The notes beneath the pieces were generated by a model, which had not been told where the DNA came from, did no database searches, and saw only the letters and a program-made list of their open reading frames with translations. A stretch of 64,000 bases of DNA from Amycolatopsis jiangsuensis (GTDB taxonomy: Bacteria > Actinomycetota > Actinomycetes > Mycobacteriales > Pseudonocardiaceae): the NCBI RefSeq assembly GCF_014204865.1, contig NZ_JACHMG010000001.1, positions 806,001-870,000 of the forward strand, in the 5' to 3' direction. Below, in pieces: positions 1 through 64,000 of the stretch (positions are counted from its first letter, which is position 1; each line of letters begins with the position of its first letter). The position numbers and the translations under genes were made by a program.

Positions 1-775
1 CCGGCACCGTCAGGATCGCGATCAGCGCGAGCAGCGGGGAGATGAGCAGCATCATCACCAGCACGCCGACCACGGTGAACAGCGACGTGACGATCTGCGA
101 CAGCGTCTGCTGGAGCGACTGCGCCAGGTTGTCGATGTCGTTGGTGACCCGGCTCAGCACCTCGCCGCGCGGCTGCCGGTCGAAGTACCGCAACGGCAGC
201 CGCGCGAACTTCTCCTCCACGTCGCGTCGCAGCCGGTACACCGCGCCCTGCACCAGGCTCGTGGTCAGCCGGGCCTGGATGAGTCCGAAGAACGAGGCGA
301 TCACGTACAGCGCCAGCACGAGCATCAGCACCCGGCCCACCGCGGTGAAGTCGATGCCGAGCCCGGGTGTGAGGTCGACCCGGCCGACGATGTCGGCCAG
401 CGTGTCGTCGCCGCGCTCGCGCAGCCCGGCCACCACCTGCTCCTTCGAGGCGCCCAGTGGCAGCGACCGCCCGAGGACCCCGGCGAAGATCAGGTCGGTG
501 GCCTGCGCGAGGACCTTCGGTCCGAGCACGGTCAGCGCGACGCTGGCCGCACCCAGCACGAGGACCCCGATCAGCTCGGTGCACTGGGGCTTCAGCAGGC
601 GCAGCAGCCGTGCCAGGGAATTGCGGAAGTCGAGTGCCTTCTCCGGCGGCATCCCGCCCGACATGAACCTGCCGGGACCGCCACCCGCGGCCTCGCGGTG
701 CTCGTTGCGCTCCGCGGTGGACCGCTCGCCGGTCTCGGTCGCCACGGTCGCCCCGGAGGCGTTCTCGTCGCTCAC
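1..775 (-). CDS. ABC exporter, permease-ATPase fusion, N-terminal part (partial)
   Basis: The reverse strand reads an open frame of about 258 codons from a GTG at 775 and runs off the window edge. It begins MSDENASGAT, has a polar leader of about 45 residues, then a type I exporter transmembrane domain with hydrophobic helices such as LIGVLVLGAASVALTVLG. A cytoplasmic-loop segment RYFDRQPRGEVLSRVTNDID is typical of bacterial multidrug/lipid ABC exporters. The ATPase half lies outside the window. The GTG start overlaps the TGA of the upstream half-transporter by 4 bp (772-775), so the two are translationally coupled and probably form a heterodimer. The substrate cannot be told from sequence. 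Confidence 0.9.
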   Translation of the reverse strand, partial: MSDENASGATVATETGERSTAERNEHREAAGGGPGRFMSGGMPPEKALDFRNSLARLLRLLKPQCTELIGVLVLGAASVALTVLGPKVLAQATDLIFAGVLGRSLPLGASKEQVVAGLRERGDDTLADIVGRVDLTPGLGIDFTAVGRVLMLVLALYVIASFFGLIQARLTTSLVQGAVYRLRRDVEEKFARLPLRYFDRQPRGEVLSRVTNDIDNLAQSLQQTLSQIVTSLFTVVGVLVMMLLISPLLALIAILTVP

Positions 776-2505
776 GCAGCCTCCTGCTCGGTCAGCTGGG
801 ACAGCACGATCTCCCGGTAGGTTTCGTTGCCGTCCATGAGTTCGTGATGGGTGCCGGTGCCGACGACGCGGCCGTCGTCGAGCACGATGATCCGGTCGGC
901 GCCGCGGATCGTGCTGACCCGCTGCGCCACGATGACGACCGTCGCCTCGCGGGTCTCGTCCGCGAGCGCGCGGCGCAGGGCCGCGTCGGTGGCGTAGTCC
1001 AGTGCGCTGAACGAGTCGTCGAACAGGTAGATCTCCGGGCGGTGCACCAGCATCCGCGCGATCGCGAGCCGCTGGCGCTGGCCGCCGGAGACGTTCGTGC
1101 CGCCCTGCGCGATCCGGGATTCGAGGCCGTCGGCCATCTTCGTCACGAAGTCCTTGCCCTGCGCGACGTCCAGTGCGTGCCACAGCTGCTCGTCGGTGGC
1201 GTCCGGATTGCCGTAGCGCAGGTTGCTGGCGATCGTGCCGGCGAACAGGTACGGCTTCTGCGGCACCATGCCCACCGTCGAGGAGAGCACCGCGGGGTCG
1301 AGCCCGCGCACGTCCACGCCGTCCACCCGTACCGCGCCCGCGGTCGCGTCCATCAGCCGCGGGATGAGGTTGAGCAGCGTGGTCTTCCCGCTGCCGGTGC
1401 TGCCGATCACCGCCGTGGTCTCGCCGGGACGGGCGAGCAGCGACACGTCCTGCAGGACCGGTTTCTCCGCACCGGGGTAGCGGAACTCGACCCCGGTCAG
1501 CTCCAAGTGCCCGTGCACGGTCCCCGGCGAGACCGGTTCGGCCGGCGGGACCACGCTCGGCTCGGTGTCGAGCACCTCGCTGATCCGCTCCGCGCTCACC
1601 TCCGCGCGCGGCACCATCATGAACATGAACGTGGCCATCATGACCGACATCAGGATCTGCAGCAGGTAGGCCAGGAACGCGGTGAGCGCCCCGATCTGCA
1701 TGTGACCGCTGTCGATCCGGTGCCCGCCGAACCACAGCACCGCCACGCTGGACACGTTCATCACCAGCATCACGGTGGGGAACATCAGCGCCATCAGCCT
1801 GCCGACCCGCAGCGACACCCGGAGCAGGTCGTCGTTGGCCCGGCCGAACCGCTCACGCTCGTGCCGGTCGCGCACGAACGCGCGGATCACCCGGATGCCC
1901 ATGATCTGCTCGCGCATGACCTGGTTGATCTTGTCGATGCGGGTCTGCATGAGCCGGAACGCCGGACGCATCCGGGCCACGATGAAGCCCACCGCGACCG
2001 CCAGTACCGGCACGATGACCAGCAGCAGCAGCGACAGCGGGCCGTCCTGGTCGATCGCCAGGATGATGCCGCCGACGCACATGATCGGCGCGGACACCAT
2101 CAGTGTCAGGGTCATCAGCACCAGCATCTGGATCTGCTGGACATCGTTGGTGGTGCGGGTGATCAGCGACGGCGTGCCGAACTGGCCGATCTCCCTTGCG
2201 GAGAAGTCCTGCACGCGGTGGAACACCGAGGCACGCACGTCGCGTCCGAGCGCCATCGCGGTGCGGGCACCGAAGTACACCGCGCCGATCGACCCGGCGA
2301 TCTGCACGAGGGTGACCAGCAGCATCACGCCGCCGATCCGCACGATGTACCCGGTGTCGCCCTTGACCAGGCCGTTGTCGACGATGTCGGCGTTGAGCGT
2401 CGGCAGGTACAGCGCGGCAATGGTCTGTACCAGCTGCAGTGCGACGACGAGCCACAGAGTGGCGCGATAAGGGCGCAGATGACTGCGCAGCAATCTGACC
2501 AGCAC
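772..2505 (-). CDS. ABC exporter half-transporter (permease-ATPase fusion)
   Basis: A complete half-transporter of 577 residues. The N-terminal ~320 residues hold about six membrane helices, and the ATPase domain follows with Walker A GSTGSGKTT, signature VSGGQRQR, Walker B ending LFDDSFSALD and an H-loop region AQRVS. The residue after the Walker B Asp is Asp rather than the catalytic Glu, as often seen in one half of heterodimeric exporters such as BmrC, which suggests a degenerate site paired with the downstream partner. I chose GTG at 2505: GGGGGAG lies 9 nt upstream and the protein then starts MLVRLLRSHLRPYR, the usual N-terminus. A TTG at 2523 is possible but lacks a ribosome site. A TetR gene lies just upstream on the same strand. 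Confidence 0.93.
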   Translation of the reverse strand: MLVRLLRSHLRPYRATLWLVVALQLVQTIAALYLPTLNADIVDNGLVKGDTGYIVRIGGVMLLVTLVQIAGSIGAVYFGARTAMALGRDVRASVFHRVQDFSAREIGQFGTPSLITRTTNDVQQIQMLVLMTLTLMVSAPIMCVGGIILAIDQDGPLSLLLLVIVPVLAVAVGFIVARMRPAFRLMQTRIDKINQVMREQIMGIRVIRAFVRDRHERERFGRANDDLLRVSLRVGRLMALMFPTVMLVMNVSSVAVLWFGGHRIDSGHMQIGALTAFLAYLLQILMSVMMATFMFMMVPRAEVSAERISEVLDTEPSVVPPAEPVSPGTVHGHLELTGVEFRYPGAEKPVLQDVSLLARPGETTAVIGSTGSGKTTLLNLIPRLMDATAGAVRVDGVDVRGLDPAVLSSTVGMVPQKPYLFAGTIASNLRYGNPDATDEQLWHALDVAQGKDFVTKMADGLESRIAQGGTNVSGGQRQRLAIARMLVHRPEIYLFDDSFSALDYATDAALRRALADETREATVVIVAQRVSTIRGADRIIVLDDGRVVGTGTHHELMDGNETYREIVLSQLTEQEAA

Positions 2506-2551
2506 GGTCGTTTTCTCCCCCAAAGTGGTGGTGGTTCGGTCCGGGTGGTGC

Positions 2552-3190
2552 TCAGGACGCCTCGGCCGGGGTGGCGTCCGCTGCCGCGGCGGTGAGCGCC
2601 GGCATGCCGGCCCGCGCCTCCCGCAGGAGCTCCACGAACGCCGTCAGGTACCCCCGGTCGGAGTCCGAGGTCAGCCAGGTGTGGAACGCGATGCGGGACG
2701 CAGTCTGCACGATGCCCGCCATCATCCGCGCGTGCAACGGATTTGCGCCCTCTCCGGCGCGTTCGGCGATCGCCTCGGCGAGCACGAGCTCTACTTTCGC
2801 GTGCGAGCGCAGCATCTCGCCGAAGAGCCCGGCGTGGTGCATCATCTCGCGCAGCCGCCACACGTCCTCGCGCCGGGGGGCGCCTTCGGTCTCCTGCCGT
2901 TCCACTGACGCGTTGATCACCGCCTCCCACAGCGGTTCCCGCGCCGGCCGGGCGAGCAGCGCCTCCCGCACGCGCTGCTGCTGCTCGACGATGAACGAGC
3001 AGACTGCTTCCTCCTTGCTCGAGAAGTAGTTGTTGAAGGTGCGCGGGGACACGCCGACCTCGTTGGCGATGTCCTCCACACGCAGCTGGTCGGCGCCGCG
3101 CTCGAGGGCGAGCCGCAGCGCCGCCTGGGCGAGCGCGAGGCGGGCTGCCTGCTTCTTGCGCTCGCGCAGGCCGGGGGATGGATCGGTCAC
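2552..3190 (-). CDS. TetR family transcriptional regulator
   Basis: 212 residues. Residues ~10-60 form a TetR-type helix-turn-helix (DIANEVGVSPRTFNNYFSSK), and the rest is an alpha-helical ligand-binding domain without a recognisable ligand signature. The start is GTG at 3190. It lies 46 bp upstream of the ABC exporter pair in the same orientation, the usual arrangement of a local repressor controlling its own efflux operon. The exporter and regulator probably share a promoter in the 3191-3401 gap, which also drives the divergent ku gene. I could not find a clear palindromic operator there. Confidence 0.9.
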   Translation of the reverse strand: MTDPSPGLRERKKQAARLALAQAALRLALERGADQLRVEDIANEVGVSPRTFNNYFSSKEEAVCSFIVEQQQRVREALLARPAREPLWEAVINASVERQETEGAPRREDVWRLREMMHHAGLFGEMLRSHAKVELVLAEAIAERAGEGANPLHARMMAGIVQTASRIAFHTWLTSDSDRGYLTAFVELLREARAGMPALTAAAADATPAEAS

Positions 3191-3401
3191 GGCGGCGAGG
3201 GTAGCAAGAAAAAGTGCGGGGCGCGAAGAAATATGCGCTCCGCGAAAGTTTGTATCCGCCTGAAGCTACCGTAGGTCACCGAACGGGCAGTTCTCCGGGG
3301 GTCCGTGCTGGGTCGGGTCCCGCGCGGACTGTCGTACTCGGACGATCCGGGCTACGGTTGTCACCGAGCGTAAGTACCGGCGACCGGCGGAGGTGCGCGG
3401 C

Positions 3402-4358
3402 ATGCGGTCGATGTGGAAGGGCTCGGTCTCGTTCGGGCTGGTCAGCATTCCGATCCAGCTGTACGCGGCCACCGAGAACAAGAACGTTTCCCTGCGCCAG
3501 GTGCACGCCGAGGACGGCGGGCGGATCCAGTACAAGCGGTTCTGCTCGGTCGACGGCGAGGAGGTGGCCTACTCCGAGATCGCCAAGGGCTACGAGCTGC
3601 CCGACGGCGAGATGGTCGTGCTCACCGACGCCGACCTCGCCGAGCTGCCGCTGCCCACCCAGCACACCATCGACGTGCTCGAGTTCGTGCCGCTGGACTC
3701 CCTCGATCCGATCCGCTTCGACCGCACGTACTACCTGGAGCCGCAGAAGAACGCGTTGAAGCCGTACGTGGTGCTGCGCGACGCGTTGCAGAAGGCGAGT
3801 CACGTGGCGATCGCGAAGGTGGCTGTGCGTCAGCGGGAGAGCCTGGCGCTGCTGCGGGTGGTGGACGACGTCCTGGTGATGACCACCATGCTGTGGCCGG
3901 ACGAGGTGCGCACGCCCGATTTCGCTTTCCTGCGCGAGGATCCGCCGCAGGTGCGCCCCCAGGAGCTGACCATGGCCGGCTCGCTGATCGACTCGTTGTC
4001 CGAGCCGGTCTTCGAGCCGGAGAAGTACTCCGACAGCTACCGCGAGGCTCTGGAGGCGATGATCGAGGCCAAGGCGGGTGGTGGCGAAACGGCCCAGCCG
4101 CCGCGGCAGGGGGAGAAGGCTGAGGTGGTCGATCTGATGGCAGCCCTGGAGGCCAGCGTGTCGGCGGCGCAGAAGTCCCGTACGCCGGCCAAGGGTGGCA
4201 CTTCGGCCACCGGCCGTGGGGGAAAGACCTCCGGCCGCGGAGGGAACACCTCCGACCGTGCGGGAAAGACGTCCGGCCGTTCGGGGGAGAACGACGACGA
4301 GGGCGAACCGGCCGCGAAGAAGCCGTCTGCTCGGACCCGGCGCGCGAAGAGCGCCTGA
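3402..4358 (+). CDS. ku: Ku protein (bacterial NHEJ end-binding)
   Basis: 318 residues. The N-terminus MWKGSVSFGLVSIPIQLYAA is diagnostic of bacterial Ku, a homodimeric ring that binds DNA double-strand ends and recruits a LigD-type ligase. The Ku core spans residues ~1-240. The last ~75 residues are a basic, low-complexity tail with repeated GGKTSGRGG / GGNTSDRAG / GKTSGRSG units ending in a Lys/Arg cluster. Such C-terminal extensions in actinobacterial Ku bind DNA and help bridge ends. ATG 3402 is chosen because GGCGGAGG sits 8 nt upstream; a GTG at 3393 would lie inside that site. A stand-alone ATP-dependent ligase at 27208 is the likely partner within this window. Confidence 0.95.
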   Translation: MRSMWKGSVSFGLVSIPIQLYAATENKNVSLRQVHAEDGGRIQYKRFCSVDGEEVAYSEIAKGYELPDGEMVVLTDADLAELPLPTQHTIDVLEFVPLDSLDPIRFDRTYYLEPQKNALKPYVVLRDALQKASHVAIAKVAVRQRESLALLRVVDDVLVMTTMLWPDEVRTPDFAFLREDPPQVRPQELTMAGSLIDSLSEPVFEPEKYSDSYREALEAMIEAKAGGGETAQPPRQGEKAEVVDLMAALEASVSAAQKSRTPAKGGTSATGRGGKTSGRGGNTSDRAGKTSGRSGENDDEGEPAAKKPSARTRRAKSA

Positions 4359-4612
4359 CGCACAGCTTCTCGCCGCACCGTCTGGTCCGTGAACCACGGC
4401 AGTGGATCCGTGGAGGAGACCGTCACCGACAGTCGCCCGCGAGGTCCATCACTCGGCGGGGTGAGGGCCTGGCCTGCACGTTTCCGGGACAGGTCCGACA
4501 CGCCGGGGCCGGGCCTTGCTTCGCCGGGTGGCGGTGGTACCAAGGAGCGGTCCGGCCCGGGCGTGCCTGGTGGCGCACCGGGCAACGCCCGAACGCGGAA
4601 GGCGGCTTGAGC
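4359..4612. other. Intergenic gap after ku
   Basis: No convincing gene. A weak hairpin (CCACGG at 4394-4399 with CCGTGG at 4408-4413) follows ku and could be a terminator, but it lacks a U-run. The ribosome site GGAAGG at 4597-4602 belongs to the next gene. Confidence 0.5.
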
Positions 4613-4825
4613 ATGGAATGCGCGTTCTGCACCGACGGCATCGACCACTGTCACGGAACCCTGGTCGTCCACCCGGACGGCGGGTTCGCCGAATGCACCG
4701 ATCCGGACTGCGCGGATCTCGCCCGCGTCCGCCACGGCCTGATCATCGACTGCCAGACCGTGGACCCGGCGTGCGCCTGCGGGGCGGCCGTGGTGACCGA
4801 GGCGGTGCTGCGGCAGGCCTCGTGA
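4613..4825 (+). CDS. Small Cys-rich protein, probable metal-binding
   Basis: 70 residues, not assigned to a named family. It has eight cysteines in its short length (MECAFC at the start, then HCH, CTDPDC, DC, CAC) plus two histidines next to a Cys, a pattern suggesting one or two zinc sites. There is no signal peptide or membrane segment, so it should be cytoplasmic. ATG 4613 is used because GGAAGG lies 10 nt upstream; a TTG at 4607 would be too close. The even Cys spacing and a good ribosome site argue that this is a real gene, although it is short. It stands alone between ku and a repetitive gap. Confidence 0.65.
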   Translation: MECAFCTDGIDHCHGTLVVHPDGGFAECTDPDCADLARVRHGLIIDCQTVDPACACGAAVVTEAVLRQAS

Positions 4826-4849
4826 CGGCCAGGGTGCTGTCGTGACCGG

Positions 4850-4950
4850 CTTCGTGACGAGAGGCGCTGCAGCGGCGGGGCTCGTGACGAGAGGCGCTGC
4901 GTGGCAAGCCTCTTGACGAGAGGCGTTGTCGCGGCGAGGCTCGTGCCGCG
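4850..4950. repeat. Degenerate ~30-bp tandem repeat
   Basis: Three units of 29-31 bp, each opening with CTCGTGACGAGAGGCGCTGC or a close variant, start at 4850, 4881 and 4910, and a decayed fourth begins at 4940. The tails of the units diverge (AGCGGCGGGG, GTGGCAAGC, GCGGCGAGG). The array is intergenic and begins 25 bp after the small Cys-rich gene. Unit length varies and there are no unique spacers, so it is not a CRISPR. No coding frame makes sense. Confidence 0.75.
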
Positions 4951-5107
4951 GACCTCCTGGCCCAAGCCGCCGCCGCGGCCGGCTTCGTGACCGCGAGGCG
5001 GCCCCGGTTACGGGTTCCGTGGCGAAGCCGCCCCGCGAGTCCGTGATCCTTACCCGATCGTGTGTGCCGCCGTGTACAACGGCCTTGGCAATGTGCTAAC
5101 ACTAACG

Positions 5108-5148
5108 GGGTCCTTCGGCTCTCCCTCCCCCTCGGAGCCGGAGGACCC
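5108..5148 (-). terminator. Stem-loop downstream of ahcY
   Basis: Arms 5108-5121 (GGGTCCTTCGGCTC) and 5135-5148 (GAGCCGGAGGACCC) pair over 14 bp with one G-U, around a 13-nt C/T-rich loop. It lies 52 bp past the ahcY stop codon and is the likely factor-independent terminator. The run of T directly after it is on the plus strand (TTTACG), so it may also stop transcripts coming from the left. Confidence 0.6.
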
Positions 5149-5200
5149 TTTACGTGTCACGCCGGCAAAGCCGCCCCGGCGCGACCATGACCGGGGTGGT

Positions 5201-6661
5201 TCAGTAGCGGTAGTGGTCCAGTTTGTACGGGCCGTCCACGTCCACCCCCAGGTACTCCGCCTGCGGCTTGCTCAGCCGGGTCAGCCGGGCGCCGACCGCG
5301 GCCAGGTGCAGCCGCGCGACCTTCTCGTCCAGGTGCTTGGGCAGTCGGTGCACGTCGACCGGGTACTGTCCGGGTTTGGTGAACAGCTCGATCTGCGCCA
5401 GCACCTGGTTGGCGAACGAAGCGGACATCACGAACGACGGATGTCCGGTGGCGTTGCCGAGGTTCATCAGCCTTCCCTCGGACAGCACGATGACCGCGTG
5501 CCCGTCCGGGAAGAGCCATTCGTGCACCTGCGGTTTGATCGTTGACTTCCGCACGCCGGGCACCTTCGCGAGCCCTGCCATGTCGATCTCGTTGTCGAAG
5601 TGCCCGACGTTGGCGACGATCGCGTTGTGCTTCATGCGGGCCATCTGTGCGGCCGACACGATGCCGAAACCGCCGGTCGTGGTGAGGAACAGGTCGCCGC
5701 GGTCGACGACGTCGTCGAGTTCCACCACGTCGAGCCCGTCCATCGCGGCCTGCAGCGCGCAGATCGGATCGATCTCGGTGACCACCACGCGCGCGCCCTG
5801 TCCGCGCAGTGCCGCCACCGCGCCCTTCCCGACGTCGCCGTAGCCGCACACGACCGCGAGTTTGCCGCCGATCATCACGTCCGTGGCGCGGTTGATCCCG
5901 TCCACCATGGAATGCCGGATGCCGTAGCGGTTGTCGAATTTGGACTTCGTGACCGAGTCGTTCACGTTCATCGCGGGGAAGCGCAACGCACCCTGCCGGG
6001 CGAGCTGGTAGAGCCGTTTGCCGCCGTTGGTGGTTTCCTCGGTGACCCCCCGGATCTCTTCGGCGATGCGGGTGAACCGCTGCGGATCTTCGGCCAGGCT
6101 CGCCGCGAGCGTACGCAGGAGGATCCGGTGCTCCTCCGGATCGTCTTCTCCCGGCTGCGGAACCGCTCCCGCCGCCTCGTACTCCGCTCCTTTGTGGACG
6201 AGCAGAGTGGCGTCGCCGCCGTCGTCGAGGATCATGTTCGGCCCCCGGCCGCCGGGGAAGCGGAACAGGTGATCGGTGCACCACCAGTAGTCGTCCAGTG
6301 TTTCGCCTTTCCAGGCGAAGACGGCGGAACCGGCCGGGTGCGCGGCGGTCCCGTCCGGGCCGGCCACCACCGCGGCCGCCGCCTCGTCCTGGGTGGAGAA
6401 GATGTTGCAGGACACCCAGCGCACCTCGGCGCCGAGGGCCACCAGCGTTTCGATCAGCACGGCGGTCTGCACCGTCATGTGCAGGGAGCCGGCGATCCGG
6501 GCGCCGCGCAACGGTTTCGCCTCGGCGAATTCCCGGCGGATCGCCATCAGTCCGGGCATCTCGTGTTCGGCCAGGCGCAGCTGGGTGCGTCCGGCCGCGG
6601 CCAGCGACAGATCGGCGACGGCGAATTCGAGCTCGCCTGCGGTCTGCGGTTTCGGGCTCAT
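5201..6661 (-). CDS. ahcY: Adenosylhomocysteinase (SAH hydrolase)
   Basis: 486 residues. It reversibly cleaves S-adenosylhomocysteine to adenosine and homocysteine in the activated methyl cycle, relieving product inhibition of methyltransferases, as an NAD-bound cytosolic tetramer. The sequence shows [20 protein letters not shown] at the start, the substrate region [15 protein letters not shown], the NAD-binding motif CGYGDVGKG and the family's C-terminal LDHYRY ending that reaches into the neighbouring subunit. ATG 6661 is chosen because GGAAAGGA lies about 9 nt upstream; longer in-frame extensions would run through the riboswitch leader. It is a single-gene unit, apparently controlled by the SAH-responsive leader described separately. 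Confidence 0.97.
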
Positions 6662-6742
6662 CGAAGTGGTCCTTTCCGGTTCCATCAGGGTGCACAGGAG
6701 GGCAGGAGGCCAGGTGGAATCGCGGAAAACCACGAGCGGCAC

Positions 6743-6771
6743 AAGAAAAGCGCCTCCTTGGCAGGAGGCGC
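6743..6771 (-). terminator. Intrinsic terminator in the ahcY leader (expression platform)
   Basis: Read on the minus strand: GCGCCTCCT (6771-6763), loop GCCA (6762-6759), AGGAGGCGC (6758-6750), then TTTTCTT (6749-6743). This is a perfect 9-bp GC-rich stem with a U-rich tail, about 80 nt before the ahcY start. Its 5' arm begins with GCGCCT, the same bases that would pair with AGGCGC of the upstream aptamer. The two structures therefore exclude each other. Confidence 0.85.
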
Positions 6772-6837
6772 CCTTGGCTCGGAAGCCCGCGGGCCGAGCG
6801 TGGCGGGAACGCGTCCCGTCGCAGCGCCTCTCGGCTC
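6765..6837 (-). promoter_or_regulatory. Putative SAH riboswitch aptamer upstream of ahcY
   Basis: Reading the minus strand from 6837: GCCGAG (6835-6830) pairs with CTCGGC (6798-6793) as P1. It is followed by AGGCGCTGCGA (6829-6819), the near-invariant core of SAH riboswitches. A P2 hairpin is CGGGA/TCCCG around CGCGT. CCACGCTCGG then resembles the conserved CCAGGCUCG. A small hairpin GGCT-TCCG-AGCC follows, and GCGCCT (6771-6766) completes a pseudoknot with AGGCGC. Family knowledge: SAH riboswitches sit upstream of ahcY and switch it on when SAH accumulates. The match was made by eye against the remembered consensus, and one conserved G is a C here. Confidence 0.75.
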
Positions 6838-6867
6838 GCGGTCGCGCCGCATCGGACGCGTCGAGTC

Positions 6868-6897
6868 ACCTTGGCAACCGGCGGGCGGAGCTGTCAA
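6868..6897 (-). promoter_or_regulatory. ahcY promoter
   Basis: A perfect -35 hexamer TTGACA (6897-6892) and, after 18 bp, CAAGGT (6873-6868), an acceptable actinobacterial -10. Transcription would begin near 6860 and include the whole aptamer. The -35 overlaps the stop codon of the upstream dinB-like gene (6894-6896). Confidence 0.6.
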
Positions 6898-7928
6898 GCG
6901 TCCGGGTCGCGGCGGAACTCGGCCCGCACCCCGAGCAGCCGCACCGGTCTGCCGAGCGGGAAGCGGCCGAGCAGGTCTCGCGCGGCACGCTCGAGTACCG
7001 CCGGATCCGAGGACGGTTCGGACAGCGTGACGCTGTGCGTCTGGGTGAAGAACGGGGCGAACCGGACCTTCACCGCCACCCGCGCCACCGGGCGCGCCTC
7101 CTCGGCGACGTCCTGGGCGACCCGGGCGGCGAGCACGCCGATCTCGGCCGCGATCCGATCCGGCTCGGTGAGGTCCTGCTGATAGGTCGTCTCCCGGCCG
7201 CGAGATCGCGCGACGTACGGTGTCGCGCTCACCTCGGTGTCGCCGATGCCGCCGGCGAGCAGCCGGTACCACGGGCCCAGCCGCGGCCCGAACCGCGCGG
7301 CGAGCGCCTCCGGATCGGCCGCGGCGAGGTCGAGGACGGTGGGACAGCCGGCTTCGCGCAGCTTCTTCGCGGTCTTGCGGCCGATGCCCTGCAACGCGTC
7401 CGGGGTCCGCGCGGCCATCACGTCCCACCAGTTCTCGCGGGTCAGCCGGAAGACCCCGGCGGGTTTGGCGAATCCGGTGGCGAGCTTGGCGCGCAGCTTG
7501 TTGTCCCCGATCCCGACCGACGCGGACAGGCCGGTCTCCTCGGCGATCCCGCGCCGGACCTGGTCGGCCAGCGCCTCCGGATCAGCGGTGTCGGCGCCGA
7601 GGAACGCCTCGTCCCAGCCGAGGACCTCGACCACGACCGGGAATTCCCGCACCCGCGTCATCACCCGGTCTGAAACCTCTTGGTAGGCGGGCGCGTCGAC
7701 CGGGAGCAGCACCGCCTCCGGACACCGCTTCACGGCCAGCCGCAACGGCATCCCGGAGTCGACGCCGAACGCGCGTGCCTCGTAGGACGCGGTCGCCACG
7801 ACTGCGCGTTCGGCCGGATCCCCGTTGCCGCCGACGATCACCGGCAGTCCCCGCAGCCGCGGATGCCGGGCCACTTCGACCGCCGCGATGAACTGATCGA
7901 GATCGACGTGCAGGATCCAGGCGGACAC
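6894..7928 (-). CDS. Y-family DNA polymerase IV, DinB2-like
   Basis: 344 residues, a translesion polymerase that lacks proofreading. The N-terminus WILHVDLDQFIAAVE holds the metal-binding Asp9 and Asp11; the catalytic acidic pair is in GWDEAFLGAD; palm, thumb (GIGRKTAKKLREAG) and little-finger regions are all present. The DLDQF and GWDEA spellings match mycobacterial DinB2 better than DinB1 or E. coli DinB (DMDxFF, SIDEA). The steric-gate position is Ile14, where most family members carry Phe or Tyr. GTG 7928 is chosen by N-terminal alignment; no strong ribosome site is visible and an in-frame extension to 8018 cannot be excluded. No mutasome partner genes are adjacent. Confidence 0.9.
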   Translation of the reverse strand: MSAWILHVDLDQFIAAVEVARHPRLRGLPVIVGGNGDPAERAVVATASYEARAFGVDSGMPLRLAVKRCPEAVLLPVDAPAYQEVSDRVMTRVREFPVVVEVLGWDEAFLGADTADPEALADQVRRGIAEETGLSASVGIGDNKLRAKLATGFAKPAGVFRLTRENWWDVMAARTPDALQGIGRKTAKKLREAGCPTVLDLAAADPEALAARFGPRLGPWYRLLAGGIGDTEVSATPYVARSRGRETTYQQDLTEPDRIAAEIGVLAARVAQDVAEEARPVARVAVKVRFAPFFTQTHSVTLSEPSSDPAVLERAARDLLGRFPLGRPVRLLGVRAEFRRDPDA

Positions 7929-8027
7929 CCCACCAGTGTGCGGCGCCTGCGGTGGTGTCCGCACCCCGGAACTTCGCGGCGGCCGGGTGCGATCGTGCGC
8001 CGCCGGAAGCCTCCGCACGGCGGGAGT

Positions 8028-8297
8028 TCAGCGGTGGTCGTGGCAGCGGGCGACGTGCGCGGCGACGCCGCCGGCCGCTGCCAGCAGGGCACATAGCGTC
8101 AGCGCCGGGCTCGCAGTCAGCAGGCCGGTCACCAGCAGCCCGGCGGCGGTGATGTCGAGCAGCACGGTGAGCACGAGGAGCAGGCCGGCCGAACGCGCGG
8201 GCACGCCCCGTTGCAGGGCGGCGGCCAGGTCGGGATCGCTGGTCTCGAACCAGTGCTCGATCTTGTCCAGCTCGGCGCGTTCGTGGTGACTGAGCAT
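8028..8297 (-). CDS. DUF3040 family membrane protein
   Basis: 89 residues beginning MLSHHERAELDKIEHWFETS, the signature N-terminus of the actinobacterial DUF3040 family, followed by two hydrophobic segments (LLLVLTVLLDITAAGLLVTG and ALTLCALLAAAGGVAAHVA). It should be an inner-membrane protein with a cytoplasmic N-terminus. ATG 8297 follows AAGGAGA at a good distance. The function of the family is unknown. It lies 99 bp upstream of the polymerase start on the same strand and is divergent from the kinase operon. Confidence 0.85.
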   Translation of the reverse strand: MLSHHERAELDKIEHWFETSDPDLAAALQRGVPARSAGLLLVLTVLLDITAAGLLVTGLLTASPALTLCALLAAAGGVAAHVARCHDHR

Positions 8298-8556
8298 GGA
8301 AGTCTCCTTCGGCGGCCGGCCCGCCGTCGCCGGAGAAATACCCCTGCCCGGGTTGCGCCAATCGTTCCATTCGGGATTCACCCGGCTGCCCCAGTCCGGC
8401 GCGGCCGGGGGAACTTCCGGTGACGCTGGGTGCCCAGGTGTCGACGCTCGGCCGGGTTCCCGGAGTGCGGCTTACCCGTACCGTCCACAGCAGACAGTCC
8501 CAGGCAGTCCACTGTGGCGGGCGCCGGTTCCGCGTGGCCTAAGGCTGCCAGGGCGA

Positions 8557-8592
8557 ATACTGCCACACGGCGTGATGCAGTATCGTTACTGC
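8557..8592 (+). promoter_or_regulatory. Overlapping inverted repeats upstream of the kinase operon
   Basis: GCAGTA (8577-8582), TCGT, TACTGC (8587-8592) forms a 6 + 6 bp palindrome. ATACTGC (8557-8563) is also an inverted copy of GCAGTAT (8577-8583). The sites lie 40-80 bp before the kinase GTG, where promoter and operator are expected. This is an inference from symmetry only. The rest of the 8298-8634 gap shows nothing else recognisable. Confidence 0.4.
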
Positions 8593-8634
8593 GAGTCACC
8601 TCACAGAGGTCGGGTCACGCCGAGGGGAGCGTCG

Positions 8635-10446
8635 GTGCACGGGGACCAGCGGATCGCGGGCCGTTACCGGCTGCTCGAGCGGGTGGGCAGCGGCGGGATG
8701 GGCGTGGTCTGGCGGGCGCGGGACGAGCGGCTCGGCCGCGAGGTCGCGCTGAAACAGGCTCGGCTGTCCGACGCGGTGAGCGGCCGGAAGCTGCGCCGCG
8801 AAGCCCAGCTGGCGGCCAGTGTGCTGCACCCGAACGTGGTGACCTTCTTCGACGTCGCGGCCGAGGGTGACGAACTGTGGCTGGTGATGGAGTACGTAGC
8901 CTCGCGCAGCCTCGCCGACGTCCTCTCCGCCGAGGGACGGCAGCCGGTCCGCACGGTCGCGGAGATCGGCGTGCAGATCGCGGCGGGGCTGGCCGCGGTG
9001 CACGCGCACGGCGTCGAGCACCGCGACGTGAAGCCGGGCAACGTGCTGATCACCCCGTCCGGGCAGGCGAAACTCACCGACTTCGGCATCTCCCGGTCGG
9101 TGCGCGGGGACCAGACGGTCACCGACTCCCCGCTGATCGGCGGTACGCCGGACTACCTCGCCCCGGAGGTCGCGCAGGGCCATCCGCCGTCCTCGGCCTC
9201 CGACGTCTTCTCCCTCGGTGCCACGCTGTTCGCCGCGGTGGAGGGGGCGCCGCCGTTCGCGGGCGGCAACGAGTTCGCCACCATCCGCCGGGCCGCGGAA
9301 GGGGTCGTCCCGCCGGCACCGCACGCCGACGCGCTCGCGCCGGTGCTGGACCGGCTGATGAGCCGGGATCCGGCGCAGCGGCCGACCGCGGCGGTCGCCG
9401 GTGAGCTGCTGGCCGAGGGGATCGGCACGATGCCCGTGCCGGTGCCCGCCCCGCGTCGCGGTCGCCGTCGCCGGCTGGTCGTGGCCGCGGTGGTGGTCGC
9501 GGCGGTGGTGGTGTTCGGCGCGGCCTTCCTGGTGGTCCGGCCCGGCAGCGGGGACGGTGCACCGGCGCCGGTGCTCGGTATCGGCGTCGACCCGCGTGCG
9601 GCCGACCCGTGCCGGCTGGTGGACGCCGGTCCGCTGCGCCCGTTCGGCAGTCCCGAGGTCGACGCGGACTACGGCAATTTCGACCGCTGCGACGTGATCC
9701 TGCACGGGGATCAGCAGGGTGGGGATCAACAGGGCGGCGATCTGCAGGCCGACGTCAAGGTCGAACTCGAGGACCCGCCGGCGGGTGGTGCGGCACCGGA
9801 GGGCACGCGGACGCGGTCCGGGCCGTTCGCGGTGTTCGGTGAGCCGGAACAGGACGGCGGCTGCGTCCGGCTGATCCAGCTGCAGGACCGGTATCTCGTG
9901 CGGGTGTCGGTCGATTCCGACGAGGGCTACTCCCTCGATCCCTGCCGGGTGGCCGACACCGCGGTCGGATCCGCGGTGAAAGTGCTTGCCATTGCCGGTG
10001 TTCCGGCACGCAGCACACCGCTGCCGGAGGGCTCGCTCGGCCGGCTCGACGCCTGTTCGCTGCTGGCTCCCGCGTCGGTGAGCGGGGCGGGCGGGGTCGC
10101 CGAACCGGTGAAGATCCAGCCCGGTTTCGGGGACTGGGGGTGCGACTGGGACAGTGCGGTGTCCGGCCGCGCGGTCACCGTGCTGTTCGACCGCGACCAG
10201 CCGCCGGACGGGCGGACCGGCCAGCTGGTGCGGGTGGGCGGGCACGACGCCTACCTCAAGACCGACGAGTTCGCGGACGACACCTGCCAGGCGGTACTGG
10301 TGTTCCGCGACTACACCGACGCGCACGGGGAGACCGCGGTGGAACAGATCAAGGTCGTCGTCCACGGTGATCCGCCCTCGGACGGGCTCTGCGCCCCGGT
10401 CACGACGCTGGCCGGTGACGTCGTCGCGAAACTGCCCACGACGTGA
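8635..10446 (+). CDS. Transmembrane Ser/Thr protein kinase with extracytoplasmic sensor
   Basis: 603 residues. The kinase domain (~10-265) has the Gly-rich loop VGSGGMGVV, ATP-anchoring Lys40, catalytic HRDVKPGN (Asp131), DFG at 149-151 and an activation loop with Thr/Ser residues (TVTDSPLIGGTPDYLAPE), so it should be active. A single membrane helix lies at ~281-303 (VVAAVVVAAVVVFGAAFLVV). The outer ~300 residues contain two halves starting DPCRLVDAGPL and DACSLLAPASV with several Cys, like the DUF3558-type lipoprotein fold; no PASTA repeats are present. GTG 8635 follows GAGGGGAG. The gene is coupled by overlap to the first of two FHA-like genes, which are probable substrates or readers. Confidence 0.93.
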   Translation: MHGDQRIAGRYRLLERVGSGGMGVVWRARDERLGREVALKQARLSDAVSGRKLRREAQLAASVLHPNVVTFFDVAAEGDELWLVMEYVASRSLADVLSAEGRQPVRTVAEIGVQIAAGLAAVHAHGVEHRDVKPGNVLITPSGQAKLTDFGISRSVRGDQTVTDSPLIGGTPDYLAPEVAQGHPPSSASDVFSLGATLFAAVEGAPPFAGGNEFATIRRAAEGVVPPAPHADALAPVLDRLMSRDPAQRPTAAVAGELLAEGIGTMPVPVPAPRRGRRRRLVVAAVVVAAVVVFGAAFLVVRPGSGDGAPAPVLGIGVDPRAADPCRLVDAGPLRPFGSPEVDADYGNFDRCDVILHGDQQGGDQQGGDLQADVKVELEDPPAGGAAPEGTRTRSGPFAVFGEPEQDGGCVRLIQLQDRYLVRVSVDSDEGYSLDPCRVADTAVGSAVKVLAIAGVPARSTPLPEGSLGRLDACSLLAPASVSGAGGVAEPVKIQPGFGDWGCDWDSAVSGRAVTVLFDRDQPPDGRTGQLVRVGGHDAYLKTDEFADDTCQAVLVFRDYTDAHGETAVEQIKVVVHGDPPSDGLCAPVTTLAGDVVAKLPTT

Positions 10447-11276
10447 TGGCCTCCCGCGCCGGCGATCCGCCCGAGCCGCTGGGCCCCGGATACGGCAGCC
10501 TCGCGCACGGCGTGCCGCCCTCGGTGCCGGGCACCATCTTCGCGCTCGCCGTGACCGGTGGTGTGCGGATGCCCCCGCGCGACGGCCGGGAAGTCCTTTT
10601 CGGACGCAACCGGGACGACGTGCACGTCTGCGTGGGTGAGGACGACCGGAAGGTCAGCCGGCAGCAGGGGATTCTGGTGCGGCGCGCGGACCTGTGGTGG
10701 ATGCGCAACACCGGGCGGCTGCCGATCCGGCTGCCGGGTTCGCGGCTGCTGTTCCCGGACGAGGAGCCGGTACCGCTCGGGGAGGGCTACACCGCGGCGT
10801 TCGTGCGCGGGACGGCCGGCCGGGAGCATCTGCTGGAGCTGTACGTGGCCGGCGCGGACGGGCGGCGCCCGGATTCGCGGCCGCAGGACCTCACCGAACC
10901 GCCCCGGATGTGGCGGCTCACCCCGGACGAACGGCTCGTGCTCGTCTCACTCGCGCAGCGGTATCTCCTGCAGGACCCGTATCCGCAGCCGCTGGCCTGG
11001 CGGCAGGTGGCGCAGCAGCTGACCGAGTTGCGGCCGGACCGGCCGTGGAGTGCCAAACGGGTCGAGCACCTCGTCTCCGCGGTCCGCAACCGGCTCGCCA
11101 GGGCCGGGGTCGCCGGGCTGACCCGCGAGGAGGTCGGGGAGCCGGTGGGCAACGCGCTCAACGACAACCTGATCCGGGAACTGCTGCTGTCCACCTCGTT
11201 GGTGCCGCCGGACCTGGCGTTGCTCGAACCCGCCGGCCGCGACGATCCGGGAGGGGTCCCGGCACCCCCTGATTGA
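10446..11276 (+). CDS. FHA-like domain protein with C-terminal helical (HTH-like) domain, copy 1
   Basis: 276 residues. The middle of the protein (~40-130) reads as a forkhead-associated fold: FGRNRDDVHVCVGEDDRKVS supplies the Gly-Arg and Ser of the phosphothreonine pocket. The usual following His is Gln here (SRQQG), and the Asn is kept (MRNTG). The C-terminal ~120 residues are helical (LTPDERLVLVSLAQRYLLQD, then WSAKRVEHLVSAVRNRLARA) and look like a winged-helix DNA- or protein-binding module. ATG overlaps the kinase stop by 1 nt (TGATG), so the product should be made with the kinase. It is likely to read kinase phosphorylation, though this is inferred from linkage. Confidence 0.8.
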   Translation: MASRAGDPPEPLGPGYGSLAHGVPPSVPGTIFALAVTGGVRMPPRDGREVLFGRNRDDVHVCVGEDDRKVSRQQGILVRRADLWWMRNTGRLPIRLPGSRLLFPDEEPVPLGEGYTAAFVRGTAGREHLLELYVAGADGRRPDSRPQDLTEPPRMWRLTPDERLVLVSLAQRYLLQDPYPQPLAWRQVAQQLTELRPDRPWSAKRVEHLVSAVRNRLARAGVAGLTREEVGEPVGNALNDNLIRELLLSTSLVPPDLALLEPAGRDDPGGVPAPPD

Positions 11277-11330
11277 CTCGGGACCGCGCGGCGCACCGGG
11301 CCCGCGCGGACGGGGGCGGGGGGTGCGCCG

Positions 11331-12080
11331 GTGGCAGGCGAGGCGATCGGGCTGCTGCCCGCCGGGCACCCGAGCCTGGCGCACGGATTCGGGTCGCCTG
11401 CCGGGACGCTGGGGGTGCTCGGGCTCGCAGGGGGAGTCCTGGTCCCGCCGGCCACCCGGGAACCGGTGACGTTCGGGCGCAACAGCGCCGAGGTGACCGT
11501 GCCGCTGGGCGAGGACGACCGGCGGGTGAGCCGGCGCCACGGCGTCCTGGAACACCACGGCGGCCGGTGGTGGGTGCGCGCCACCGGCAAGGTCCCGCTG
11601 CGGCTGCCCCGGTCCCGGTTGCTGTTCACCGGCGCCGAACCGGTTCCGGTGCCGGCCGGGTACCTGCCGGTGTTCGTGCGCGGTTCCGGCGGGCGGGACC
11701 ACGTACTGGAGGTCCGGATCGCCGACGGTGCGCCGGCCACCGGACGGGTGCCGGTGCTCGCCGGCCGCGAACGGCTGGTGCTGGCCGTGGTGGGCCAGGG
11801 ATTCCTGCGCTGGGAGGAATGCCCGCGGCCGATGCCGTCCACGCTCGCCGCCCCGCGCATCGGGGCACTGGACCCGGGGGGTGGCTGGACCCCGGACGCG
11901 GTGAACACCGTGCTGGACGCGGTCCGCGCTCGCCACCACCCCGGCGGCACGGACGGGGAACTGCTGTCCGCCCTGATCTCCGCGGGCGCGCTGGTGCCGC
12001 CGGACCTGGCACTGCTGGCGTCTCCACCGGCGCGGGAACCGAACGAGGTGGAGTGGATGCCGCCGACGTGGGGCAGCTGA
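11331..12080 (+). CDS. FHA-like domain protein with C-terminal helical domain, copy 2
   Basis: 249 residues, a paralogue of the preceding protein along its full length (shared LAHG, FGRN, GEDDR-VSR, RLP-SRLLF, EPVP, VPPDLALL). In this copy the pocket His is kept (VSRRHG) but the Asn is replaced by Ala (VRATG), the reverse of copy 1. The C-terminal domain is shorter, with the central segment reduced. The GTG start at 11331 follows a G-rich stretch with no clear ribosome site. It is the third gene of the kinase operon and probably acts in the same phospho-signalling path. Confidence 0.75.
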   Translation: MAGEAIGLLPAGHPSLAHGFGSPAGTLGVLGLAGGVLVPPATREPVTFGRNSAEVTVPLGEDDRRVSRRHGVLEHHGGRWWVRATGKVPLRLPRSRLLFTGAEPVPVPAGYLPVFVRGSGGRDHVLEVRIADGAPATGRVPVLAGRERLVLAVVGQGFLRWEECPRPMPSTLAAPRIGALDPGGGWTPDAVNTVLDAVRARHHPGGTDGELLSALISAGALVPPDLALLASPPAREPNEVEWMPPTWGS

Positions 12081-12186
12081 CGGCGAGCTCGACCGCGGCG
12101 GTCTGCGGTTCGGTGTGGTGCAGCATGCGAACGGTCCCGGGCCGCGCGGGTAGGGTCGAGATCATCCGGGGGGAAGGGAGCGATCG

Positions 12187-12843
12187 ATGAGCACAGGTCC
12201 GGCCGCGGCGCAGGTGCGCACCCGGGTGCGGATTCCGCTGCGGTTCGGCGGGGAGGCTGCCGGGACAGGCGTGGCGCAGGCGGAGGCGGTCACCTTCACC
12301 GGGCTGTCCGACGGGCTCGAACACCTCGTCTTCGTCCTCGGTGATCCGGGCCCGGTTCCGTTGGTACGGCTGCATTCGGAATGCCTGACCGGGGACGTGT
12401 TCGGCTCCGCGCGCTGCGACTGCGGCCCCCAGCTGAGGGAAGCGGTCGACCGGATCTCCGCGGCCGGCGGCTACCTCGTGTACCTGCGTCAGGAGGGGCG
12501 GGGAATCGGGCTGTACAACAAACTCGACGCGTACGCCCTGCAGGACGGCGGCCTCGACACCTACGCGGCCAACCAGGCGCTCGGGCTGCCCGAAGACGCC
12601 CGCGACTACACCGCCGCGGCGGAGATGCTCACCGCGCTGGGCGTGCGCCGGCTCGATCTGCTGTCGAACAACCCGGACAAGGCCGCGCAGCTCACCGGGC
12701 ACGGGCTCGAGGTACGCGAGCGCGTTCCCACCGGCGTTTTCGCCACCGAGACGAACGTCCGCTATCTGCGGGCGAAGGTGGAGCACACCGGGCACAACCT
12801 GACGCTGCCCGGCGATCTCGGCACCGCGGGCCTGGCCGGCTGA
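12187..12843 (+). CDS. ribA: GTP cyclohydrolase II
   Basis: 218 residues. It opens the imidazole ring of GTP to give 2,5-diamino-6-ribosylamino-4-pyrimidinone 5'-phosphate, the first step of riboflavin synthesis. Zinc ligands are visible in HSECLTGDVFGSARCDCG, and GTP-binding and catalytic residues in RQEGRGIGLYNKLDAYALQD. The terminal VRYLRAKVEHTGHNL is also family-typical. It lacks the DHBP synthase half found in RibBA fusions. ATG 12187 follows GGGGGAAGGGAG. No other riboflavin genes are adjacent. Flavin demand from the neighbouring FAD-dependent hydroxylase and flavin reductase may explain its position, but that is only suggestive. Confidence 0.95.
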   Translation: MSTGPAAAQVRTRVRIPLRFGGEAAGTGVAQAEAVTFTGLSDGLEHLVFVLGDPGPVPLVRLHSECLTGDVFGSARCDCGPQLREAVDRISAAGGYLVYLRQEGRGIGLYNKLDAYALQDGGLDTYAANQALGLPEDARDYTAAAEMLTALGVRRLDLLSNNPDKAAQLTGHGLEVRERVPTGVFATETNVRYLRAKVEHTGHNLTLPGDLGTAGLAG

Positions 12844-12938
12844 ACTCGGACGATCCGTACTCAGCGGGGCTGCCCGCTGCGGCAGCGTGCACGGGCGAAC
12901 CTCGCTCCCGGCGATCTCGAAGAACCGGCCACCCACCT

Positions 12939-12954
12939 GTATAACGGCCTATAC
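12939..12954 (+). promoter_or_regulatory. Inverted repeat upstream of the TSUP permease
   Basis: GTATA (12939-12943), ACGGCC, TATAC (12950-12954). This A/T-rich palindrome in a very GC-rich context lies 25 bp before the permease start and could be an operator or overlap the -10 region. It rests on symmetry alone. Confidence 0.35.
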
Positions 12955-12979
12955 GATCGCGCGTTCGTGCTCTGATTTC

Positions 12980-13747
12980 GTGGTGATCATCGACGTGGGC
13001 CGGTTCGCCTTGCTCCTCCTGGCGGGGACGGGCGCAGGGCTGGTCGGGGCGACCGCCGGGCTCGCGTCGCTGGTGTCGTATCCGGCGCTGCTGGCCGCGG
13101 GCCTCCCGCCGGTGGTCGCGAACATGACCAACACCGTCGCGATGATGGGCACGACGGCGGGTGCCGCAGGCGGGGCGCGTCCCGAACTCGCCGGGCAGGG
13201 TCGCCGGCTCCTGCCGTTGTGCGCGATCACCACCGTCGGTGGTGGCTGTGGCGGGCTCGTGCTGCTGCTCAGCCCTGCGAACGCGTTCACCGTGGTGGTG
13301 CCGTGGCTGATCGCCGGCGCGTCGGTGGTGCTGATGGCCGGGCCGCGGCTGCGCCGGATGGCCGAGCACCGCGAGCACCGGGGGATCGGCCCGCTGACCG
13401 GGATCGCGGCGTTCCTGGCCGGGGCCTACGGCGGGTACTTCGGTGCGGCCGCCGGTGTGCTCATGCTCGCGCTGCTGACCACGGTGTGGAGCCAGCCGCT
13501 GGCCCGCACGAACGCCGCGAAGAACATCGCCACCGGTGCCGCGAACCTCGTCGCCGCGGTGGTCTTCGCCTGCACCGGCACGGTGTTCTGGCCGGCGGCG
13601 ATCGCGGTGGGTCTCGGTTCGGTGGCCGGCTCGTGGCTGGGTTCGGTGCTCGTGCGGTACCTTCCCGCGACACCGCTGCGGATCGCCATCGGGCTCGGCG
13701 GGCTCGGTCTGGCGGCGGTGCTGGGATGGCAGGCGTATGCGACGTGA
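12980..13747 (+). CDS. TSUP (TauE/SafE) family permease
   Basis: About 255 residues with eight or so hydrophobic segments. The N-terminal half contains the TSUP hallmark GAGLVGATAGLASLVSYPAL and NMTNTVAMM; the second half repeats it as AGAYGGYFGAAAGVLMLALL with NAAKNIATG. Family members move sulfite, sulfoacetate and other small anions out of or into the cell. The substrate here is unknown. The start is uncertain: GTG 12980 and 12983 are both in frame, with poor ribosome sites, and the transcript may be nearly leaderless from the A/T-rich element at 12939-12954. The gene lies 52 bp before the molybdenum hydroxylase operon and may belong to it. Confidence 0.85.
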   Translation: MVIIDVGRFALLLLAGTGAGLVGATAGLASLVSYPALLAAGLPPVVANMTNTVAMMGTTAGAAGGARPELAGQGRRLLPLCAITTVGGGCGGLVLLLSPANAFTVVVPWLIAGASVVLMAGPRLRRMAEHREHRGIGPLTGIAAFLAGAYGGYFGAAAGVLMLALLTTVWSQPLARTNAAKNIATGAANLVAAVVFACTGTVFWPAAIAVGLGSVAGSWLGSVLVRYLPATPLRIAIGLGGLGLAAVLGWQAYAT

Positions 13748-13799
13748 CGCGGAGCGGAAACGCGGGCATAGTCTGCGGGGTAGCCGAGCTGGAGGCCAG

Positions 13800-16058
13800 A
13801 TGAGCATTGTCGGCACCCGAGTGGTGCGCGTCGAGGACGAGAAACTGATCACCCGCGGCGGCACCTACGTCGACGATCTCCGCGACGAAGCGCTCACCGG
13901 CGCCGCGCACGCGGTCTTCGTGCGCAGTCCGGTCGCACATGCGCGGATCGCGGGCATCGACGTCGAGGAAGCGCGAAACGCGCCTGGTGTGGTGGCCGTG
14001 TTCACCGCGGCCGATCTGGACCTCGAGCCGGCCGCGGCCGGCCCGGTCCGGGAGCCCTACCTCGCCGGGGAAGTCGTGCGGTACGTCGGCGAACCGGTCG
14101 CGCTGGTGGTCACCGAGCAGCGCTACCAGCTGGCCGACGCGGCCGAACTGGTCGATGTGGACTACGACCCGCTCGACGCAGTGGCCAGTGTGGACGCCGC
14201 GCTGTCCGGGGACACCCTGCTGTTCCCCGAACACGGCAGCAACGTGATGCAGGTGCACGGCGACGAGGACTTCGACGACTCGGTGTTCGACGAGTGCGAG
14301 GTCGTGGTCACCGAGCAGATCCTGAACCAGCGCGTGGCCCCCGCGCCGCTCGAGGGCCGGGGAGCGTCGGTTGCCTGGGGCGAGGACGGCCGGGTCACGG
14401 TGTGGCTGTCCAGCCAGAACGCCCAGCTGGCGCGCAGCGCCATCGCCGGGGGACTGGGCCTGGACGAGGAGCGCGTGCGGGTGATCGCGCCGGACGTCGG
14501 CGGCGGATTCGGCGCGAAGATCGGCGCCCCCGCGGAGGCGATCGTGCTCGGCTGGGCGGCCCGCCGGGTGGGCAGGCCGGTGCGGTGGACCGAATCCCGC
14601 AGTGAGAACCTCACCGCGATGACGCACGGGCGGGCGCAGCAGAACACCGTCACCATCGGCGGGAAGCGGGACGGCACCGTGCTCGCCTACCGGCTGGAAG
14701 TCGTGCAGGACGCCGGTGCCTACCCGCGGACGTTGTTCCTGCCCACCCTCACCGAGATGATGGCGCCGGGCGTCTACCGGTTCCCGGTGGTGCAGACGGT
14801 CAGCCGCGGCGTGGTCACCACGACGACGCCGATCGCGGCCTACCGCGGTGCCGGACGGCCGGAGGCGACCGCCGCGGTGGAGCGGGCGATGGACCTGTTC
14901 TCCGCGAAGATCGGGATGGACCCGGCCGAGGTCCGGCGGGTCAACTTCATCCGCCCCGATCAGTTCCCGCACACCACGCCCACCGGGGGCGACTACGACA
15001 CCGGCGAGTACGCGGCCGCGCTCGACAAGGCGCTCGACGCCGCCGGCTATGCCGAGCTGCGCCGGGAGCAGGCACAGCGGCGGGCCGCGGGCGATCCGGT
15101 CGCGCTCGGGCTGGGCATCGCGGCCTACGTCGAGATCACCGGCGGCGACGCCAACGGCGAGAGCGGCCGGGTGGACGTGCATCCGGACGGTTCGGTCACC
15201 GCCTACACCGGCAGTTCCCCGCACGGGCAGGGGCTGGCGACCACGTTCGCGATGCTGCTGTCCGATCAGCTCGGCGTCCCGCTGGAGCGGATCACCGTGC
15301 GGCACGGCGACACCGACGAAATCCCGCGCGCGGTGGGCACTTTCGGTTCGCGCTCCCTGCAGCTCGGTGGTTCGGCCGTGCGGCAGGCCGCCGACGAGGT
15401 GGTGGCTCGTGCCCGCGAACTGGCGGCCGAACTGCTCGAAGCGGCACCCGAGGACCTGGAGCTGGACACCGGCAGCGGGGTCTGGCAGGTACGTGGCGCG
15501 CCGGGGAGCACCACGCTCGACTGGGGCCGGCTCGCGTCCGAGGCTGAGGGCGGCGTGCTGTCGGCCGACGTCTGGTTCGACGACTGCAAGCCGACCTTTC
15601 CCTTCGGTGCGCACCTGGCCGTGGTCGAGGTGGACACCGAGACCGGCAAGGTCGTGGTGCGCCGGATCGTCGCGGTCGACGACGCCGGTCCGGTGGTGAA
15701 CCCGCTGGCCTTCGACGGGCAGCGGCACGGCGGGCTCGGCCAGGGCATCGCGCAGGCGCTGCTGGAGGTCATGAGCTACGACCCGGACGGCAACCCGACC
15801 ACTGCCACGCTCGCGGACTACTCCTTCGTGTCCGCGGCCGAGCTGCCCGACTTCGAGCTCGTGGACATGGCCACCCCGACCACCCGGAACCTGCTGGGGG
15901 TCAAGGGGATCGGTGAGGCGGCGACGATCGGCTCGACCCCGGCGGTGCACAACGCGGTGGTCGACGCGCTCGCGCACCTCGGAGTGACGCACCTGGACAT
16001 GCCGGCCACGCCGATGCGGGTCTGGTCGGCGCTGAACGAGGCGAGGAAGGCGGACTGA
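13800..16058 (+). CDS. Molybdenum hydroxylase large subunit (CoxL/XdhB-like, form II)
   Basis: 752 residues. This is the molybdopterin-cytosine-dinucleotide subunit of an xanthine-oxidase family heterotrimer. Key sites are [11 protein letters not shown] near residue 235-245, the active-site loop AYRGAGRPE at ~347, HGQGLATTF, and the catalytic-Glu motif [12 protein letters not shown] near the C-terminus. True aerobic CO dehydrogenase (form I) has AYRCSFR with the copper-binding Cys. AYRGAGR defines form II enzymes, whose substrates are mostly unknown, so CO oxidation should not be assumed. GGAGG lies about 5 nt before ATG 13800. Two more subunits follow with 1-nt spacing and a 4-bp overlap, in the order large-small-medium. 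Confidence 0.92.
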
Positions 16059-16059
16059 C

Positions 16060-16536
16060 GTGCGGGTCTCGATCGAGGTGAACGGCACGGCCGTGGCCGG
16101 TGAAGTGCCGGATCGCACGCTGCTGGTGCACTACCTGCGGGACACCGCGGGGCTGACCGGCACGAACATCGGCTGCGATACGACGTCGTGCGGGGCGTGC
16201 ACGGTGCTGCTCGACGGCGAGTCGGTGAAATCGTGCACGGTGCTGGCCGCGCAGGCGGACGGCCACGAAGTGACCACTGTGGAGGGTCTGGCCGGCGGTT
16301 CCGCGGACGACAGGCTGCATCCGGTGCAGCGGGCGTTCCGCGAGCAGCACGGGCTGCAGTGCGGATTCTGCACGCCGGGCATGATGCTGGCCACGGTCTC
16401 GCTGCTGCGGGAGAACCCGAAGCCGAGCCGGGACGAGGTGCGCACCGCGCTGGAGGGCAACCTCTGCCGGTGCACCGGCTACCACAACATCGTGAACGCC
16501 GTGATGGACGCGTCCGGGCAGGAGGTGGCGCGGTGA
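16060..16536 (+). CDS. Molybdenum hydroxylase small subunit, [2Fe-2S] ferredoxin type
   Basis: 158 residues. The first cluster-binding set is [16 protein letters not shown] with a later SC; the second is [11 protein letters not shown] and LCRCTGYHN. Together they carry two [2Fe-2S] clusters that pass electrons from the molybdenum site to FAD. GTG 16060 begins 1 nt after the large-subunit stop. The length is standard for CoxS-type subunits. Confidence 0.94.
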
Positions 16537-17348
16537 TTCCGGCCGAGTTCGCCTATCGCCGCGCGGCCACTGTGGACGAAGCACTCGCGGTGCTGGCCGA
16601 GCACGGCGACGAGGCCAAGCTGATCGCCGGCGGGCATTCGCTGTTGCCGCTGATGAAGCTGCGCTTCGCCGCCCCCGAGGTGGTGGTGGACATCGCCGCG
16701 CTCACCGAGCTGAAGTTCGTCCGGCTGGAGGGCGACGAGGTGGTGATCGGGGCGCTGTCGCGGCACCACGACCTGCAGCAGGATCCCGTGCTGGCCGAGC
16801 ACGCGCCGCTGCTGGCGCACGCCGCCGGCACGGTCGGCGATCCGCAGGTCCGCCACCGCGGCACCATCGGCGGTTCGCTGGCACACGCCGACGCCGCCGC
16901 GGACCTGCCCGCGGTGGTGCTGGCCGCAGGCGGGACGCTGGTGGCCCGCGGCCCGTCCGGACAGCGGCGCATCCCGGCGGCGGAGTTCTTCCTCGGCCCG
17001 TTCACCACCCCGCTGGAACCGGACGAGCTGCTGACCGAGATCCGGCTGCCCAGCCAGGCGGGCCTGGGCTGGGCGTTCGAGAAGTTCACCCGTCGGGCCA
17101 TGGACTGGGCGATCGTCGGCGTCGCGGTCACCGGGCACGCGGTCGGCCTGGTCAACATGGGCGGCACTCCACTGCGCGCGGGCGCCACCGAACGTGCTCT
17201 TGCCGAGGGCGCCACCGCCGCCGACGCGGCCCGGCTGGCCGACGAGGGCACCTCGCCTCCCGAGGAACCGCACGCGAGTGCCGACTACCGCCGTCACCTC
17301 GCGCGTGTGCTGACCGGCCGCGCGCTGCTGCGTGCCGGGGTCGCCTGA
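16533..17348 (+). CDS. Molybdenum hydroxylase medium subunit, FAD-binding
   Basis: 271 residues. The FAD-binding motif [15 protein letters not shown] (a variant of AGGHSLLP) and the second motif [21 protein letters not shown] are both clear. The C-terminal CODH-flavoprotein domain follows. GTG 16533 overlaps the small-subunit stop by 4 bp (GTGA). With the two genes before it, it completes a heterotrimeric hydroxylase. No CoxD/CoxG/XdhC-type maturation genes are adjacent, so cofactor insertion must be provided from elsewhere. Confidence 0.94.
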
Positions 17349-17364
17349 CTCGCCGCTTGCCCGT

Positions 17365-17395
17365 CCGTGAGGATTCCTTGAGGGAGTCCTCACGG
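17365..17395 (+). terminator. Terminator-like hairpin after the hydroxylase operon
   Basis: Arms 17365-17378 (CCGTGAGGATTCCT) and 17382-17395 (GGGAGTCCTCACGG) pair over 14 bp with two G-U pairs and a 3-nt loop, 16 bp after the medium-subunit stop. It has no U-run, as is common in high-GC actinobacteria. Confidence 0.7.
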
Positions 17396-17471
17396 CGCGG
17401 CAGGGGAATGCGGGATTGCCGGTGCCGATTCCCGCCAGCTAGGCCGCGGCGAGCCGGACAGACTCGGCGCC

Positions 17472-18179
17472 GTGAATCCGACGTTTCCCGCCCATACGGC
17501 GATCGAGCCGGGCATCCTGTACTTCGGCACCCCGGTGGTGCTGCTCTCCACGTCCAATGAGGACGGTTCGGCGAATCTGGCGCCGATGTCCTCGGCTTTC
17601 TGGCTCGGCTGGCGGGCGATGCTCGGCCTGGGCGCCCGCTCGAAGACCGCGGCGAACCTACGGCGCACGCGCGAATGCGTGCTGAACCTGCCCTCGGCGG
17701 CGCTCGCCGGCGCGGTGGACCGGCTGGCGCTGACCACCGGCTCCGATCCGGTGCCGCCGCGCAAGCGGGAGCGCGGCTACTTCCACGTGGCCGGCAAGTT
17801 CGCCCGCGCCGGGCTGACCCCGGTGCCTTCGGAAACCGTGGCGCCGCCGCGGGTCGCCGAATGCCCGGTCGCCATGGAGGCGGTGCTGGCGGCGGTGCAC
17901 CCGTTCGCCGGTGACGACGAGGCGCAGCGCGGGAGCGTGCTCGGACTGGAGGTCCGCGTGCAGCGGGTGTTCGTGCACGACGACATCCGGCTGCCGGGCA
18001 GCACCGACCGGATCGACCCGGACGCCTGGCGGCCGCTGATCATGAGCTTCCAGAAGTTCTACGGCCTCGGCCCGCAGGTGCACGAATCGGCGCTGGCCAC
18101 GATTCCGGAACGGCTCTACCGCTCGCCGGACGTGGAGCGGGCCGCGGCGGCCGCCGGGCACGCACGGAAGATGCGCTGA
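17472..18179 (+). CDS. Flavin reductase-like domain protein
   Basis: 235 residues. The split-barrel flavin reductase fold is indicated by GTPVVLLSTSNEDGSANLAPMSSAFWLG, written here as GTPVVLLSTS followed by NLAPMSSAFW, and by NLPSAALAGAVDRLALTTG. Members reduce flavin with NAD(P)H for a partner oxygenase, or act as FMN-binding proteins of unknown reaction. The longer C-terminal region (PLIMSFQKFYGLGPQVHES) resembles the group annotated as conserved flavin reductases with their own substrates. GTG 17472 has only a weak ribosome site. It stands alone behind the terminator and converges with the beta-lactamase-like gene. Confidence 0.82.
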   Translation: MNPTFPAHTAIEPGILYFGTPVVLLSTSNEDGSANLAPMSSAFWLGWRAMLGLGARSKTAANLRRTRECVLNLPSAALAGAVDRLALTTGSDPVPPRKRERGYFHVAGKFARAGLTPVPSETVAPPRVAECPVAMEAVLAAVHPFAGDDEAQRGSVLGLEVRVQRVFVHDDIRLPGSTDRIDPDAWRPLIMSFQKFYGLGPQVHESALATIPERLYRSPDVERAAAAAGHARKMR

Positions 18180-18290
18180 CCGCGCCCGCCCGGAAATCAG
18201 CGCTCGGTAGTGCGCTGCACCGTGTCTTCGGACAGTGCCGCACCGTCCTCGGCCGGGCTTTCCCGTTTCCGGCGCGGGTGGATCACCGCC

Positions 18291-19217
18291 TCAGGAGGCG
18301 GTCCACGCGGCGAGCGCGGGCGCGAGTGCGCGGATCCCGGCGGTGACCGCGGCACGTCCGGTCACCGCCGGGGTGCCCGCCGGCTGCCGCGTGCAGAGCA
18401 CCACGACGTAGCGCGAGTCCACGACACCGGTGGTGTTGAGCACGAGCGCCGAGCGCAGCACCATCCAGCCTTGCTTGATCTGCCACGCCGAACCGGGAAG
18501 TCCGTCCGGGATGCCGAAGTATTGCGGGTAGCCGTCGTCGGCGGGATCGCGCGCGCCGGCGAGCGCGCTCAGCAGCGGCGCGGCGGTCGCTTCCGGAACG
18601 GTGTCCTCGAGGTAGCGGTAGGTCGTGACGACGTCGTCCGGGCTCATCTCGGTCATTCCCCACTGCCCGGGATCCGCCGGTGACGCGGTGGCGACGAGCC
18701 CGAGCAGGTCGGTCATCCGCCGCACGATCTCGCTGCCACCGTCCGCTTCCCACAGCCGGGATGCCACCGCGTCGTCGCTGCCGGCGAGCAGGTCGGTGAG
18801 CGCGTCCGCGTCGTCCCCCTCGGGCACGGACCACGAACCGTCGTCGTAGAGGGAATCCAGCGCGATGAGCAGTTTCACCACCGACGCGGTGTAGTACGGC
18901 GAGTCCGCGTCCGCCGAGGTCACCGTGCGGCCGCTCGTCCGGTCGAAGACGGTCAGGCCGACCCGTGTGCCCGGCGACTGCGCGGTGACCGCCGCGGCGA
19001 CCGCGTCCGCGACCTCGGCGGCGTCCGGCACTGCCGCCGGACTGCTCGTGGCCGGGGAAGACTCCGGTGAACGGGACATCGGCACAGCCACGCCGGCCGA
19101 CCTGGACGCCGCGACCGTGGTGCCGTGCCGCGCGCTCGCGGCGATCGTCGTGCCCGCGGTGAGGACCGCCGCCGTCAGGCCGGCGGCGGCCAGGGTCCGT
19201 CTCAGTCCGGCTGCCAT
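18291..19217 (-). CDS. Exported beta-lactamase-like serine hydrolase
   Basis: 308 residues. A signal sequence (RRTLAAAGLTAAVLTAGTTI) is followed by a low-complexity Ser/Ala/Pro linker to ~residue 65. The catalytic domain carries the SxxK motif SVVK (Ser112, Lys115) and an SDN-like SDDAV. The KTG box is changed to KQG (WQIKQGWMVL). The fold is that of class A beta-lactamases or penicillin-binding-type hydrolases, but the altered KTG and the short length make true beta-lactamase activity uncertain. ATG 19217 is used; GTG 19223 is an alternative. It is divergent from the PanE-like gene; a small CTTGC/GCAAG inverted repeat at 19346-19360 lies between them. Confidence 0.78.
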   Translation of the reverse strand: MAAGLRRTLAAAGLTAAVLTAGTTIAASARHGTTVAASRSAGVAVPMSRSPESSPATSSPAAVPDAAEVADAVAAAVTAQSPGTRVGLTVFDRTSGRTVTSADADSPYYTASVVKLLIALDSLYDDGSWSVPEGDDADALTDLLAGSDDAVASRLWEADGGSEIVRRMTDLLGLVATASPADPGQWGMTEMSPDDVVTTYRYLEDTVPEATAAPLLSALAGARDPADDGYPQYFGIPDGLPGSAWQIKQGWMVLRSALVLNTTGVVDSRYVVVLCTRQPAGTPAVTGRAAVTAGIRALAPALAAWTAS

Positions 19218-19382
19218 GTCCACAGAACGTCCGCCGGCCGTCCGGCAGCACCCGGATAGACCTGTCGGTTCCCTGTGAGTCGCTGTGTTCCTCCTGTGCA
19301 CGGCGGTGCGGCGGGTACTCCACTGTGGACGCGCGCGACTACTGACTTGCCGAATGCAAGCCAGCAGCCTACGGTCGGCGGC

Positions 19383-20312
19383 GTGACGAGTGGAACGCGG
19401 ATTCTCGTGGTGGGTGCCGGCGCGACCGGCGGGTTCTTCGGCGGGCGCCTGGCCAGCGCCGGCCGGGACGTGACCTTTCTGGTCCGGCCGGGGCGCGCCC
19501 GGGTACTGGCCGAACGGGGACTGCGGATCACCGGCCTCGGCGAGCAGACCGTGCTCACCCCGCAGCTGGTGCGGGCCGGGGACCTGAGTGATCCCTACGA
19601 CCTGGTGCTGTGCACGGTCAAGGCGGCCGGTCTCGACGCGGCGATCGAGGACCTGGCACCCGCAGTCGGCCCGCGGACGCTGGTGCTGCCGGTGCTCAAC
19701 GGGATGCGCCACCTCGACACGCTCGTGGCGCGGTTCGGCGAGCGGCGGGTGCTCGGCGGGGTGGCGTTCGTGATGACCACTGTGGACAGCGAAGGCGACA
19801 TCCGACGCCTGGCCGATCTCCAGTCGCTCACCTACGGCGCGCGGTCCGGCCCGGAACCGGACGGTCTCCCGGCAGTGCACGAAGCGTTGTCCGGCGCGGG
19901 ATTCGACACCGCGCTGTCCCCGGACATCGCCGGTGAGATGTGGGCGAAATGGGTGTTCATCGCCGCACTGGGTGCGGTGACCGTGCTCATGCGCGGGACG
20001 ATCGGCGAGGTGGCCGACCAGCCTGGCGGGATCGCGTTCGCCGAAGCGGTGGTGGCCGAATGCGCGGCGGTCGCGGCGGCGGCCGGGCATCCGGTGCCGC
20101 GACAGCGGCTCGAGAGCATCCGCGCGGACGCGAGCGAACCCGGTACCCCGCGCGCGACCTCGCTCTACCGCGATCTGATCGCCGGGCTCGGGGTGGAGGA
20201 CGAGCAGATCTTCGGTGACCTGGTCGATCGCGGGCGCCGGCTGGGGGTCGCGGTGCCGCTGCTGGAGCTGGTCCGGCTGAACCTGCGTGTGCACCAGGCG
20301 CGGCTGCGCTGA
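19383..20312 (+). CDS. 2-dehydropantoate 2-reductase family (PanE/ApbA)
   Basis: 309 residues. The N-terminal Rossmann motif is VVGAGATGGFFGGRLASAG. KAAGLDAAIED supplies the conserved active-site Lys region, PVLNGMRHLD follows, and MWAKWVFIAALGAVT is the family C-terminal domain signature. Classical members reduce ketopantoate to pantoate with NADPH for coenzyme A synthesis, but many actinobacterial paralogues act on other 2-keto acids, so no gene symbol is given. GTG 19383 is chosen by alignment. No other pantothenate genes are nearby. Confidence 0.88.
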   Translation: MTSGTRILVVGAGATGGFFGGRLASAGRDVTFLVRPGRARVLAERGLRITGLGEQTVLTPQLVRAGDLSDPYDLVLCTVKAAGLDAAIEDLAPAVGPRTLVLPVLNGMRHLDTLVARFGERRVLGGVAFVMTTVDSEGDIRRLADLQSLTYGARSGPEPDGLPAVHEALSGAGFDTALSPDIAGEMWAKWVFIAALGAVTVLMRGTIGEVADQPGGIAFAEAVVAECAAVAAAAGHPVPRQRLESIRADASEPGTPRATSLYRDLIAGLGVEDEQIFGDLVDRGRRLGVAVPLLELVRLNLRVHQARLR

Positions 20313-20488
20313 CCCGGTGCCCCGGCGAACCACGGAAGGACGCATTTTCGGGCAGGCGCCGGTGTCGTAAAACGTGGCTGCACCAGGACTGCTAGTCTCG
20401 ATCACGCCGGGGCACGCCGCGAATGAGCGTGTCCCGTACGCGGCTGCGGCCGTGCAAGACCCTCCGCGGGGAAGGGATACTTTCGGGT

Positions 20489-21340
20489 ATGGCGGACAGG
20501 TTCGAGTTCGTTCTCGACGTGGTCGAATCCCTGGTCATCGGCCAGGCTACCGGCGGAAACATCCGCCAGTACCCGTTGCGCATCGGCACGGTGCCCTCGG
20601 ACCCGGTGCGCTACGTCCGGGTCGCCGCCCAGGTCTACCGCGAGGTGGAGGACCGGCGGCTGTCCGTGCACGGTGAGCTGCATCCCGGTGTGCGCACGGC
20701 CTTCGAGCTGCTGGCGAAGCCCCGGGTCTCGGTCGCGGTGAGCGGGGTGGACGGCCTCGGCGCGGACATCGCGGTGCTGGCGCTCACCGACGGCAGGCAG
20801 GCGCTCGGGATCACTCAGGACGCCCGCACCGACGACCTGCTCTTCTCTCTCTTCGACGACGAGGACCTGGTGGAAGTCGTCACCGGGGTGCTGCCGCCGG
20901 CCCGCGCGGCCACCACCGGCGCGCACACCGTGCACCAGGAGGCCTCGCGGGCGATGTCGGCGATGACCGCCCGGCGGCTCGCGGAGGCCGCCGAGGACGA
21001 GGAGGAGACCGACGCGTTCGGCACGATCGAGGTGAGCGGCCGGGTGCGGCCCAGCCAGCCCACCCCGCGCGCCGCCCGCCGCGAGCGGGGCGGGGTCGAG
21101 GTGCTCGAGCGCGTGCTCGCGCAGCCCCGGCTCGGCGGCGGTCATCTCATCGTCACCGGATGGGGACGCCGCGACGAGCGGCTCGCCGCGGACCCGCTGA
21201 GCTGGCTCGACACCGCGGACGGCCGGTACCTGGTCAAGACGACCGGCGCCGATTCCGGGGAACTCAGTGCAGATTACCTGCCCGCCGGGCGATCCGACGT
21301 CGCCAAGGCTGTGCAACAAGCGGTTTCCGCCGTTTACTGA
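20489..21340 (+). CDS. ESX secretion-associated protein, EspG family
   Basis: 283 residues. It matches the EspG fold in layout: an N-terminal DRFEFVLDVVESLVIGQ, a middle LGITQDARTDDLLFSLFDDE, and the C-terminal YLVKTTGADSGELSADYLPA. In mycobacteria EspG is a cytosolic chaperone that binds the hydrophobic tip of PE-PPE dimers and keeps them soluble for type VII secretion. ATG 20489 follows GAAGGGA. It heads a five-gene same-strand island with a PPE-like protein two genes later, the expected client. No ESX machine genes (EccB-E, MycP) occur in the window. Confidence 0.88.
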   Translation: MADRFEFVLDVVESLVIGQATGGNIRQYPLRIGTVPSDPVRYVRVAAQVYREVEDRRLSVHGELHPGVRTAFELLAKPRVSVAVSGVDGLGADIAVLALTDGRQALGITQDARTDDLLFSLFDDEDLVEVVTGVLPPARAATTGAHTVHQEASRAMSAMTARRLAEAAEDEEETDAFGTIEVSGRVRPSQPTPRAARRERGGVEVLERVLAQPRLGGGHLIVTGWGRRDERLAADPLSWLDTADGRYLVKTTGADSGELSADYLPAGRSDVAKAVQQAVSAVY

Positions 21341-21379
21341 TCTACCGAGGGTTGCGGACGCACGAGGAGGAAAGGTCCG

Positions 21380-21847
21380 ATGACGGACGAGGTGCCGGCG
21401 AAGCGGGTGACCGAGCCCCGCGAGCCGGTGGTGACCGAGGAGCACCCGGCGGAGGCGGTGAAGCAGCGGCTGCAGCCGATGCTGTCGGGCACGAAGCTCA
21501 GGGACATGGCCAAGACGGGCTCCTTCGCGGTGGACGACTCCACCGGCGACAAGATGATCGCCGCGCTCGAGGGCGTGGTCGACTCGCTGCAGGCGCGCTG
21601 GGACGCGCTGCAGAAGCTCGGCACCCTGCCGGCGATGTCGCAGTCCGCGGCCGGGCGCTGGGTGGGCGGGCACATGCTGGCCACCGCGAGCGATTCGCAC
21701 GGGCTGCTCACCCAGCTGCAGGCGGCGCGGGACGAGTTCCCGACCTACGTCGAGGCGATCAAGCTCGCCAAGAAGAACTACCACGAGCGGGAGCAGGACG
21801 CGCAGGACACGTTCCGCCGCCTGCCGGACGCCCCTGAAGCGCACTGA
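21380..21847 (+). CDS. Conserved ESX-island protein of unknown function
   Basis: 155 residues, not recognised as a named family. It is rich in charged residues and largely helical (AVKQRLQPMLSGTKLRDMAK, LLTQLQAARDEFPTYVEAIK). It has no signal peptide, membrane helix or WxG turn. The helical character and the position between espG and the PPE-like gene suggest a structural or partner role, such as the PE-like half of a heterodimer. That is inference only. AGGAGGAAAGG gives a very strong ribosome site. Confidence 0.75.
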   Translation: MTDEVPAKRVTEPREPVVTEEHPAEAVKQRLQPMLSGTKLRDMAKTGSFAVDDSTGDKMIAALEGVVDSLQARWDALQKLGTLPAMSQSAAGRWVGGHMLATASDSHGLLTQLQAARDEFPTYVEAIKLAKKNYHEREQDAQDTFRRLPDAPEAH

Positions 21848-21860
21848 GGAAGGGCTTTCC

Positions 21861-23858
21861 GTGGCTGCAGACACCGACAAGAAGCCGTCGACGGAGGACG
21901 TGTCCGACCCGTCCTCGCCGGACTACGACCCGCAGAGCCCGTACTACGAGATGACGGCGGACTCGTCGTCGAAGTACTACGTCGGCCCGATCACGTCGGA
22001 CGACGTGCTCTCCGGCGACGACATCCGCGAACAGGCGAACCAGACGGTCGACATCCAGTCGCTCATGCTCGGCTGGTTCGGGGTCAACCTCCCGCCTTCG
22101 GTGAAGGAGGCCCTCGGCCAGAAGATGTACGAGCGCAAGCTCGAGGAGTCCAAGGACGGCCTGCAGGACGGCCTGGACATGCGGGACCCGGGTACCGCGC
22201 CGAAGACCCAGTGGGACAACGCCACGCACGAGCAGATGGTCAAGGTCATCACCGAGGACGCGGACCCGGCCACGGTCGCCGAATCGTCCGAGGAGTGGGT
22301 GAAGGTCGGCAACGAGCTGGCCGGGCACCAGCAGAACCTCGCCGACGCGATCAACGCCAGCAGTGCCAACTGGAAGGGCGGCGGCGGCGACGCGGCCCGT
22401 GAGCACCTCGCGAACGTCGGCAAGTGGCTCGGCACCACCGCCCAGGGCGCGACCCTGTCCGGCCGTCAGCAGGAGATCCACTCCCAGTCCCTGAACGAGA
22501 CGCAGAAGGCCATGGCGGCGAACCCGCCGGTGAACTTCTCCGTGCAGCAGGCGAACGCCCACCTGCAGACGATCACCGACCCGATCGAGTACGCCAAGCA
22601 GGCGACGCAGGCGATCAGCAGCTACCGGGAGCAGCAGGCCGCGCAGGGCCAGGCGGCCCAGATCATGTCGCGCTACGACGATACGGTCGGGTCCGCGGTG
22701 CAGACCCCGCGGTTCGCGGCCCCGCCGAAGCTGGCCAGCCAGTCCGGTGGCGGCGCGTCCGGCGGCGGCGCCACCGGGGGGCGCGGCGATGTGCTCACCA
22801 AGGCGCACAAGGGCATGGACCCGACCGGCTTGACCCCGTTCTCGCAGGGGAGTCCGGGCTCCGGCGGCTCGCCGGACGGCAGCGTCCCGGGTGGCGGCCC
22901 CGGCGGCACGGGTGGTGGCCCGGGTGGGTCGGACCTGCCGCCGGGCAGCACCGGTGGTCCCGGTGACGGCCAGGCCGTCAACCCGGAGGGGCTGGACCTG
23001 CCCCCGGGCAGCGGTGGCGGTCCGGGTGGCGGCGGCCAGCCGTACAACCCGGGCGGCATCGACCTGCCCCCGGGCAGTAGCGGTGGCGGTCCGGGCGGTG
23101 GCGGCCAGCCGTACAACCCCGGCAACATCAACCTGCCTCCGGGCAGCGACCCGGGCACGACCAAGACCTCGGGCTACACACCGCCACCGATCCCGGACAT
23201 CCCGGGCACGGGCCAGCCGTACAACCCGGGCAACGTCAACCTGCCTCCGGGGCCCGGCAGTAACGGCCCCAGCGGCCAGCCGTACAACCCCGGCAACATC
23301 AACCTCCCGCCGGGCAGCCCGATCGGCACCAACCCGGGCGGCAACCCCTCGATCAAGAACCCCTACAGCAGCAACCCGCCGAAGATCCCGCCGATCAAGC
23401 TCCCGCCCGGTGACTCGCTCGGCGGCCCGAATGGCAAGACCCCGACCATCGGCAAGGGTGGCGGGATCAACGGCGAAAGCATCGGCAGCCGGCTCGGCGG
23501 CGGAGGCAGTGGCGGTCTCGGCGGCGCCGGCGGGGGTTCCCTCGGCGGTGGCGGCGGTCTCGGTGGCGGCAAGGGCGGTTCGCTCGGCGGCGGTCCGGCG
23601 ACCGGTGCCGGCGGGCAGGGCACTCCCGAGGAGCAGCTGGGTGGCCGCGGTGCCGGCGCTGGCGCGGGCGCCAAGGGCGCGGCCGGCAGCCCGGGCATGG
23701 GCGGTATGGGCGCCGGCAACAAGGGCGGCAAGGGGCCGGAGGACAAGGAGCACAAGATCGCCGATTACGTCGAGTCGGACGATCCGTCGTTCTTCTCCGC
23801 GGACGAGGTCGTCGCACCGCCGGTGATCGGCGACTGGAAGAACACGGACTGGAAGTGA
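21861..23858 (+). CDS. PPE-like ESX substrate with Gly/Pro-rich repeat tail
   Basis: 665 residues. The N-terminal ~290 residues are helical and include a helix-turn-helix with W-x-G (NASSANWKGGGGDAAREHL, near residues 167-185), as in WXG100/PPE-type ESX substrates. From ~300 onward the protein is Gly/Pro/Ser-rich and disordered. It carries five copies of a GQPYNPGNINLPPGS-type unit (residues ~370-486), then a Gly-rich stretch and an acidic end (EDKEHKIADYVESDDPSFFS). It is probably secreted or surface-exposed, with the folded head bound by the EspG upstream. GTG 21861 follows GAGGAAGGG. The 13-nt gap to the previous gene implies co-transcription. Confidence 0.82.
   Translation: MAADTDKKPSTEDVSDPSSPDYDPQSPYYEMTADSSSKYYVGPITSDDVLSGDDIREQANQTVDIQSLMLGWFGVNLPPSVKEALGQKMYERKLEESKDGLQDGLDMRDPGTAPKTQWDNATHEQMVKVITEDADPATVAESSEEWVKVGNELAGHQQNLADAINASSANWKGGGGDAAREHLANVGKWLGTTAQGATLSGRQQEIHSQSLNETQKAMAANPPVNFSVQQANAHLQTITDPIEYAKQATQAISSYREQQAAQGQAAQIMSRYDDTVGSAVQTPRFAAPPKLASQSGGGASGGGATGGRGDVLTKAHKGMDPTGLTPFSQGSPGSGGSPDGSVPGGGPGGTGGGPGGSDLPPGSTGGPGDGQAVNPEGLDLPPGSGGGPGGGGQPYNPGGIDLPPGSSGGGPGGGGQPYNPGNINLPPGSDPGTTKTSGYTPPPIPDIPGTGQPYNPGNVNLPPGPGSNGPSGQPYNPGNINLPPGSPIGTNPGGNPSIKNPYSSNPPKIPPIKLPPGDSLGGPNGKTPTIGKGGGINGESIGSRLGGGGSGGLGGAGGGSLGGGGGLGGGKGGSLGGGPATGAGGQGTPEEQLGGRGAGAGAGAKGAAGSPGMGGMGAGNKGGKGPEDKEHKIADYVESDDPSFFSADEVVAPPVIGDWKNTDWK
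22968..23318 (+). repeat. In-frame 45-bp-type repeats in the PPE-like gene
   Basis: Units starting at about 22968, 23034, 23103, 23211 and 23274 begin GGCCAGCCGTACAACCC (first one diverged) and encode GQPYNPGxIxLPPGS. They are separated by variable Gly-rich spacers. The unit keeps frame and residue identity while its third bases vary, so selection acts on the protein. Confidence 0.85.
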
Positions 23859-23865
23859 GTGGACT

Positions 23866-24234
23866 ATGGCCGGACAGGGACAGTTCGAGGTCCATGCGGA
23901 CGAGCTGACGGCCCACGCGAGTCACGTCGAGGCGCTGGTCGATCGCCTGCACAACGCGCAGCAGGCGGCCGACTACGCGATGTCCGACGACGCGTACGGG
24001 TTGTTGTGCGCGTTCCTTCCGCCGATCATCAACCCGACCGGCGAGAAGGCGAAGGAGGCCATCGACTCGGCGGCCGAGGGCGTGCAGTCGACGGCGGACA
24101 ACGTGCGTACCGCGGCGAAGTCCTATCAGGACGGTGACGACGCGCAGGCCCAGCCCTTCCAGAAGGTGCTCGCCTCGGACGGCCCGCTGGAAGGCTTCCA
24201 GAAGGCCGGCCGGGCGCAGCAGGAAAACGCATGA
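23866..24234 (+). CDS. EspC-like type VII secretion target
   Basis: 122 residues. FEVHADELTAHASHVEALVD at the N-terminus and a helical hairpin without W-x-G are typical of the ESX-1 EspC-like family of small secreted helical proteins. AKEAIDSAAEGVQSTADNVR forms the second helix. It has no classical signal peptide. It begins 7 bp after the PPE-like stop and is followed by the YbaB-like gene, so it belongs to the same transcription unit. Confidence 0.82.
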   Translation: MAGQGQFEVHADELTAHASHVEALVDRLHNAQQAADYAMSDDAYGLLCAFLPPIINPTGEKAKEAIDSAAEGVQSTADNVRTAAKSYQDGDDAQAQPFQKVLASDGPLEGFQKAGRAQQENA

Positions 24235-24283
24235 CCCCCGGCTCCGGCACGGGAGTCAGGAGCAATCGAGGAGAACGACAAGC

Positions 24284-24859
24284 ATGACCGGAGCGGGCGG
24301 CGGCGGCCTGGGTGACCTGATGAGCGACCCCGACGAGGCGATCCGGCGGATGGACGAGTGGGCGGCCGGGTTCGCGCGCAAGGCGGAGCGGTACGCGGCG
24401 GCCCAGGAGGAGACCGAACGGCTGCGGCTCACCGCGTCCAGCCCGGACGGCACGGTGTCGGTCACCGTCGGGGCCGACGGGGTGGTGTCGGACCTGGTCT
24501 TCAGCTCCCGGACCCGGACGATCCCGCCCGAGGAGCTGGCCCGGATGGTGCTCGCCACGATGCGCCGGGCCCAGGCGGGCATCACCGAGCAGGTCGCCGA
24601 GGTGATGAGCGAGCAACTGGGCGACGAGGACGAGGAGACCCGCACCGTCCTGCTCGACTCGCTGCGCGGCCGCTTCCCCGATCCGGAAGAGCCGCAGGAC
24701 GAGGACGACGACACCTCGCCGGAACCACCCGCCCCGACCCCGCCCCTCTCGGGTGGCGCCGCGGCGACCCCACCGCCGAGCCCGCCGCCCGCCGGCGGCC
24801 CCCCGCCGCGACGGCCCGGTGGCGTCGACCCGGAGGAGCAGGACAACAACCCCTGGTGA
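24284..24859 (+). CDS. YbaB/EbfC family protein with Pro-rich tail
   Basis: 191 residues. The N-terminal ~115 residues fit the YbaB/EbfC fold: a long helix (DEWAAGFARKAERYAAAQEE), a beta hairpin TVSVTVGADGVVSDLVFS and a final helix region. Family members bind DNA as dimers, and in actinobacteria they are common beside ESX genes, where the role is unclear. The tail is acidic and then Pro-rich (PPPSPPPAGGPPPRRPGG), unlike the bare family fold. ATG 24284 follows GAGGAG. It is the last gene of the ESX island. Confidence 0.85.
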   Translation: MTGAGGGGLGDLMSDPDEAIRRMDEWAAGFARKAERYAAAQEETERLRLTASSPDGTVSVTVGADGVVSDLVFSSRTRTIPPEELARMVLATMRRAQAGITEQVAEVMSEQLGDEDEETRTVLLDSLRGRFPDPEEPQDEDDDTSPEPPAPTPPLSGGAAATPPPSPPPAGGPPPRRPGGVDPEEQDNNPW

Positions 24860-24879
24860 CCGTCGGTACCAGCCGGACG

Positions 24880-25330
24880 CACTGCGGCACTGGCCGGTCC
24901 GCCTCGGTCCGGCTGGTGCGCGCTGGCGCTGGCTGGTCCACCTCGGTCCGGCGGGCGCACCGCGGCCCGTCGAGTGCGCTTCGGCTCAACTGGTGTGCCT
25001 TGGCCTAGCGGTGTGCGCTGCGGCCCAGCGGGCTCACCGCGGACCAGCCATGTGTGCCTCGGCCGGGTGGGTGCGCTGTGGCCCTGGCTGGCCCACCTCG
25101 GGCCCAGCGGGTGTGCTCCGGCCCGTCGGGTGTGCTTTGGCTCAACGGTGTGCCTTGGCCCAGTGGGCCCACCACGGCGCAGCCGGTGTACCTCGGCCCT
25201 GGCCCGCCCACCTCGGCCCAACCGTGTGCGACTGGGCCGGGTGGGTGCGCTGTGGCCCTGGCTGGCCCACCCGGGCCCAGCGGCTCGCTTCGGCCAGCCG
25301 GTGCACCTCGGCCCAGCCGGGAAGTGCACC
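24880..25330. repeat. Long degenerate short-period repeat array
   Basis: The 584-bp gap between the YbaB-like and YjbR genes is filled with loosely repeated 18-20-bp units such as GTGTGCCTTGGCCCAGCGG and variants (GTGTGCTCCGGCCCGTCGG, GTGTGCTTTGGCTCAACGG). Within it, a ~50-bp segment occurs twice: 25061-25110 and 25235-25283, differing by one base deletion and opening GGCCGGGTGGGTGCGCTGTG in both. No gene is credible here. It is not a CRISPR: there are no conserved repeats with unique spacers. Confidence 0.75.
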
Positions 25331-25443
25331 GGCGTCCGCGCTGACCCGGGTGCGCTGGGGAAGCCGCCCGCGCGGGTCAGGCTCCGCGAAGAAGACCTTT
25401 CAACCGGCGAGAACCTGCCGGTCCACAGTGGACTCGGCCGGTA

Positions 25444-25791
25444 TCACAGCCGTGGCAGCGAAACCTCGGTCGCCAGGTCCTCGGGCGCCGACAGCCGCCA
25501 GGCCTCGTAGACCAGTTCGGCCAGTTCGTCCGCGTCGACGCCGGGCAGGTGGACCACCACCCAGCCGAAACCGCCCGCGGTGAACTGTTCCTCGAACACC
25601 TCCGGGCGCTCGGCCACCAGCGCCTGCTGTTCGGTGATCGTCTGCTTCAGCCCGACCGTGTCGGTGCGCGGCCAGTGGTAGCCGAACCGCTTGCCCCGCA
25701 CGCTGAACGAGGTGTAGTCCCGGCCGCTGCCGCGCTCGACCTCGCGCAGTGCGGTGATGATCCGTTCGAAATCGGTGCTCGTGCTCGGCAC
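25444..25791 (-). CDS. MmcQ/YjbR family protein
   Basis: 115 residues with the YjbR double-wing fold pattern: RGSGRDYTSFSVRGKRFGYHW, written in part as SFSVRGKRFGYHW, then the C-terminal GGFGWVVVHLPGVDADELAE and YEAWRLSAP. The family is described as DNA-binding by structural resemblance, and its cellular role is poorly known. ATG 25791 is used. It lies 21 bp after the sugar-binding lipoprotein on the same strand and may be co-transcribed with it. Confidence 0.82.
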   Translation of the reverse strand: MPSTSTDFERIITALREVERGSGRDYTSFSVRGKRFGYHWPRTDTVGLKQTITEQQALVAERPEVFEEQFTAGGFGWVVVHLPGVDADELAELVYEAWRLSAPEDLATEVSLPRL

Positions 25792-25812
25792 CCGCCCATC
25801 CTACGGCGGCGC

Positions 25813-27096
25813 TCAGGGGATGACGCCCCGCGAGTTCAGCGCGTCGGTGAGCCGTTCGCGCAGTTCGGCGGCGGTGGCCGCGGGATCGATCCCATCGGGC
25901 GGCGAAAGCACCTTCGAGACCACAGTGGACAGATTCTGGTAGGCCGGGGTGAGCGGCCGGACCGCGGCGTCGCGCAGCGCGGCCAGGATGTCGTCCCGCA
26001 TCGGATAGCGCTGAGCCATGGTGGGATTCCCGGCCGGATCCGCCGGGCGCGCCGGGTCGAGCGGTGCCGGGTCGCGGTACACCGGCGCGAGGCTCGGCGG
26101 GAGACCGTCCACGAGTGCCTGGTACTTCTGGCTCGCCGGGGAACGCAGGCACAGCGCGGCCTCGAAGGCCTCCCGCCGATGCGGGGAATAGCTGCTGACC
26201 GCCAGGTGGTACCCGCCGATGGTGACCCGGCTCGGGCGTCCGGGCACCACCGACGGATACGGCGCCCACCGCAGATGCGCCAGATCCCGCGGGCGCTCCT
26301 GCGCGTAGGCGGCGTAGACGAACGGCCAGTTCAGCTCGAACGCCGCCTGCCCGCGCTGGAACGCCCGGCTCACCTCGTCCTCTTTCTGGTTCGTCAGGGA
26401 AGGATCGGTGATCCCGGACGAGGTCAGCGTCTTCAGCAGCGCCAGCGCCCGGACCGCGCCGTCGTCCAGGACGACGGATTTCCCGTCGTCGGACAGGATG
26501 TGCCCGCCGGCCGAGGCGACCAGGGTGTTGTAGAAGACCACCAGTCCCTCGTACTGCGCCCCGGTGAAGACGATCTCGTACGGTTCGCCGCCCGCCTTCA
26601 GCTGCCGGGCCCGGTCCATCATCTCGTCGAACGACCGCGGTGGCCGGGGCGTCACGCGGTCGTCGTACCAGAGCAGCTGGACGTTGGTGTTCTTCGTGGC
26701 GCCGTAGAGCTTCCCCTGCCAGCGGGCGGTCGCCAACGGCGCGGGAAGCACATCCCTGGTCGCGGCGGCCTCGTCCGCGCCGGTCCACGGTTCGATCCAG
26801 CCCGCCTCGGCGAACTCGGGCACCCACGTCACATCGAGTCCGAGCACGTCCATCGCGCCGTCGCCGGCGGCGAGCCGGCGCGCCATCTGCTCGCGTTGGC
26901 CGTCCGCGCCGCGCGGCAGCTTGTGGTACACGATCCGGTAACGCCCGTGGGCCTGCTCGGTGCAGCGGTCCACCACCGTCTGGAGGTGATCCTCCGGGGA
27001 GATGTACAGGTTGATCGTGGTGCCCTGCTGCGCGGAGCAGCCGGTCAGCGCCGCCGCGGCGAGAACGAGGGCGGGGAGCAGCGACCGTGTCTTCAT
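25813..27096 (-). CDS. ABC transporter sugar-binding lipoprotein (orphan)
   Basis: 427 residues. A lipoprotein signal with lipobox LTGC (cleavage before Cys20) is followed by a MalE-type extracellular solute-binding fold (GAMDVLGLDVTWVPEFAEAG, GKLYGATKNTNVQLLWYDD, GQAAFELNWPFVYAAYA). The pattern resembles LpqY-type trehalose and maltodextrin binders of actinobacteria, but the ligand is not assignable. GGGAGG lies close before ATG 27096. No permease or ATPase gene is adjacent, so it must use a transporter encoded elsewhere. It is divergent from the DNA ligase gene. Confidence 0.88.
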   Translation of the reverse strand: MKTRSLLPALVLAAAALTGCSAQQGTTINLYISPEDHLQTVVDRCTEQAHGRYRIVYHKLPRGADGQREQMARRLAAGDGAMDVLGLDVTWVPEFAEAGWIEPWTGADEAAATRDVLPAPLATARWQGKLYGATKNTNVQLLWYDDRVTPRPPRSFDEMMDRARQLKAGGEPYEIVFTGAQYEGLVVFYNTLVASAGGHILSDDGKSVVLDDGAVRALALLKTLTSSGITDPSLTNQKEDEVSRAFQRGQAAFELNWPFVYAAYAQERPRDLAHLRWAPYPSVVPGRPSRVTIGGYHLAVSSYSPHRREAFEAALCLRSPASQKYQALVDGLPPSLAPVYRDPAPLDPARPADPAGNPTMAQRYPMRDDILAALRDAAVRPLTPAYQNLSTVVSKVLSPPDGIDPAATAAELRERLTDALNSRGVIP

Positions 27097-27207
27097 CGTT
27101 CCTCCCGCGGGCCGGGTGGCGCACATGGTCGCCCTCGGTGCCGCCATCGTCAAGCGTCCGGAGCGGAACGCGCCCGCACGGCCTACCGTGGGCCCCGGAG
27201 GTGGCCG

Positions 27208-28215
27208 ATGCCCGGAGAAGCGCGTGGCGGCCGGTCCGGGGTGCCGGCCGCGATCGAGCCGATGCTCGCGAGCCCGGACGGGGGCACGCTGCGCGACGAC
27301 CCGTCTTACGCCTACGAGTTCAAATGGGACGGCTATCGCGCGATCATGCGGATCGCGCCCTCCGGCGAAACGGTGCTGACCAGCCGGAACGCCAACGACT
27401 TCACCGCCAGGTTCCCGGAGCTGTCCGGCGCGCTCGGCGACGCGCTCGGCGGGCGCGCGGCGGTGTTGGACGGCGAGATCGTCGCCCTCGACGAGCACGG
27501 CCGCCCGGACTTCGGCCTGCTGCAGAACGTCGGACGCCACCGGCGCGCGATCGCGTACTTCGCGTTCGACGTGCTGAAGCTCGGCCGCCGGAACCTGCTC
27601 GGCGCCGGCTTCGACGAACGCCGGGACATCCTCGCGGAGATCGAGCCGCCGGACCCGCGGCTGGTGGCGATCACCCCGTCCTACCGCCACGCCGACCTCG
27701 CCGAGCAGGACCTGACCCCGGCCGGGCTGCTCGACGTGGCCCGGAAGATGATGCTGGAAGGCCTGGTGGTGAAGGCCCGCACCTCGAAGTACCACCCCGG
27801 CCGGCGCAGTCCGGAGTGGCTGAAACATCCGTTGATCCAGACCACCGAGGTGATCGTCGGCGGCTGGCGCCCGGGCCGCGGCCGCCGGCAGGGCACCATC
27901 GGCGCCCTGCTGCTCGGCGCGTACGACCGGGAGACCGGCGACCTGCGCTACCTCGGTGACGTCGGCACCGGCTTCACCGACGCGGTGCTGCACGATCTGC
28001 GCACCCAGCTGGCCCCGCTGGAACAGCGCACAAGCCCGTTCGCCGGCGAGGTCCCGCGCGACCGGGCCCGCGACGCCCACTGGCTGTCCCCGGAGACCGT
28101 CGGCGAGGTCGTCTACCGCCGCCTGACCCCGGGCGACGGGCGGCTCCGGCACACCGCCTGGCGCGGCCTGCGCCCGGATCGCCGTCCGGCCGAGGTGCTT
28201 GCTCCGTCCTGGTGA
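27208..28215 (+). CDS. ATP-dependent DNA ligase, LigD ligase-domain type
   Basis: 335 residues. The adenylated Lys lies in YEFKWDGYRAIMR; further nucleotidyltransferase motifs are VLDGEIVALD, FDVLKLGRRNLLG, LEGLVVKARTSKYHPGRR and WLKHPLIQTTEVIVGGW. The OB-fold domain follows (GALLLGAYDRETGDLRYLGD). It lacks the polymerase and phosphoesterase domains of full LigD. With Ku at 3402 it probably serves NHEJ or a back-up repair path, possibly with polymerase and nuclease units encoded elsewhere. ATG 27208 follows GGAGG by 6 nt. It stands alone, divergent from the sugar-binding lipoprotein. Confidence 0.92.
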   Translation: MPGEARGGRSGVPAAIEPMLASPDGGTLRDDPSYAYEFKWDGYRAIMRIAPSGETVLTSRNANDFTARFPELSGALGDALGGRAAVLDGEIVALDEHGRPDFGLLQNVGRHRRAIAYFAFDVLKLGRRNLLGAGFDERRDILAEIEPPDPRLVAITPSYRHADLAEQDLTPAGLLDVARKMMLEGLVVKARTSKYHPGRRSPEWLKHPLIQTTEVIVGGWRPGRGRRQGTIGALLLGAYDRETGDLRYLGDVGTGFTDAVLHDLRTQLAPLEQRTSPFAGEVPRDRARDAHWLSPETVGEVVYRRLTPGDGRLRHTAWRGLRPDRRPAEVLAPSW

Positions 28216-28335
28216 ATCAGGCAGGCCTGATGGCTCTGGTGCGCACCGTTTCCGCGCTCGGGCCCGCGGTCCGGCGGCGGCTGCTAGCTTTCCGGTGTCC
28301 GGTCCGGGTGGTAGGTGTGGGGAGCAGTTCGCCGA

Positions 28336-31300
28336 ATGTCCAATCCGTTGATTGCCCAGCCGAAGGAGACCTCAGCGGTGGCCGGGGTTCCGTTGCTGGA
28401 GGATGCGACGGGGCTGAAGGACGCGATCGAGAGCAAGAACTGGGCGGCGGTCGCGATCGGCGCGGTGGGTACCGCGCTGGATGTGCTGACGGCGGTGATG
28501 GATCCGTTCGGCGCGATTTTCGCGGCCGGGGTCGGCTGGTTGATGGAGCATGTCGGTCCGCTCAAGGAAGCACTCGACGCACTGACCGGCAACGCGGACG
28601 AGATCCAGGCGCAGGCGGAGACCTGGACCAACGTCGCGAAGGAGCTGGAGAGTGTTTCGGCCGAGTTGACCGAGTTGGTCAAGAAGGATCTGCAGGACTG
28701 GAAAGGCGATGCCGCCGACGCGTATCGCAAGCAGGCCGATGACACCGGGAAGCTGATCGCCAGCGCCCAGAAGGGTTCCGAAGGCGCGGCCAGTGGCGTG
28801 CAGACCGCCGGTGAGATCGTGGCCGCGGTGCGGTCGCTGGTGCGGGACACGATCGCCGACTTGGTCGGGCACTTGATTTCCTGGGCGTTGCAGGTGGTGT
28901 TCACGCTGGGGATCGGGATGACGTGGGTGGTGCCGCAGGTGGTGTCGGCGGTGGCCAAGACCGCGTCGAAGATCACCCAGGTCACCACGAAGCTGGTCAA
29001 GGCGCTCAAGGCGTTGATGCCGCTGCTGAAGAAGGTCGGCGGGCTGTTCGAGGACGCCGGGAAGGCGTTGAAGGGCATCAAGGGCGGCAAGGCGAAGCCG
29101 TCACCCAAGCCCGAGGTCGAGACGCCGAAGGGCAAGCCGGGCGGGGACTCCACCAAGCCGTCCGGGGACGGCGGCTCGCCGCCGAAGGACAAGGGAGAGC
29201 CGCCGAAGGACAAAGACAAGGACGACTCGACCGGCACCGCGGGCGCCGACGGGCCGCCGAAGGAGAAGCCGAAGGACGAGCCGGCCGATCCGTCCGGCAA
29301 GTCCGATCCTCCCGCGGACAAGCCGGCCGGATCGCCGCCTCCGGAGCGGGAGGGCGGGGGCGCCGGTGCCGGGAAGGACCCGGCGGACCAGGATCGCTCG
29401 ATCGACACCGAGAACGACCGCCCGCGCGCCGACGACAAGGAGGCGGTCGAGCGGGACGGCTGCGGCGATCCGATCGACATCGCCACCGGGCAGATGATCC
29501 TCGGCCAGGTCGACGTCGAGCTGGCCGGTGTGCTCCCGCTGGTGCTCTCCCGCACCCACCTGTCCACCTATCGGCTCGGCCGGTCGTTCGGCACCGGCTG
29601 GGCGTGCACCGTGGACCAGCGGATCGAGATCGCGCCGGACGGGGTGCACTTCGCCGGTGAGGACGGCATCCTGCTCCGTTATCCGGTGCTGCCGGAAGCG
29701 GGAGCCGCGGTGCAGCCGGTGTCCGGGCCGCGGTGGCCGCTGCGGCGGACCGACCGGGGCTTCGCGATCAGCCGGAGCGACTCCGGCCGGATGCTGCACT
29801 TCGTGGACGACGGTTCCGGCCGGCTGCCGATCAGCGGCGTGACCGACGGCGACGGGCACCAGATCGATTTCCAGCGTGCCGAGGACGGCACCCCGGTGGG
29901 CATCGTGCACTCGGCCGGCTACCAGCTGGCGATCGACACCGAGGACGGCCTGATCCGGCAGTTCCGCCTGCGCACCGGTGAGGTCGAGCCGCCGCTGGTG
30001 ACCTTCGGCTACGACGGGCGGCGCCGGCTCACCGAGGTGGTCAACTCCTCGGGCCTGGCGCAGCGGTTCCGCTACGACGCCGACGGGTACCTCCTCGGCT
30101 GGGAAGATCGCAACGGCATGTCCTACCGCTACCGCTACGACGCCGAGGGCCGGTGCGTGCAGACCGAGGGCGCGGGCGGTTACCTCAGCTACCACTTCGA
30201 CTACGACCGGGAGAACCTCGTCACCCGGGTCACCGATTCCCTCGGCCACGTCAGCATTTTCGAGCTGGGGGAGGACTTTCGGGTGCTCCGGCACACCGAT
30301 CCGCTCGGCAACACGGTCCGGTCCAGCTGGGATGAGACCGGCCTGCTGCTCTCCCGCACCGACCCGCTCGGGCGGACCACCCGGCACACCTACGACGAGG
30401 CGGGCCGGCTCGTCGAGACGGTCCGGCCGGACGGAAACCGGTCGGTCACCGAGTACAACGACTTCGGCGCTCCCGTCACCAGGGTGGATTACGACGGCGG
30501 TGTGTGGCGGTGGGAGTACTCGCCCGCCGGCGTGCGCACCGCGGAGATCGACCCGGCCGGATCGCGCACCGGCTACGCGCGGGACGAGCGGGGCCGCACC
30601 ACCTCGGTGACCGATGCGCTCGGCCGCACCACCCGGTTCGAGCACGACGCGGCCGGGCTGCCGGTCGCGGTGACCGATCCGCTCGGCGCGGTGACCCGCT
30701 ACCGCTACGACCCGCTCGGCCGCCCTGAGGAGATCATCGATCCGCTCGGTGGGCACACGCAGCTGGCCTGGAGCGTCGAGGGCACGCTGGTCGAGCGGGT
30801 GCTGCCGGACGGCAGCAGGCAGCTTCGCTCGTACGACGGCGAGGGCAACCTCCGCCGGGCCGAGGACGGGGAGGCGACGACTCGTACCGAGATCGCGCAC
30901 TTCGACCTGCCGGTGTCGCGCACCGGGCCGGACGGTGCCACGCTCACTTTCGGCTACGACACCGAACTGCGGCTCACCTCCGTGACCAACGAGCAGGGAC
31001 GGGTCTGGCGCTACGTCTTCGACCCGGCGGGCAGACTGGCTGAGGAGACCGACTACGACGGCCGGACCACCACTTTCCGCTACGACGCCGCCGGCGACCT
31101 GGCCGGCTACACCAACGGCGCGGGCCAGACCGTCCGGCTGGTGCGGGACGTGCTCGGCCGGATCGTGGAGCGGGACAGCGACGGGGTGCGCACCGGCTAT
31201 GAGTACGACCGGGCGGGCCGCGTCGTCCGCGCGGTCACCCCGCACACCGATCTCCGGATCGGCTACGACGCGGCCGGCCGGGTGCTGTCGGAATCGGTGA

Positions 31301-33156
31301 ACGGCCGGGTACTCGCCTCGCGCTATGACGCGGCGGGCAACCGGATCTGGCGGCGTACCCCGTCCGGTGCGGAAAGCACCTGGCAGTACGACCAGCGCGG
31401 GCGGCCGCTTTCCCTGCGCACCGGCAGCGGGTTGCTCCGGTTCGGCTACGACGCCGCGGGCCGCGAAGTCCAGCGCCAGCTGGGGCAGTCGGTCCGGCTG
31501 ACCCAGGTCTGGGACGAGACGCACCAGCTGCGCGGGCAGACTCTCGAGGCCGGCCCGGGCCGGGTGCTGCAGCAGCGCGGCTACGAATACCGCGAGGACG
31601 GGTTCCTCACCGGTGTACAGGACCGGCTGAACGGGCCCCGGCAGTTCGACCTGGACGTCACCGGGCGGGTCACCGCGGTGCGCGGACCCGGCTGGTCCGA
31701 GCAGTACGCCTACGCGCCGACCGGGGATCTCCTGCAGGCCTTCTGGCCGCGGGTCCTCGCGACGAACGCGGAAACCTGGGCCACGCAGCAGTCGCAGGGC
31801 ACTCGCGAGTACTCCGGCACGCTGCTGGAGCGGGCCGGGAACGTGCGGTACCGGCACGACGGCGAGGGCCGGATCGTGCGGCGGAGGGTGGAACGGGCGC
31901 CGGGGGTGTTCGACGTGTGGGCTTACACCTGGGATGCCGAGGACCGGCTGACCGGCGTGCTGACCCCGGACGGCGCGTCCTGGCGCTACCTGCACGACGG
32001 CCTCGGCCGCCGGGTGGCCAAGCAGCGGCTCGGGGGGAACGACCGGGTCGTCGAGGAGGTGTGGTTCTGCTGGGACGGGACCGATCTCGTCGAGCAGATC
32101 AGCGATCGGTGGCACGCGCTCGTGTGGGACTGGTCGCCGGACGGGATGCGGGTGCTCGGGCAGACCGAGCGCACCGCCGCGCCCGGCTCACCGGGGTGGG
32201 TGGACCAGCGGTTCCACGCGATCGTGACCGATCTGGTCGGCGCGCCGGCCGAACTCGTGGACGCCGACGGCGTGCTCGGCCACCAGGTCCGCTCGACGCT
32301 GTGGGGCACCACGCCGGCGAGTGCGGGCGAGACGTCCACCCCGCTGCGCTTCCCCGGGCAGTACCACGATCCGGAAACCGGGCTGTACCAGAACTTCCAC
32401 CGGTACTACGACCCGGCGACCGGTCGCTACGCGACGCACGACCGGCTGGGCCTGGTGCCCGGGCCGAACTCCCGGAACTACGTGCCCAACCCCACCGCGT
32501 GGACCGACCCGCTCGGACTGGCCCTGTGCGACGCCAAGGCCTACGCCGAGGCGGTCGGGGACTACCGGGCCGCACTGGGCTGGACCAAGGAAAACAGTCC
32601 GCATCAGCTGGGCGGCAACCTGAACGAGAGCTGGACCACGGTCGGGGTGGGCAAGCTGGCCTACGGGGAAAAGGACGATCTGAAGCTGGTCGTGGACAAG
32701 GCCAACGGCTATATCGTGGGCTATGTCAAGAAGGGCAGCGACGGTACCCCGGACGAGATCCACCACGTGGCCGAGGTGAACCCGAGCCAGGTCGCGCCGG
32801 GCGCGGTGTCGAAACCGTTCCATCCGGACGAAACGCTGACCTACAAGGACCTGCCGAACATGAAGATCCATCCCAAGGACCTCAGTGGTGCGGTGAGCAC
32901 CATGATGGAGAGCAGCAAGGGCGAGGTGGGCGCCATGAAGACGCTCGCCGCGACCGTCGCCGAAGGCGGCCGTTCCAACCATTACGGCAAGTCCGTGGGT
33001 CAGGATCTCCTGCACGACCGGGACGTCACGGTCGGCACGGACCGGGAGGGACTGGCGAAGAACTGGGGAACCAAGAGCAATACCTACCGCACCACCGGCG
33101 ACAATCCGGACAACGAGCTGGCCCTGCTGAACCGGCCGAACGACCGGCCGAGCTGA
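28336..33156 (+). CDS. WXG100/RHS polymorphic toxin-like protein
   Basis: 1606 residues. Order: WXG100-like helical hairpin with DLQDWKGDAADAYRKQADD (~115-135); a hydrophobic stretch (~165-200); a Lys/Pro/Gly/Asp-rich linker (~250-365); a DUF6531-type entry CGDPIDIATGQM (~376); many YD/RHS repeats (e.g. YDAAGNRIWRR, YDPLGRPEEIIDPLG) forming a shell; the RHS core signature YHDPETGLYQNFHRYYDPATG (~1343-1363) and DPLGL ending at 1395. A 211-residue C-terminal domain of unknown type follows. This is the plan of ESX-secreted RHS toxins, where the last domain is released as the effector. ATG 28336 has GGGGAG upstream; GTG 28315 is an alternative. No immunity gene follows: the next gene is a transporter. 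Confidence 0.88.
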   Translation: MSNPLIAQPKETSAVAGVPLLEDATGLKDAIESKNWAAVAIGAVGTALDVLTAVMDPFGAIFAAGVGWLMEHVGPLKEALDALTGNADEIQAQAETWTNVAKELESVSAELTELVKKDLQDWKGDAADAYRKQADDTGKLIASAQKGSEGAASGVQTAGEIVAAVRSLVRDTIADLVGHLISWALQVVFTLGIGMTWVVPQVVSAVAKTASKITQVTTKLVKALKALMPLLKKVGGLFEDAGKALKGIKGGKAKPSPKPEVETPKGKPGGDSTKPSGDGGSPPKDKGEPPKDKDKDDSTGTAGADGPPKEKPKDEPADPSGKSDPPADKPAGSPPPEREGGGAGAGKDPADQDRSIDTENDRPRADDKEAVERDGCGDPIDIATGQMILGQVDVELAGVLPLVLSRTHLSTYRLGRSFGTGWACTVDQRIEIAPDGVHFAGEDGILLRYPVLPEAGAAVQPVSGPRWPLRRTDRGFAISRSDSGRMLHFVDDGSGRLPISGVTDGDGHQIDFQRAEDGTPVGIVHSAGYQLAIDTEDGLIRQFRLRTGEVEPPLVTFGYDGRRRLTEVVNSSGLAQRFRYDADGYLLGWEDRNGMSYRYRYDAEGRCVQTEGAGGYLSYHFDYDRENLVTRVTDSLGHVSIFELGEDFRVLRHTDPLGNTVRSSWDETGLLLSRTDPLGRTTRHTYDEAGRLVETVRPDGNRSVTEYNDFGAPVTRVDYDGGVWRWEYSPAGVRTAEIDPAGSRTGYARDERGRTTSVTDALGRTTRFEHDAAGLPVAVTDPLGAVTRYRYDPLGRPEEIIDPLGGHTQLAWSVEGTLVERVLPDGSRQLRSYDGEGNLRRAEDGEATTRTEIAHFDLPVSRTGPDGATLTFGYDTELRLTSVTNEQGRVWRYVFDPAGRLAEETDYDGRTTTFRYDAAGDLAGYTNGAGQTVRLVRDVLGRIVERDSDGVRTGYEYDRAGRVVRAVTPHTDLRIGYDAAGRVLSESVNGRVLASRYDAAGNRIWRRTPSGAESTWQYDQRGRPLSLRTGSGLLRFGYDAAGREVQRQLGQSVRLTQVWDETHQLRGQTLEAGPGRVLQQRGYEYREDGFLTGVQDRLNGPRQFDLDVTGRVTAVRGPGWSEQYAYAPTGDLLQAFWPRVLATNAETWATQQSQGTREYSGTLLERAGNVRYRHDGEGRIVRRRVERAPGVFDVWAYTWDAEDRLTGVLTPDGASWRYLHDGLGRRVAKQRLGGNDRVVEEVWFCWDGTDLVEQISDRWHALVWDWSPDGMRVLGQTERTAAPGSPGWVDQRFHAIVTDLVGAPAELVDADGVLGHQVRSTLWGTTPASAGETSTPLRFPGQYHDPETGLYQNFHRYYDPATGRYATHDRLGLVPGPNSRNYVPNPTAWTDPLGLALCDAKAYAEAVGDYRAALGWTKENSPHQLGGNLNESWTTVGVGKLAYGEKDDLKLVVDKANGYIVGYVKKGSDGTPDEIHHVAEVNPSQVAPGAVSKPFHPDETLTYKDLPNMKIHPKDLSGAVSTMMESSKGEVGAMKTLAATVAEGGRSNHYGKSVGQDLLHDRDVTVGTDREGLAKNWGTKSNTYRTTGDNPDNELALLNRPNDRPS

Positions 33157-33247
33157 CGCCGCCGCCGAGCCCGCCGTCCGGCTCTCGACGGCGGCGGGCC
33201 GGCGTGCCATCATCGACCGCCGGTTCGCGGACGTGGGGGAGGCAGGC

Positions 33248-34555
33248 GTGCTCGACCAGGAGCAGGACACCAGGGGCCGGGTCCGGCGGGTGGCGCTGGC
33301 GAGCGCGGTCGGCACGACCATCGAGTGGTACGACTACTTCGCGTTCAGCACGGCCACCGCGTTGGTGTTCAACAAGGCGTTCTTCCCCGACCTTTCCCCG
33401 GCCTCGGGCACGCTCGCGGCGTTCGCGACGCTCGGGGTCGGGTTCGTCGCGCGGCCGCTCGGCGGGATCGTCTGGGGGCATTTCGGCGACCGGGTCGGGC
33501 GCAAGGCGATGCTGGTCGCCTCGTTGCTGCTGATGGGCATCGCGACCGCGGGGGTCGGCGTGCTGCCGACCTACGCGCAGGCCGGGGTCACCGCTCCGGT
33601 GCTGCTCGTCGTTCTCCGTGTGTTGCAAGGGGTTTCCGCCGGCGGCGAATGGGGCGGGGCGGCGCTGATGGCGGTCGAACACGCGCCGCCCGGCCGTCGC
33701 GGCCGGTTCGGTTCGTTCTCGCAGATCGGCGTGCCGGCCGGGCTGATCCTGGCGCAGCTGGTGTTCTTCGCGGTGAACTCCGCGCTCACGCCGGAGGAGT
33801 TCCGGTCCTGGGGCTGGCGGGTGCCGTTCCTGGTCAGCCTGGTGCTCGTCGTGGTCGGGCTGGTGATCCGGCTGCGGGTCGAGGAAAGCCCGGTGTTCGC
33901 ACAGCTGCGGAGCCAGGACACGCGCAGCAGGCTGCCGATCGTCGAGGTGCTGCGGTCGCGGCCGTGGCAGGTGGTGATCGCCTCGGTCAGCTTCATCGCG
34001 AACACCGCGATGGGCTATATCTTCTTCGCCTACCTGCTTTCCTACGGCACGTCGGTGCTCAAGCTGTCCAGCACCACCATGCTCGTCGTGGTGATCGTGG
34101 GCAGTGTGGTGTGGCTGGCGAGCATCGTCGGCTCGGCGATCTGGTCCGACGCGGCCGGGCGCAAACCCGTCTACCTCGCCGGATCCGTGCTGCTGGTGGT
34201 CTGGTCCATTCCGTTCTTCCTGCTGGTGGACACGAAACAGGCGTGGCTGCTGCTGGTCGCGGTGGTGGTGCTGAACCTCGGCCTCGGTGCGACCTACGGA
34301 CCGCAGTCGGCGTTGTTCGCGGAGCTGTTCGAACCGCGGTTCCGCTACAGCGGCGCGTCCTTCGCCTACGCCATCGGCGCGGTGCTGGGCGGTGGTTTCG
34401 CGCCGCTGATCGCAACCGCGCTGCAGGGCGCCACCGGGACTTCGATGTCGGTGTCGCTCTACATGGTCGGCGTGGGCGTGCTCAGCCTGCTGGCCGTGCT
34501 GGCGCTGCCACGCCGGCCTCAGGCCGGCGTGGCAAGCGACGTCACAGCCGGCTGA
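33248..34555 (+). CDS. MHS-family MFS transporter (metabolite:H+ symporter)
   Basis: 435 residues with 12 predicted helices. IEWYDYFAFSTATALVFNKAF is the MHS-subfamily start, GHFGDRVGRKAML the loop 2-3 signature of the major facilitator superfamily, and QGVSAGGEWGGAALMAVEHA the family TM5 motif. Relatives import dicarboxylates, shikimate, proline/betaine or alpha-ketoglutarate with protons. The substrate is unknown here. GTG 33248 follows GGGGGAGG. The gene ends by overlapping the convergent SGNH hydrolase gene by 14 bp. Confidence 0.9.
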   Translation: MLDQEQDTRGRVRRVALASAVGTTIEWYDYFAFSTATALVFNKAFFPDLSPASGTLAAFATLGVGFVARPLGGIVWGHFGDRVGRKAMLVASLLLMGIATAGVGVLPTYAQAGVTAPVLLVVLRVLQGVSAGGEWGGAALMAVEHAPPGRRGRFGSFSQIGVPAGLILAQLVFFAVNSALTPEEFRSWGWRVPFLVSLVLVVVGLVIRLRVEESPVFAQLRSQDTRSRLPIVEVLRSRPWQVVIASVSFIANTAMGYIFFAYLLSYGTSVLKLSSTTMLVVVIVGSVVWLASIVGSAIWSDAAGRKPVYLAGSVLLVVWSIPFFLLVDTKQAWLLLVAVVVLNLGLGATYGPQSALFAELFEPRFRYSGASFAYAIGAVLGGGFAPLIATALQGATGTSMSVSLYMVGVGVLSLLAVLALPRRPQAGVASDVTAG

Positions 34556-35744
34556 GGTCCACCGCCGCGGCCATCTTCTGGTAGCCGGCGTCGTTCGGGT
34601 GCAAGTGGTCGCCCGAGTCGTAGGCGGGGAGCATGGCGTGCGGGTCGGCGGGATCGCGGATCGCCGCGTCGAAGTCGATCACGCCGTCGTAGGCACCGCC
34701 GGTGCGGATGAACTGGTTCAGCGCCTGCCGGGTCTGTTCGAGCGGTTCGGTGTAGGCCCGCCAGCCCTTGAAGGGCGTGACGGTGCCGCCCAGCACGCGG
34801 ATCCCGTGCGCCTTGGCCTGGGCGATGAGTTGGCGCTGCGCGGAGATCAGCAACGCCGGATCGGTCTGGTGCGGATCCTGCTGGATGTCGTTGATGCCCT
34901 CGAACACGATCAGGGTGCGCACCCCGCCGACGCTCAGCACGTCGTCGGCGAACCGGGCCAGCGCGTTGCGGCCGTAGGGAGAACCGGGCACGTCGAGCAG
35001 CAGCCGGTTGCCGCCGATGCCGGCGTTGAGCACCCCGTACGTGCCGTGCAGCCGGTCGCTGAGCAGGTCGGGCCAGCGGTGGTTCGCGCCGAGGGTGGAG
35101 CCGGTGCCGTCGGTGATGGAGTCGCCGAACGCGACGATGGCGCCCGGCGCGGTGCCCTCGACGTCGACCTCGGTCAGGTAGTGCCAGGAGGTGGTCTGCT
35201 CGGTGAACGACGTCCCGGACTCCTCGGCGGCGAAATCGCCGTTGCGGGTGAAGAACGACGTCTGCGCCGCCGACGGGTGGTAGGTCACCGGCCCGGACGG
35301 GCTGGGCACGAAGGTGGTGACGAGCAGGTCCGCGTCCGCGGGCACGCGCAGCTGAGCCGGATCGCTCTGCACCTCGGCGCCGGCGGGCACGACCACCGAC
35401 GGCTGCCCGCCGAAGGTCAGCGGGCGCATCGTCCCGGCCGCTGCCCGCGGGGTGCCGGGACCGGCCGCCAGCGCGATCGTCACGTGCCCGAAGACCAGCG
35501 GCGTGGTGCCGAAGGCGTTCGACAACCGGATTCGTGCCTTGGCGCCGGCGGTACTGGTGTGCACGACGTTGCGGATCGAGTAGTTCGGATAGCCCTGCGG
35601 GGTGTCCGCGACGCCGGTCGCCGGGGCCGCCGCCCAGGTGCCGACCCAGCCGTCCGGGGTGCGCGGCACCTGCGCGGTGCTCGCCGTGGTGAGCGCGCCG
35701 AGGGTGGCCACGACCGCCGCCCCGAGGGCCAGTATCCGTCTCAT
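34542..35744 (-). CDS. Exported SGNH/GDSL hydrolase
   Basis: 400 residues. A signal peptide (MRRILALGAAVVATLGALTT with STA-QV cleavage) precedes a ~150-residue beta-rich domain (PDGWVGTWAAAP to the mid-region). The SGNH catalytic domain has block I FGDSITDGTGS, block II Gly in NAGIGGNRLL, block III GINDI and block V DHLHPN (catalytic Asp/His). Such two-domain proteins act as esterases or lipases on cell-surface or environmental glycans and lipids. The family allows no narrower substrate call. It is divergent from the S53 peptidase gene, with an inverted repeat between them. Confidence 0.9.
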   Translation of the reverse strand: MRRILALGAAVVATLGALTTASTAQVPRTPDGWVGTWAAAPATGVADTPQGYPNYSIRNVVHTSTAGAKARIRLSNAFGTTPLVFGHVTIALAAGPGTPRAAAGTMRPLTFGGQPSVVVPAGAEVQSDPAQLRVPADADLLVTTFVPSPSGPVTYHPSAAQTSFFTRNGDFAAEESGTSFTEQTTSWHYLTEVDVEGTAPGAIVAFGDSITDGTGSTLGANHRWPDLLSDRLHGTYGVLNAGIGGNRLLLDVPGSPYGRNALARFADDVLSVGGVRTLIVFEGINDIQQDPHQTDPALLISAQRQLIAQAKAHGIRVLGGTVTPFKGWRAYTEPLEQTRQALNQFIRTGGAYDGVIDFDAAIRDPADPHAMLPAYDSGDHLHPNDAGYQKMAAAVDLSRL

Positions 35745-35782
35745 CCCGACACTGTGCGTCCACCCGATGCCGCACGGTGACC

Positions 35783-35821
35783 GCTGTCCAGGTGAGCGTG
35801 GCGGACAAAACGCTGGACAGC
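35783..35821. promoter_or_regulatory. Inverted repeat between SGNH hydrolase and S53 peptidase
   Basis: GCTGTCCAG (35783-35791) and CTGGACAGC (35813-35821) are perfect 9-bp inverted copies whose centres are 30 bp apart, in the 163-bp divergent gap. The spacing of about three helical turns would suit two bound protomers or a shared operator for both exported hydrolases. This is symmetry evidence only. Confidence 0.45.
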
Positions 35822-35907
35822 CGGTGCCGGAGCGCGGCGTCCGGGTGATCGGCGAGTCGCCCGGACGGCCGGTGTCGCCGGTGCCCGCCGGGGGTACTTG
35901 ACCAGGT

Positions 35908-37458
35908 ATGACCGAACCGCAGCGCTTTTCCCTCTCCGGCAGCCACCGTCCGGAACTTTCCGGGGTCGAAGTGCTCGGCCCGGTCGATCCGGACGCCACG
36001 ATCACCGCGACCCTCGTCCTGCGGCGGCGAGCGGAGCTCGACGTGACTTCGCTCGAAGCTCCGCTGAGCGCCGGGGACTTCGCGGACCAGTACGGTGCGA
36101 GCACCGACGACCTCGACCTCGTGCGCACCGTGCTGACCGACGCCGGGCTCACCGTCACCGGCACGCACGCCGGTTCCCGGCGGGTATCGGTGCGCGGGCC
36201 GTCCCGTGCGATGGCCGCGATCTTCGGCACCGAGCTGAACCGGGTGCGGGGCGAGCAGTCCGGGGAGTTCGCCGCGCGGACCGGCGAACTGCAGGTGCCC
36301 GGTGAACTCTCCGACGTCGTGGTCGCGGTGCTCGGACTCGACGAACGTCCGCAGACGCGGGCGCAGTTCCGGCTCCACGCCGAAGCCGACGCGAAGGGCT
36401 ACCGGCCCGACGAAGTCGGTGCGCTGTACGGGTTCCCGGCCGGTACGGACGGCAGCGGCCAGACCGTAGCGATCATCGAGCTCGGCGGCGGCTACCGGCC
36501 GGAGGACCTGAAGAACTACTTCGCCGGGTTGAAGATCCCGGAGCCGAAGGTGACCGCGGCCGAGGTCGACGGCGCCAAGAACGCGCCGACCGGCGACCCG
36601 AACTCCGCGGACGGGGAAGTGGCGCTCGACATCGAGGTGGTCGGCGCGCTCGCCCCCGGCGCCGCCCAGATCGTCTACTTCGCGCCGAACACCGACCAGG
36701 GCTTTCTCGACGCGGTGAGCACGGCGGTGCACGCCAGCCCGGCGCCGGTCGCGGTGAGCATCAGCTGGGGCCAGTCCGAGGACCAGTGGACCGAGCAGGC
36801 CCGCACCGCGATGGACCAGGCCTTCGCCGACGCGGTCGCGCTCGGCGTGACGGTGTGCACCGCCTCCGGTGACAACGGCAGCACCGACGGGCAGAACGAC
36901 GGCGCCCAGCACGTGGACTTCCCGGCGTCGAGCCCGCACGCGCTCGCCTGCGGCGGCACCCGGCTGGAGGGGACCCCGCCCTCGACGGTCACCGCCGAAA
37001 CGGTGTGGAACACCTCCGGCGGCGGGTCGACCGGCGGCGGGGTGAGCGACGCGTTCGGCCTGCCGGACTTCCAGAAGGCAGCCGGCGTACCGGCCCGCGC
37101 CGGGGGCGGCGCCGCCGGCCGCGGGGTGCCCGACGTGGCCGGCAACGCCGATCCGGCGACCGGCTACCAGGTCCTCGTGGCCGGGCAGCAGACCGTGGTC
37201 GGTGGCACGAGCGCGGTCGCGCCGCTGTGGGCGGCGCTGCTCAGCCGGTTCGCGCAGCAGGCGGGGCACGGGTTCGGCCTCGTGCACACCAAGCTCTACA
37301 CCGGGGCGGGCGCGGGCAAGCCGCAGCCGGGTCTGCGCGACATCACCGAAGGCGGCAACGGCGCCTACTCGGCGGCCGCCGGCTGGGACGCCTGCACCGG
37401 GCTGGGCGTGCCCGACGGCGCCGCGCTGAGCCGGATCCTCGGCGGCGGGCAGGACTGA
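35908..37458 (+). CDS. S53 family serine-carboxyl peptidase (sedolisin/kumamolisin)
   Basis: 516 residues. An activation propeptide (~1-165, RRRAELDVTSLEAPLSAGDF) is followed by the catalytic domain. Catalytic Glu237 and Asp241 lie in DGEVALDIEV, the oxyanion Asp322 in SGDNGS, and the nucleophile Ser435 in GGTSAVAPLWAAL. The C-terminal calcium loop (DITEGGNGAYSAAAGWDACTGLG) is present. Sedolisins work at acid pH. No Sec or Tat signal is visible at the N-terminus, so export, if any, must be by another path; kumamolisin-type enzymes likewise often lack a classical signal. ATG 35908 is used. Confidence 0.93.
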   Translation: MTEPQRFSLSGSHRPELSGVEVLGPVDPDATITATLVLRRRAELDVTSLEAPLSAGDFADQYGASTDDLDLVRTVLTDAGLTVTGTHAGSRRVSVRGPSRAMAAIFGTELNRVRGEQSGEFAARTGELQVPGELSDVVVAVLGLDERPQTRAQFRLHAEADAKGYRPDEVGALYGFPAGTDGSGQTVAIIELGGGYRPEDLKNYFAGLKIPEPKVTAAEVDGAKNAPTGDPNSADGEVALDIEVVGALAPGAAQIVYFAPNTDQGFLDAVSTAVHASPAPVAVSISWGQSEDQWTEQARTAMDQAFADAVALGVTVCTASGDNGSTDGQNDGAQHVDFPASSPHALACGGTRLEGTPPSTVTAETVWNTSGGGSTGGGVSDAFGLPDFQKAAGVPARAGGGAAGRGVPDVAGNADPATGYQVLVAGQQTVVGGTSAVAPLWAALLSRFAQQAGHGFGLVHTKLYTGAGAGKPQPGLRDITEGGNGAYSAAAGWDACTGLGVPDGAALSRILGGGQD

Positions 37459-37540
37459 CCCCGTCCGAAGTGGACGCCGTGCCGGGAGGGATACTCGCTG
37501 CGGTCCAGCGGCGCACCGGGACGCCGGCGGAGGCGAGGCG

Positions 37541-38794
37541 GTGGTGGAGTTGGGCGGTGGTGGCGCCGGGCGGGGCGGGAGCGGGCACGACGCGGCCCCC
37601 GCCGAGGCACTGGCCCGCGGCCTGCTCACCCGCGTCGACGAGCTGGCCGACACTCTGGTCGCGGTCATCAACGAGCAGAATCCCGGCTACCGGCTGCTGA
37701 ACGTGGTGCCCGGCCAGGATCTGCGCACCTCCTGCCACGACAACATCGAACGCGTGCTCCAGCTGGTCGGCCACGGCGGCGGGCTCGAACCGGAGAAGGT
37801 CGCGCGGTACTACGACGCGGCGCGGGCGACGGGGGAGCGTCGCGCCCGGCAGCGGCTGCCGCTGGACGATGTGCTGCGGTCGTTCCGGCTCGGCGGACGG
37901 CTGGTGTGGCAGGCACTGATCGACCAGGCGCGCGCGGAGGGCGCGGCCGCCACCGGGGACCTGCTCGACGTCGCGACCCGCGTCTGGGAGGTCGTGGACG
38001 CCAGTTCGGCGCAGGTCGCCGCCGCCTACCACGCGGCGGAACGGGCGCTGGTGCGTGCGGACGAGCAGCGCCGGGCCGCGTTGTGGGAAGGCCTGCTGCA
38101 GGGCCGCGGCAGCGACGCGGCGTTCGCCTACGAGGCGAGCCGGACGATCCGGCTGCCGGTCGACGGCCCGTACGTGGCGGTCGCGGCGGCCGGCCACGTG
38201 TTCACCGGAGATCTCACCGAAGCACTCGGGAACCGGCTCGACCCGCTCGGCTTCGCCTCGGCCTGGCAGGTGCGCGCCGACGTGCTCGCGGGGCTGGTTT
38301 CGGTACCCTCACGCGATCTCGCCGGGCTGGCCGACGCGGTGGCCGCGCTGATTCCCGGGCCGGTCGGCGTGTCGCTGGTCGTCGACGGGCTCGCCGAGGT
38401 GCACACCGCGCACCGGCAGTCGGTGCTCGCCATGCGCACCGTGCCGGACGGCGAGTCCGCCGTCGTCCGGCTCGCCGACCGGCTGCCCGAGGCGCTGCTG
38501 CTGAGTTCGCCCGAGCTGACCGGTTCCCTCGTCGCCAAGTGGCTGGGCATCCTGCTCGAACTGCCCGCCGACGAGCGCAGGCTGCTGCTCGAAACGCTCG
38601 CGGTCTGGGTCGGGACCGGGGGATCCGCGACCCGCTCGGCCCGGCAGCTGCACTGCCACCGCAACACGGTGCTCAACCGGATGCGCCGGATCGAAACCCT
38701 CACCGGGCATCCGGTCGCGGGTGGGGACATCCCGCTGGAGCTGGCCCTCGTCGTGCGTGCGCTGCCGTTCCTGCCGCCCCGCCGTGTCCCCTGA
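37541..38794 (+). CDS. PucR-type transcriptional regulator
   Basis: 417 residues. The C-terminal PucR helix-turn-helix is SATRSARQLHCHRNTVLNRM (~364-385). The N-terminal ~160 residues are helical (RVDELADTLVAVINEQNPGY), and the middle region resembles the GGDEF-like sensor of CdaR/PucR regulators. The family generally activates catabolic operons in response to a substrate. The next gene on the same strand is a Tat-exported molybdenum hydroxylase, a plausible target. GTG 37541 is used; the real start could lie a little upstream because the N-terminus is Gly-rich and poorly conserved. Confidence 0.85.
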   Translation: MVELGGGGAGRGGSGHDAAPAEALARGLLTRVDELADTLVAVINEQNPGYRLLNVVPGQDLRTSCHDNIERVLQLVGHGGGLEPEKVARYYDAARATGERRARQRLPLDDVLRSFRLGGRLVWQALIDQARAEGAAATGDLLDVATRVWEVVDASSAQVAAAYHAAERALVRADEQRRAALWEGLLQGRGSDAAFAYEASRTIRLPVDGPYVAVAAAGHVFTGDLTEALGNRLDPLGFASAWQVRADVLAGLVSVPSRDLAGLADAVAALIPGPVGVSLVVDGLAEVHTAHRQSVLAMRTVPDGESAVVRLADRLPEALLLSSPELTGSLVAKWLGILLELPADERRLLLETLAVWVGTGGSATRSARQLHCHRNTVLNRMRRIETLTGHPVAGGDIPLELALVVRALPFLPPRRVP

Positions 38795-38803
38795 TCGTGT
38801 GAA

Positions 38804-38826
38804 CGGTTGTGCGCGGTGCACAGCCG
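38804..38826 (+). terminator. Hairpin after the PucR gene
   Basis: CGGTTGTGC (38804-38812) and GCACAGCCG (38818-38826) pair over 9 bp with one G-U and a 5-nt loop, 10 bp after the stop codon. It is terminator-like, without a U-run. It could instead be an operator for the hydroxylase genes, whose start is 180 bp further on. The rest of this gap shows no other clear element. Confidence 0.5.
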
Positions 38827-39005
38827 CGTTAGGCCAAACGTAGGCAACCGGGGCATGGTGGCACCGGGACGAGCTGTGTAACACTGCGGCGCGGCTCACC
38901 CGTTGTCCCCGTTTCCGCACTTTCCGTACCGGTTCGCCAGAGCCACCCCGAACTGCCGCACCTCCGTGCTTCTCTGACACCGTCGTTCGAGAGGACCTGC
39001 CGTCG

Positions 39006-41333
39006 ATGGCACAGCCCCACCACGCTTCGCGCCCGGACGAGGCGCCGCGGTCCATGGACCGCCGCCGCTTCCTCGGTTTCGTGCTCGCCGCCCCGACTCT
39101 CGCGGTCGCCGCCCAGCTCGGTGACGCCGTGTTCGCCCCGCAGGAGGCGTCCGCGGCGATTCCGACCCTGCCCCTGCCCGAGGAGATCTTCGACCTCGGC
39201 GACCTGCAGAACCTGGCCGCCGCTCCCACGGCCGGGCTGGTCGCCGTGGGAATCGGCGAGGACGGGCGCGCCACCTTCGCGGTGCCGCGCTGCGAGGTCG
39301 GCCAGGGCATGACCACCGCGGTCGCGATGATGATCGCGGAAGAACTGGACCTGCCACTGTCCCAAGTGGACGTCACGCTTGCGGACGCCCGGCCGGAGCT
39401 GCTGATGAACCAGCTCACCGGCGGATCCAACTCGATGCGCAGCATCTATCTTCCGGTGCGCACGGCCTCCGCGGTCGCGCGCTCCCGGCTGATGGCCGCC
39501 GCGGCCGCGAAGTGGGGAGTGTCCGCGTCCGACCTCAGCACCTCCGGCGGCGTGGTCCGCCACCGCAGTGGGAAGACCGCGGGCTACGGCGAACTCGCGA
39601 AGGCCGCGGCGTCGGCCAAGACGCTCAGCGTGACCACCGAGCTGAAGAAGCGTGCGGACTTCAAGGTCCTCGGCACTCCGCAGAACCGGATCGACGCGCT
39701 GGCCGCGGTGACCGGGCGCAAGGAGTACACCCTCGACCTGAAGGTGCCCGGCGCACTGCCCACCATGGTCGCGCGGCCGCCCACGATCGGCGGCACCCCG
39801 CGTTCGGTGGACAACGCGGCGGAGGTGCTGGCGATGCCGGGCGTCACCGACGTGGCCGCGATCTCGCACGGCGTCGCGGTGCGCGCGGAGACCTTCAGCC
39901 TGTGCATCGACGCGATCCGCGCGCTCAAGGTCACCTGGGCACCGGGCCCGGTCGCCGGCGAGTCCGACGAGACGGTCCTGAAGAAGCTCAAGGCGGCGCA
40001 GCTGCCGCTCGCGGTACCGGGTGCGCTGACGAAGTCGGTGGACGCGGAGTTCACCTTCGCCTTCGCCAGCAACAGTCCGCTGGAGACCGGCTCCGCGATC
40101 GCCGACGTGCGGGACGGCCGCGCGGAGATCTGGTCGTGCCTGAAGGTGCCGATCGTCGCGCAGGGCGACATCGCCAAGGCGATCGGCCTGCCGGTGAACG
40201 CGGTGACCGTGCACGTGACCCAGGGTGGCGGCTCGTTCGGCCGGCACCTGTTCCACGACGCGGCGCTCGAAGCGGCCGAGGCGTCGAAGAACATGGGCAA
40301 GCCGGTCAAGCTGATGTGGTCGCGTACCGACGACTTCCGGGCAGGCCGCACGCACCCGATGTGCGTCACCCGGGTCCGCGCCACCCACACGCTCGGCAAC
40401 GTGGTGAGCTTCGAACAGCGGCACACGAGTGTGCAGACCGAGTTCAGCCACGGGCTCGGCGAGATGATCACGAACTTCGCGGCGAAGCTGCCGGTCGCCG
40501 GGAACCTGAGCTTCGCCGAGACCATCTTCGAGCTGACCCAGTCCTCGCCGTACAACTTCGGCGTGACGACCCAGCTGCTCAACGAGATCCCGCTGCAGTT
40601 CAGCACGGGCAGCATGCGCAACATCTACTCGCCGAACGTGGTCACCGCCGAGGAACTGGTGGTCGACCAGCTGGCGAAGGAGATGGGCAAGGACCCGCTG
40701 ACCTTCCGCCGGGAGTTCCTGCGCGACGCGAAGCTGCGTGCTGTGCTGGACAAGGCGGCCGAGGCCGGCAATTGGGGCCGGGAGCTGCCGGACGGCGTCG
40801 CCCAGGGCATCGCGCTGCATTCGGAATACCGCGGCGCGGTGGCGGTGCTGGCCGAGATCGACTGCCGTCCGGAGACGGTGAACCGCAAGATCCGCGAGGC
40901 GGTGACCGGTCCCCGCGTCACGAAGGCGACGGTGGTGGTCGATCCGGGCTTCGCGATCAACCCGCGTGGTCTCGAGGCACAGATGATCGGCGGCCTCAAC
41001 GACGGGATCGCCATGTGCCTGACCTCCAGCCTGCACATGAAGGACGGCATCCCGCTGGAAGGCAGCTGGGACAACTACTTCTACACGCGGGAGTGGAACA
41101 CTCCGCTCGAGACGAAGGTCGTCATCCTGCCGAACAGCTCGGACACCCCGTGCGGTGCCGGGGAGCTCGCGGTGGCCCCCGCTTTCGCCGCGGTCGCCTG
41201 CGCGTACGCCCGTGCCACCGGTTCGATGCCGACGAGTTTCCCGATCAACCACGGCACGCTCAGCTTCGAGCCGCTGCCGCTGGAGCCTTCCACTCCGGCC
41301 TCGCCCACCGACGGCCTCGACTACGCGTACTAG
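39006..41333 (+). CDS. Tat-exported molybdenum hydroxylase large subunit (IorB-like)
   Basis: 775 residues. A Tat signal (MDRRRFLGFVLAAPTLAVAA) means export of the folded, cofactor-loaded enzyme. The domain order is that of isoquinoline 1-oxidoreductase beta subunit/aldehyde dehydrogenase-type hydroxylases, with the N-terminal block (RCEVGQGMTTAVAMMIAEEL) ahead of the TGRKEYTLDLKVPGALPTMV block. Further motifs are TQGGGSFGRHLFHDAALEAA and the catalytic Glu in DTPCGAGELAVAP. The electron acceptor is probably a periplasmic or membrane cytochrome encoded elsewhere. GAGAGGACC lies upstream of ATG 39006. It is unrelated in detail to the cytoplasmic hydroxylase at 13800. Confidence 0.92.
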   Translation: MAQPHHASRPDEAPRSMDRRRFLGFVLAAPTLAVAAQLGDAVFAPQEASAAIPTLPLPEEIFDLGDLQNLAAAPTAGLVAVGIGEDGRATFAVPRCEVGQGMTTAVAMMIAEELDLPLSQVDVTLADARPELLMNQLTGGSNSMRSIYLPVRTASAVARSRLMAAAAAKWGVSASDLSTSGGVVRHRSGKTAGYGELAKAAASAKTLSVTTELKKRADFKVLGTPQNRIDALAAVTGRKEYTLDLKVPGALPTMVARPPTIGGTPRSVDNAAEVLAMPGVTDVAAISHGVAVRAETFSLCIDAIRALKVTWAPGPVAGESDETVLKKLKAAQLPLAVPGALTKSVDAEFTFAFASNSPLETGSAIADVRDGRAEIWSCLKVPIVAQGDIAKAIGLPVNAVTVHVTQGGGSFGRHLFHDAALEAAEASKNMGKPVKLMWSRTDDFRAGRTHPMCVTRVRATHTLGNVVSFEQRHTSVQTEFSHGLGEMITNFAAKLPVAGNLSFAETIFELTQSSPYNFGVTTQLLNEIPLQFSTGSMRNIYSPNVVTAEELVVDQLAKEMGKDPLTFRREFLRDAKLRAVLDKAAEAGNWGRELPDGVAQGIALHSEYRGAVAVLAEIDCRPETVNRKIREAVTGPRVTKATVVVDPGFAINPRGLEAQMIGGLNDGIAMCLTSSLHMKDGIPLEGSWDNYFYTREWNTPLETKVVILPNSSDTPCGAGELAVAPAFAAVACAYARATGSMPTSFPINHGTLSFEPLPLEPSTPASPTDGLDYAY

Positions 41334-41341
41334 GAGTCCTC

Positions 41342-41818
41342 GTGCCACAACACACCTTCATGCTCAACGGCACCCGCGTCACGGTCGAGGCGGAGGACGA
41401 GGAACGACTGCTGTGGGTGCTGCGCGACCGCCTCGGCGTGACCGGCCCGAAGTACGGCTGCGGCCTCGACGTGTGCAAGGCCTGCACGAGCCACATCAAC
41501 GGCAAGGCGTTCAACCCGTGCTCGGTGCCGGTCTCGAAGATCGAGGCCGACGACGAGGTCACCACGATCGAGGGTCTTCCGGCCACCGTCGGCAAGGACC
41601 TGCACCCGATGCAGGAGGCCTGGCTGGACCTCGACGTCGCGCAGTGCGGCTACTGCCAGCCGGGGCAGATCATGGCCGCGGTGGCGAAGGTTCGCCAGGC
41701 TCGCGCGGCCGGCCACGACGTGACCGACGCCGACCTGGACGAGATCCGCAACATCTGCCGCTGCGGTACCTACGCCCGCATCCGCGAGGCGATCGTGGTG
41801 GGTGCGAAGAACATGTGA
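41342..41818 (+). CDS. [2Fe-2S] subunit of the IorB-like hydroxylase
   Basis: 158 residues. Cluster ligands are GCGLDVCKACTSHING with PC further on, and QCGYCQPGQIM with ICRCGTY. TAGGAG, which contains the stop of the large subunit, serves as the ribosome site before GTG 41342. No FAD-binding subunit follows, as expected for the two-subunit IorAB type. The small subunit lacks a signal sequence and would be carried out as a complex by the Tat signal of its partner. Confidence 0.93.
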   Translation: MPQHTFMLNGTRVTVEAEDEERLLWVLRDRLGVTGPKYGCGLDVCKACTSHINGKAFNPCSVPVSKIEADDEVTTIEGLPATVGKDLHPMQEAWLDLDVAQCGYCQPGQIMAAVAKVRQARAAGHDVTDADLDEIRNICRCGTYARIREAIVVGAKNM

Positions 41819-41832
41819 GCCGGGCCCGGCCG

Positions 41833-42285
41833 TCAGCCGCGCGGCGTGCGCATCGCGAGCACGACCGTCGCGGCGACGGCCAGGTGCATCAGCATCAGCC
41901 CGGCCACGTTGACCGCCGTCGCCCCCGTGGTGAACAGAAGCAGGTCGGGGATCCACGTCAGCACGAGCACCACCGGCACCACGACGCGCAGCGCACGCGG
42001 AACCCACCGCGCGAGCAACGTCCAGCCGCCGGCGCCGGCCAGCAACCCCACAAGCGTGGCCGGCAGGAACATCGTGGGGGAGAGGCCGGTCCCGGTTCCC
42101 CCGTGATCCAGCGCGCCGGCGACGAGCCCGAGCACGGTGTTGACCCCGAGCACGACCAGAGCGGCCACGCCCAGGCGGAGCGCGGTGGTACCGCGGACGG
42201 CCGGGCTGTGCTGGGTGGCGGTGAGGTCGCGATCGTCTGGGACGCCGGTGGTCGTCGTGGTGCCCGTGCTGGAAGGGATGCTCAT
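41833..42285 (-). CDS. DUF6069-like membrane protein
   Basis: 150 residues with four hydrophobic segments (LRLGVAALVVLGVNTVLGLV, FLPATLVGLLAGAGGWTLLA, LRVVVPVVLVLTWIPDLLLF, GLMLMHLAVAATVVLAM), the pattern of DUF6069 family integral membrane proteins, whose function is unknown. ATG 42285 follows GAGGAGC. It is divergent from a marR gene 97 bp away and shares the palindrome at 42310-42351 with it, so it is almost certainly under MarR control. Confidence 0.75.
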   Translation of the reverse strand: MSIPSSTGTTTTTGVPDDRDLTATQHSPAVRGTTALRLGVAALVVLGVNTVLGLVAGALDHGGTGTGLSPTMFLPATLVGLLAGAGGWTLLARWVPRALRVVVPVVLVLTWIPDLLLFTTGATAVNVAGLMLMHLAVAATVVLAMRTPRG

Positions 42286-42309
42286 CGGAAGCTCCTCGAT
42301 CCTCGTGGG

Positions 42310-42351
42310 TTTAACACGCAACCCAGAAAGTAAGTTGGGTTGCGTGTTAAA
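42310..42351. promoter_or_regulatory. MarR operator candidate, perfect 16-bp inverted repeat
   Basis: TTTAACACGCAACCCA (42310-42325) and TGGGTTGCGTGTTAAA (42336-42351) are exact reverse complements separated by 10 bp, in the 97-bp gap between the divergent DUF6069 and marR genes. The element is A/T-rich compared with its surroundings, is centred between both starts, and would cover both promoters. A site of this size could bind two MarR dimers. Confidence 0.85.
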
Positions 42352-42382
42352 GTCAACTGACGACTGAGAAGGGGCTGAGACA

Positions 42383-42871
42383 GTGGCCGGGAGAGGGCCC
42401 GAGTGGCCGGACGACGCCGAGCACGGTGCGTGGATCAACCTGGTCAAGGTGCTGCTCACGCTGCCGGGGGCGTTGGAGAGCCAGTTGCTCAAGGACGCCG
42501 ATCTCACGCTGCTCGGCTACATGATCCTCGCGCGGCTGTCCGTGGTGCCGGAGCGGACGCTGCGGATGAGTGAGATCGCCGCGATGGCCAACGGATCGCT
42601 GCCGCGGATCTCGCACGCGGTCAAGCGGCTCGAGGACCGCGGCTGGGTCACCCGCACCGTGCGCACCGGGCAGGGGCGGCGGTTCACCGTCGCGACGCTG
42701 ACCGACCGGGGCCGTCACCACCTGGAAGCGGCCGCGCCGGACCACGTGAAGACCGTGCGGCGGCTGGTCGTCGAGCCGCTGGGGGAGGACTTCCTCGCGG
42801 TCGGCACCGCGATCGAGCGCGTGGTGGAGGCGCTGGGGGTGTCGACGGCGCACGTCACCCCGCAGTCCTAG
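42383..42871 (+). CDS. MarR family transcriptional regulator
   Basis: 162 residues. The winged helix-turn-helix is MSEIAAMANGSLPRISHAVK followed by the wing RTVRTGQGRRFTVATLTDRG, flanked by the dimerisation helices typical of MarR. Family members are usually released from DNA by phenolic or oxidising ligands. GTG 42383 is used; GAAGGGG lies upstream. It is divergent from the membrane protein gene and probably represses both itself and that gene through the shared palindrome. Confidence 0.9.
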   Translation: MAGRGPEWPDDAEHGAWINLVKVLLTLPGALESQLLKDADLTLLGYMILARLSVVPERTLRMSEIAAMANGSLPRISHAVKRLEDRGWVTRTVRTGQGRRFTVATLTDRGRHHLEAAAPDHVKTVRRLVVEPLGEDFLAVGTAIERVVEALGVSTAHVTPQS

Positions 42872-42879
42872 CGCCTCGC

Positions 42880-43085
42880 ACGTCCTTGCCTGCCCCGCAG
42901 CTTCAGCCTCTCGGACTTCACTGCGCTGCCGTTGCACCGCCTCGCCTGTCCTCGCGCATCCCTGCGCTGCCGTGGCACGTCCTTGCTAGTCCTCGTGCCC
43001 TCGTGCAGGCCCCTCGCGCATCGTCGCACTGCCGTCCTCGCCCATCCTCGTGCAGCCGTTGCGTTGCTCCGCTGCCCTTGCGCGG
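42880..43085. repeat. Degenerate pyrimidine-rich repeat array
   Basis: The gap between marR and iclR contains loosely repeated words such as CTGCGCTGCCGT (near 42921 and again near 42962), TCCTCGCGCATC / CCCTCGCGCATC, GCACGTCCTTGC and CTCGTGCAGSC-like runs on the plus strand. Units are about 20-40 bp and strongly diverged. No gene is credible. It resembles in kind, not sequence, the arrays near 4.9 and 25 kb. Confidence 0.6.
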
Positions 43086-43158
43086 GCGGGCGGCCGAAAA
43101 GCCGTTGTGGCACAAGGGAGGTCGGCGGGGCCGGGCCGGGTCGGGTAGGCTGGTCACG

Positions 43159-43177
43159 ATGTTCACTTCGTGAACAT
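43159..43177 (+). promoter_or_regulatory. IclR operator candidate at its own promoter
   Basis: ATGTTCAC-TTC-GTGAACAT is a perfect 8 + 8 bp palindrome, 39 bp before the iclR start codon. Its 15-bp core is found again, in the same orientation relative to the gene, before the MHS transporter (46451-46465). This suggests autoregulation. Confidence 0.8.
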
Positions 43178-43215
43178 GCCCGCCGTGTCCCGACCACTGC
43201 CTGCCGGAGGCTTCC

Positions 43216-43995
43216 GTGACCACTTCGAAGCGGGTGGCGGACCGCGGGGATCAGGCCGACATCCAGGCGGTCAGCCGGGTCAGCCAGATCCTGTCGCTGT
43301 TCGACCCCGCCACCCCGGAGGTCACCGCCGCGCAGGTCGCCGAGCGGCTCGGGCTCAACCGGACCACGGCGTACCGCTACTGCACGTCGCTGGTGGCCGC
43401 GGGGCTGCTGGAGCGCCACGCCGAGGGTGGCTACGTGCCGGGCGGTCTGCTGCTGCAGCTGGGCGCGTTCGCGATCGGGCACCGGCGCGTGATGAACCTG
43501 GCGCCGCGGCACATGCAGGCGTTGTCGCGGGACACGCAGGCCAGCGCGGTGCTGAGCCTGTGGGGCCTGACCGGGCCGGTGGTGTCCAGGGTGGAGGAGA
43601 ACCCGGGCACCATCGTCGTGGTGTCCGTGCGCGTCGGCAGCCACCTGCCGCTCGACACCGCGCAGAGCAAGGTCTTCCTGGCCTACCACTTCGACCAGCT
43701 GTCGATGGACCGGCTGATGGCCACGCTGTCCGGCCCCGCGCTGGAAGAGCTGCGCGCGGAGGTGGAGCGGGTGCACGGGGTCGGGCACTGTTCCGCGATG
43801 AGCACGCCGGGGGTGGTCGCCGTGGCCGCGCCGGTGTTCGACGAGTACGGGATCTGCGCCACGATCGCGATCGTCGGCCCGGACAACACGCTGTCCATGT
43901 CGGACGACGCGCCCGAGCTGCGGGCCGTGGTGAGCACCGCGCGAGAGCTGACGAAGGAGCTGGGCGGGCACTACCGCCCGGACGGCCCGGCGTAG
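43216..43995 (+). CDS. IclR family transcriptional regulator
   Basis: 259 residues. The N-terminal winged helix-turn-helix is AAQVAERLGLNRTTAYRYCT; the C-terminal effector domain has SRVEENPGTIVVVSVRVGSH and HCSAMSTPGVVAVAAPVFDE. IclR proteins bind catabolic intermediates and control the matching operons. GTG 43216 follows GGAGG by 5 nt. Its 3' end overlaps the convergent dehydrogenase gene by 25 bp. The operator shared with the neighbouring transporter gene marks it as the regulator of the 43-52 kb catabolic cluster. Confidence 0.93.
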   Translation: MTTSKRVADRGDQADIQAVSRVSQILSLFDPATPEVTAAQVAERLGLNRTTAYRYCTSLVAAGLLERHAEGGYVPGGLLLQLGAFAIGHRRVMNLAPRHMQALSRDTQASAVLSLWGLTGPVVSRVEENPGTIVVVSVRVGSHLPLDTAQSKVFLAYHFDQLSMDRLMATLSGPALEELRAEVERVHGVGHCSAMSTPGVVAVAAPVFDEYGICATIAIVGPDNTLSMSDDAPELRAVVSTARELTKELGGHYRPDGPA

Positions 43996-45002
43996 CGCAG
44001 CCAGGCGGGCGGCCGCACCGGCGCCACGTCCGCGTAATCGCGGGCCCCCTCCAGCGCACTGCCGACGAAGGCGGCCGGGGTCAGGTCCCGAGCCTCCAGA
44101 AAGGACTGCACGCCCTCGGCCAGTTCGGCGAGCACGGGTGGCCCGTCCGTCCACAGTGCCGTGACGATTTCCACCGCGCCGGCGCCGGAGGCGAGGAACC
44201 GCAGCACGTCCGCGGTGGTGCGCGCGCCGTTCGTGCCGACCAGCGGTACGTCCGGGCCGAGTGCCAGGCGGGTTTTGCTGACCCAGTACAAGCTCATCGG
44301 CAGGCAGGCCGGTGAGCCCCAGGCGCCCCACGAGCCGAGCACCGCACCCCCGTCGAGGTCCGGCAGGAAACCCGGGTAGCGGCCGACGAGACCGATCCCG
44401 TCCGCGCCGGCCGACCGGGCGGCGCGCGCCAACGCGACGACGTCGGAGGCCTGGCCGGGCAGCTTCACGAACAGTGGAACGTCCACAGTGGCCCGGACCG
44501 CGCGCACTGCCTCGGCGACTGCGTCCACTTCGGTCAGCTGCCGGACGGCCGTTGCTTCACGGCCGTGTGGAGCGCCGATGTTGAGTTCGACGCCGGGCAC
44601 GACCTTCGCCATCGCGCGCCCGATCCGCGCGGCCGCGGGCGGGTCGCCGAGGGTGATGCTGCCGAGGACCGGACAGCCGCGGCCGGCGCCGTGGGAAACC
44701 GCTTCGGCGAGGATGCCCAGCCACTCGTCCAGCGCCACCTGCGCGAGACCCGAGCGGTTGAGCAGGCCGTCTTCGCGGTGCGCGACGCCGGGCTGCCGCA
44801 CCTCGCGATCGGGGGAGACGAAGGCGTAGTCCGCGATGTCCAGCTGCCGCCGGGCGGCCGCGCTCTCGTTCACCGACTTGGCCACCACCGCCCCGGCACC
44901 CGCGTCGACGCAGGCACGCAGCCCGCCGGGCGTCATGGTCAGCTCCGAGGAGCCCACCCACACCGGGTTGGCGGTGACCAGGCCGCCGGTCGTCCAGTCC
45001 AT
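43971..45002 (-). CDS. Dihydroorotate dehydrogenase-like flavoprotein
   Basis: 343 residues. The FMN-dependent TIM barrel of the DHOD/PreA family is recognised from NPVWVGSSELTMTPGGLRAC at the start, GAGAVVAKSVNESAAARRQ, the VELNIGAPHGREA region, PLFVKLPGQASDVVALARAA and the terminal phosphate-binding GTNGARTTADVLRFLASGAG with VEIVTALW. True pyrD is a core gene. This copy sits in a catabolic cluster, so it more likely reduces or oxidises a heterocyclic or enone substrate. Its ATG directly follows the transporter's TGA (0-nt gap), indicating translational coupling. Confidence 0.8.
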   Translation of the reverse strand: MDWTTGGLVTANPVWVGSSELTMTPGGLRACVDAGAGAVVAKSVNESAAARRQLDIADYAFVSPDREVRQPGVAHREDGLLNRSGLAQVALDEWLGILAEAVSHGAGRGCPVLGSITLGDPPAAARIGRAMAKVVPGVELNIGAPHGREATAVRQLTEVDAVAEAVRAVRATVDVPLFVKLPGQASDVVALARAARSAGADGIGLVGRYPGFLPDLDGGAVLGSWGAWGSPACLPMSLYWVSKTRLALGPDVPLVGTNGARTTADVLRFLASGAGAVEIVTALWTDGPPVLAELAEGVQSFLEARDLTPAAFVGSALEGARDYADVAPVRPPAWLRYAGPSGR

Positions 45003-46376
45003 TCAGGACAGCTTCGGGATGGTGCTGTCGTCGGCCATGTCCACGTCCTTGGTCTCCGGGCCGAGGAGCCCGCCGACGGAGATCAGCGCACCCGCGAGCA
45101 CGATCAGCACCGCAGGCGCGAGGTGTGAAGGCAGCACGCCGTCCAGCCGCTGCAGGTAGAACTGGTAGAACGCCGGGGCGATCAGCGCGAGGCTGTAGCC
45201 CACCCCGTAGGCCGTGGAGCGGATGCTCGCCGGGAACCGTTCGGTGAGGTACGCCGCGATCGGGCCGAACGTGCCCACGGTGAACACGCCGATCAGCACG
45301 CCCCAGCCCAGTGCCGCGCCGAATCCGCCGTGCGAAACCATCAGCAGCGTGTACGAGCCCGCGCCGAGGACGATGACCGAGATCCCGTAGCCGATGTAGA
45401 ACGGCCGTCGCCCGATCCGCTGGGACAGCAGGCCGAACAGCGGGTACGACAGCGCGGCGGCCGCGTTGATCACGAGCATGGTGAGCGTGACCTGCTTGCT
45501 GGACAGCAGCAGGTGCTCCTTCAGCTGCGCGGGCGTGACAGCGGCCTCCATGTTGGTCGCCAGCCAGGTGCCGGTCATCAGCACGAACACCTGCGCCAGC
45601 ACCCGCGGGTACTTCACCAGCAGCTGGACCAGCGGCAGCTTGTGCTTCTCGCCGGTCAGCTCGGTCGGCGGTTCGTGCACCTGCTTGAGGTAGTAGCGGA
45701 ACAGCACGGCCGCGAGCAGCGCGCCGATGAGGAACGGCACGCGCCAGCCCCACTGCACGTAGGCGCTGTGCAGTCCCGCCGACGGCATGAGTTCCAGCAT
45801 CAGCAGCGTGACCGCGGCGATCACCGCGTAGGCGGCCGGCGAGGTCGAGGTGATCACCGACGCGTACAAGCCGCGTTTGTGCTTCGGACTCCACTCCATC
45901 GCCAGCGGCACCGCGGTGGTGTACTCGCCACCGAGGAAGATGCCGTCCACGAACCGCAGGGCGATCAACAGGCCGACCGACCACATCCCGATCGTCTCGT
46001 GCCCCGGTAGGCAGGCAGTGGCGAGCGTGAGCACGCCGAAGCCGCCGACTGCGACCAGCGTTGTCCGCTTGCGCCCGACTGTGTCGGCGAAGTGGCCGAA
46101 GATGACCGCGCCGAGCGGGCGGCCGATGAGCGTCGAGGCGAAGACCAGCGAAGAGAGCAACGCGGTGGTCGATGCGCTCAGGTTCGCGGCCTGGAAGTAC
46201 GCCGTCGCGGGCGCGAGGACCACGATCGGCAGGTAGATGTCGAACTGGTCGACGAAGTAGGCCAGAGTTCCGCCGCGCACGGCCGCGCGCACCTTCGCGC
46301 GGTCCGGGCCGTGCGCGGATCCGGGGCGGCCGGAAGCCACTTTTCCGGTCTCTGCGGCGGGATGCGGTGCGGACAT
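45003..46376 (-). CDS. MHS-family MFS transporter of the catabolic cluster
   Basis: 457 residues with 12 helices. VDQFDIYLPIVVLAPATAYF is the first helix, FGHFADTVGRKRTTL the loop 2-3 motif, DGIFLGGEYTTAVPLAMEW the MHS motif, and LTERFPASIRSTAYGVGYSL a conserved late-loop motif. It should import an organic acid by proton symport, presumably the cluster's substrate. ATG 46376 follows GGAGGAC. The promoter region contains the palindrome shared with iclR. It is divergent from the six-gene operon and coupled to the dehydrogenase-like gene. Confidence 0.9.
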   Translation of the reverse strand: MSAPHPAAETGKVASGRPGSAHGPDRAKVRAAVRGGTLAYFVDQFDIYLPIVVLAPATAYFQAANLSASTTALLSSLVFASTLIGRPLGAVIFGHFADTVGRKRTTLVAVGGFGVLTLATACLPGHETIGMWSVGLLIALRFVDGIFLGGEYTTAVPLAMEWSPKHKRGLYASVITSTSPAAYAVIAAVTLLMLELMPSAGLHSAYVQWGWRVPFLIGALLAAVLFRYYLKQVHEPPTELTGEKHKLPLVQLLVKYPRVLAQVFVLMTGTWLATNMEAAVTPAQLKEHLLLSSKQVTLTMLVINAAAALSYPLFGLLSQRIGRRPFYIGYGISVIVLGAGSYTLLMVSHGGFGAALGWGVLIGVFTVGTFGPIAAYLTERFPASIRSTAYGVGYSLALIAPAFYQFYLQRLDGVLPSHLAPAVLIVLAGALISVGGLLGPETKDVDMADDSTIPKLS

Positions 46377-46450
46377 CGTCGTCCTCCGGGGTCGGCTACC
46401 GGCTACCCACGGCTCGTGCACCGCGACTGCCAGTGCAAATTGAACCGCGT

Positions 46451-46465
46451 GTTCACGAAGTGAAC
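46451..46465 (-). promoter_or_regulatory. IclR operator candidate at the MHS transporter promoter
   Basis: GTTCAC-GAA-GTGAAC on the plus strand, which reads GTTCACTTCGTGAAC on the strand of the transporter gene. This is identical to the core of the element before iclR. It lies 74 bp upstream of the transporter start. Confidence 0.8.
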
Positions 46466-46515
46466 GAGATACACCGTAATCCTGGACGCAGCTCGCCACA
46501 AGGGGCGAGTATGGG

Positions 46516-46550
46516 TTGACAACCGGTCCTATAGTGAACTGAGAATTCAC
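46516..46550 (+). promoter_or_regulatory. Promoter and operator-like element of the DUF6282 operon
   Basis: A perfect -35 TTGACA (46516-46521) is followed at 19 bp by GAGAAT (46541-46546) as a possible -10. Around the latter lies GTGAA (46534-46538) CTGAGAA TTCAC (46546-46550), an inverted repeat. Its left arm extends to GTGAAC, the same half-site as in the two IclR palindromes but in the opposite arrangement. A repressor bound here would cover the -10. Confidence 0.55.
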
Positions 46551-46573
46551 AATACGAACGAAGGGCGATCTCC

Positions 46574-47464
46574 ATGAGCCAGCGGCCCGCCATCGCCGAC
46601 GTCCTCGACGGCCTCGTCGACATGCACGTCCACTCCGGACCGAGCCCGTTCCCCCGCCGGTTCGACCACGTCGAGGCCGCCGAGGACGGCGCGCGCATCG
46701 GACTGCGCGCGATGGTCGCGAAGTCTCACCACCACAACACCCAAATGGACATCCTCGCGATGAAGGGGCGCCTGGCGAACGTCAAGGCGCAGGCCTTCGG
46801 CGGGATCGCGCTCAACAGCACCGTCGGCGGCCTCAACCCGCACGCGGTGCGGATGTGCCTGCGCATGGGCGGCAAGGTGGTGTGGTTCCCGACCATCTCC
46901 TCGGGCCGGCACATCGAATGCCATCCCGAGGACGGAGCGTTCCCCACCACGACGGTGCCGCTCACCCTTGACCGCATCGACATCGTCGACGAGGCGGGCG
47001 TGCTCAAGCCCGAGGCAGGCGAGATCCTCGACGAGATCAAGGAACAGGAGGCCGTGGTCAACGGCGGCCACATGTACCCGGAGTACATCCGCACGCTGTT
47101 CGAATCGGCACGGGAACGCGGGATGAAGCGGATGGTGGTCAGCCACCCGGACTTCGTCATCGGGGCGGATCCGGCGCTCTGCCGCGAACTGACCGGACTC
47201 GGCGCGTTCGTGGAACACGAGGTCGGCATGTACGACCCCGAGGGCACCCAGAAATGGGACCCGAAGAAGCTGCTGACCTGGATCGAGGAGCTGGGGCCGG
47301 AGCACACCGTGCTCGCGTCGGACTTCGGGCAGAAGGCGAACCCGAAGCCGGTCGACGCGTGGTTGCGGGTGAGCGAGGCACTGCTCGATCTCGGCCTGCC
47401 GGAGAAGGACCTGCGCCGCATGGTCCGCGACAACCCGGCGTTCCTGCTCAACCTCGACGCCTGA
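46574..47464 (+). CDS. DUF6282 family metal-dependent hydrolase-like protein
   Basis: 296 residues. VDMHVHSGPSPFPRRFDH near the N-terminus is an amidohydrolase-type H-x-H metal motif. AKSHHHNTQMD, VVSHPDF and VLASDFGQK supply further His/Asp ligands in the order expected of a TIM-barrel metal hydrolase. DUF6282 has no known reaction. It begins the six-gene operon; gaps to the next genes are 17 bp or overlaps. By position it may hydrolyse an amide, lactone or lactam at the start of the pathway, but this is inference. ATG 46574 is used with GAAGGGCGA upstream. Confidence 0.82.
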   Translation: MSQRPAIADVLDGLVDMHVHSGPSPFPRRFDHVEAAEDGARIGLRAMVAKSHHHNTQMDILAMKGRLANVKAQAFGGIALNSTVGGLNPHAVRMCLRMGGKVVWFPTISSGRHIECHPEDGAFPTTTVPLTLDRIDIVDEAGVLKPEAGEILDEIKEQEAVVNGGHMYPEYIRTLFESARERGMKRMVVSHPDFVIGADPALCRELTGLGAFVEHEVGMYDPEGTQKWDPKKLLTWIEELGPEHTVLASDFGQKANPKPVDAWLRVSEALLDLGLPEKDLRRMVRDNPAFLLNLDA

Positions 47465-47481
47465 GCCCGGAAGGACCTGCT

Positions 47482-48354
47482 GTGTACGAAAAGGACGATC
47501 CACGGTCAGCGCTGGCCACGGCGACCGCGCCCCGGCCCGACAGTGGCGCCGCGATCGCCGCGGCCCAGTACCTCGATCTGCGTACGGCCGGTGTCGTGCG
47601 AGCCCAGAACGTGATCCTGGTGCACACCGAGGCACGCGCGGGCGACGAGCTCGACAACGGCACGCTCGAAGGCGAGCTGGCCGTCATCGTGACCGGCGCT
47701 TCGCCCGCGTTCACCGTGCGCACCGGCGGCGAAGCCCTCCGGGTGGCCGAGCCCGGGCTGGTCGTCGTGCCACCCGGCCCCTCACGGATCAGCGTCGAGG
47801 GCGACGGGCCGTTGGTTCGGCTCGTCGAAGCCACCGAACCGGCGTGGCGGGACCGCCCCGCCAACGCCGCTGCCTACGCCGAAGACCACCCGCGCGTCGC
47901 ACTGCTGGAGCGGTGGCCGCAGCCGGCGGGGGAGCCGGGCGTGCGCTTCTACCCGCTCTCGAAGGTGCCGCAGGACCCGAAGCGGTTCGGACGGATCTTC
48001 CGCACCCGCTCGTTCATGGTGAACTTCCTGCCCGAACAGGACGGTCCGCGCGACCCGCACAAGCTCTCCCCGCATTCGCACGACGACTTCGAACAGCTTT
48101 CCCTCGCCGTGCAAGGGGAGTACGTGCACCACATCCGCACGCCGTGGCTGAACGACAGCGCGGTCTGGCGCGAGGACGAGCACGTGCGGATCGGCAGCCC
48201 GTCGGTCACCGTCATCCCGCCGCCGACGGTGCACACGTCCGAGGCGAGCGATCCGGGTGTGAACCAGCTGATCGACATCTTCAGCCCGCCGCGGACGGAC
48301 TTCTCGGAAAAACCGGGGTGGGTCCTCAACGCCGACGATTACCCGATGCCGTGA
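47482..48354 (+). CDS. Bicupin protein
   Basis: 290 residues. Two cupin barrels are visible: the N-terminal one (VILVHTEARAGDELDNGTLE, LVVVPPGPSRISVEGDGPLV) lacks a full metal set. The C-terminal one has HSHDDFEQLSLAVQGEYVHH and IPPPTVHTSE, enough for a metal site. Such proteins serve as dioxygenases, isomerases or ligand sensors; the function here is unknown. GTG 47482 follows GGAAGGA. Its stop overlaps the next start by 4 bp (GTGA). Confidence 0.8.
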   Translation: MYEKDDPRSALATATAPRPDSGAAIAAAQYLDLRTAGVVRAQNVILVHTEARAGDELDNGTLEGELAVIVTGASPAFTVRTGGEALRVAEPGLVVVPPGPSRISVEGDGPLVRLVEATEPAWRDRPANAAAYAEDHPRVALLERWPQPAGEPGVRFYPLSKVPQDPKRFGRIFRTRSFMVNFLPEQDGPRDPHKLSPHSHDDFEQLSLAVQGEYVHHIRTPWLNDSAVWREDEHVRIGSPSVTVIPPPTVHTSEASDPGVNQLIDIFSPPRTDFSEKPGWVLNADDYPMP

Positions 48355-49127
48355 GCGCGCGCACGGGCAACGGGCTCTTCGCCGCCGGCCGCACGACCAC
48401 GCCGATCGGCACCTGGCTGAAGATCGCCTCGGGCGAACCGGTCGAGATCATGGCCTACGCCGGCTTCGACTTCGTCGTCGTCGACCTGGAACATGCACCG
48501 CTGGACCTGCAGACCGCGTACCGGCTGATCAGCTCCGCGGCCGCGCTCGGCATGGCACCGCTGGTGCGGGTGCCGGACAAGACGCCGTCGACGATCCAGA
48601 AGATCCTCGACGCGGGTGCGGCCGGCATTCTGGTCCCGCACGTGGACACGCTCGAACAGGCCGAGGCGGTGGGCGCGGCGTGCCGCTTTCCGCCGCATGG
48701 CGTCCGCGGCGCGGGCGGTACCAGCCGTGCCGGTGCGTGGGGACTGCGGGCCACCGCGGACTACCTGGCCGCAGGCAACGACGAGGTGCTGTGCATCCCG
48801 CAGCTGGAAAGCGTCGAGGCGATCAAGGCCGCGCCGGACATGCTCGCACTGGACACAGTGGACGCGGTGTTCGTCGGGGCGGCGGACCTGTCGATGTCGA
48901 TGGGCACCACGCCGGCCGACCCGGAGGTGGCGGAGCTGATCGCCTCGGCGATCGCGGCGGCGCACGCTGCCGGCAAGAAGTGCGGGCTGGCGTTCGGCGG
49001 TGTACCGGACCGGGCCGCGCAGGCGGTGCGGGAGGGGTGCGACTTCCTGTTGCTCAGCAACGACACGACGATGCTGGCCGAGGCAGCGCGGGACCTGGTC
49101 CGCCAGTTCCGGGCCGCGGCCCAGTGA
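48351..49127 (+). CDS. HpcH/HpaI aldolase family protein
   Basis: 258 residues. TWLKIASGEPVEIMAYAGFD, VVVDLEHAPLDLQTAYRLI and AGAAGILVPHVDTLEQAEA are the class II, pyruvate-type aldolase signature. The metal-binding Glu and Asp are in QLESVEAI and FVGAADLSMSMG. The family cleaves 2-keto-4-hydroxy acids to pyruvate and an aldehyde, often late in aromatic or sugar-acid breakdown. GTG 48351 overlaps the bicupin stop, and its own stop overlaps the next start by 4 bp. Confidence 0.9.
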   Translation: MSARTGNGLFAAGRTTTPIGTWLKIASGEPVEIMAYAGFDFVVVDLEHAPLDLQTAYRLISSAAALGMAPLVRVPDKTPSTIQKILDAGAAGILVPHVDTLEQAEAVGAACRFPPHGVRGAGGTSRAGAWGLRATADYLAAGNDEVLCIPQLESVEAIKAAPDMLALDTVDAVFVGAADLSMSMGTTPADPEVAELIASAIAAAHAAGKKCGLAFGGVPDRAAQAVREGCDFLLLSNDTTMLAEAARDLVRQFRAAAQ

Positions 49128-49975
49128 AGCTGCCGCGCACCGCGCTGTCGATCGCCGAGCTGGACGAGCTCGACCACGACGGTGCGGTGCGCTTCGTGCG
49201 CATGCTCGAGGAGTCCGGGCACCGGATGGTGTGGCTCCCGGAGGTCCTCGGCCGGGAGGCCTTCACCACGGCGGCGCTGGTGCTCGGAGCGACCGGACGG
49301 CTGATCGTCGGCAACGGCGTGGCCCGTGCGCTGGAACGGGTGCCGAAGTCCGCGGGGTCGGCGGCTTACGACCTGGCGGCCGGGCACCCCGGACGGTACG
49401 TGCTCGGGCTGGGCGTCAGCGGCGCGGTGCGGAAGCGGGGAACCGGGCCGCTGCCGTTCCTGCGCGAGTACCTCGACGGGGTGGACGAGACCGTGGCACG
49501 GCGGGGTCCGGTCCGGGTGCCCCGAGTGCTCGGGGCCTATTCGGAAGGGATCACGCGGCTCGCCGCCGGTCGCGCCGACGGGCTCATCACCTTCCTCGTC
49601 ACGCCGGAGCACACGCGGTGGGCCCGCGAGACGGTCGGGCCGGAGCTGTTCCTTTCGGTGGTCCAGTGGGCGGTCGTGGGCCGCTCCCGGTCACAGGCGC
49701 GGGAAGTGGCCCGGGAGCGGCTGGCCTACTACCTCCGGCTGCCGCACCAGATCGCGAAGCTGACCCGGCTCGGGTTCACCGAAGCCGACCTCGCGCCACC
49801 CGGTTCGGACCGGCTGGTCGACGCGCTCGTCGCCACCGGCACCGCGGACGAGGTACGCGAACAGGTGCGGCAGCAGTACGACGCGGGGGCCACCCAGGTG
49901 GCGCTGACCCTGCCCGGGCCCCTCGACGAAACCAAACTGGACGCCTACCGGGCGCTGGGTGAACAGGAGCAGTGA
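49124..49975 (+). CDS. LLM-class (F420/flavin-dependent) oxidoreductase
   Basis: 283 residues. The luciferase-like TIM barrel is recognised from ARFVRMLEESG-like HRMVWLPEVLGREAFTTAAL, GRLIVGNGVARALERVPKSA, the YDLAAGHPGRYVLGLGVSG loop and the C-terminal TGTADEVREQVRQQYDAGAT. In actinobacteria such proteins generally use F420 as hydride carrier, though FMN cannot be excluded. In the operon it would oxidise or reduce a pathway intermediate. GTG 49124 overlaps the aldolase stop (GTGA), and the stop overlaps the next ATG by 1 nt. Confidence 0.88.
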   Translation: MKLPRTALSIAELDELDHDGAVRFVRMLEESGHRMVWLPEVLGREAFTTAALVLGATGRLIVGNGVARALERVPKSAGSAAYDLAAGHPGRYVLGLGVSGAVRKRGTGPLPFLREYLDGVDETVARRGPVRVPRVLGAYSEGITRLAAGRADGLITFLVTPEHTRWARETVGPELFLSVVQWAVVGRSRSQAREVARERLAYYLRLPHQIAKLTRLGFTEADLAPPGSDRLVDALVATGTADEVREQVRQQYDAGATQVALTLPGPLDETKLDAYRALGEQEQ

Positions 49976-50898
49976 TGCGGACAGCGGAGAGAGTCGTCAT
50001 CACCACCGCGATCACCGGATCGGTCAACATCCCCTCGCAGAGCCCCTACCTGCCGCTGTCGGCGGGCGAGGTCGCCGACGCCGCTCTGGAAGCGATCGAG
50101 GCGGGCTCGGCCGTGGTGCATCTGCACGCCCGGCAGCCCGACGGGCGGCCCACCTACGAACCGGAGGTGTTCGAGGACATCGTCGGGCGGATCACCGCGC
50201 AGACGGACGCGGTCATCAACATCACCACCGGCGGCGCGTCGTCGATGACGATGGAGCAGCGGCTCGCGGCGGCGGTGGCCCTGCGGCCGGAACTGGCCTC
50301 GATGAACATGGGCACGATGAACTTCGTCTACTCGGGCATCGCCGACAAGGTGACCGAGTGGAAGCACGACTGGGAAAAGCCGTACGTGCTCAACACCTAT
50401 TCGCATCCGTTCGTCAACACCTTCGACTCCATCGAGCACACCCTGCGCACGCTCGGCGCGCACGGCACCCGGTTCGAGTACGAGTGCTACGACATCGGGC
50501 ACCTGTACTCGCTGGCGTACTTCGTGCGCCAAGGGCTCGCCAAGCCGCCGCTGCTGATCCAGGGCGTGTTCGGTGTCCTCGGCGGGATCGGGGCGGACCA
50601 CGCGAACCTGGAACACATGGTGCGCATCGCCGACAAGCTGTTCGGCGACGACTACTCGTTCTCCGCGTTCGCCGCCGGCCGCGACCAGATGGCGTTCGGG
50701 ACGCACAGCGCGTGGCTCGGCGGGCACGTACGCGTCGGGCTCGAGGACAGCCTGTGGCTGGGCAAGGGCCGGCTCGCGGAGAGCAACGCCCAGCAGGTGC
50801 GGAAGATCCGCGCCGTGGTGGAAGACCTGGGGAAGCCGATCGCGACCCCGGCCGACGCGCGCGCGATCCTCGCGCTGCGCGGGAACGAGGAGGGCTGA
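49975..50898 (+). CDS. BKACE family beta-keto acid cleavage enzyme
   Basis: 307 residues. VVITTAITGSVNIPSQSPYL, SAVVHLHARQPDGRPTYEPE (zinc His pair H-x-H), INITTGG and the later FEYECYDIGHLYSLAYF and GVLGGIGADHANLEHMV identify the DUF849/BKACE fold, a zinc enzyme that condenses a beta-keto acid with acetyl-CoA and splits it to acetoacetate plus a new CoA thioester. The founding member, Kce, acts on 3-keto-5-aminohexanoate in lysine fermentation. Substrates across the family vary widely. ATG 49975 overlaps the LLM gene stop by 1 nt (TGATG). It implies a beta-keto acid intermediate in this pathway. Confidence 0.92.
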   Translation: MRTAERVVITTAITGSVNIPSQSPYLPLSAGEVADAALEAIEAGSAVVHLHARQPDGRPTYEPEVFEDIVGRITAQTDAVINITTGGASSMTMEQRLAAAVALRPELASMNMGTMNFVYSGIADKVTEWKHDWEKPYVLNTYSHPFVNTFDSIEHTLRTLGAHGTRFEYECYDIGHLYSLAYFVRQGLAKPPLLIQGVFGVLGGIGADHANLEHMVRIADKLFGDDYSFSAFAAGRDQMAFGTHSAWLGGHVRVGLEDSLWLGKGRLAESNAQQVRKIRAVVEDLGKPIATPADARAILALRGNEEG

Positions 50899-50901
50899 AG
50901 C

Positions 50902-51636
50902 ATGGCATTGCCGTTGTCCGGCAAGGTGATTGTCGTGGTCGGGGCGAGCACCGGGATCGGCGCGGATGCCGCCAGGGTGTTCGCCGGCGACGGTGCCTCG
51001 CTGATGCTCGTGGCCCGCCACGAGGAGCCGCTCGCCGCGGTGGCGAAGGAGCTGGACGCCGCGTACGTCACCGGAGACGTGTCCGACGCGGCCTCGGTGC
51101 GGTCGTTCATCGACGCGACCGTGGCTCGGTTCGGCCGGCTGGACGGCGCGTTCAACAACGCCGCGATGACCCAGGGCGGGCCGCTGGCCGAAGTGTCCGA
51201 AGAGGACTTCGACCGGATCATGGCGGTCAACGTGAAAGGCACGTGGCTGTGCCTGCGCGAGGAGATCCGGGTGCTGGGCGGGGGCGGGTCCATTGTGAAC
51301 GTCAGCAGCATCGGCGGTCTTCGCGGCAGCTCCGGGATGGGCGCGTACCAGGCGACGAAGCACGCCGTGATCGGCCTGACCCGGACCGCGGCGCACGACG
51401 CGGGACCATCCGGGATCCGGGTGAACGCGGTCGCGCCCGGCCCCACCGAGACGCCGATGCTGGAGGAGACCCGCCGCGCGATCCCGGGCGGCGTGGAGGC
51501 CCGCATCGCGGCGACACCACTGCGCAAGGCGGGCACCGGCGCCGAAGTGGGCGCGACCGCGTCGTTCCTGCTCAGCGACCACGCCAGCCACCTCAGCGGA
51601 GTGATCCTCCCGGTGGACGGGGGCTTCCTCGCCTAA
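50902..51636 (+). CDS. Short-chain dehydrogenase/reductase (SDR)
   Basis: 244 residues. The cofactor-binding motif is VVGASTGIGADAARVFAGDG, with NNAAMT and the catalytic YxxxK in GAYQATKHAV, Ser in NVSSIGG, and the C-terminal VILPVDGGFLA. A classical SDR of this type oxidises a hydroxyl or reduces a keto group with NAD(P). As last gene of the operon, 3 nt after the BKACE gene, it could make the beta-keto acid that BKACE cleaves. GAGG lies before ATG 50902. Confidence 0.92.
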   Translation: MALPLSGKVIVVVGASTGIGADAARVFAGDGASLMLVARHEEPLAAVAKELDAAYVTGDVSDAASVRSFIDATVARFGRLDGAFNNAAMTQGGPLAEVSEEDFDRIMAVNVKGTWLCLREEIRVLGGGGSIVNVSSIGGLRGSSGMGAYQATKHAVIGLTRTAAHDAGPSGIRVNAVAPGPTETPMLEETRRAIPGGVEARIAATPLRKAGTGAEVGATASFLLSDHASHLSGVILPVDGGFLA

Positions 51637-51654
51637 CCCGGCATTCCGCCCGCG

Positions 51655-51712
51655 ACGTCGTGAAGGCCTCTTTCGGGGGAACTGGATTCCCCGGGCGAGG
51701 CCTTCACGACGT
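51655..51712 (+). terminator. Two-tier terminator hairpin after the SDR gene
   Basis: Outer arms ACGTCGTGAAGGCCTC (51655-51670) and GAGGCCTTCACGACGT (51697-51712) are perfect 16-bp inverted copies. The loop holds a second small hairpin, GGGGAA/TTCCCC. It lies 19 bp past the operon's last stop. Nested arms of this type, built on GTGAAGGCCTC, are in my memory common between genes in Amycolatopsis, which supports the family placement. CGTTCAAG at 51710 recurs inverted at 51772. The rest of the gap to 51879 is unremarkable. Confidence 0.75.
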
Positions 51713-51879
51713 TCAAGCGTCGTCAGCAGGTGCGCGGCCGGAGGTTCCGGCGGTCCCGAAGCGGGGTATGTCTTGAACGCTGGGTAGCAGCCCATCCGGT
51801 CACCGGGAAATCCCGATCGCGGACAACCTTTCCGGAGCCCCGCTCGTCGAGCAGGATGGGACCCGAGGAGGGAGCACCA

Positions 51880-52575
51880 ATGCGCGCGAGGTTCTGCGCC
51901 GTGCTGGCCGTGGCCGGGACGGTGGCGACGGCGTGTGCCGCGCCGGCGCCGGAGGGCGCTCCGGTGCCGGTGGCCGGGAAATCCGGGCTGCCGGCCGTGC
52001 CAGGGCGGGCCGGTTCGCCGACCATGGCAGGGCAGGCCGACTCACCGACCGTGGCAGGGCAGGCCGGTGAACCAGGAGCGCCAGGGCGGGGCGGTGAACC
52101 GGAAATGTCAGGGTGGGCCGGCGATCCACGGATGTCAGGGCGGGGCGGCCGGCCGGGGATGGGCGGCGCATCCGGCCGGCCACCGGCGCCGATGATCACC
52201 GCCCCGGTCGTGCCGCTGCGGCCCGAACCGCCGTGCACGGTGGTCACCGGGGCGTGCGCGAGCCTGTCGTTGCGGCTGGCGTGGCTCGTCCGCGGTGGTG
52301 CGGTCGTGCGCGGACCGGTCGAGATGGAACCCGGTGACGCCGGCCAGCCGACCCCGGTCGGTGGTTTCCGGGTGGTGTGGAAGGACAAAGTCCACCGCAG
52401 CAGCGAGTACGGCGACGACATGCCCGACGCGGTCTTCTTCGCCCCCGGCGGCATCGCCTTCCACGCCGGCCCGCTGAACCATCCGTCCCACGGCTGCATC
52501 CACCTGGCCCCGAAGGACGCCACGGCGTTCTTCGACGCTCTCCCGGTCGGCGCTCAGGTGGAAGTGCGCGCCTGA
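51880..52575 (+). CDS. L,D-transpeptidase-like exported protein (YkuD fold)
   Basis: 231 residues. An N-terminal signal (MRARFCAVLAVAGTVATACA) has a Cys at 19 but an imperfect lipobox. A repeat linker covers residues 42-95. The C-terminal catalytic half carries FHAGPLNHPSHGCIHL with nucleophile Cys206 and its His, the YkuD signature of enzymes that make 3-3 peptidoglycan cross-links. The domain is short, and the N-terminal part of the fold is compact (GQPTPVGGFRVVWKDKVHRS). GAGGAGGGAG precedes ATG 51880. It stands alone between a terminator and a repetitive gap. Confidence 0.85.
   Translation: MRARFCAVLAVAGTVATACAAPAPEGAPVPVAGKSGLPAVPGRAGSPTMAGQADSPTVAGQAGEPGAPGRGGEPEMSGWAGDPRMSGRGGRPGMGGASGRPPAPMITAPVVPLRPEPPCTVVTGACASLSLRLAWLVRGGAVVRGPVEMEPGDAGQPTPVGGFRVVWKDKVHRSSEYGDDMPDAVFFAPGGIAFHAGPLNHPSHGCIHLAPKDATAFFDALPVGAQVEVRA
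52003..52164 (+). repeat. Six 27-bp in-frame repeats in the transpeptidase linker
   Basis: Six exact-length 27-bp units encode 9-residue repeats: GRAGSPTMA, GQADSPTVA, GQAGEPGAP, GRGGEPEMS, GWAGDPRMS, GRGGRPGMG. The phase is strictly kept. The repeats form a Gly/Pro-rich spacer between the membrane anchor and the catalytic domain, perhaps to span the cell wall. Confidence 0.88.
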
Positions 52576-52776
52576 GCCTCGCGGCGGTAGAGGCGTGCGT
52601 GTGCGTCGCGGCGGCGGTCGGGGCGTTGCCGCGGCAGGGCGGCGAAGTTGCGCGGGGCGGCTGCGGTAGAAGGTGCAGCTGTGCGCCGCCGCGTCGGTCA
52701 GGATCCTTGCATCAGCGCGCCGAAGCCCGACGCGGCAACCGGGGCGGGAGCGCAGCCCCGGGAGCTGCCGCGGTGG
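52576..52776. other. Repetitive intergenic gap
   Basis: A 200-bp convergent gap rich in GCGGCGGT/GTTGCGCGG-type words, with no gene, no clear hairpin and no strict period. It is similar in character to the arrays near 4.9, 25 and 43 kb. Confidence 0.4.
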
Positions 52777-53862
52777 TCAGGAATGTCGTAGCAGTGCGCC
52801 GAAGCCGTCCTGGAGAGGGAGCCGCTCGTCCATTGCCACGATGTTCGCGCCGGTTGCGACTGCGGCGTAGGGGAGTGCTTCGTCTGCCCGGTTTCGGCTG
52901 GGCTCGGGTACCCCGAGTGCGTCCAGCCGGGTGCCGTCGGCGCCCACTTGCGCCGGCTCCGGGCCGGTGAACACCATGGCGTCCCCGGGATCGCCGACGA
53001 GCAGGGTTTCCACGCTCGCCTCCGACAACGCCGCGGTGACGCCGGCGAGACCGGACACCGCGAGCCCCGATTCCCGTCCGGTTTCCGCGCGGAAGCGTTC
53101 GGCGAGGTCGTCCAGCTCGGTGGCCCGGCGGTTGAGCAGCAGTTCGGCGACCTGGCCGTCCAGCTCGCCGGAAGGCTCCGCACGGCTCGCGCCTTCCACC
53201 GTCTCGGTGATGCGGCGGACCGACTCCGGCAACAGCTCGTGCAGCGCCGACCGCGCCTGCACCTCACCCGCGAGCACGACGACCTCTGCGCCGACGTGGT
53301 CGGCGGCACGTGCCACCGCGCCGGCGACTTCCTCGAGGTTCTGTTTGACCGTCTCTTCCGAGCGATTCTGCAGATCCTTGTGCGCGGTGCCGCCGCCGCG
53401 CACGGTGTGCACCGGGTGGTTCTGGCCGGTCACGGTCTCGGAGTGGGCGCCGTCGCGGCCGTACCGCGTGATGTCCGCGCCGACAGCGTCGGCGACGACG
53501 ACCACGTGCGGTGGACGCTGCGCTTCGTGACTGGCGAGAGGAACCAGGTACGGCAGCGCGGAGTGGCGCGCTTCCAGCGCGGGCGGTGGCCCGGCCAGCC
53601 GGTGGTCGACCAGTACTTCGCCGCCGGCCGCGATCAGGCTGCGGCCGCTTTCGCCGACTGGCGGCGGCGCGTCCTCGATCGCCCGCACGACCGCGTCGAC
53701 GGTCTCCGCGTCCGCCTTCTGCTCCTCCAGCGCGGTGGTGATGTCCTTCACCCGCAACCGGAGCTGCTTGCCGGCGTCCTCGGTGCGGTGTGAATCGTCG
53801 AAGTGGACCGAAACGAACGGCCCCTGCGCGGAGACCAGTTCCCCGAACGCTCGTGCGTCCAT
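52777..53862 (-). CDS. baeRF2-type (Rv2629-like) eRF1-fold protein
   Basis: 361 residues. The N-terminal MDARAFGELVSAQGPFVSVH, the central PHVVVVADAVGADITRYGRD, HKDLQNRSEETVKQNLEEVA and AEVVVLAGEVQARSALHELL are characteristic of the actinobacterial Rv2629/baeRF family, which has the fold of eukaryotic release factor 1 domains. Roles in ribosome rescue or stalled translation have been proposed from the fold; none is shown. The Mycobacterium tuberculosis member is induced in dormancy. It is the last gene of a possible operon with the alpha/beta-hydrolase-like gene and ndh. Confidence 0.85.
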   Translation of the reverse strand: MDARAFGELVSAQGPFVSVHFDDSHRTEDAGKQLRLRVKDITTALEEQKADAETVDAVVRAIEDAPPPVGESGRSLIAAGGEVLVDHRLAGPPPALEARHSALPYLVPLASHEAQRPPHVVVVADAVGADITRYGRDGAHSETVTGQNHPVHTVRGGGTAHKDLQNRSEETVKQNLEEVAGAVARAADHVGAEVVVLAGEVQARSALHELLPESVRRITETVEGASRAEPSGELDGQVAELLLNRRATELDDLAERFRAETGRESGLAVSGLAGVTAALSEASVETLLVGDPGDAMVFTGPEPAQVGADGTRLDALGVPEPSRNRADEALPYAAVATGANIVAMDERLPLQDGFGALLRHS

Positions 53863-53913
53863 AGTGGACTTCTCCTTCCCGTTGCCGCGGCGGATACCCT
53901 GTGTCGGCGCGGC

Positions 53914-54462
53914 TCAATCGCGGACTGCGGCGGCCACCGCGGCCGCCACGTCGGGATGGCCGAGCGGCAGCGGGGCGGGCACCCGGTCGCGTTCGTCGTC
54001 CCTGCTGTGCGCGATGACCCGGACCTCGGTGCCGGCCTCGCGCAGTGCGGTCACCCGGTCGCGGTGCTCGGCCATCCAGTCCGCGTCCGCGTCGGTGGCG
54101 TCGTCCGCTTCGAGGAAGCCTTCGGCGGCCGGGTCGACGAGCAGGACCCGCCGGGCGGCACCCGGATGGCGTTCGGCGAGCGCGAGCGCGTCGCCGGCCA
54201 GCGGGCCGCTCGCGACCACGCTGATCGGTGGTGCGCCGGGATCGGCGTCACCCAGCAGGTCGTCGGCCTGGCTCAGCGCACCCTCGCTTGGCTCCCTGCA
54301 CCACACGATGCGGTGGTCCTCGGCCAGTGGACGCCAGGTCGCCGGCAGCTCACCGTGTTTGCTCAGGCCGGCCGGGTCGAGCACGATCAGCTGTGGGCCG
54401 CCCTCGCCCGCGGTGACCACCGTGGGCCCTTCGGCGCGGCGCGGATCGGTCGGATCGGACAC
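53914..54462 (-). CDS. Small alpha/beta-hydrolase-like protein
   Basis: 182 residues. PQLIVLDPAGLSKHGELPAT, DHRIVWCREPSEGAL and ISVVASGPLAGDALALAERH look like the first half of an alpha/beta-hydrolase: the nucleophile-elbow position reads SGPLAG, without a Ser-x-Gly elbow. RRVLLVDPAAEGFLEADDAT follows. The catalytic Ser appears missing, so an enzymatic role is doubtful. GTG 54462 follows GGAGAGGAG. It lies 32 bp after ndh and 51 bp before the baeRF gene. Confidence 0.6.
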   Translation of the reverse strand: MSDPTDPRRAEGPTVVTAGEGGPQLIVLDPAGLSKHGELPATWRPLAEDHRIVWCREPSEGALSQADDLLGDADPGAPPISVVASGPLAGDALALAERHPGAARRVLLVDPAAEGFLEADDATDADADWMAEHRDRVTALREAGTEVRVIAHSRDDERDRVPAPLPLGHPDVAAAVAAAVRD

Positions 54463-54494
54463 CGGACTTCTCCTCTCCGGACGGGATTCTTCCG

Positions 54495-55790
54495 TCAGTG
54501 ACGCAGGTGCGGGAGTTCCGGGCTGCCGGTGTCGAGCGGCACCGACGGCCCGCGGACGAGTCCCAGTTGGACGGTCGGACGCCGGGTCACCAGCGCCAGC
54601 AGCCATCCCGCCGCGGTACGCATCCGGTTGCCGGGCATGGCCAGCAGGTGGTACGCGCGGGTGACCGCCTTCGCCGGGAGACCGGACAGCGGGATGTGCA
54701 GGGGGTTCGCCGCGGCCCGGCGGCCCCCGAGGTCCACCACGAAGCCGAGATCGTGGTGACGGTAGGTGCCCGGGGTGCCGTGGCCGAGCGACGCGGCCAC
54801 GTTGCGGCCGGCGAGTTTCCCCTGCCGCTGCGCGTGTTGCGCGGTCATCGCGGTGGGCGAGCCGGGGTTGGTCAGATCGGGCACCGCGGCCGCGTCGCCG
54901 CAGGCGAACACCTCCGGCCTGCCCGGCACACCCAACTGCGCGGTCACCACGATGCGGCCGTGGTCGGTCTCCAGCCCCACGTCCGAGACGAGCGGATCGG
55001 GCCGGACGCCGACGCACCACACCAGCGTGCGGGTCGGCACGTGGTCCCCGGAGGTGAGCTTGACGCTCTCGGCGCCGGCCTCCTCGACCGAGTCGCCCAT
55101 GAGCACCTCGACGCCGCGTTCGCGCAGCACCCGGTCGGCGGTGCGGCCCAGCCGGGCGTCGAGTTCGGGCAGCACCCGCTTCTTGACGTCCAGCAGCAGC
55201 CACCGGATCGGCTGCCCGGCCAGCTCCGGGTGCCGGGCGGCCAGCGCCGCGGTGAACCCGGGCCCCTGCGCGGCGACCTCGGTGCCGGTGTACCCGGCGC
55301 CGACCACGACGAAGGTGCAGCGGGCCGCGCGCTCGGCCGGATCGGTGGCCGCCGCGGCGAGCTCGATCTGCCGGGTGATGTGGTCACGCAGGTACAGCGC
55401 CTCGGGCACGCCGCGGAAACCGTGCGCGCATTCGGCGACGCCGGGAATCGGCAGCAGCTTGTTCACACTGCCCGCGGCGAGCACGAGCCGGTCGTAGGAC
55501 AGCTCCTGTTCGCCGTCCTCCGGGTCGGTGTAGCGCACGACCCGGCCTTCGAGGTCCACCGAGGTCACCGTGCCGAGCGCCAGCCGCACGCCGGGCAGGG
55601 TGTCCGGAATGGACACGGTGATGCTCCGCGGATCGAGGATGCCGGCCGCGACCTCGGGCAGCAGCGGCAGGTACAGGAAGTAGTCGGTGGGGTTGACCAC
55701 CACCACCTCGGTCTCGCCGCGCACGGTGCGCAGCAGTTCCTTCGCCGCGTGGTAGCCGGCGAACCCGCCGCCGACGATCACGACCCGCAT
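54495..55790 (-). CDS. ndh: Type II NADH dehydrogenase
   Basis: 431 residues. The FAD-binding motif is VVIVGGGFAGYHAAKELLR, the NADH-binding motif TFVVVGAGYTGTEVAA, the FAD ribose/phosphate motif EVFACGDAAAVPD and the quinone-site region AMTAQHAQRQGKLAGRNVAA. It passes electrons from NADH to menaquinone without pumping protons, attached to the inner face of the membrane. GAAGGAGG lies before ATG 55790. It is followed by the hydrolase-like and baeRF genes and preceded by a VOC protein gene 27 bp upstream. Confidence 0.9.
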   Translation of the reverse strand: MRVVIVGGGFAGYHAAKELLRTVRGETEVVVVNPTDYFLYLPLLPEVAAGILDPRSITVSIPDTLPGVRLALGTVTSVDLEGRVVRYTDPEDGEQELSYDRLVLAAGSVNKLLPIPGVAECAHGFRGVPEALYLRDHITRQIELAAAATDPAERAARCTFVVVGAGYTGTEVAAQGPGFTAALAARHPELAGQPIRWLLLDVKKRVLPELDARLGRTADRVLRERGVEVLMGDSVEEAGAESVKLTSGDHVPTRTLVWCVGVRPDPLVSDVGLETDHGRIVVTAQLGVPGRPEVFACGDAAAVPDLTNPGSPTAMTAQHAQRQGKLAGRNVAASLGHGTPGTYRHHDLGFVVDLGGRRAAANPLHIPLSGLPAKAVTRAYHLLAMPGNRMRTAAGWLLALVTRRPTVQLGLVRGPSVPLDTGSPELPHLRH

Positions 55791-55817
55791 CCGGATCCTC
55801 CTTCCGCGTAGCCGGGT

Positions 55818-56234
55818 TCAGCCTTCTGGCTGCCCGATGTTCACCATCCAGGAAATGCCGAACCGGTCGGTGCAGGCACCGAACTCGTCACCCCACATCT
55901 GCTTTTCCAGCGGCACTCCGACTGTGCCGCCCTCGGCGAGTTTCGCCCAGTAACCACGCAGCAGTTCCGCCTCGTCGCCGCTGAGACTGATCGAAACGTT
56001 CGTGCCGGGCCGGTGTTCCATTCCCGGCGGGGTGTCCGCGGCCATCAAGATGAATCCCTGCCCGGTCACCAGGAATCCGTGCATGATCTTGTCCGCGAGA
56101 TCGCTGCCGGCCGGTGCTCCGGACTCGCCGAAGGTGTTCAGCGAGAGGTCCCCGCCGAAGACGCCGTGGTAGAACTCCAGCGCCTCACGGGCGTTGTCGC
56201 GGAAGCTGACGTAGGGGTTGAGTTTCGCCGTCAT
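55818..56234 (-). CDS. VOC superfamily protein, PhnB-like
   Basis: 138 residues. LNPYVSFRDNAREALEFYHG and the late WGDEFGACTDRFGISWMVNI are typical of the PhnB/glyoxalase-like group annotated as 3-demethylubiquinone-9 3-methyltransferase-like, with no methyltransferase activity expected. It should form a dimer of beta-alpha-beta-beta-beta units; the reaction is unknown. ATG 56234 follows GAGGAGGGC. It is 27 bp before ndh and probably leads that operon. Confidence 0.9.
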   Translation of the reverse strand: MTAKLNPYVSFRDNAREALEFYHGVFGGDLSLNTFGESGAPAGSDLADKIMHGFLVTGQGFILMAADTPPGMEHRPGTNVSISLSGDEAELLRGYWAKLAEGGTVGVPLEKQMWGDEFGACTDRFGISWMVNIGQPEG

Positions 56235-56379
56235 CGGGCCCTCCTCGGTTCGGGACAGGTCCGAATCCTCGCAGATCAACCGGGGTGCGACAACGAATTC
56301 GCGGGCGTTCCGGCGACCGCGGGGACCTCTTTTCCGATTCGGGTACCCGGTGCCGGCGGCGGTAACCGCGCCCGGTGGA

Positions 56380-57165
56380 TCAGCTTTCGTCGGTGAGTTT
56401 CCCGCGCAGCTGGTCCAGGGTCTGCGACAACAGCCGGGAAACGTGCATCTGCGAGATGCCGACGCGGTCGGCGATCTGGGTCTGGGTGAGTCCGCCGAAA
56501 AAGCGCATCACCAGGATCGCGCGCTCGCGCCGCGGCAGTTCCCGAAGCAGCGGCTGCAGGGCCTCGTGCGCCTCGATGTGCTCGAGTTCGGTGTCCTCCT
56601 CGCCGAGGGTGTCGGCCAGGGAAAGCGGTTCCGCGTCGTCGTGCACCGGCTTGTCCACCGACAGCGTCTGGTAGGCGTTGCCCGCGATCAGTCCTTCGTG
56701 GACCTCGGCCAGCGCCAGTCCGAGGTGCTCGGCCAGTTCGCTGGGCGTCGGCGCGCGGCCGAGGGACTGCGACAGCGTGCCGGAGCCCTGGCTGAGTGAC
56801 AGGTGCAGCTCCTTGAGCCGGCGGGGCACCCGCACCGACCAGCCGGTGTCCCGGAAGTAGCGGCGGATCTCCCCCATGATGGTCGGGACCGCGAACGACA
56901 GGAAGTCCGGCCCGCGATCCGGGGTGAACCGGTCGATCGCGTTGATCAGGCCGATCCGCGCCACCTGCACCAGGTCCTCGCGGGGTTCCCCGCGCCCGGT
57001 GAACCGGGTGGCGATGTGCTCGGCCACCGGCAGGAACTCCGTCACCAGCCGGTCGCGCAGGCCACCCCGGCCGGGGTCGTCCTCGTCCATCGCGGCGAGC
57101 TGCTCGAACAGCGGCGCCGTGTGCGCGTACTCGTCCCGGCGGCGGACGATCGGGGGCGGCGTCAC
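56380..57165 (-). CDS. RNA polymerase sigma factor, SigB/SigF/SigG family
   Basis: 261 residues. Region 2 is TRFTGRGEPREDLVQVARIGL with AIDRFTPDRGPDFLSFAVPT and the -10-reading YFRDTGWSVRVPRRLKEL. Region 3 is SLGRAPTPSELAEHLGLALA, and region 4 TQTQIADRVGISQMHVSRLL. This is the stress/sporulation group of actinobacteria. GTG 57165 overlaps the stop of the anti-sigma gene by 4 bp, so the two are made in fixed ratio; partner switching by the anti-sigma protein is expected. An anti-anti-sigma (STAS) gene is not in this window. Confidence 0.92.
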   Translation of the reverse strand: MTPPPIVRRRDEYAHTAPLFEQLAAMDEDDPGRGGLRDRLVTEFLPVAEHIATRFTGRGEPREDLVQVARIGLINAIDRFTPDRGPDFLSFAVPTIMGEIRRYFRDTGWSVRVPRRLKELHLSLSQGSGTLSQSLGRAPTPSELAEHLGLALAEVHEGLIAGNAYQTLSVDKPVHDDAEPLSLADTLGEEDTELEHIEAHEALQPLLRELPRRERAILVMRFFGGLTQTQIADRVGISQMHVSRLLSQTLDQLRGKLTDES

Positions 57166-57611
57166 CAGGTGGTCTCCGGGCTCAGATCGAGATCGAGGCA
57201 CAGCAGATAGCCCCCGCCGGCTTCCGGCAGGCACTGCGCGGCGACCGACCGGGCGAGCGTGCTCAGCACGTGCCAGCCGAAGGTGTGCTCACCGGGTGGC
57301 TGCGCATGCCGGGTCCGGGTTTCGACGGTGAGGTGGACACCCGCCACCCCGGTCCGGAACCGGCAGGCCATCGTGGCGCCGGGCTCGGCGGCGCCGACGA
57401 GCTGGGCACAGGCCTCGTCGACCGCCATCTGCACGTCGGCGATCGCGTCCAGCCCGTAGTCGGACCTGGCCGCGACGGCCTGCGCCAGCATCCGCACCAG
57501 CGGTATTTGATCGGTGTCCGCGGGCAGCCGCAGCTCGATGACTTCATCGAGCGGCCGGCGTGCCGCGGGCAGCTCGCTCAGCGGCGAGCCGCCGGGTCCC
57601 TCGTCGTCCAT
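57162..57611 (-). CDS. RsbW-like anti-sigma factor (GHKL fold)
   Basis: 149 residues. VIELRLPADTDQIPLVRMLA opens the HATPase fold, and DVQMAVDEACAQLVGAAEPG is the N-box helix. It would bind the sigma factor encoded just downstream and release it on partner switching. The usual N-box Asn is Gln here (E-A-C-A-Q), and the G-boxes are hard to find in HTFGWHVLSTLARSVAAQ. ATP binding or kinase activity may therefore be weak or absent. It overlaps the sigma gene by 4 bp and lies 41 bp after aconitase on the same strand. Confidence 0.82.
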   Translation of the reverse strand: MDDEGPGGSPLSELPAARRPLDEVIELRLPADTDQIPLVRMLAQAVAARSDYGLDAIADVQMAVDEACAQLVGAAEPGATMACRFRTGVAGVHLTVETRTRHAQPPGEHTFGWHVLSTLARSVAAQCLPEAGGGYLLCLDLDLSPETTW

Positions 57612-57652
57612 GCCGTCGGCTTACCCGTTCGCGCGGCGGCTGACACATCGGT

Positions 57653-59605
57653 TCACCCGGAGCGGGCCAGCTGCGGTATCCGGCCGCCGGCCACGACCGC
57701 CTCGGCCTGCCGCGGGGAGAGCCGGTGGCGGAGCCGGTACTCCCGGTCCCGGGTGGTGTTGCGCACGCGGACCTCGGATCCGGCGGTGAGCTGCTCGGGC
57801 AGGCCGGTGAATTCCAGGACGTCGCCGCTGCCGATGTCGTCGTAGTCCTGCTCGTCGGTGAATTCGAGGGGGAGGACGCCGAAGTTGGCCAGGTTCTGCC
57901 AGTGGATCCGGGCGAACGACTTGGCCAGCACCGCCCGCAGCCCGAGGTAGCGAGGGGTGATCGCGGCGTGTTCCCGCGACGAGCCCTGCCCGTAGTTGCC
58001 GCCGGCGACCAGGAGGTGGTCCCCGGTCTCCCCGGCCCGGCGCGGGTAGTCCTCGTCGACGCGGGTCAGCGTGAACTCGGCGAGTTTCGGCAGGTTCGAG
58101 CGCAGCGGCAGGGCACGCGCCCCGGCCGGGGAGATCTCGTCGGTGGACACGTCGTCGCCGAGTTTCAGCAGCACCGGCGCGGTCAGGTCGGCCGGCAGCC
58201 CGGCGAAGTCCGGCAGTCCGGAGATGTTCGGGCCCTTGTCCAGCTCCGCGTGGGCGGCTTCCTCCGGCGGCAACGGCGCCTCGACGACGTCGTCGAGCAC
58301 CGCCGGACGGTCCGGCTCCGCGGGAGCCTGCCAGCTGATCCCCCGGTCCCGGGCGAACTCGCGGGGATCACTCAGCCGGCCTTCGATCGCGGACGCGGCG
58401 GCGGTCTCCGGCGAGCACAGCCACACCGCGTCGTCCGGGGTTCCGGAACGCCCGGGGAAGTTGCGCGGGAACGTGCGCAGCGAGTTGCGGCCGGGAGCCG
58501 GCGCCTGGCCCATGCCGATGCAGCCGAGGCAGCCCGCCTGGTGGATGCGTGCGCCGGCCTGCAGCAGGTCGGTGACGGCTCCGGTGTGGGTGAGATCGAC
58601 GAGCGTCTGCCGCGACGTCGGATTCACGTCGAAACTGGTCGTGCCGGCCACCCGCCGGCCGTGCACGAGGGAGGCGGCGATCGCGAAGTCGCGGAAGCCG
58701 GGGTTCGCCGAGGATCCGAGGACCACCTGGTCGATCGGAGTTCCGGCGGCTTCGCGCACCGGCACCACGTCGCCGGGCGACGACGGCCGGGCGACCAGCG
58801 GTTCCAGCGTGCCCAGATCGATCTCGTCGGTCACGTCGTAGTCCGCGCCGGGATCGGCGGCGAGTTCGCGGAAGTCGTCCTCGCGGTTCTGCGCGCGCAG
58901 GAAGGCCGCCACCGCGTCGTCGGCGGGGAACACGGTCGTGGTGGCACCGAGCTCCGCCCCCATGTTGGCGATCACGTGCCGGTCCATCGCGGAGAGCCAG
59001 CGCAGGCCGGGGCCGTGGTACTCGACGATCCGGTGCACCCCGCCACGAACCCCGTGCCGGCGCAGCATTTCCAGCACCACGTCCTTGGCCGACACCCATT
59101 CCGGCAGCTCACCGGTGAGCCGGACGCCCCAGATCTCCGGCATGCGCAGGTACAGTGGTTGACCGGCGATGGCGAGCGCCACCTCCAGCCCGCCGACGCC
59201 GATGGCGAGCATGCCCAGTGAACCGGCGGCGCAGGTGTGCGAGTCCGAACCGGCGAGCGTGCTGCCCGGTACGCCGAAGCGCTGCATGTGCGTGGGATGG
59301 GAAACCCCGTTGCCTGCCCGCGAGAACCACAGCCCGAACCGGCGGCAGGCGGAACGGAGGTAGGCGTGGTCCTCGGCGTTCTTATCGTCCGCCTGCAGCA
59401 GGTTGTGGTCGACGTACTGCGCGCTGAGCCGGGTTTTCGCGCGGTCGATCCCGAGGGCTTCGAGCTCCTGCATCACGAGGGTGCCCGTCGCGTCCTGCGT
59501 GAGGGTCTGGTCGATCCGCAGGGCGATTTCCTCACCCGGTACCGGATTCCCGGACTCCAGGTGCTCGTCGATCAGTTTCGCCGCCAACGTCCGTGCGCCG
59601 CTCAT
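57653..59605 (-). CDS. Aconitate hydratase (monomeric ~650-residue type)
   Basis: 650 residues. ALRIDQTLTQDATGTLVMQE, the first cluster Cys in GSDSHTCAAGSLGM, the CxxC pair in QAGCLGCIGMGQAPAPGR and the swivel-domain motif GGNYGQGSSREHAAI hold the [4Fe-4S] and citrate-binding sites. It interconverts citrate and isocitrate in the TCA cycle. The length is that of the short bacterial/mitochondrial-like type; most actinobacteria also carry a ~900-residue AcnA elsewhere, so this may be a second copy. Its start lies inside the 3' end of the methyltransferase gene (74-bp overlap). Confidence 0.9.
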   Translation of the reverse strand: MSGARTLAAKLIDEHLESGNPVPGEEIALRIDQTLTQDATGTLVMQELEALGIDRAKTRLSAQYVDHNLLQADDKNAEDHAYLRSACRRFGLWFSRAGNGVSHPTHMQRFGVPGSTLAGSDSHTCAAGSLGMLAIGVGGLEVALAIAGQPLYLRMPEIWGVRLTGELPEWVSAKDVVLEMLRRHGVRGGVHRIVEYHGPGLRWLSAMDRHVIANMGAELGATTTVFPADDAVAAFLRAQNREDDFRELAADPGADYDVTDEIDLGTLEPLVARPSSPGDVVPVREAAGTPIDQVVLGSSANPGFRDFAIAASLVHGRRVAGTTSFDVNPTSRQTLVDLTHTGAVTDLLQAGARIHQAGCLGCIGMGQAPAPGRNSLRTFPRNFPGRSGTPDDAVWLCSPETAAASAIEGRLSDPREFARDRGISWQAPAEPDRPAVLDDVVEAPLPPEEAAHAELDKGPNISGLPDFAGLPADLTAPVLLKLGDDVSTDEISPAGARALPLRSNLPKLAEFTLTRVDEDYPRRAGETGDHLLVAGGNYGQGSSREHAAITPRYLGLRAVLAKSFARIHWQNLANFGVLPLEFTDEQDYDDIGSGDVLEFTGLPEQLTAGSEVRVRNTTRDREYRLRHRLSPRQAEAVVAGGRIPQLARSG

Positions 59606-60242
59606 CGCTGTCGAGTACCCGCCGTGCCGGCCGGATAACCGGTCCGCCGGCGCGTTGTCGGTGACCCCGGACGGCGCGCAGCACGGTGTCGCGGGTGTGG
59701 TGCGTGCCCTCCGGAGGCGGGCCGGACCGCGGCCTGCTTTCGTCGGTCAGCACTCGCCAGCCGTTGCCGAGCAGTGTGGCGACCTCGGCGGGCTGGTAGT
59801 ACCCGTCGTACTGCGGACCGACTTCGGCGGGGGAGTGGCTGACGAACAGCAGGGTGCCCCCGGGCGCGACCGCGTGAAGCAGCCCGCACAGTGCGCGGTG
59901 GCCGGGAACGCGGCGGAGCGGAAAGTACTGGAGTGAAACGAGATCGAACGCCCCTGCCGGAGGCGGGTGCACGGTCGGGTCGCCGTGGGTCCAGGCCACC
60001 TGCCCGGCGGAGCCGGCACCGGCCGTGGCGGCCTGCCGCAGCGCGGTCCGGGAAAGATCGACCGCGGTGACCTGCCAGCCCTGTGCTGCCAGCCAGCGGG
60101 CGTCGGCGCCTTCACCGCACCCCACGTCGAGTGCCTGGCCGGGCGGCAGGCCGCGCACCTCGGTCATCAGGACCTCGTTGGGCGCACCGCTGAACAGCCG
60201 GGCACGGCTGCGATACCGCTTCTCCCAGTGTTGCTCGTCCAT
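59532..60242 (-). CDS. Class I SAM-dependent methyltransferase with run-on C-terminus
   Basis: 236 residues. WEKRYRSRARLFSGAPNEVL at the start, SAM motif I ALDVGCGEGADARWLAAQGW, and the motif-IV region FDLVSLQYFPL belong to the small tellurite-resistance/TehB-like methyltransferase group. In relatives the protein ends soon after a HTRDTVLRAVR-like stretch. Here a further ~45 residues rich in Arg/Gly/Pro run into the aconitase gene, as if the natural stop had been lost. The start ATG 60242 is divergent from the XRE-cupin gene. The methyl acceptor is unknown. Confidence 0.82.
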   Translation of the reverse strand: MDEQHWEKRYRSRARLFSGAPNEVLMTEVRGLPPGQALDVGCGEGADARWLAAQGWQVTAVDLSRTALRQAATAGAGSAGQVAWTHGDPTVHPPPAGAFDLVSLQYFPLRRVPGHRALCGLLHAVAPGGTLLFVSHSPAEVGPQYDGYYQPAEVATLLGNGWRVLTDESRPRSGPPPEGTHHTRDTVLRAVRGHRQRAGGPVIRPARRVLDSDERRTDVGGETDRRAPGVRESGTG

Positions 60243-60284
60243 GCCGGCCAGCCTGCCGAGTATGCGGACAAAATGACAACGTCG

Positions 60285-60301
60285 TTTGCGGAAATCGCAA
60301 A
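60285..60301 (+). promoter_or_regulatory. Palindrome in the methyltransferase/XRE-cupin divergent gap
   Basis: TTTGCG (60285-60290), GAAAT, CGCAAA (60296-60301) is a perfect 6 + 6 bp palindrome, A/T-rich for this genome, 22 bp before the XRE-cupin start. It is a good candidate operator for autoregulation by that protein. Confidence 0.55.
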
Positions 60302-60322
60302 GCCTGGCGCACAGTGGGGAGC

Positions 60323-60910
60323 ATGACCGACGAGTTCGACGCCGTGCTGACCGCCGTGGGCCCGCGGTTGCGGGAGCTGCGCCGGCGCAGCGGGACCACG
60401 CTGGCCGCTCTGTCGGAGACGACCGGGATCCCGATCAGCACGCTGTCGCGGCTGGAGTCCGGCCAGCGCAAGCCCGGGCTGGAACTGCTGCTCCCGCTCG
60501 CCAAGGCCTACCGGGTGCCGCTCGACGACCTGGTCGCCGCGCCGGCCACCGGTGACCCGCGGGTGTATCCGCGGCCGTTCAAGCGCGGCGAGATGACCGT
60601 GGTGCCGCTCACCCGCAAGCCCGGCGGGCTGCAGGCGTTCAAGCAGATTCTCCCGGCGGGCCGGGCGGGCGGCGAGCCCGAGCCCCGTTCGCATGAGGGA
60701 TACCACTGGCTGTACGTGCTCAACGGGCGGCTGCGGGTGCTGCTCGGCGACCAGGACCTGGTGCTCGCCGCGGGCGAGGTCGCGGAGTTCGACACCCACC
60801 TGCCGCACTGGTTCGGCAACGCCGACGAGCATCCGGTGGAGTTCCTGAGCATCCTCGGCCCGCAGGGTGAACGGTTCCACATCCGCGCGCGGTACCGGCC
60901 GGAGAGGTGA
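60323..60910 (+). CDS. XRE-type regulator with C-terminal cupin
   Basis: 195 residues. An N-terminal Cro/C1 helix-turn-helix (LAALSETTGIPISTLSRLES, ~25-50) is fused to a single cupin (SHEGYHWLYVLNGRLRVLLG, then AEFDTHLPHWFGN). Such fusions sense a small molecule or metal through the cupin and act as local repressors. GTGGGGAG precedes ATG 60323. The divergent methyltransferase is the likely target besides itself. Confidence 0.92.
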   Translation: MTDEFDAVLTAVGPRLRELRRRSGTTLAALSETTGIPISTLSRLESGQRKPGLELLLPLAKAYRVPLDDLVAAPATGDPRVYPRPFKRGEMTVVPLTRKPGGLQAFKQILPAGRAGGEPEPRSHEGYHWLYVLNGRLRVLLGDQDLVLAAGEVAEFDTHLPHWFGNADEHPVEFLSILGPQGERFHIRARYRPER

Positions 60911-60962
60911 GAAACCGGCCTCGGCTGGGTAGTTCCTCCTCGAGAACGACCTGGAGGGTGGG

Positions 60963-61490
60963 GTGATCCCCATGGTGGCGGTGCGCGTACAGGGACTGGC
61001 CGTGGTCGCGCAGGAGGTGGCGCCGGTCGTGCTGCTGCGCGAGGAGACCGGATCGCGCCGCTGGCTCGCGATCACCATCGGCGCGCCGGAGGCGCAGGAG
61101 CTGGCCGCGGCGCAGGAGCACGTCGTCTCGGCGCGGCCGGGCACGGTCGAGCTGATCATCGACGTGCTCGGCGCGCTCGGGCAGCAGGTCGAGCGGGTCG
61201 AGATCACTCAGCTGGAGGACAGCATCTTCCACGCCGACCTGGTGCTGGGCGACGGGGTGCGGGTGTCGGCGCGGCCCAGTGACGCGATCGCGATCGGGCT
61301 GCGGACCCAGGTCCCGCTCGAGGTCGCCGAAGCGGTGCTGGACGAGGCGGCGGTGGACGTGACGGTGGCCGCGGGCGAGGAAATGCCCGGCGGTGAGTCC
61401 GGAGAGCCGAGTGAGGACGAGATCCGCCGGTTCCGGGATTTGCTCGACGAGGTGAGCCCGGAAGACTTCCGAGACCCCGGAACGGAGTGA
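60963..61490 (+). CDS. Bifunctional nuclease family protein (DUF151)
   Basis: 175 residues. VVLLREETGSRRWLAITIGA, written here in part, with PEAQELAAAQ, then LEDSIFHADLVLGDGVRVSA and RPSDAIAIGLRTQVPLEVAE are the DUF151/BFN signature (acidic DNase/RNase core). In actinobacteria it is usually found beside merR/ftsR genes. Here it stands behind an XRE-cupin gene, so this may be an extra copy. GGAGGGTGGG precedes; both GTG 60963 and ATG 60972 are possible starts. Its stop abuts the convergent LLM pseudogene without a gap. Confidence 0.88.
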   Translation: MIPMVAVRVQGLAVVAQEVAPVVLLREETGSRRWLAITIGAPEAQELAAAQEHVVSARPGTVELIIDVLGALGQQVERVEITQLEDSIFHADLVLGDGVRVSARPSDAIAIGLRTQVPLEVAEAVLDEAAVDVTVAAGEEMPGGESGEPSEDEIRRFRDLLDEVSPEDFRDPGTE

Positions 61491-62171
61491 TCAGCCCGCG
61501 CGCGGCGGGCCGGCGTCGACCACGGCCAGCGACAGCTCCAGTGGATCGAAGTGGATCAGCGACCCCATCCACCAGGTCATTCCCGCCTGCGTGAGCGCGG
61601 TGAGGTCGGCGGTGACGGGTTCGTCCCAGGCGGGGCTCGCGTTGCCGGCTACAGCCACGTCGTACGGCCGTCCGCGGACGTACCCGGCGCACGATCCGGC
61701 CCAGCACCTCGGGCGAGTCGGGCATGACCCCGGAAACGGAAAGACGCCGTCGCCGGCCGCCGCGCGTTCGAGCACCCGGGGATGGGCGACGCCGCACCCG
61801 GCCCACACCGGAATCGGGTACGGCTCGGGCTCGGTGGCGTCGAGGTCGAGGCGGTAGTGCGTACCCGCTGTGCCGCAGCTGCCGCCCGGCCCACATCGCG
61901 CGCATGAGACCGGGTGCCTCGTCGGTCCGGGCGGAACGCTCTCGCGCCGCGCCGACGGCGTGACCATCGGGCTGAGCCGCAGCTTCGTCGTGGCCTGGGC
62001 GATCGCGGCCAGCGTGGTCCACGGATCGGCGATCGGCGGCTGTGCCGGCACGACGTGATCCCACAGGAACACCCCGTCCCAGCCCGCGGCCTCGGCGCGG
62101 ACAGCCGGGTCGACGACCACCGCCGGATCGCCGAACGGGGGCAGGCAGAGCCCATAGCGGACTTCGCTCAC
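61491..62171 (-). pseudogene. Decayed LLM-class oxidoreductase
   Basis: The frame begins like a good LLM protein (YGLCLPPFGDPAVVV, AEAAGWDGVFLWDHV, LRLSPMVTP) and ends like one (PYDVAVAGNASPAWDEPV), but the middle does not hold together. After TPSARRE the family sequence continues in another frame (TDEAPGLMRAMWAGRQLRHS), returns as THYRLDLDATEPEPYPIPVW, leaves again (VMPDSPEVLGRIVRRV in a second frame, where the main frame reads SCPTRPRCWAGSC), and returns. About 45 residues with the expected RLVLGVGLG core are missing. The open frame is 226 codons against ~290 normally. Several small indels plus one deletion explain it; sequencing error is unlikely to cause all. Confidence 0.8.
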
Positions 62172-62267
62172 TCCGGCTCATTCGGCTGTCCGGGTGCCAG
62201 GATGGAGTCGCGATAGCGGGCTTCGGTGCGTGAGTGATCCGCTGCGAGGCGTTGCCCGGTCATCGGA

Positions 62268-62290
62268 ACCTAGGTTACGGTGACTTAGGT
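62268..62290 (+). promoter_or_regulatory. Inverted repeat at the padR start
   Basis: ACCTAGGT (62268-62275), TACGGTG, ACTTAGGT (62283-62290) match as an inverted repeat at 7 of 8 positions, and the right arm runs into the GTG start at 62289. No ribosome site is visible, so the transcript may be leaderless and the site would block initiation. It suits a PadR-type autorepressor. Confidence 0.55.
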
Positions 62291-62852
62291 GTGGATCGAC
62301 GTGCTCCTGCTCGCCAAGCTCGCCGAGCGCCCGCGGCACGGGTACGAGCTGCGCAAGCAGGTGGAGGAGTCCAGCGGTCGCGCGCTGTCGAACAACTCGC
62401 TGTACCCGGCGTTGCGCCGGTTCGCCGAGGCCGGTGCGGTCACTCGCACGGCGCAGCAGCAGGAGGGCAGGCCGCCGCGGCACGTCTACACGATCACCGA
62501 CGTCGGCCGGGAACTGCTGCACGACCTGCTCGCCGAGCTGCCGGCCGAGCTCGCCGGCGATCCGGCGGAGTTCCTCGCCCGGCTCGCCGGTTTCGGCCGG
62601 CTCGAGCCGGCCGAGCGGCTGCGCGTGCTCGACGCGCGCGAGAAGGCCGTCGCGGCGCAACGCGAGCGGCTGGCCAAGCTCGGCACCGGGCAGGTCGGCC
62701 CGTGGAGCCGGCTCGTGCTGGCCGAGGTGCGCCGCCGGGCCGAGCACGAACAGGACTGGCTCGCGTCGCTCCGGACGCGGGCGGAACAGGTTTCCCCCGA
62801 GCTTTCCCCTGAGCACTTTCCCGAGCATTTTCCTGAGGAGGACTCCCGATGA
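62289..62852 (+). CDS. PadR family transcriptional regulator
   Basis: 187 residues. The winged helix is [20 protein letters not shown] with [20 protein letters not shown] and the wing [20 protein letters not shown]; a long C-terminal helical region follows ([19 protein letters not shown]). The start is GTG 62289 by alignment, and there is no ribosome site. Its stop overlaps the P450 start by 4 bp (ATGA), so regulator and enzyme are coupled. PadR proteins are often relieved by phenolics or antibiotics. Confidence 0.9.
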
Positions 62853-64000
62853 CGACCACCGAACGCGCCCCGCAGCTGCCGTTCGCCCGGCCGAACGTGC
62901 TGGACATCGCACCGCTGTACGAGGTGCTGCGCCGCCAGGGCCCGATCGTGCCGGTCACCACGCCCGCCGGTGACCCGGCCTGGCTGGTCACGGCCTACGA
63001 GCAAGCCAGGGAAGTGTTCGGCGACAAGCGGTTCGGCCGTTCGCACCCGGCGCCGGAGGAAGCCACCACGGTCTCCGACGCGGCACTGCTGAGCGGACCG
63101 CAGGGCGACTACGACTCCGAGGAGGCGTCACACGCCAGGTTGCGCCGCGTGCTCGTGCCCGCGTTCTCGGCGAACCGGATGCGCCGGCTTTCCGGCCACG
63201 TCCAGGAGCTGGCCGACCGCTGCCTCGACGACCTCGAAGCAGCTCACGACGCGGCCGGTGGCGCGCCGGTGAACCTGCACGAATACCTGTCGTTCCCGTT
63301 GCCGGTACTGGTGATCTGCGAACTGCTCGGCGTGCCCTACGGCGACCGCGAGAAGTTCCGCGCGCTGTCCGACCGGATCGGCGCACTCGACAGCCGCGGC
63401 GACGCGCGGGTCGCGATGGACGAGTTCATGGCCTACACCGCGGAACTCGCCGCGGTGAAGCGGGCCGAGCCGGGGCAGGACGTGATGTCGGACCTGGTCG
63501 CCGCGCAGGCCGAGGATCCGACGTTCACCGACGAGGACCTCTCCCGGCTGGCCGCGGGCCTGTTGTTCGCCGGGCACGAGACCACGTCCAACCGGATCGA
63601 TCTGGGCGTGCTGTACCTGCTCACCGATCTCGCCCGCCGGGACGCGCTCGCCGCGGACCCGGAGGGCAGGCTGCACGCCACCGTCGAGGAGATCCTGCGG
63701 ATGTCCGCACCGGGTGGGCTGGGGCTGCTGCGGTACGCGCGCGAGGACGTGGAGGTCGGCGGTGTGCGGATCGCGCGCGGCGACGCGCTGATCATTTCGA
63801 TCAACTCGGCCAACCGCGACGAGTCGGTGTTCGACGGTCCAGGGGAGTTCGACGCCGCCCGCAAACCCAACTCGCACCTGGCCTTCGGTCACGGCGGGTT
63901 CTTCTGCATCGGCGCCAGCCTGGCCCGCACCGAGCTGCGGGTCGTCTTCGGCTCGCTGTTCCGGCGGTTCCCCGGGATGCGGCTCGCGGTGCCCGCGGCC
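62849..64000 (+). CDS. Cytochrome P450 (3' end beyond the window)
   Basis: The first 384 codons are present. The I-helix oxygen-activation motif is [13 protein letters not shown], the K-helix ExxR is EEILR, and the heme loop [16 protein letters not shown] gives the thiolate Cys; the usual His two before Cys is Phe here. The N-terminus has no membrane anchor, so it is a soluble bacterial P450 needing a ferredoxin and reductase. TGAGGAG precedes ATG 62849. Only a short C-terminal part should be missing. Its coupling to padR suggests a role in detoxifying or tailoring the inducer. Confidence 0.93.

Follow-up and report, generated by a model that had tools for sequence, protein, structure and literature searches.

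The window, by which the whole stretch of 64,000 nucleotides analysed here is meant, comes from Amycolatopsis jiangsuensis, a member of a genus known for its antibiotic producers. On its minus strand, ahcY (S-adenosylhomocysteine hydrolase) is preceded by a leader (6897-6743) that contains a TTGACA hexamer, a match to the Rfam family of S-adenosylhomocysteine (SAH) riboswitches (RF01057) and a 9-bp hairpin with TTTTCTT, and the gene begins 81 nt further on. The following features were distinguished in this region:

6894-8018, minus strand: upstream gene for a Y-family DNA polymerase (dinB-like; PF00817 (IMS), PF11799)
6892-6897, minus strand: -35 hexamer TTGACA, read from the sequence and sharing letters with the stop codon of the dinB-like gene (6896-6894)
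6868-6873, minus strand: putative -10 box CAAGGT at a spacing of 18; the box pattern is kept in 45 of 49 ahcY copies of the genus, and the first base departs from TANNNT
6830-6835, minus strand: 5' strand of aptamer helix P1, GCCGAG (RF01057 alignment, covariation in relatives)
6793-6798, minus strand: 3' strand of P1, CTCGGC (RF01057 alignment, covariation in relatives)
6829-6819, minus strand: aptamer core AGGCGCTGCGA, read from the sequence
6824-6829, minus strand: 5' strand of the pseudoknot, AGGCGC (covariation)
6819-6823, minus strand: core TGCGA (TGCAA in metH copies)
6804-6818, minus strand: aptamer hairpin P2, CGGGA-loop-TCCCG (RF01057 alignment, covariation)
6766-6771, minus strand: switch strand GCGCCT, 3' strand of the pseudoknot and base of the 5' arm of the predicted terminator (sequence, covariation, folding)
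6750-6771, minus strand: predicted terminator hairpin of 9 bp with the loop GCCA
6743-6749, minus strand: U tract of the predicted terminator, TTTTCTT, read from the sequence
6740-6742, minus strand: alternative in-frame GTG start (513-aa product), 10 nt after the GGAGG of the terminator arm
6670-6677, minus strand: Shine-Dalgarno-like GGAAAGGA, not part of the switch, 8 nt before ATG 6661 of ahcY
5201-6661, minus strand: ahcY, 486 aa from ATG 6661 (PF05221, PF00670)

Leader layout and predicted switching

Within the leader, GCGCCU (6771-6766) can pair either with AGGCGC of the aptamer or with the 3' arm of the hairpin, the two pairings being mutually exclusive, as in a transcriptional ON switch based on strand sharing. 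Since this strand is common to the pseudoknot and the terminator, SAH is expected to block termination and activate ahcY. In the mechanism proposed, bound SAH would hold GCGCCU in the pseudoknot with AGGCGC, the terminator hairpin would be blocked, and transcription would continue into ahcY; in the absence of SAH, the partner of GCGCCUCCU would be the downstream AGGAGGCGC, and RNA polymerase would halt at UUUUCUU. The initial annotation had described the TTGACA, an aptamer with its core and P1 GCCGAG/CTCGGC, and a 9-bp terminator with TTTTCTT, all of which were recovered on the minus strand where it had placed them; its claim that GCGCCT serves both the pseudoknot and the 5' arm of the terminator agrees with the membership of 6771-6766 in both pairings, and the ON logic that it proposed is supported in so far as it follows from this shared strand.

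The hairpin is G+C-rich and directly followed by the U tract, and is predicted to be a terminator; folded together with its tail (-19.5 kcal/mol, z -5.25), it was more stable than any of 200 shuffled sequences. A simple promoter and terminator scanner run on 6500-7200 called neither a promoter nor a terminator. CAAGGT has 2 of the 6 letters of TATAAT and the rule of the scanner demands 4, and we read the missed terminator as the result of an extension of the stem into the T run, by which the tail was lost. The 67-nt aptamer part was no more stable than shuffled sequences (z 0.94) in single-strand folding, in which pseudoknots are not possible; because the aptamer fold needs its pseudoknot, this calculation is uninformative on that part.

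By eye, an additional G+C-rich inverted repeat, weak in the window, lies between the -10 box and P1 (6867-6836, minus strand), and a repeat of this kind was also seen at the same place in the ahcY leaders L110, L111, L114, L128, L145, L152 and L176, the transcripts of which might begin with another hairpin. Elsewhere in the window, about three tandem units of 30 bases (4852-4945, plus strand) stand in the interval from ahcY to a gene that looks Ku-like by eye. The unit shares CGAGAGGCGCTGC with the aptamer; a 13-base piece of the repeat matches the genome exactly at two positions, which both lie in the repeat, and the likeness was taken as unrelated.

RF01057 match, distribution and covariation

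The RF01057 match extends from 6838 to 6759 on the minus strand, covers positions 1-78 of 78 and scores 32.7 bits, with an E-value of 2.3e-4 in a search of the 501-base leader against all 4227 Rfam families and of 8.9e-4 in a search of the whole genome with RF01057. The window copy falls below the curated cut-off of the family (gathering score 37), and a default Rfam scan of the window returned nothing above cut-off. It resembles the family in P1, P2, the pseudoknot, the core nucleotides, the full length of the match and the genes concerned (ahcY and metH), and differs from it in the sub-cut-off score and in two pseudoknot pairs, which are A-U/G-C in the window and G-C/A-U in the consensus. 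The blanks of the alignment sit on the pseudoknot (GAGCGC/GCGCUC in the Rfam consensus, AGGCGC/GCGCCU in the window), and in our reading the low score is partly explained because these two double-changed pairs count as mismatches in a model without the pseudoknot. Relatives before ahcY that have the hairpin and T tract exceed the cut-off (42.9 bits in L015, 39.6 in L029 and 39.5 in L032).

The window site is the second-best match in the genome, after a site before metH; the third-best, at 22.5 bits (G000:C1:508494), falls within a frame of 496 aa, a sugar kinase by eye, and was dropped as chance. In 14 control genomes, matches were obtained in 10 genomes at E 10, in 4 at E 1 and in none at E 0.05 or E 0.01, and none of these searches gave a match over the cut-off. 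Among 60 Amycolatopsis genomes, 57 had a match at E 1 or better (weak ones only in G032), and 35 had some site over the cut-off. When the fetched sites were sorted by downstream gene, metH sites were counted in 54 of the 60 genomes and ahcY sites in 48, the latter making up 49 loci (two in G037; the one in G033 of insertion type); in 7 further genomes an insertion separates the switch from ahcY, and no ahcY site was found in five (G011, G013, G032, G053, G055). The aptamer adjoins both genes in 46 of the 60.

On a broader scale, 93 of the 150 family genomes sampled (E 0.05) and 59 of the 394 sampled from the class (E 0.01) had matches. The wider set used below is a biased sample, being composed of the best-scoring sites only of the family and class searches (29 new loci each). 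L003-L008, which are weak genome matches, and L061, L096, L174 and L175, which did not fit the core pattern, were left out before counting; 166 of 170 sites were kept on the core pattern, and 53 of the 166 after removal of near-duplicates. L018 was omitted solely from the tallies of start distance and trigger recurrence.

For covariation, the 53 non-redundant actinobacterial sites, including that of the window, were aligned with MAFFT, and the structure was drawn by hand from the Rfam layout. Across the three helices, 95.0% of the cells pair, as against 23.6-42.7% for slid versions; changes on both sides occur at 11 of 21 pairs, and none of 500 shuffles reached any of the five measures, these counts being of sequences and not of events, and the shuffle controls leaving relatedness in. 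The cells are paired to 91.6% in P1 (double changes at 5 of 9 pairs), to 95.0% in P2 (4 of 6) and to 100% in the pseudoknot, where 2 of 6 pairs show compensatory changes, from G-C to A-U and from C-G to U-A (A-U in L060 and L063; U-A in L070, L079, L087 and L095). The two computational checks suggested at the outset were a search with the covariance model, which gave a significant RF01057 score, even though this copy stays below 37, and a comparison of related leaders for compensatory changes, which showed double changes, those of the pseudoknot included. By sequence and covariation the element appears to be an SAH riboswitch, for which antitermination of ahcY is the best inference.

Expression platforms of the ahcY and metH copies

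The second aptamer of the genome (G000:C1:2066273-2066355, minus strand; L001 1501-1583) scores 36.8 bits and lies directly before metH (PF02574, PF00809), so that one site adjoins ahcY (PF05221) and the other metH. The metH leader reads GCGCCTCC-14 nt-GGAGG-TGGC-ATG, in which the GGAGG facing GCGCCTCC, four bases before ATG, is the predicted Shine-Dalgarno sequence, and no T tract is present. This copy is predicted to act on translation and not on termination: SAH would free the ribosome-binding site GGAGG faced by GCGCCTCC. One aptamer and one trigger are thereby predicted to serve two outputs, termination for ahcY and translation for metH, and the two sites together would convert a build-up of SAH into more SAH removal and more homocysteine remethylation.

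An arm complementary to the trigger, with at least 4 pairs, was found in each of the 166 sites examined, a tally that covers, among the insertion-type and wider rows outside ahcY and metH, the 7 insertion sites. What follows this arm differs between the two genes. In the genus, at least 5 T in an 8-base window near the arm were counted in 46 of 49 ahcY copies (L010, L031 and L118 have 4 T each) versus 0 of 54 metH copies, and the same level is reached in 1.1% of the windows at least 60 nt downstream in the same ahcY leaders. The figures for the wider set are 2 of 9 ahcY copies and 2 of 44 metH copies, so the T tract is not the rule outside the genus. Every one of the 54 genus metH copies, and 43 of the 44 wider ones, has an in-frame start 4-8 nt after GGAGG; the aligned ahcY start lies at least 53 nt beyond the GGAGG arm in 48 of 49 genus copies (5 nt in L016). 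The contrast in T-rich tail and start distance argues for a terminator at ahcY and for sequestration of the Shine-Dalgarno sequence at metH.

The ahcY switch might nevertheless be translational too, with GTG 6742 as the start and the GGAGG of the hairpin 3' arm as a Shine-Dalgarno sequence freed by SAH. A 513-aa frame is indeed open from this GTG, 10 nt after GGAGG, and an in-frame start 7-8 nt after GGAGG precedes ahcY in one Amycolatopsis genome (L016) and, elsewhere in the family, in L044, L046, L058 and L065 from other genera, L207-L209 and L213 being similar by eye. The spacing of 10 nt, however, exceeds the 4-8 nt of the metH copies, and an in-frame start conserved at 4-8 nt was not found for ahcY; even between 4 and 12 nt such a start occurs in 9 genus ahcY copies (8 of these at 10-11 nt) and is absent from the other 40 of the 49. 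With, in addition, the separate GGAAAGGA 8 nt before ATG 6661 and the T tract kept in 46 of 49 copies, we consider a translational ahcY switch unlikely.

A promoter-like pair accompanies the aptamer before ahcY. Of the 49 genus ahcY copies, 47 have TTGACA ahead of the aptamer and 45 have the pattern TTGACA-N18-C[AT]NNNT; the pattern is likewise present in 7 of 7 insertion-type sites and absent from all 54 metH copies, many of which have, by eye, a TANNNT-like box shortly before P1. In L118 (G001), the AhcY of which is the most similar among those compared (92% over the part covered) and whose tail has 4 T, no TTGACA was found in the 105 nt of upstream sequence examined. These data also bear on a rival view, in which the dinB-like gene simply ends in a conventional terminator that needs no ligand, and the likeness to an aptamer is a relic. 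In its favour, this gene shares the strand of the hairpin and stops about 120 nt before it, at 6894, and 7 insertion-type genomes keep the aptamer without a T tract, so an aptamer can outlast its platform. Against such a relic stand the covariation of the pseudoknot across sites with differing downstream platforms, the TTGACA ahead of the aptamer in most genus ahcY copies (here after the dinB-like gene) and the recurrence of the same trigger before metH, in view of which we regard it as very improbable.

It is thus highly probable, in our judgement, that the leader 6897-6743 (minus strand) is an SAH riboswitch that turns ahcY on by antitermination. The aptamer match, the exclusive pairings, the hairpin with its T tract, the covariation and the conserved promoter-like pair are observed in sequence and computation, and from them we infer SAH as the ligand, promoter activity, termination and its release. 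Points against it are the sub-cut-off score, the weak -10 box, the lack of a scanner call, the tail and missing TTGACA of L118, the folding result for the aptamer and the GTG at 6742.

The two sets of copies also differ in the core, where GCGCTGC is followed by GA in 49 of 49 genus ahcY copies and by AA in 54 of 54 genus metH copies (in the wider set, by GA in 4, AA in 3 and AG in 2 of 9 ahcY copies, and by AA in 41 and GA in 3 of 44 metH copies). A ligand other than SAH, for example another adenosyl compound, could be read from the G before ahcY and the A before metH. Rfam, however, scores G at this variable letter positively (+ sign in the alignment), and the downstream genes, SAH hydrolase and methionine synthase, are targets of proteobacterial SAH switches in the excerpted account of PMC4239095; a different ligand seems to us extremely improbable. 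The A/G difference itself may be neutral, because the ahcY and metH sets are separate lineages.

AhcY paralogues, known systems and further loci

The genome has a second ahcY (G000:C1:6543954-6545393, L198), the product of which is 70% identical to the AhcY under the switch. No RF01057 match was found near it at E 10 in the genome search, its 330 nt of upstream sequence have no such element by eye, and its locus gave no Rfam match over the cut-off; the switch is detected before one of the two ahcY paralogues only. All 14 genomes searched, most of them picked because they lack an adjacent ahcY site, had a copy like the second ahcY (67-72% identical), which in G011 and G055 is represented by fragments.

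In a tree of AhcY starts with 137 rows (L061 excluded), all switch-bearing rows fall in one branch of 62 rows, with a support of 92/87 and an unsettled bootstrap, and the branch of the second paralogue is separate from it. The switch-bearing branch also has five rows without a detected switch (L186, L187, L256, L259, L280). Among 80 named loci, 7 carry the switch by sequence pattern: L204 and L205 (Amycolatopsis), L206 (Herbihabitans), L207 (Dactylosporangium), L208 (Pseudosporangium), L209 (Jidongwangia) and L213 (Actinoplanes). Rfam placed L208 over the cut-off and L204, L205, L209 and L213 just under it at E 0.01, and gave no match at E 0.01 for L206 and L207. Leaders of both the Shine-Dalgarno and the terminator type occur in the switch-bearing branch, and by eye a T-rich stretch lies between GGAGG and a start codon in L016, L058, L206 and L213. 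A change from one platform to the other is therefore plausible; the tree gives no order. A fuller proposal, which we find possible though on balance slightly doubtful, is that the invariant trigger GCGCCUCC and its partner GGAGG serve the two outputs, that the ahcY2 lineage was converted from translational to transcriptional control when a U tract arose downstream of GGAGG and ahead of the start (L016 and L213, as intermediates, have both), and that the copies were tuned apart by the fixed A/G of the core.

In L187 (G013), an ahcY2 without a detected switch lies directly after a frame that by eye ends like the activation domain of MetH, an arrangement reminiscent of a metH-ahcY2 operon.

The likely SAH ON riboswitch described here is placed in Amycolatopsis, where the ahcY and metH copies offer a natural comparison of how the same aptamer can be coupled to transcription in one gene and to translation in another. 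The ahcY2 leaders of other genera look like steps between these two couplings, so that changes of a few bases would put the evolution of expression platforms to the test. One bacterium used for comparison, Dechloromonas aromatica, is a betaproteobacterium. Its metH SAH switch was, in the part of the review PMC5621056 drawn on, the start of the transcriptional ON design of Ceres et al. 2013, and natural ON switches are described there as overlapping aptamer and terminator. That switch is likewise SAH-responsive and ON but concerns metH, whereas in Amycolatopsis it is ahcY that has the terminator type, and metH has a copy of the Shine-Dalgarno type. SAH riboswitches are most abundant in beta- and gamma-Proteobacteria and have also been identified in Mycobacteriaceae (extracts of PMC3766115), that is, the same RNA family in the same phylum; L087 and L095, from another family of the same order, are metH sites of the Shine-Dalgarno type. 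In the extracts of PMC4239095, which covers 199 genomes of Proteobacteria only, ahcY and metF are core targets, metH is a target in Comamonadaceae, and usually one or two operons are regulated per genome; ahcY as a core target, metH as a target and the one or two operons agree with the present case, and metF as a further core target is the difference.

The initial annotation had held that the class is best documented in Proteobacteria and that a transcriptional version in an actinomycete would be worth recording. The class was already known from Mycobacteriaceae (PMC3766115, in extract) and transcriptional ON use from a proteobacterial switch (PMC5621056, in extract); the copy before metH and the second ahcY, which has no detected switch, were outside the view of that annotation. 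Novelty is therefore limited and the surprise modest, the riboswitch class being known and the two-output arrangement the interesting part; in the passages of the open-licence papers searched, no description was found of an SAH switch in Amycolatopsis or of the two-platform pair. Nor was a MOSC N-terminal gene met there as a target of an SAH switch. In L039 (G199, 51.0 bits) and L043 (G121, 45.5 bits), the SAH aptamer lies directly before such a gene, identified by domain scan in L039.

Insertion-type loci have the switch about 900 nt before ahcY and were found in G010, G012, G024, G026, G033, G041, G047 and G057 and in A. orientalis (L205). The insertion has a class I methyltransferase frame on the opposite strand in 7 of 9 loci (in L183 and L184 a different frame was picked by the script). 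The methyltransferase between switch and ahcY was located at 1552-2500 of L204, the one locus searched with Pfam, and further loci with this insertion are L031, L110, L126, L127, L134, L143, L144, L148 and L205. All 7 insertion sites counted have the promoter-like pair and the hairpin, and none of them has the T tract. At insertion loci, a long frame also runs from a GTG just after GGAGG, antisense to the methyltransferase.
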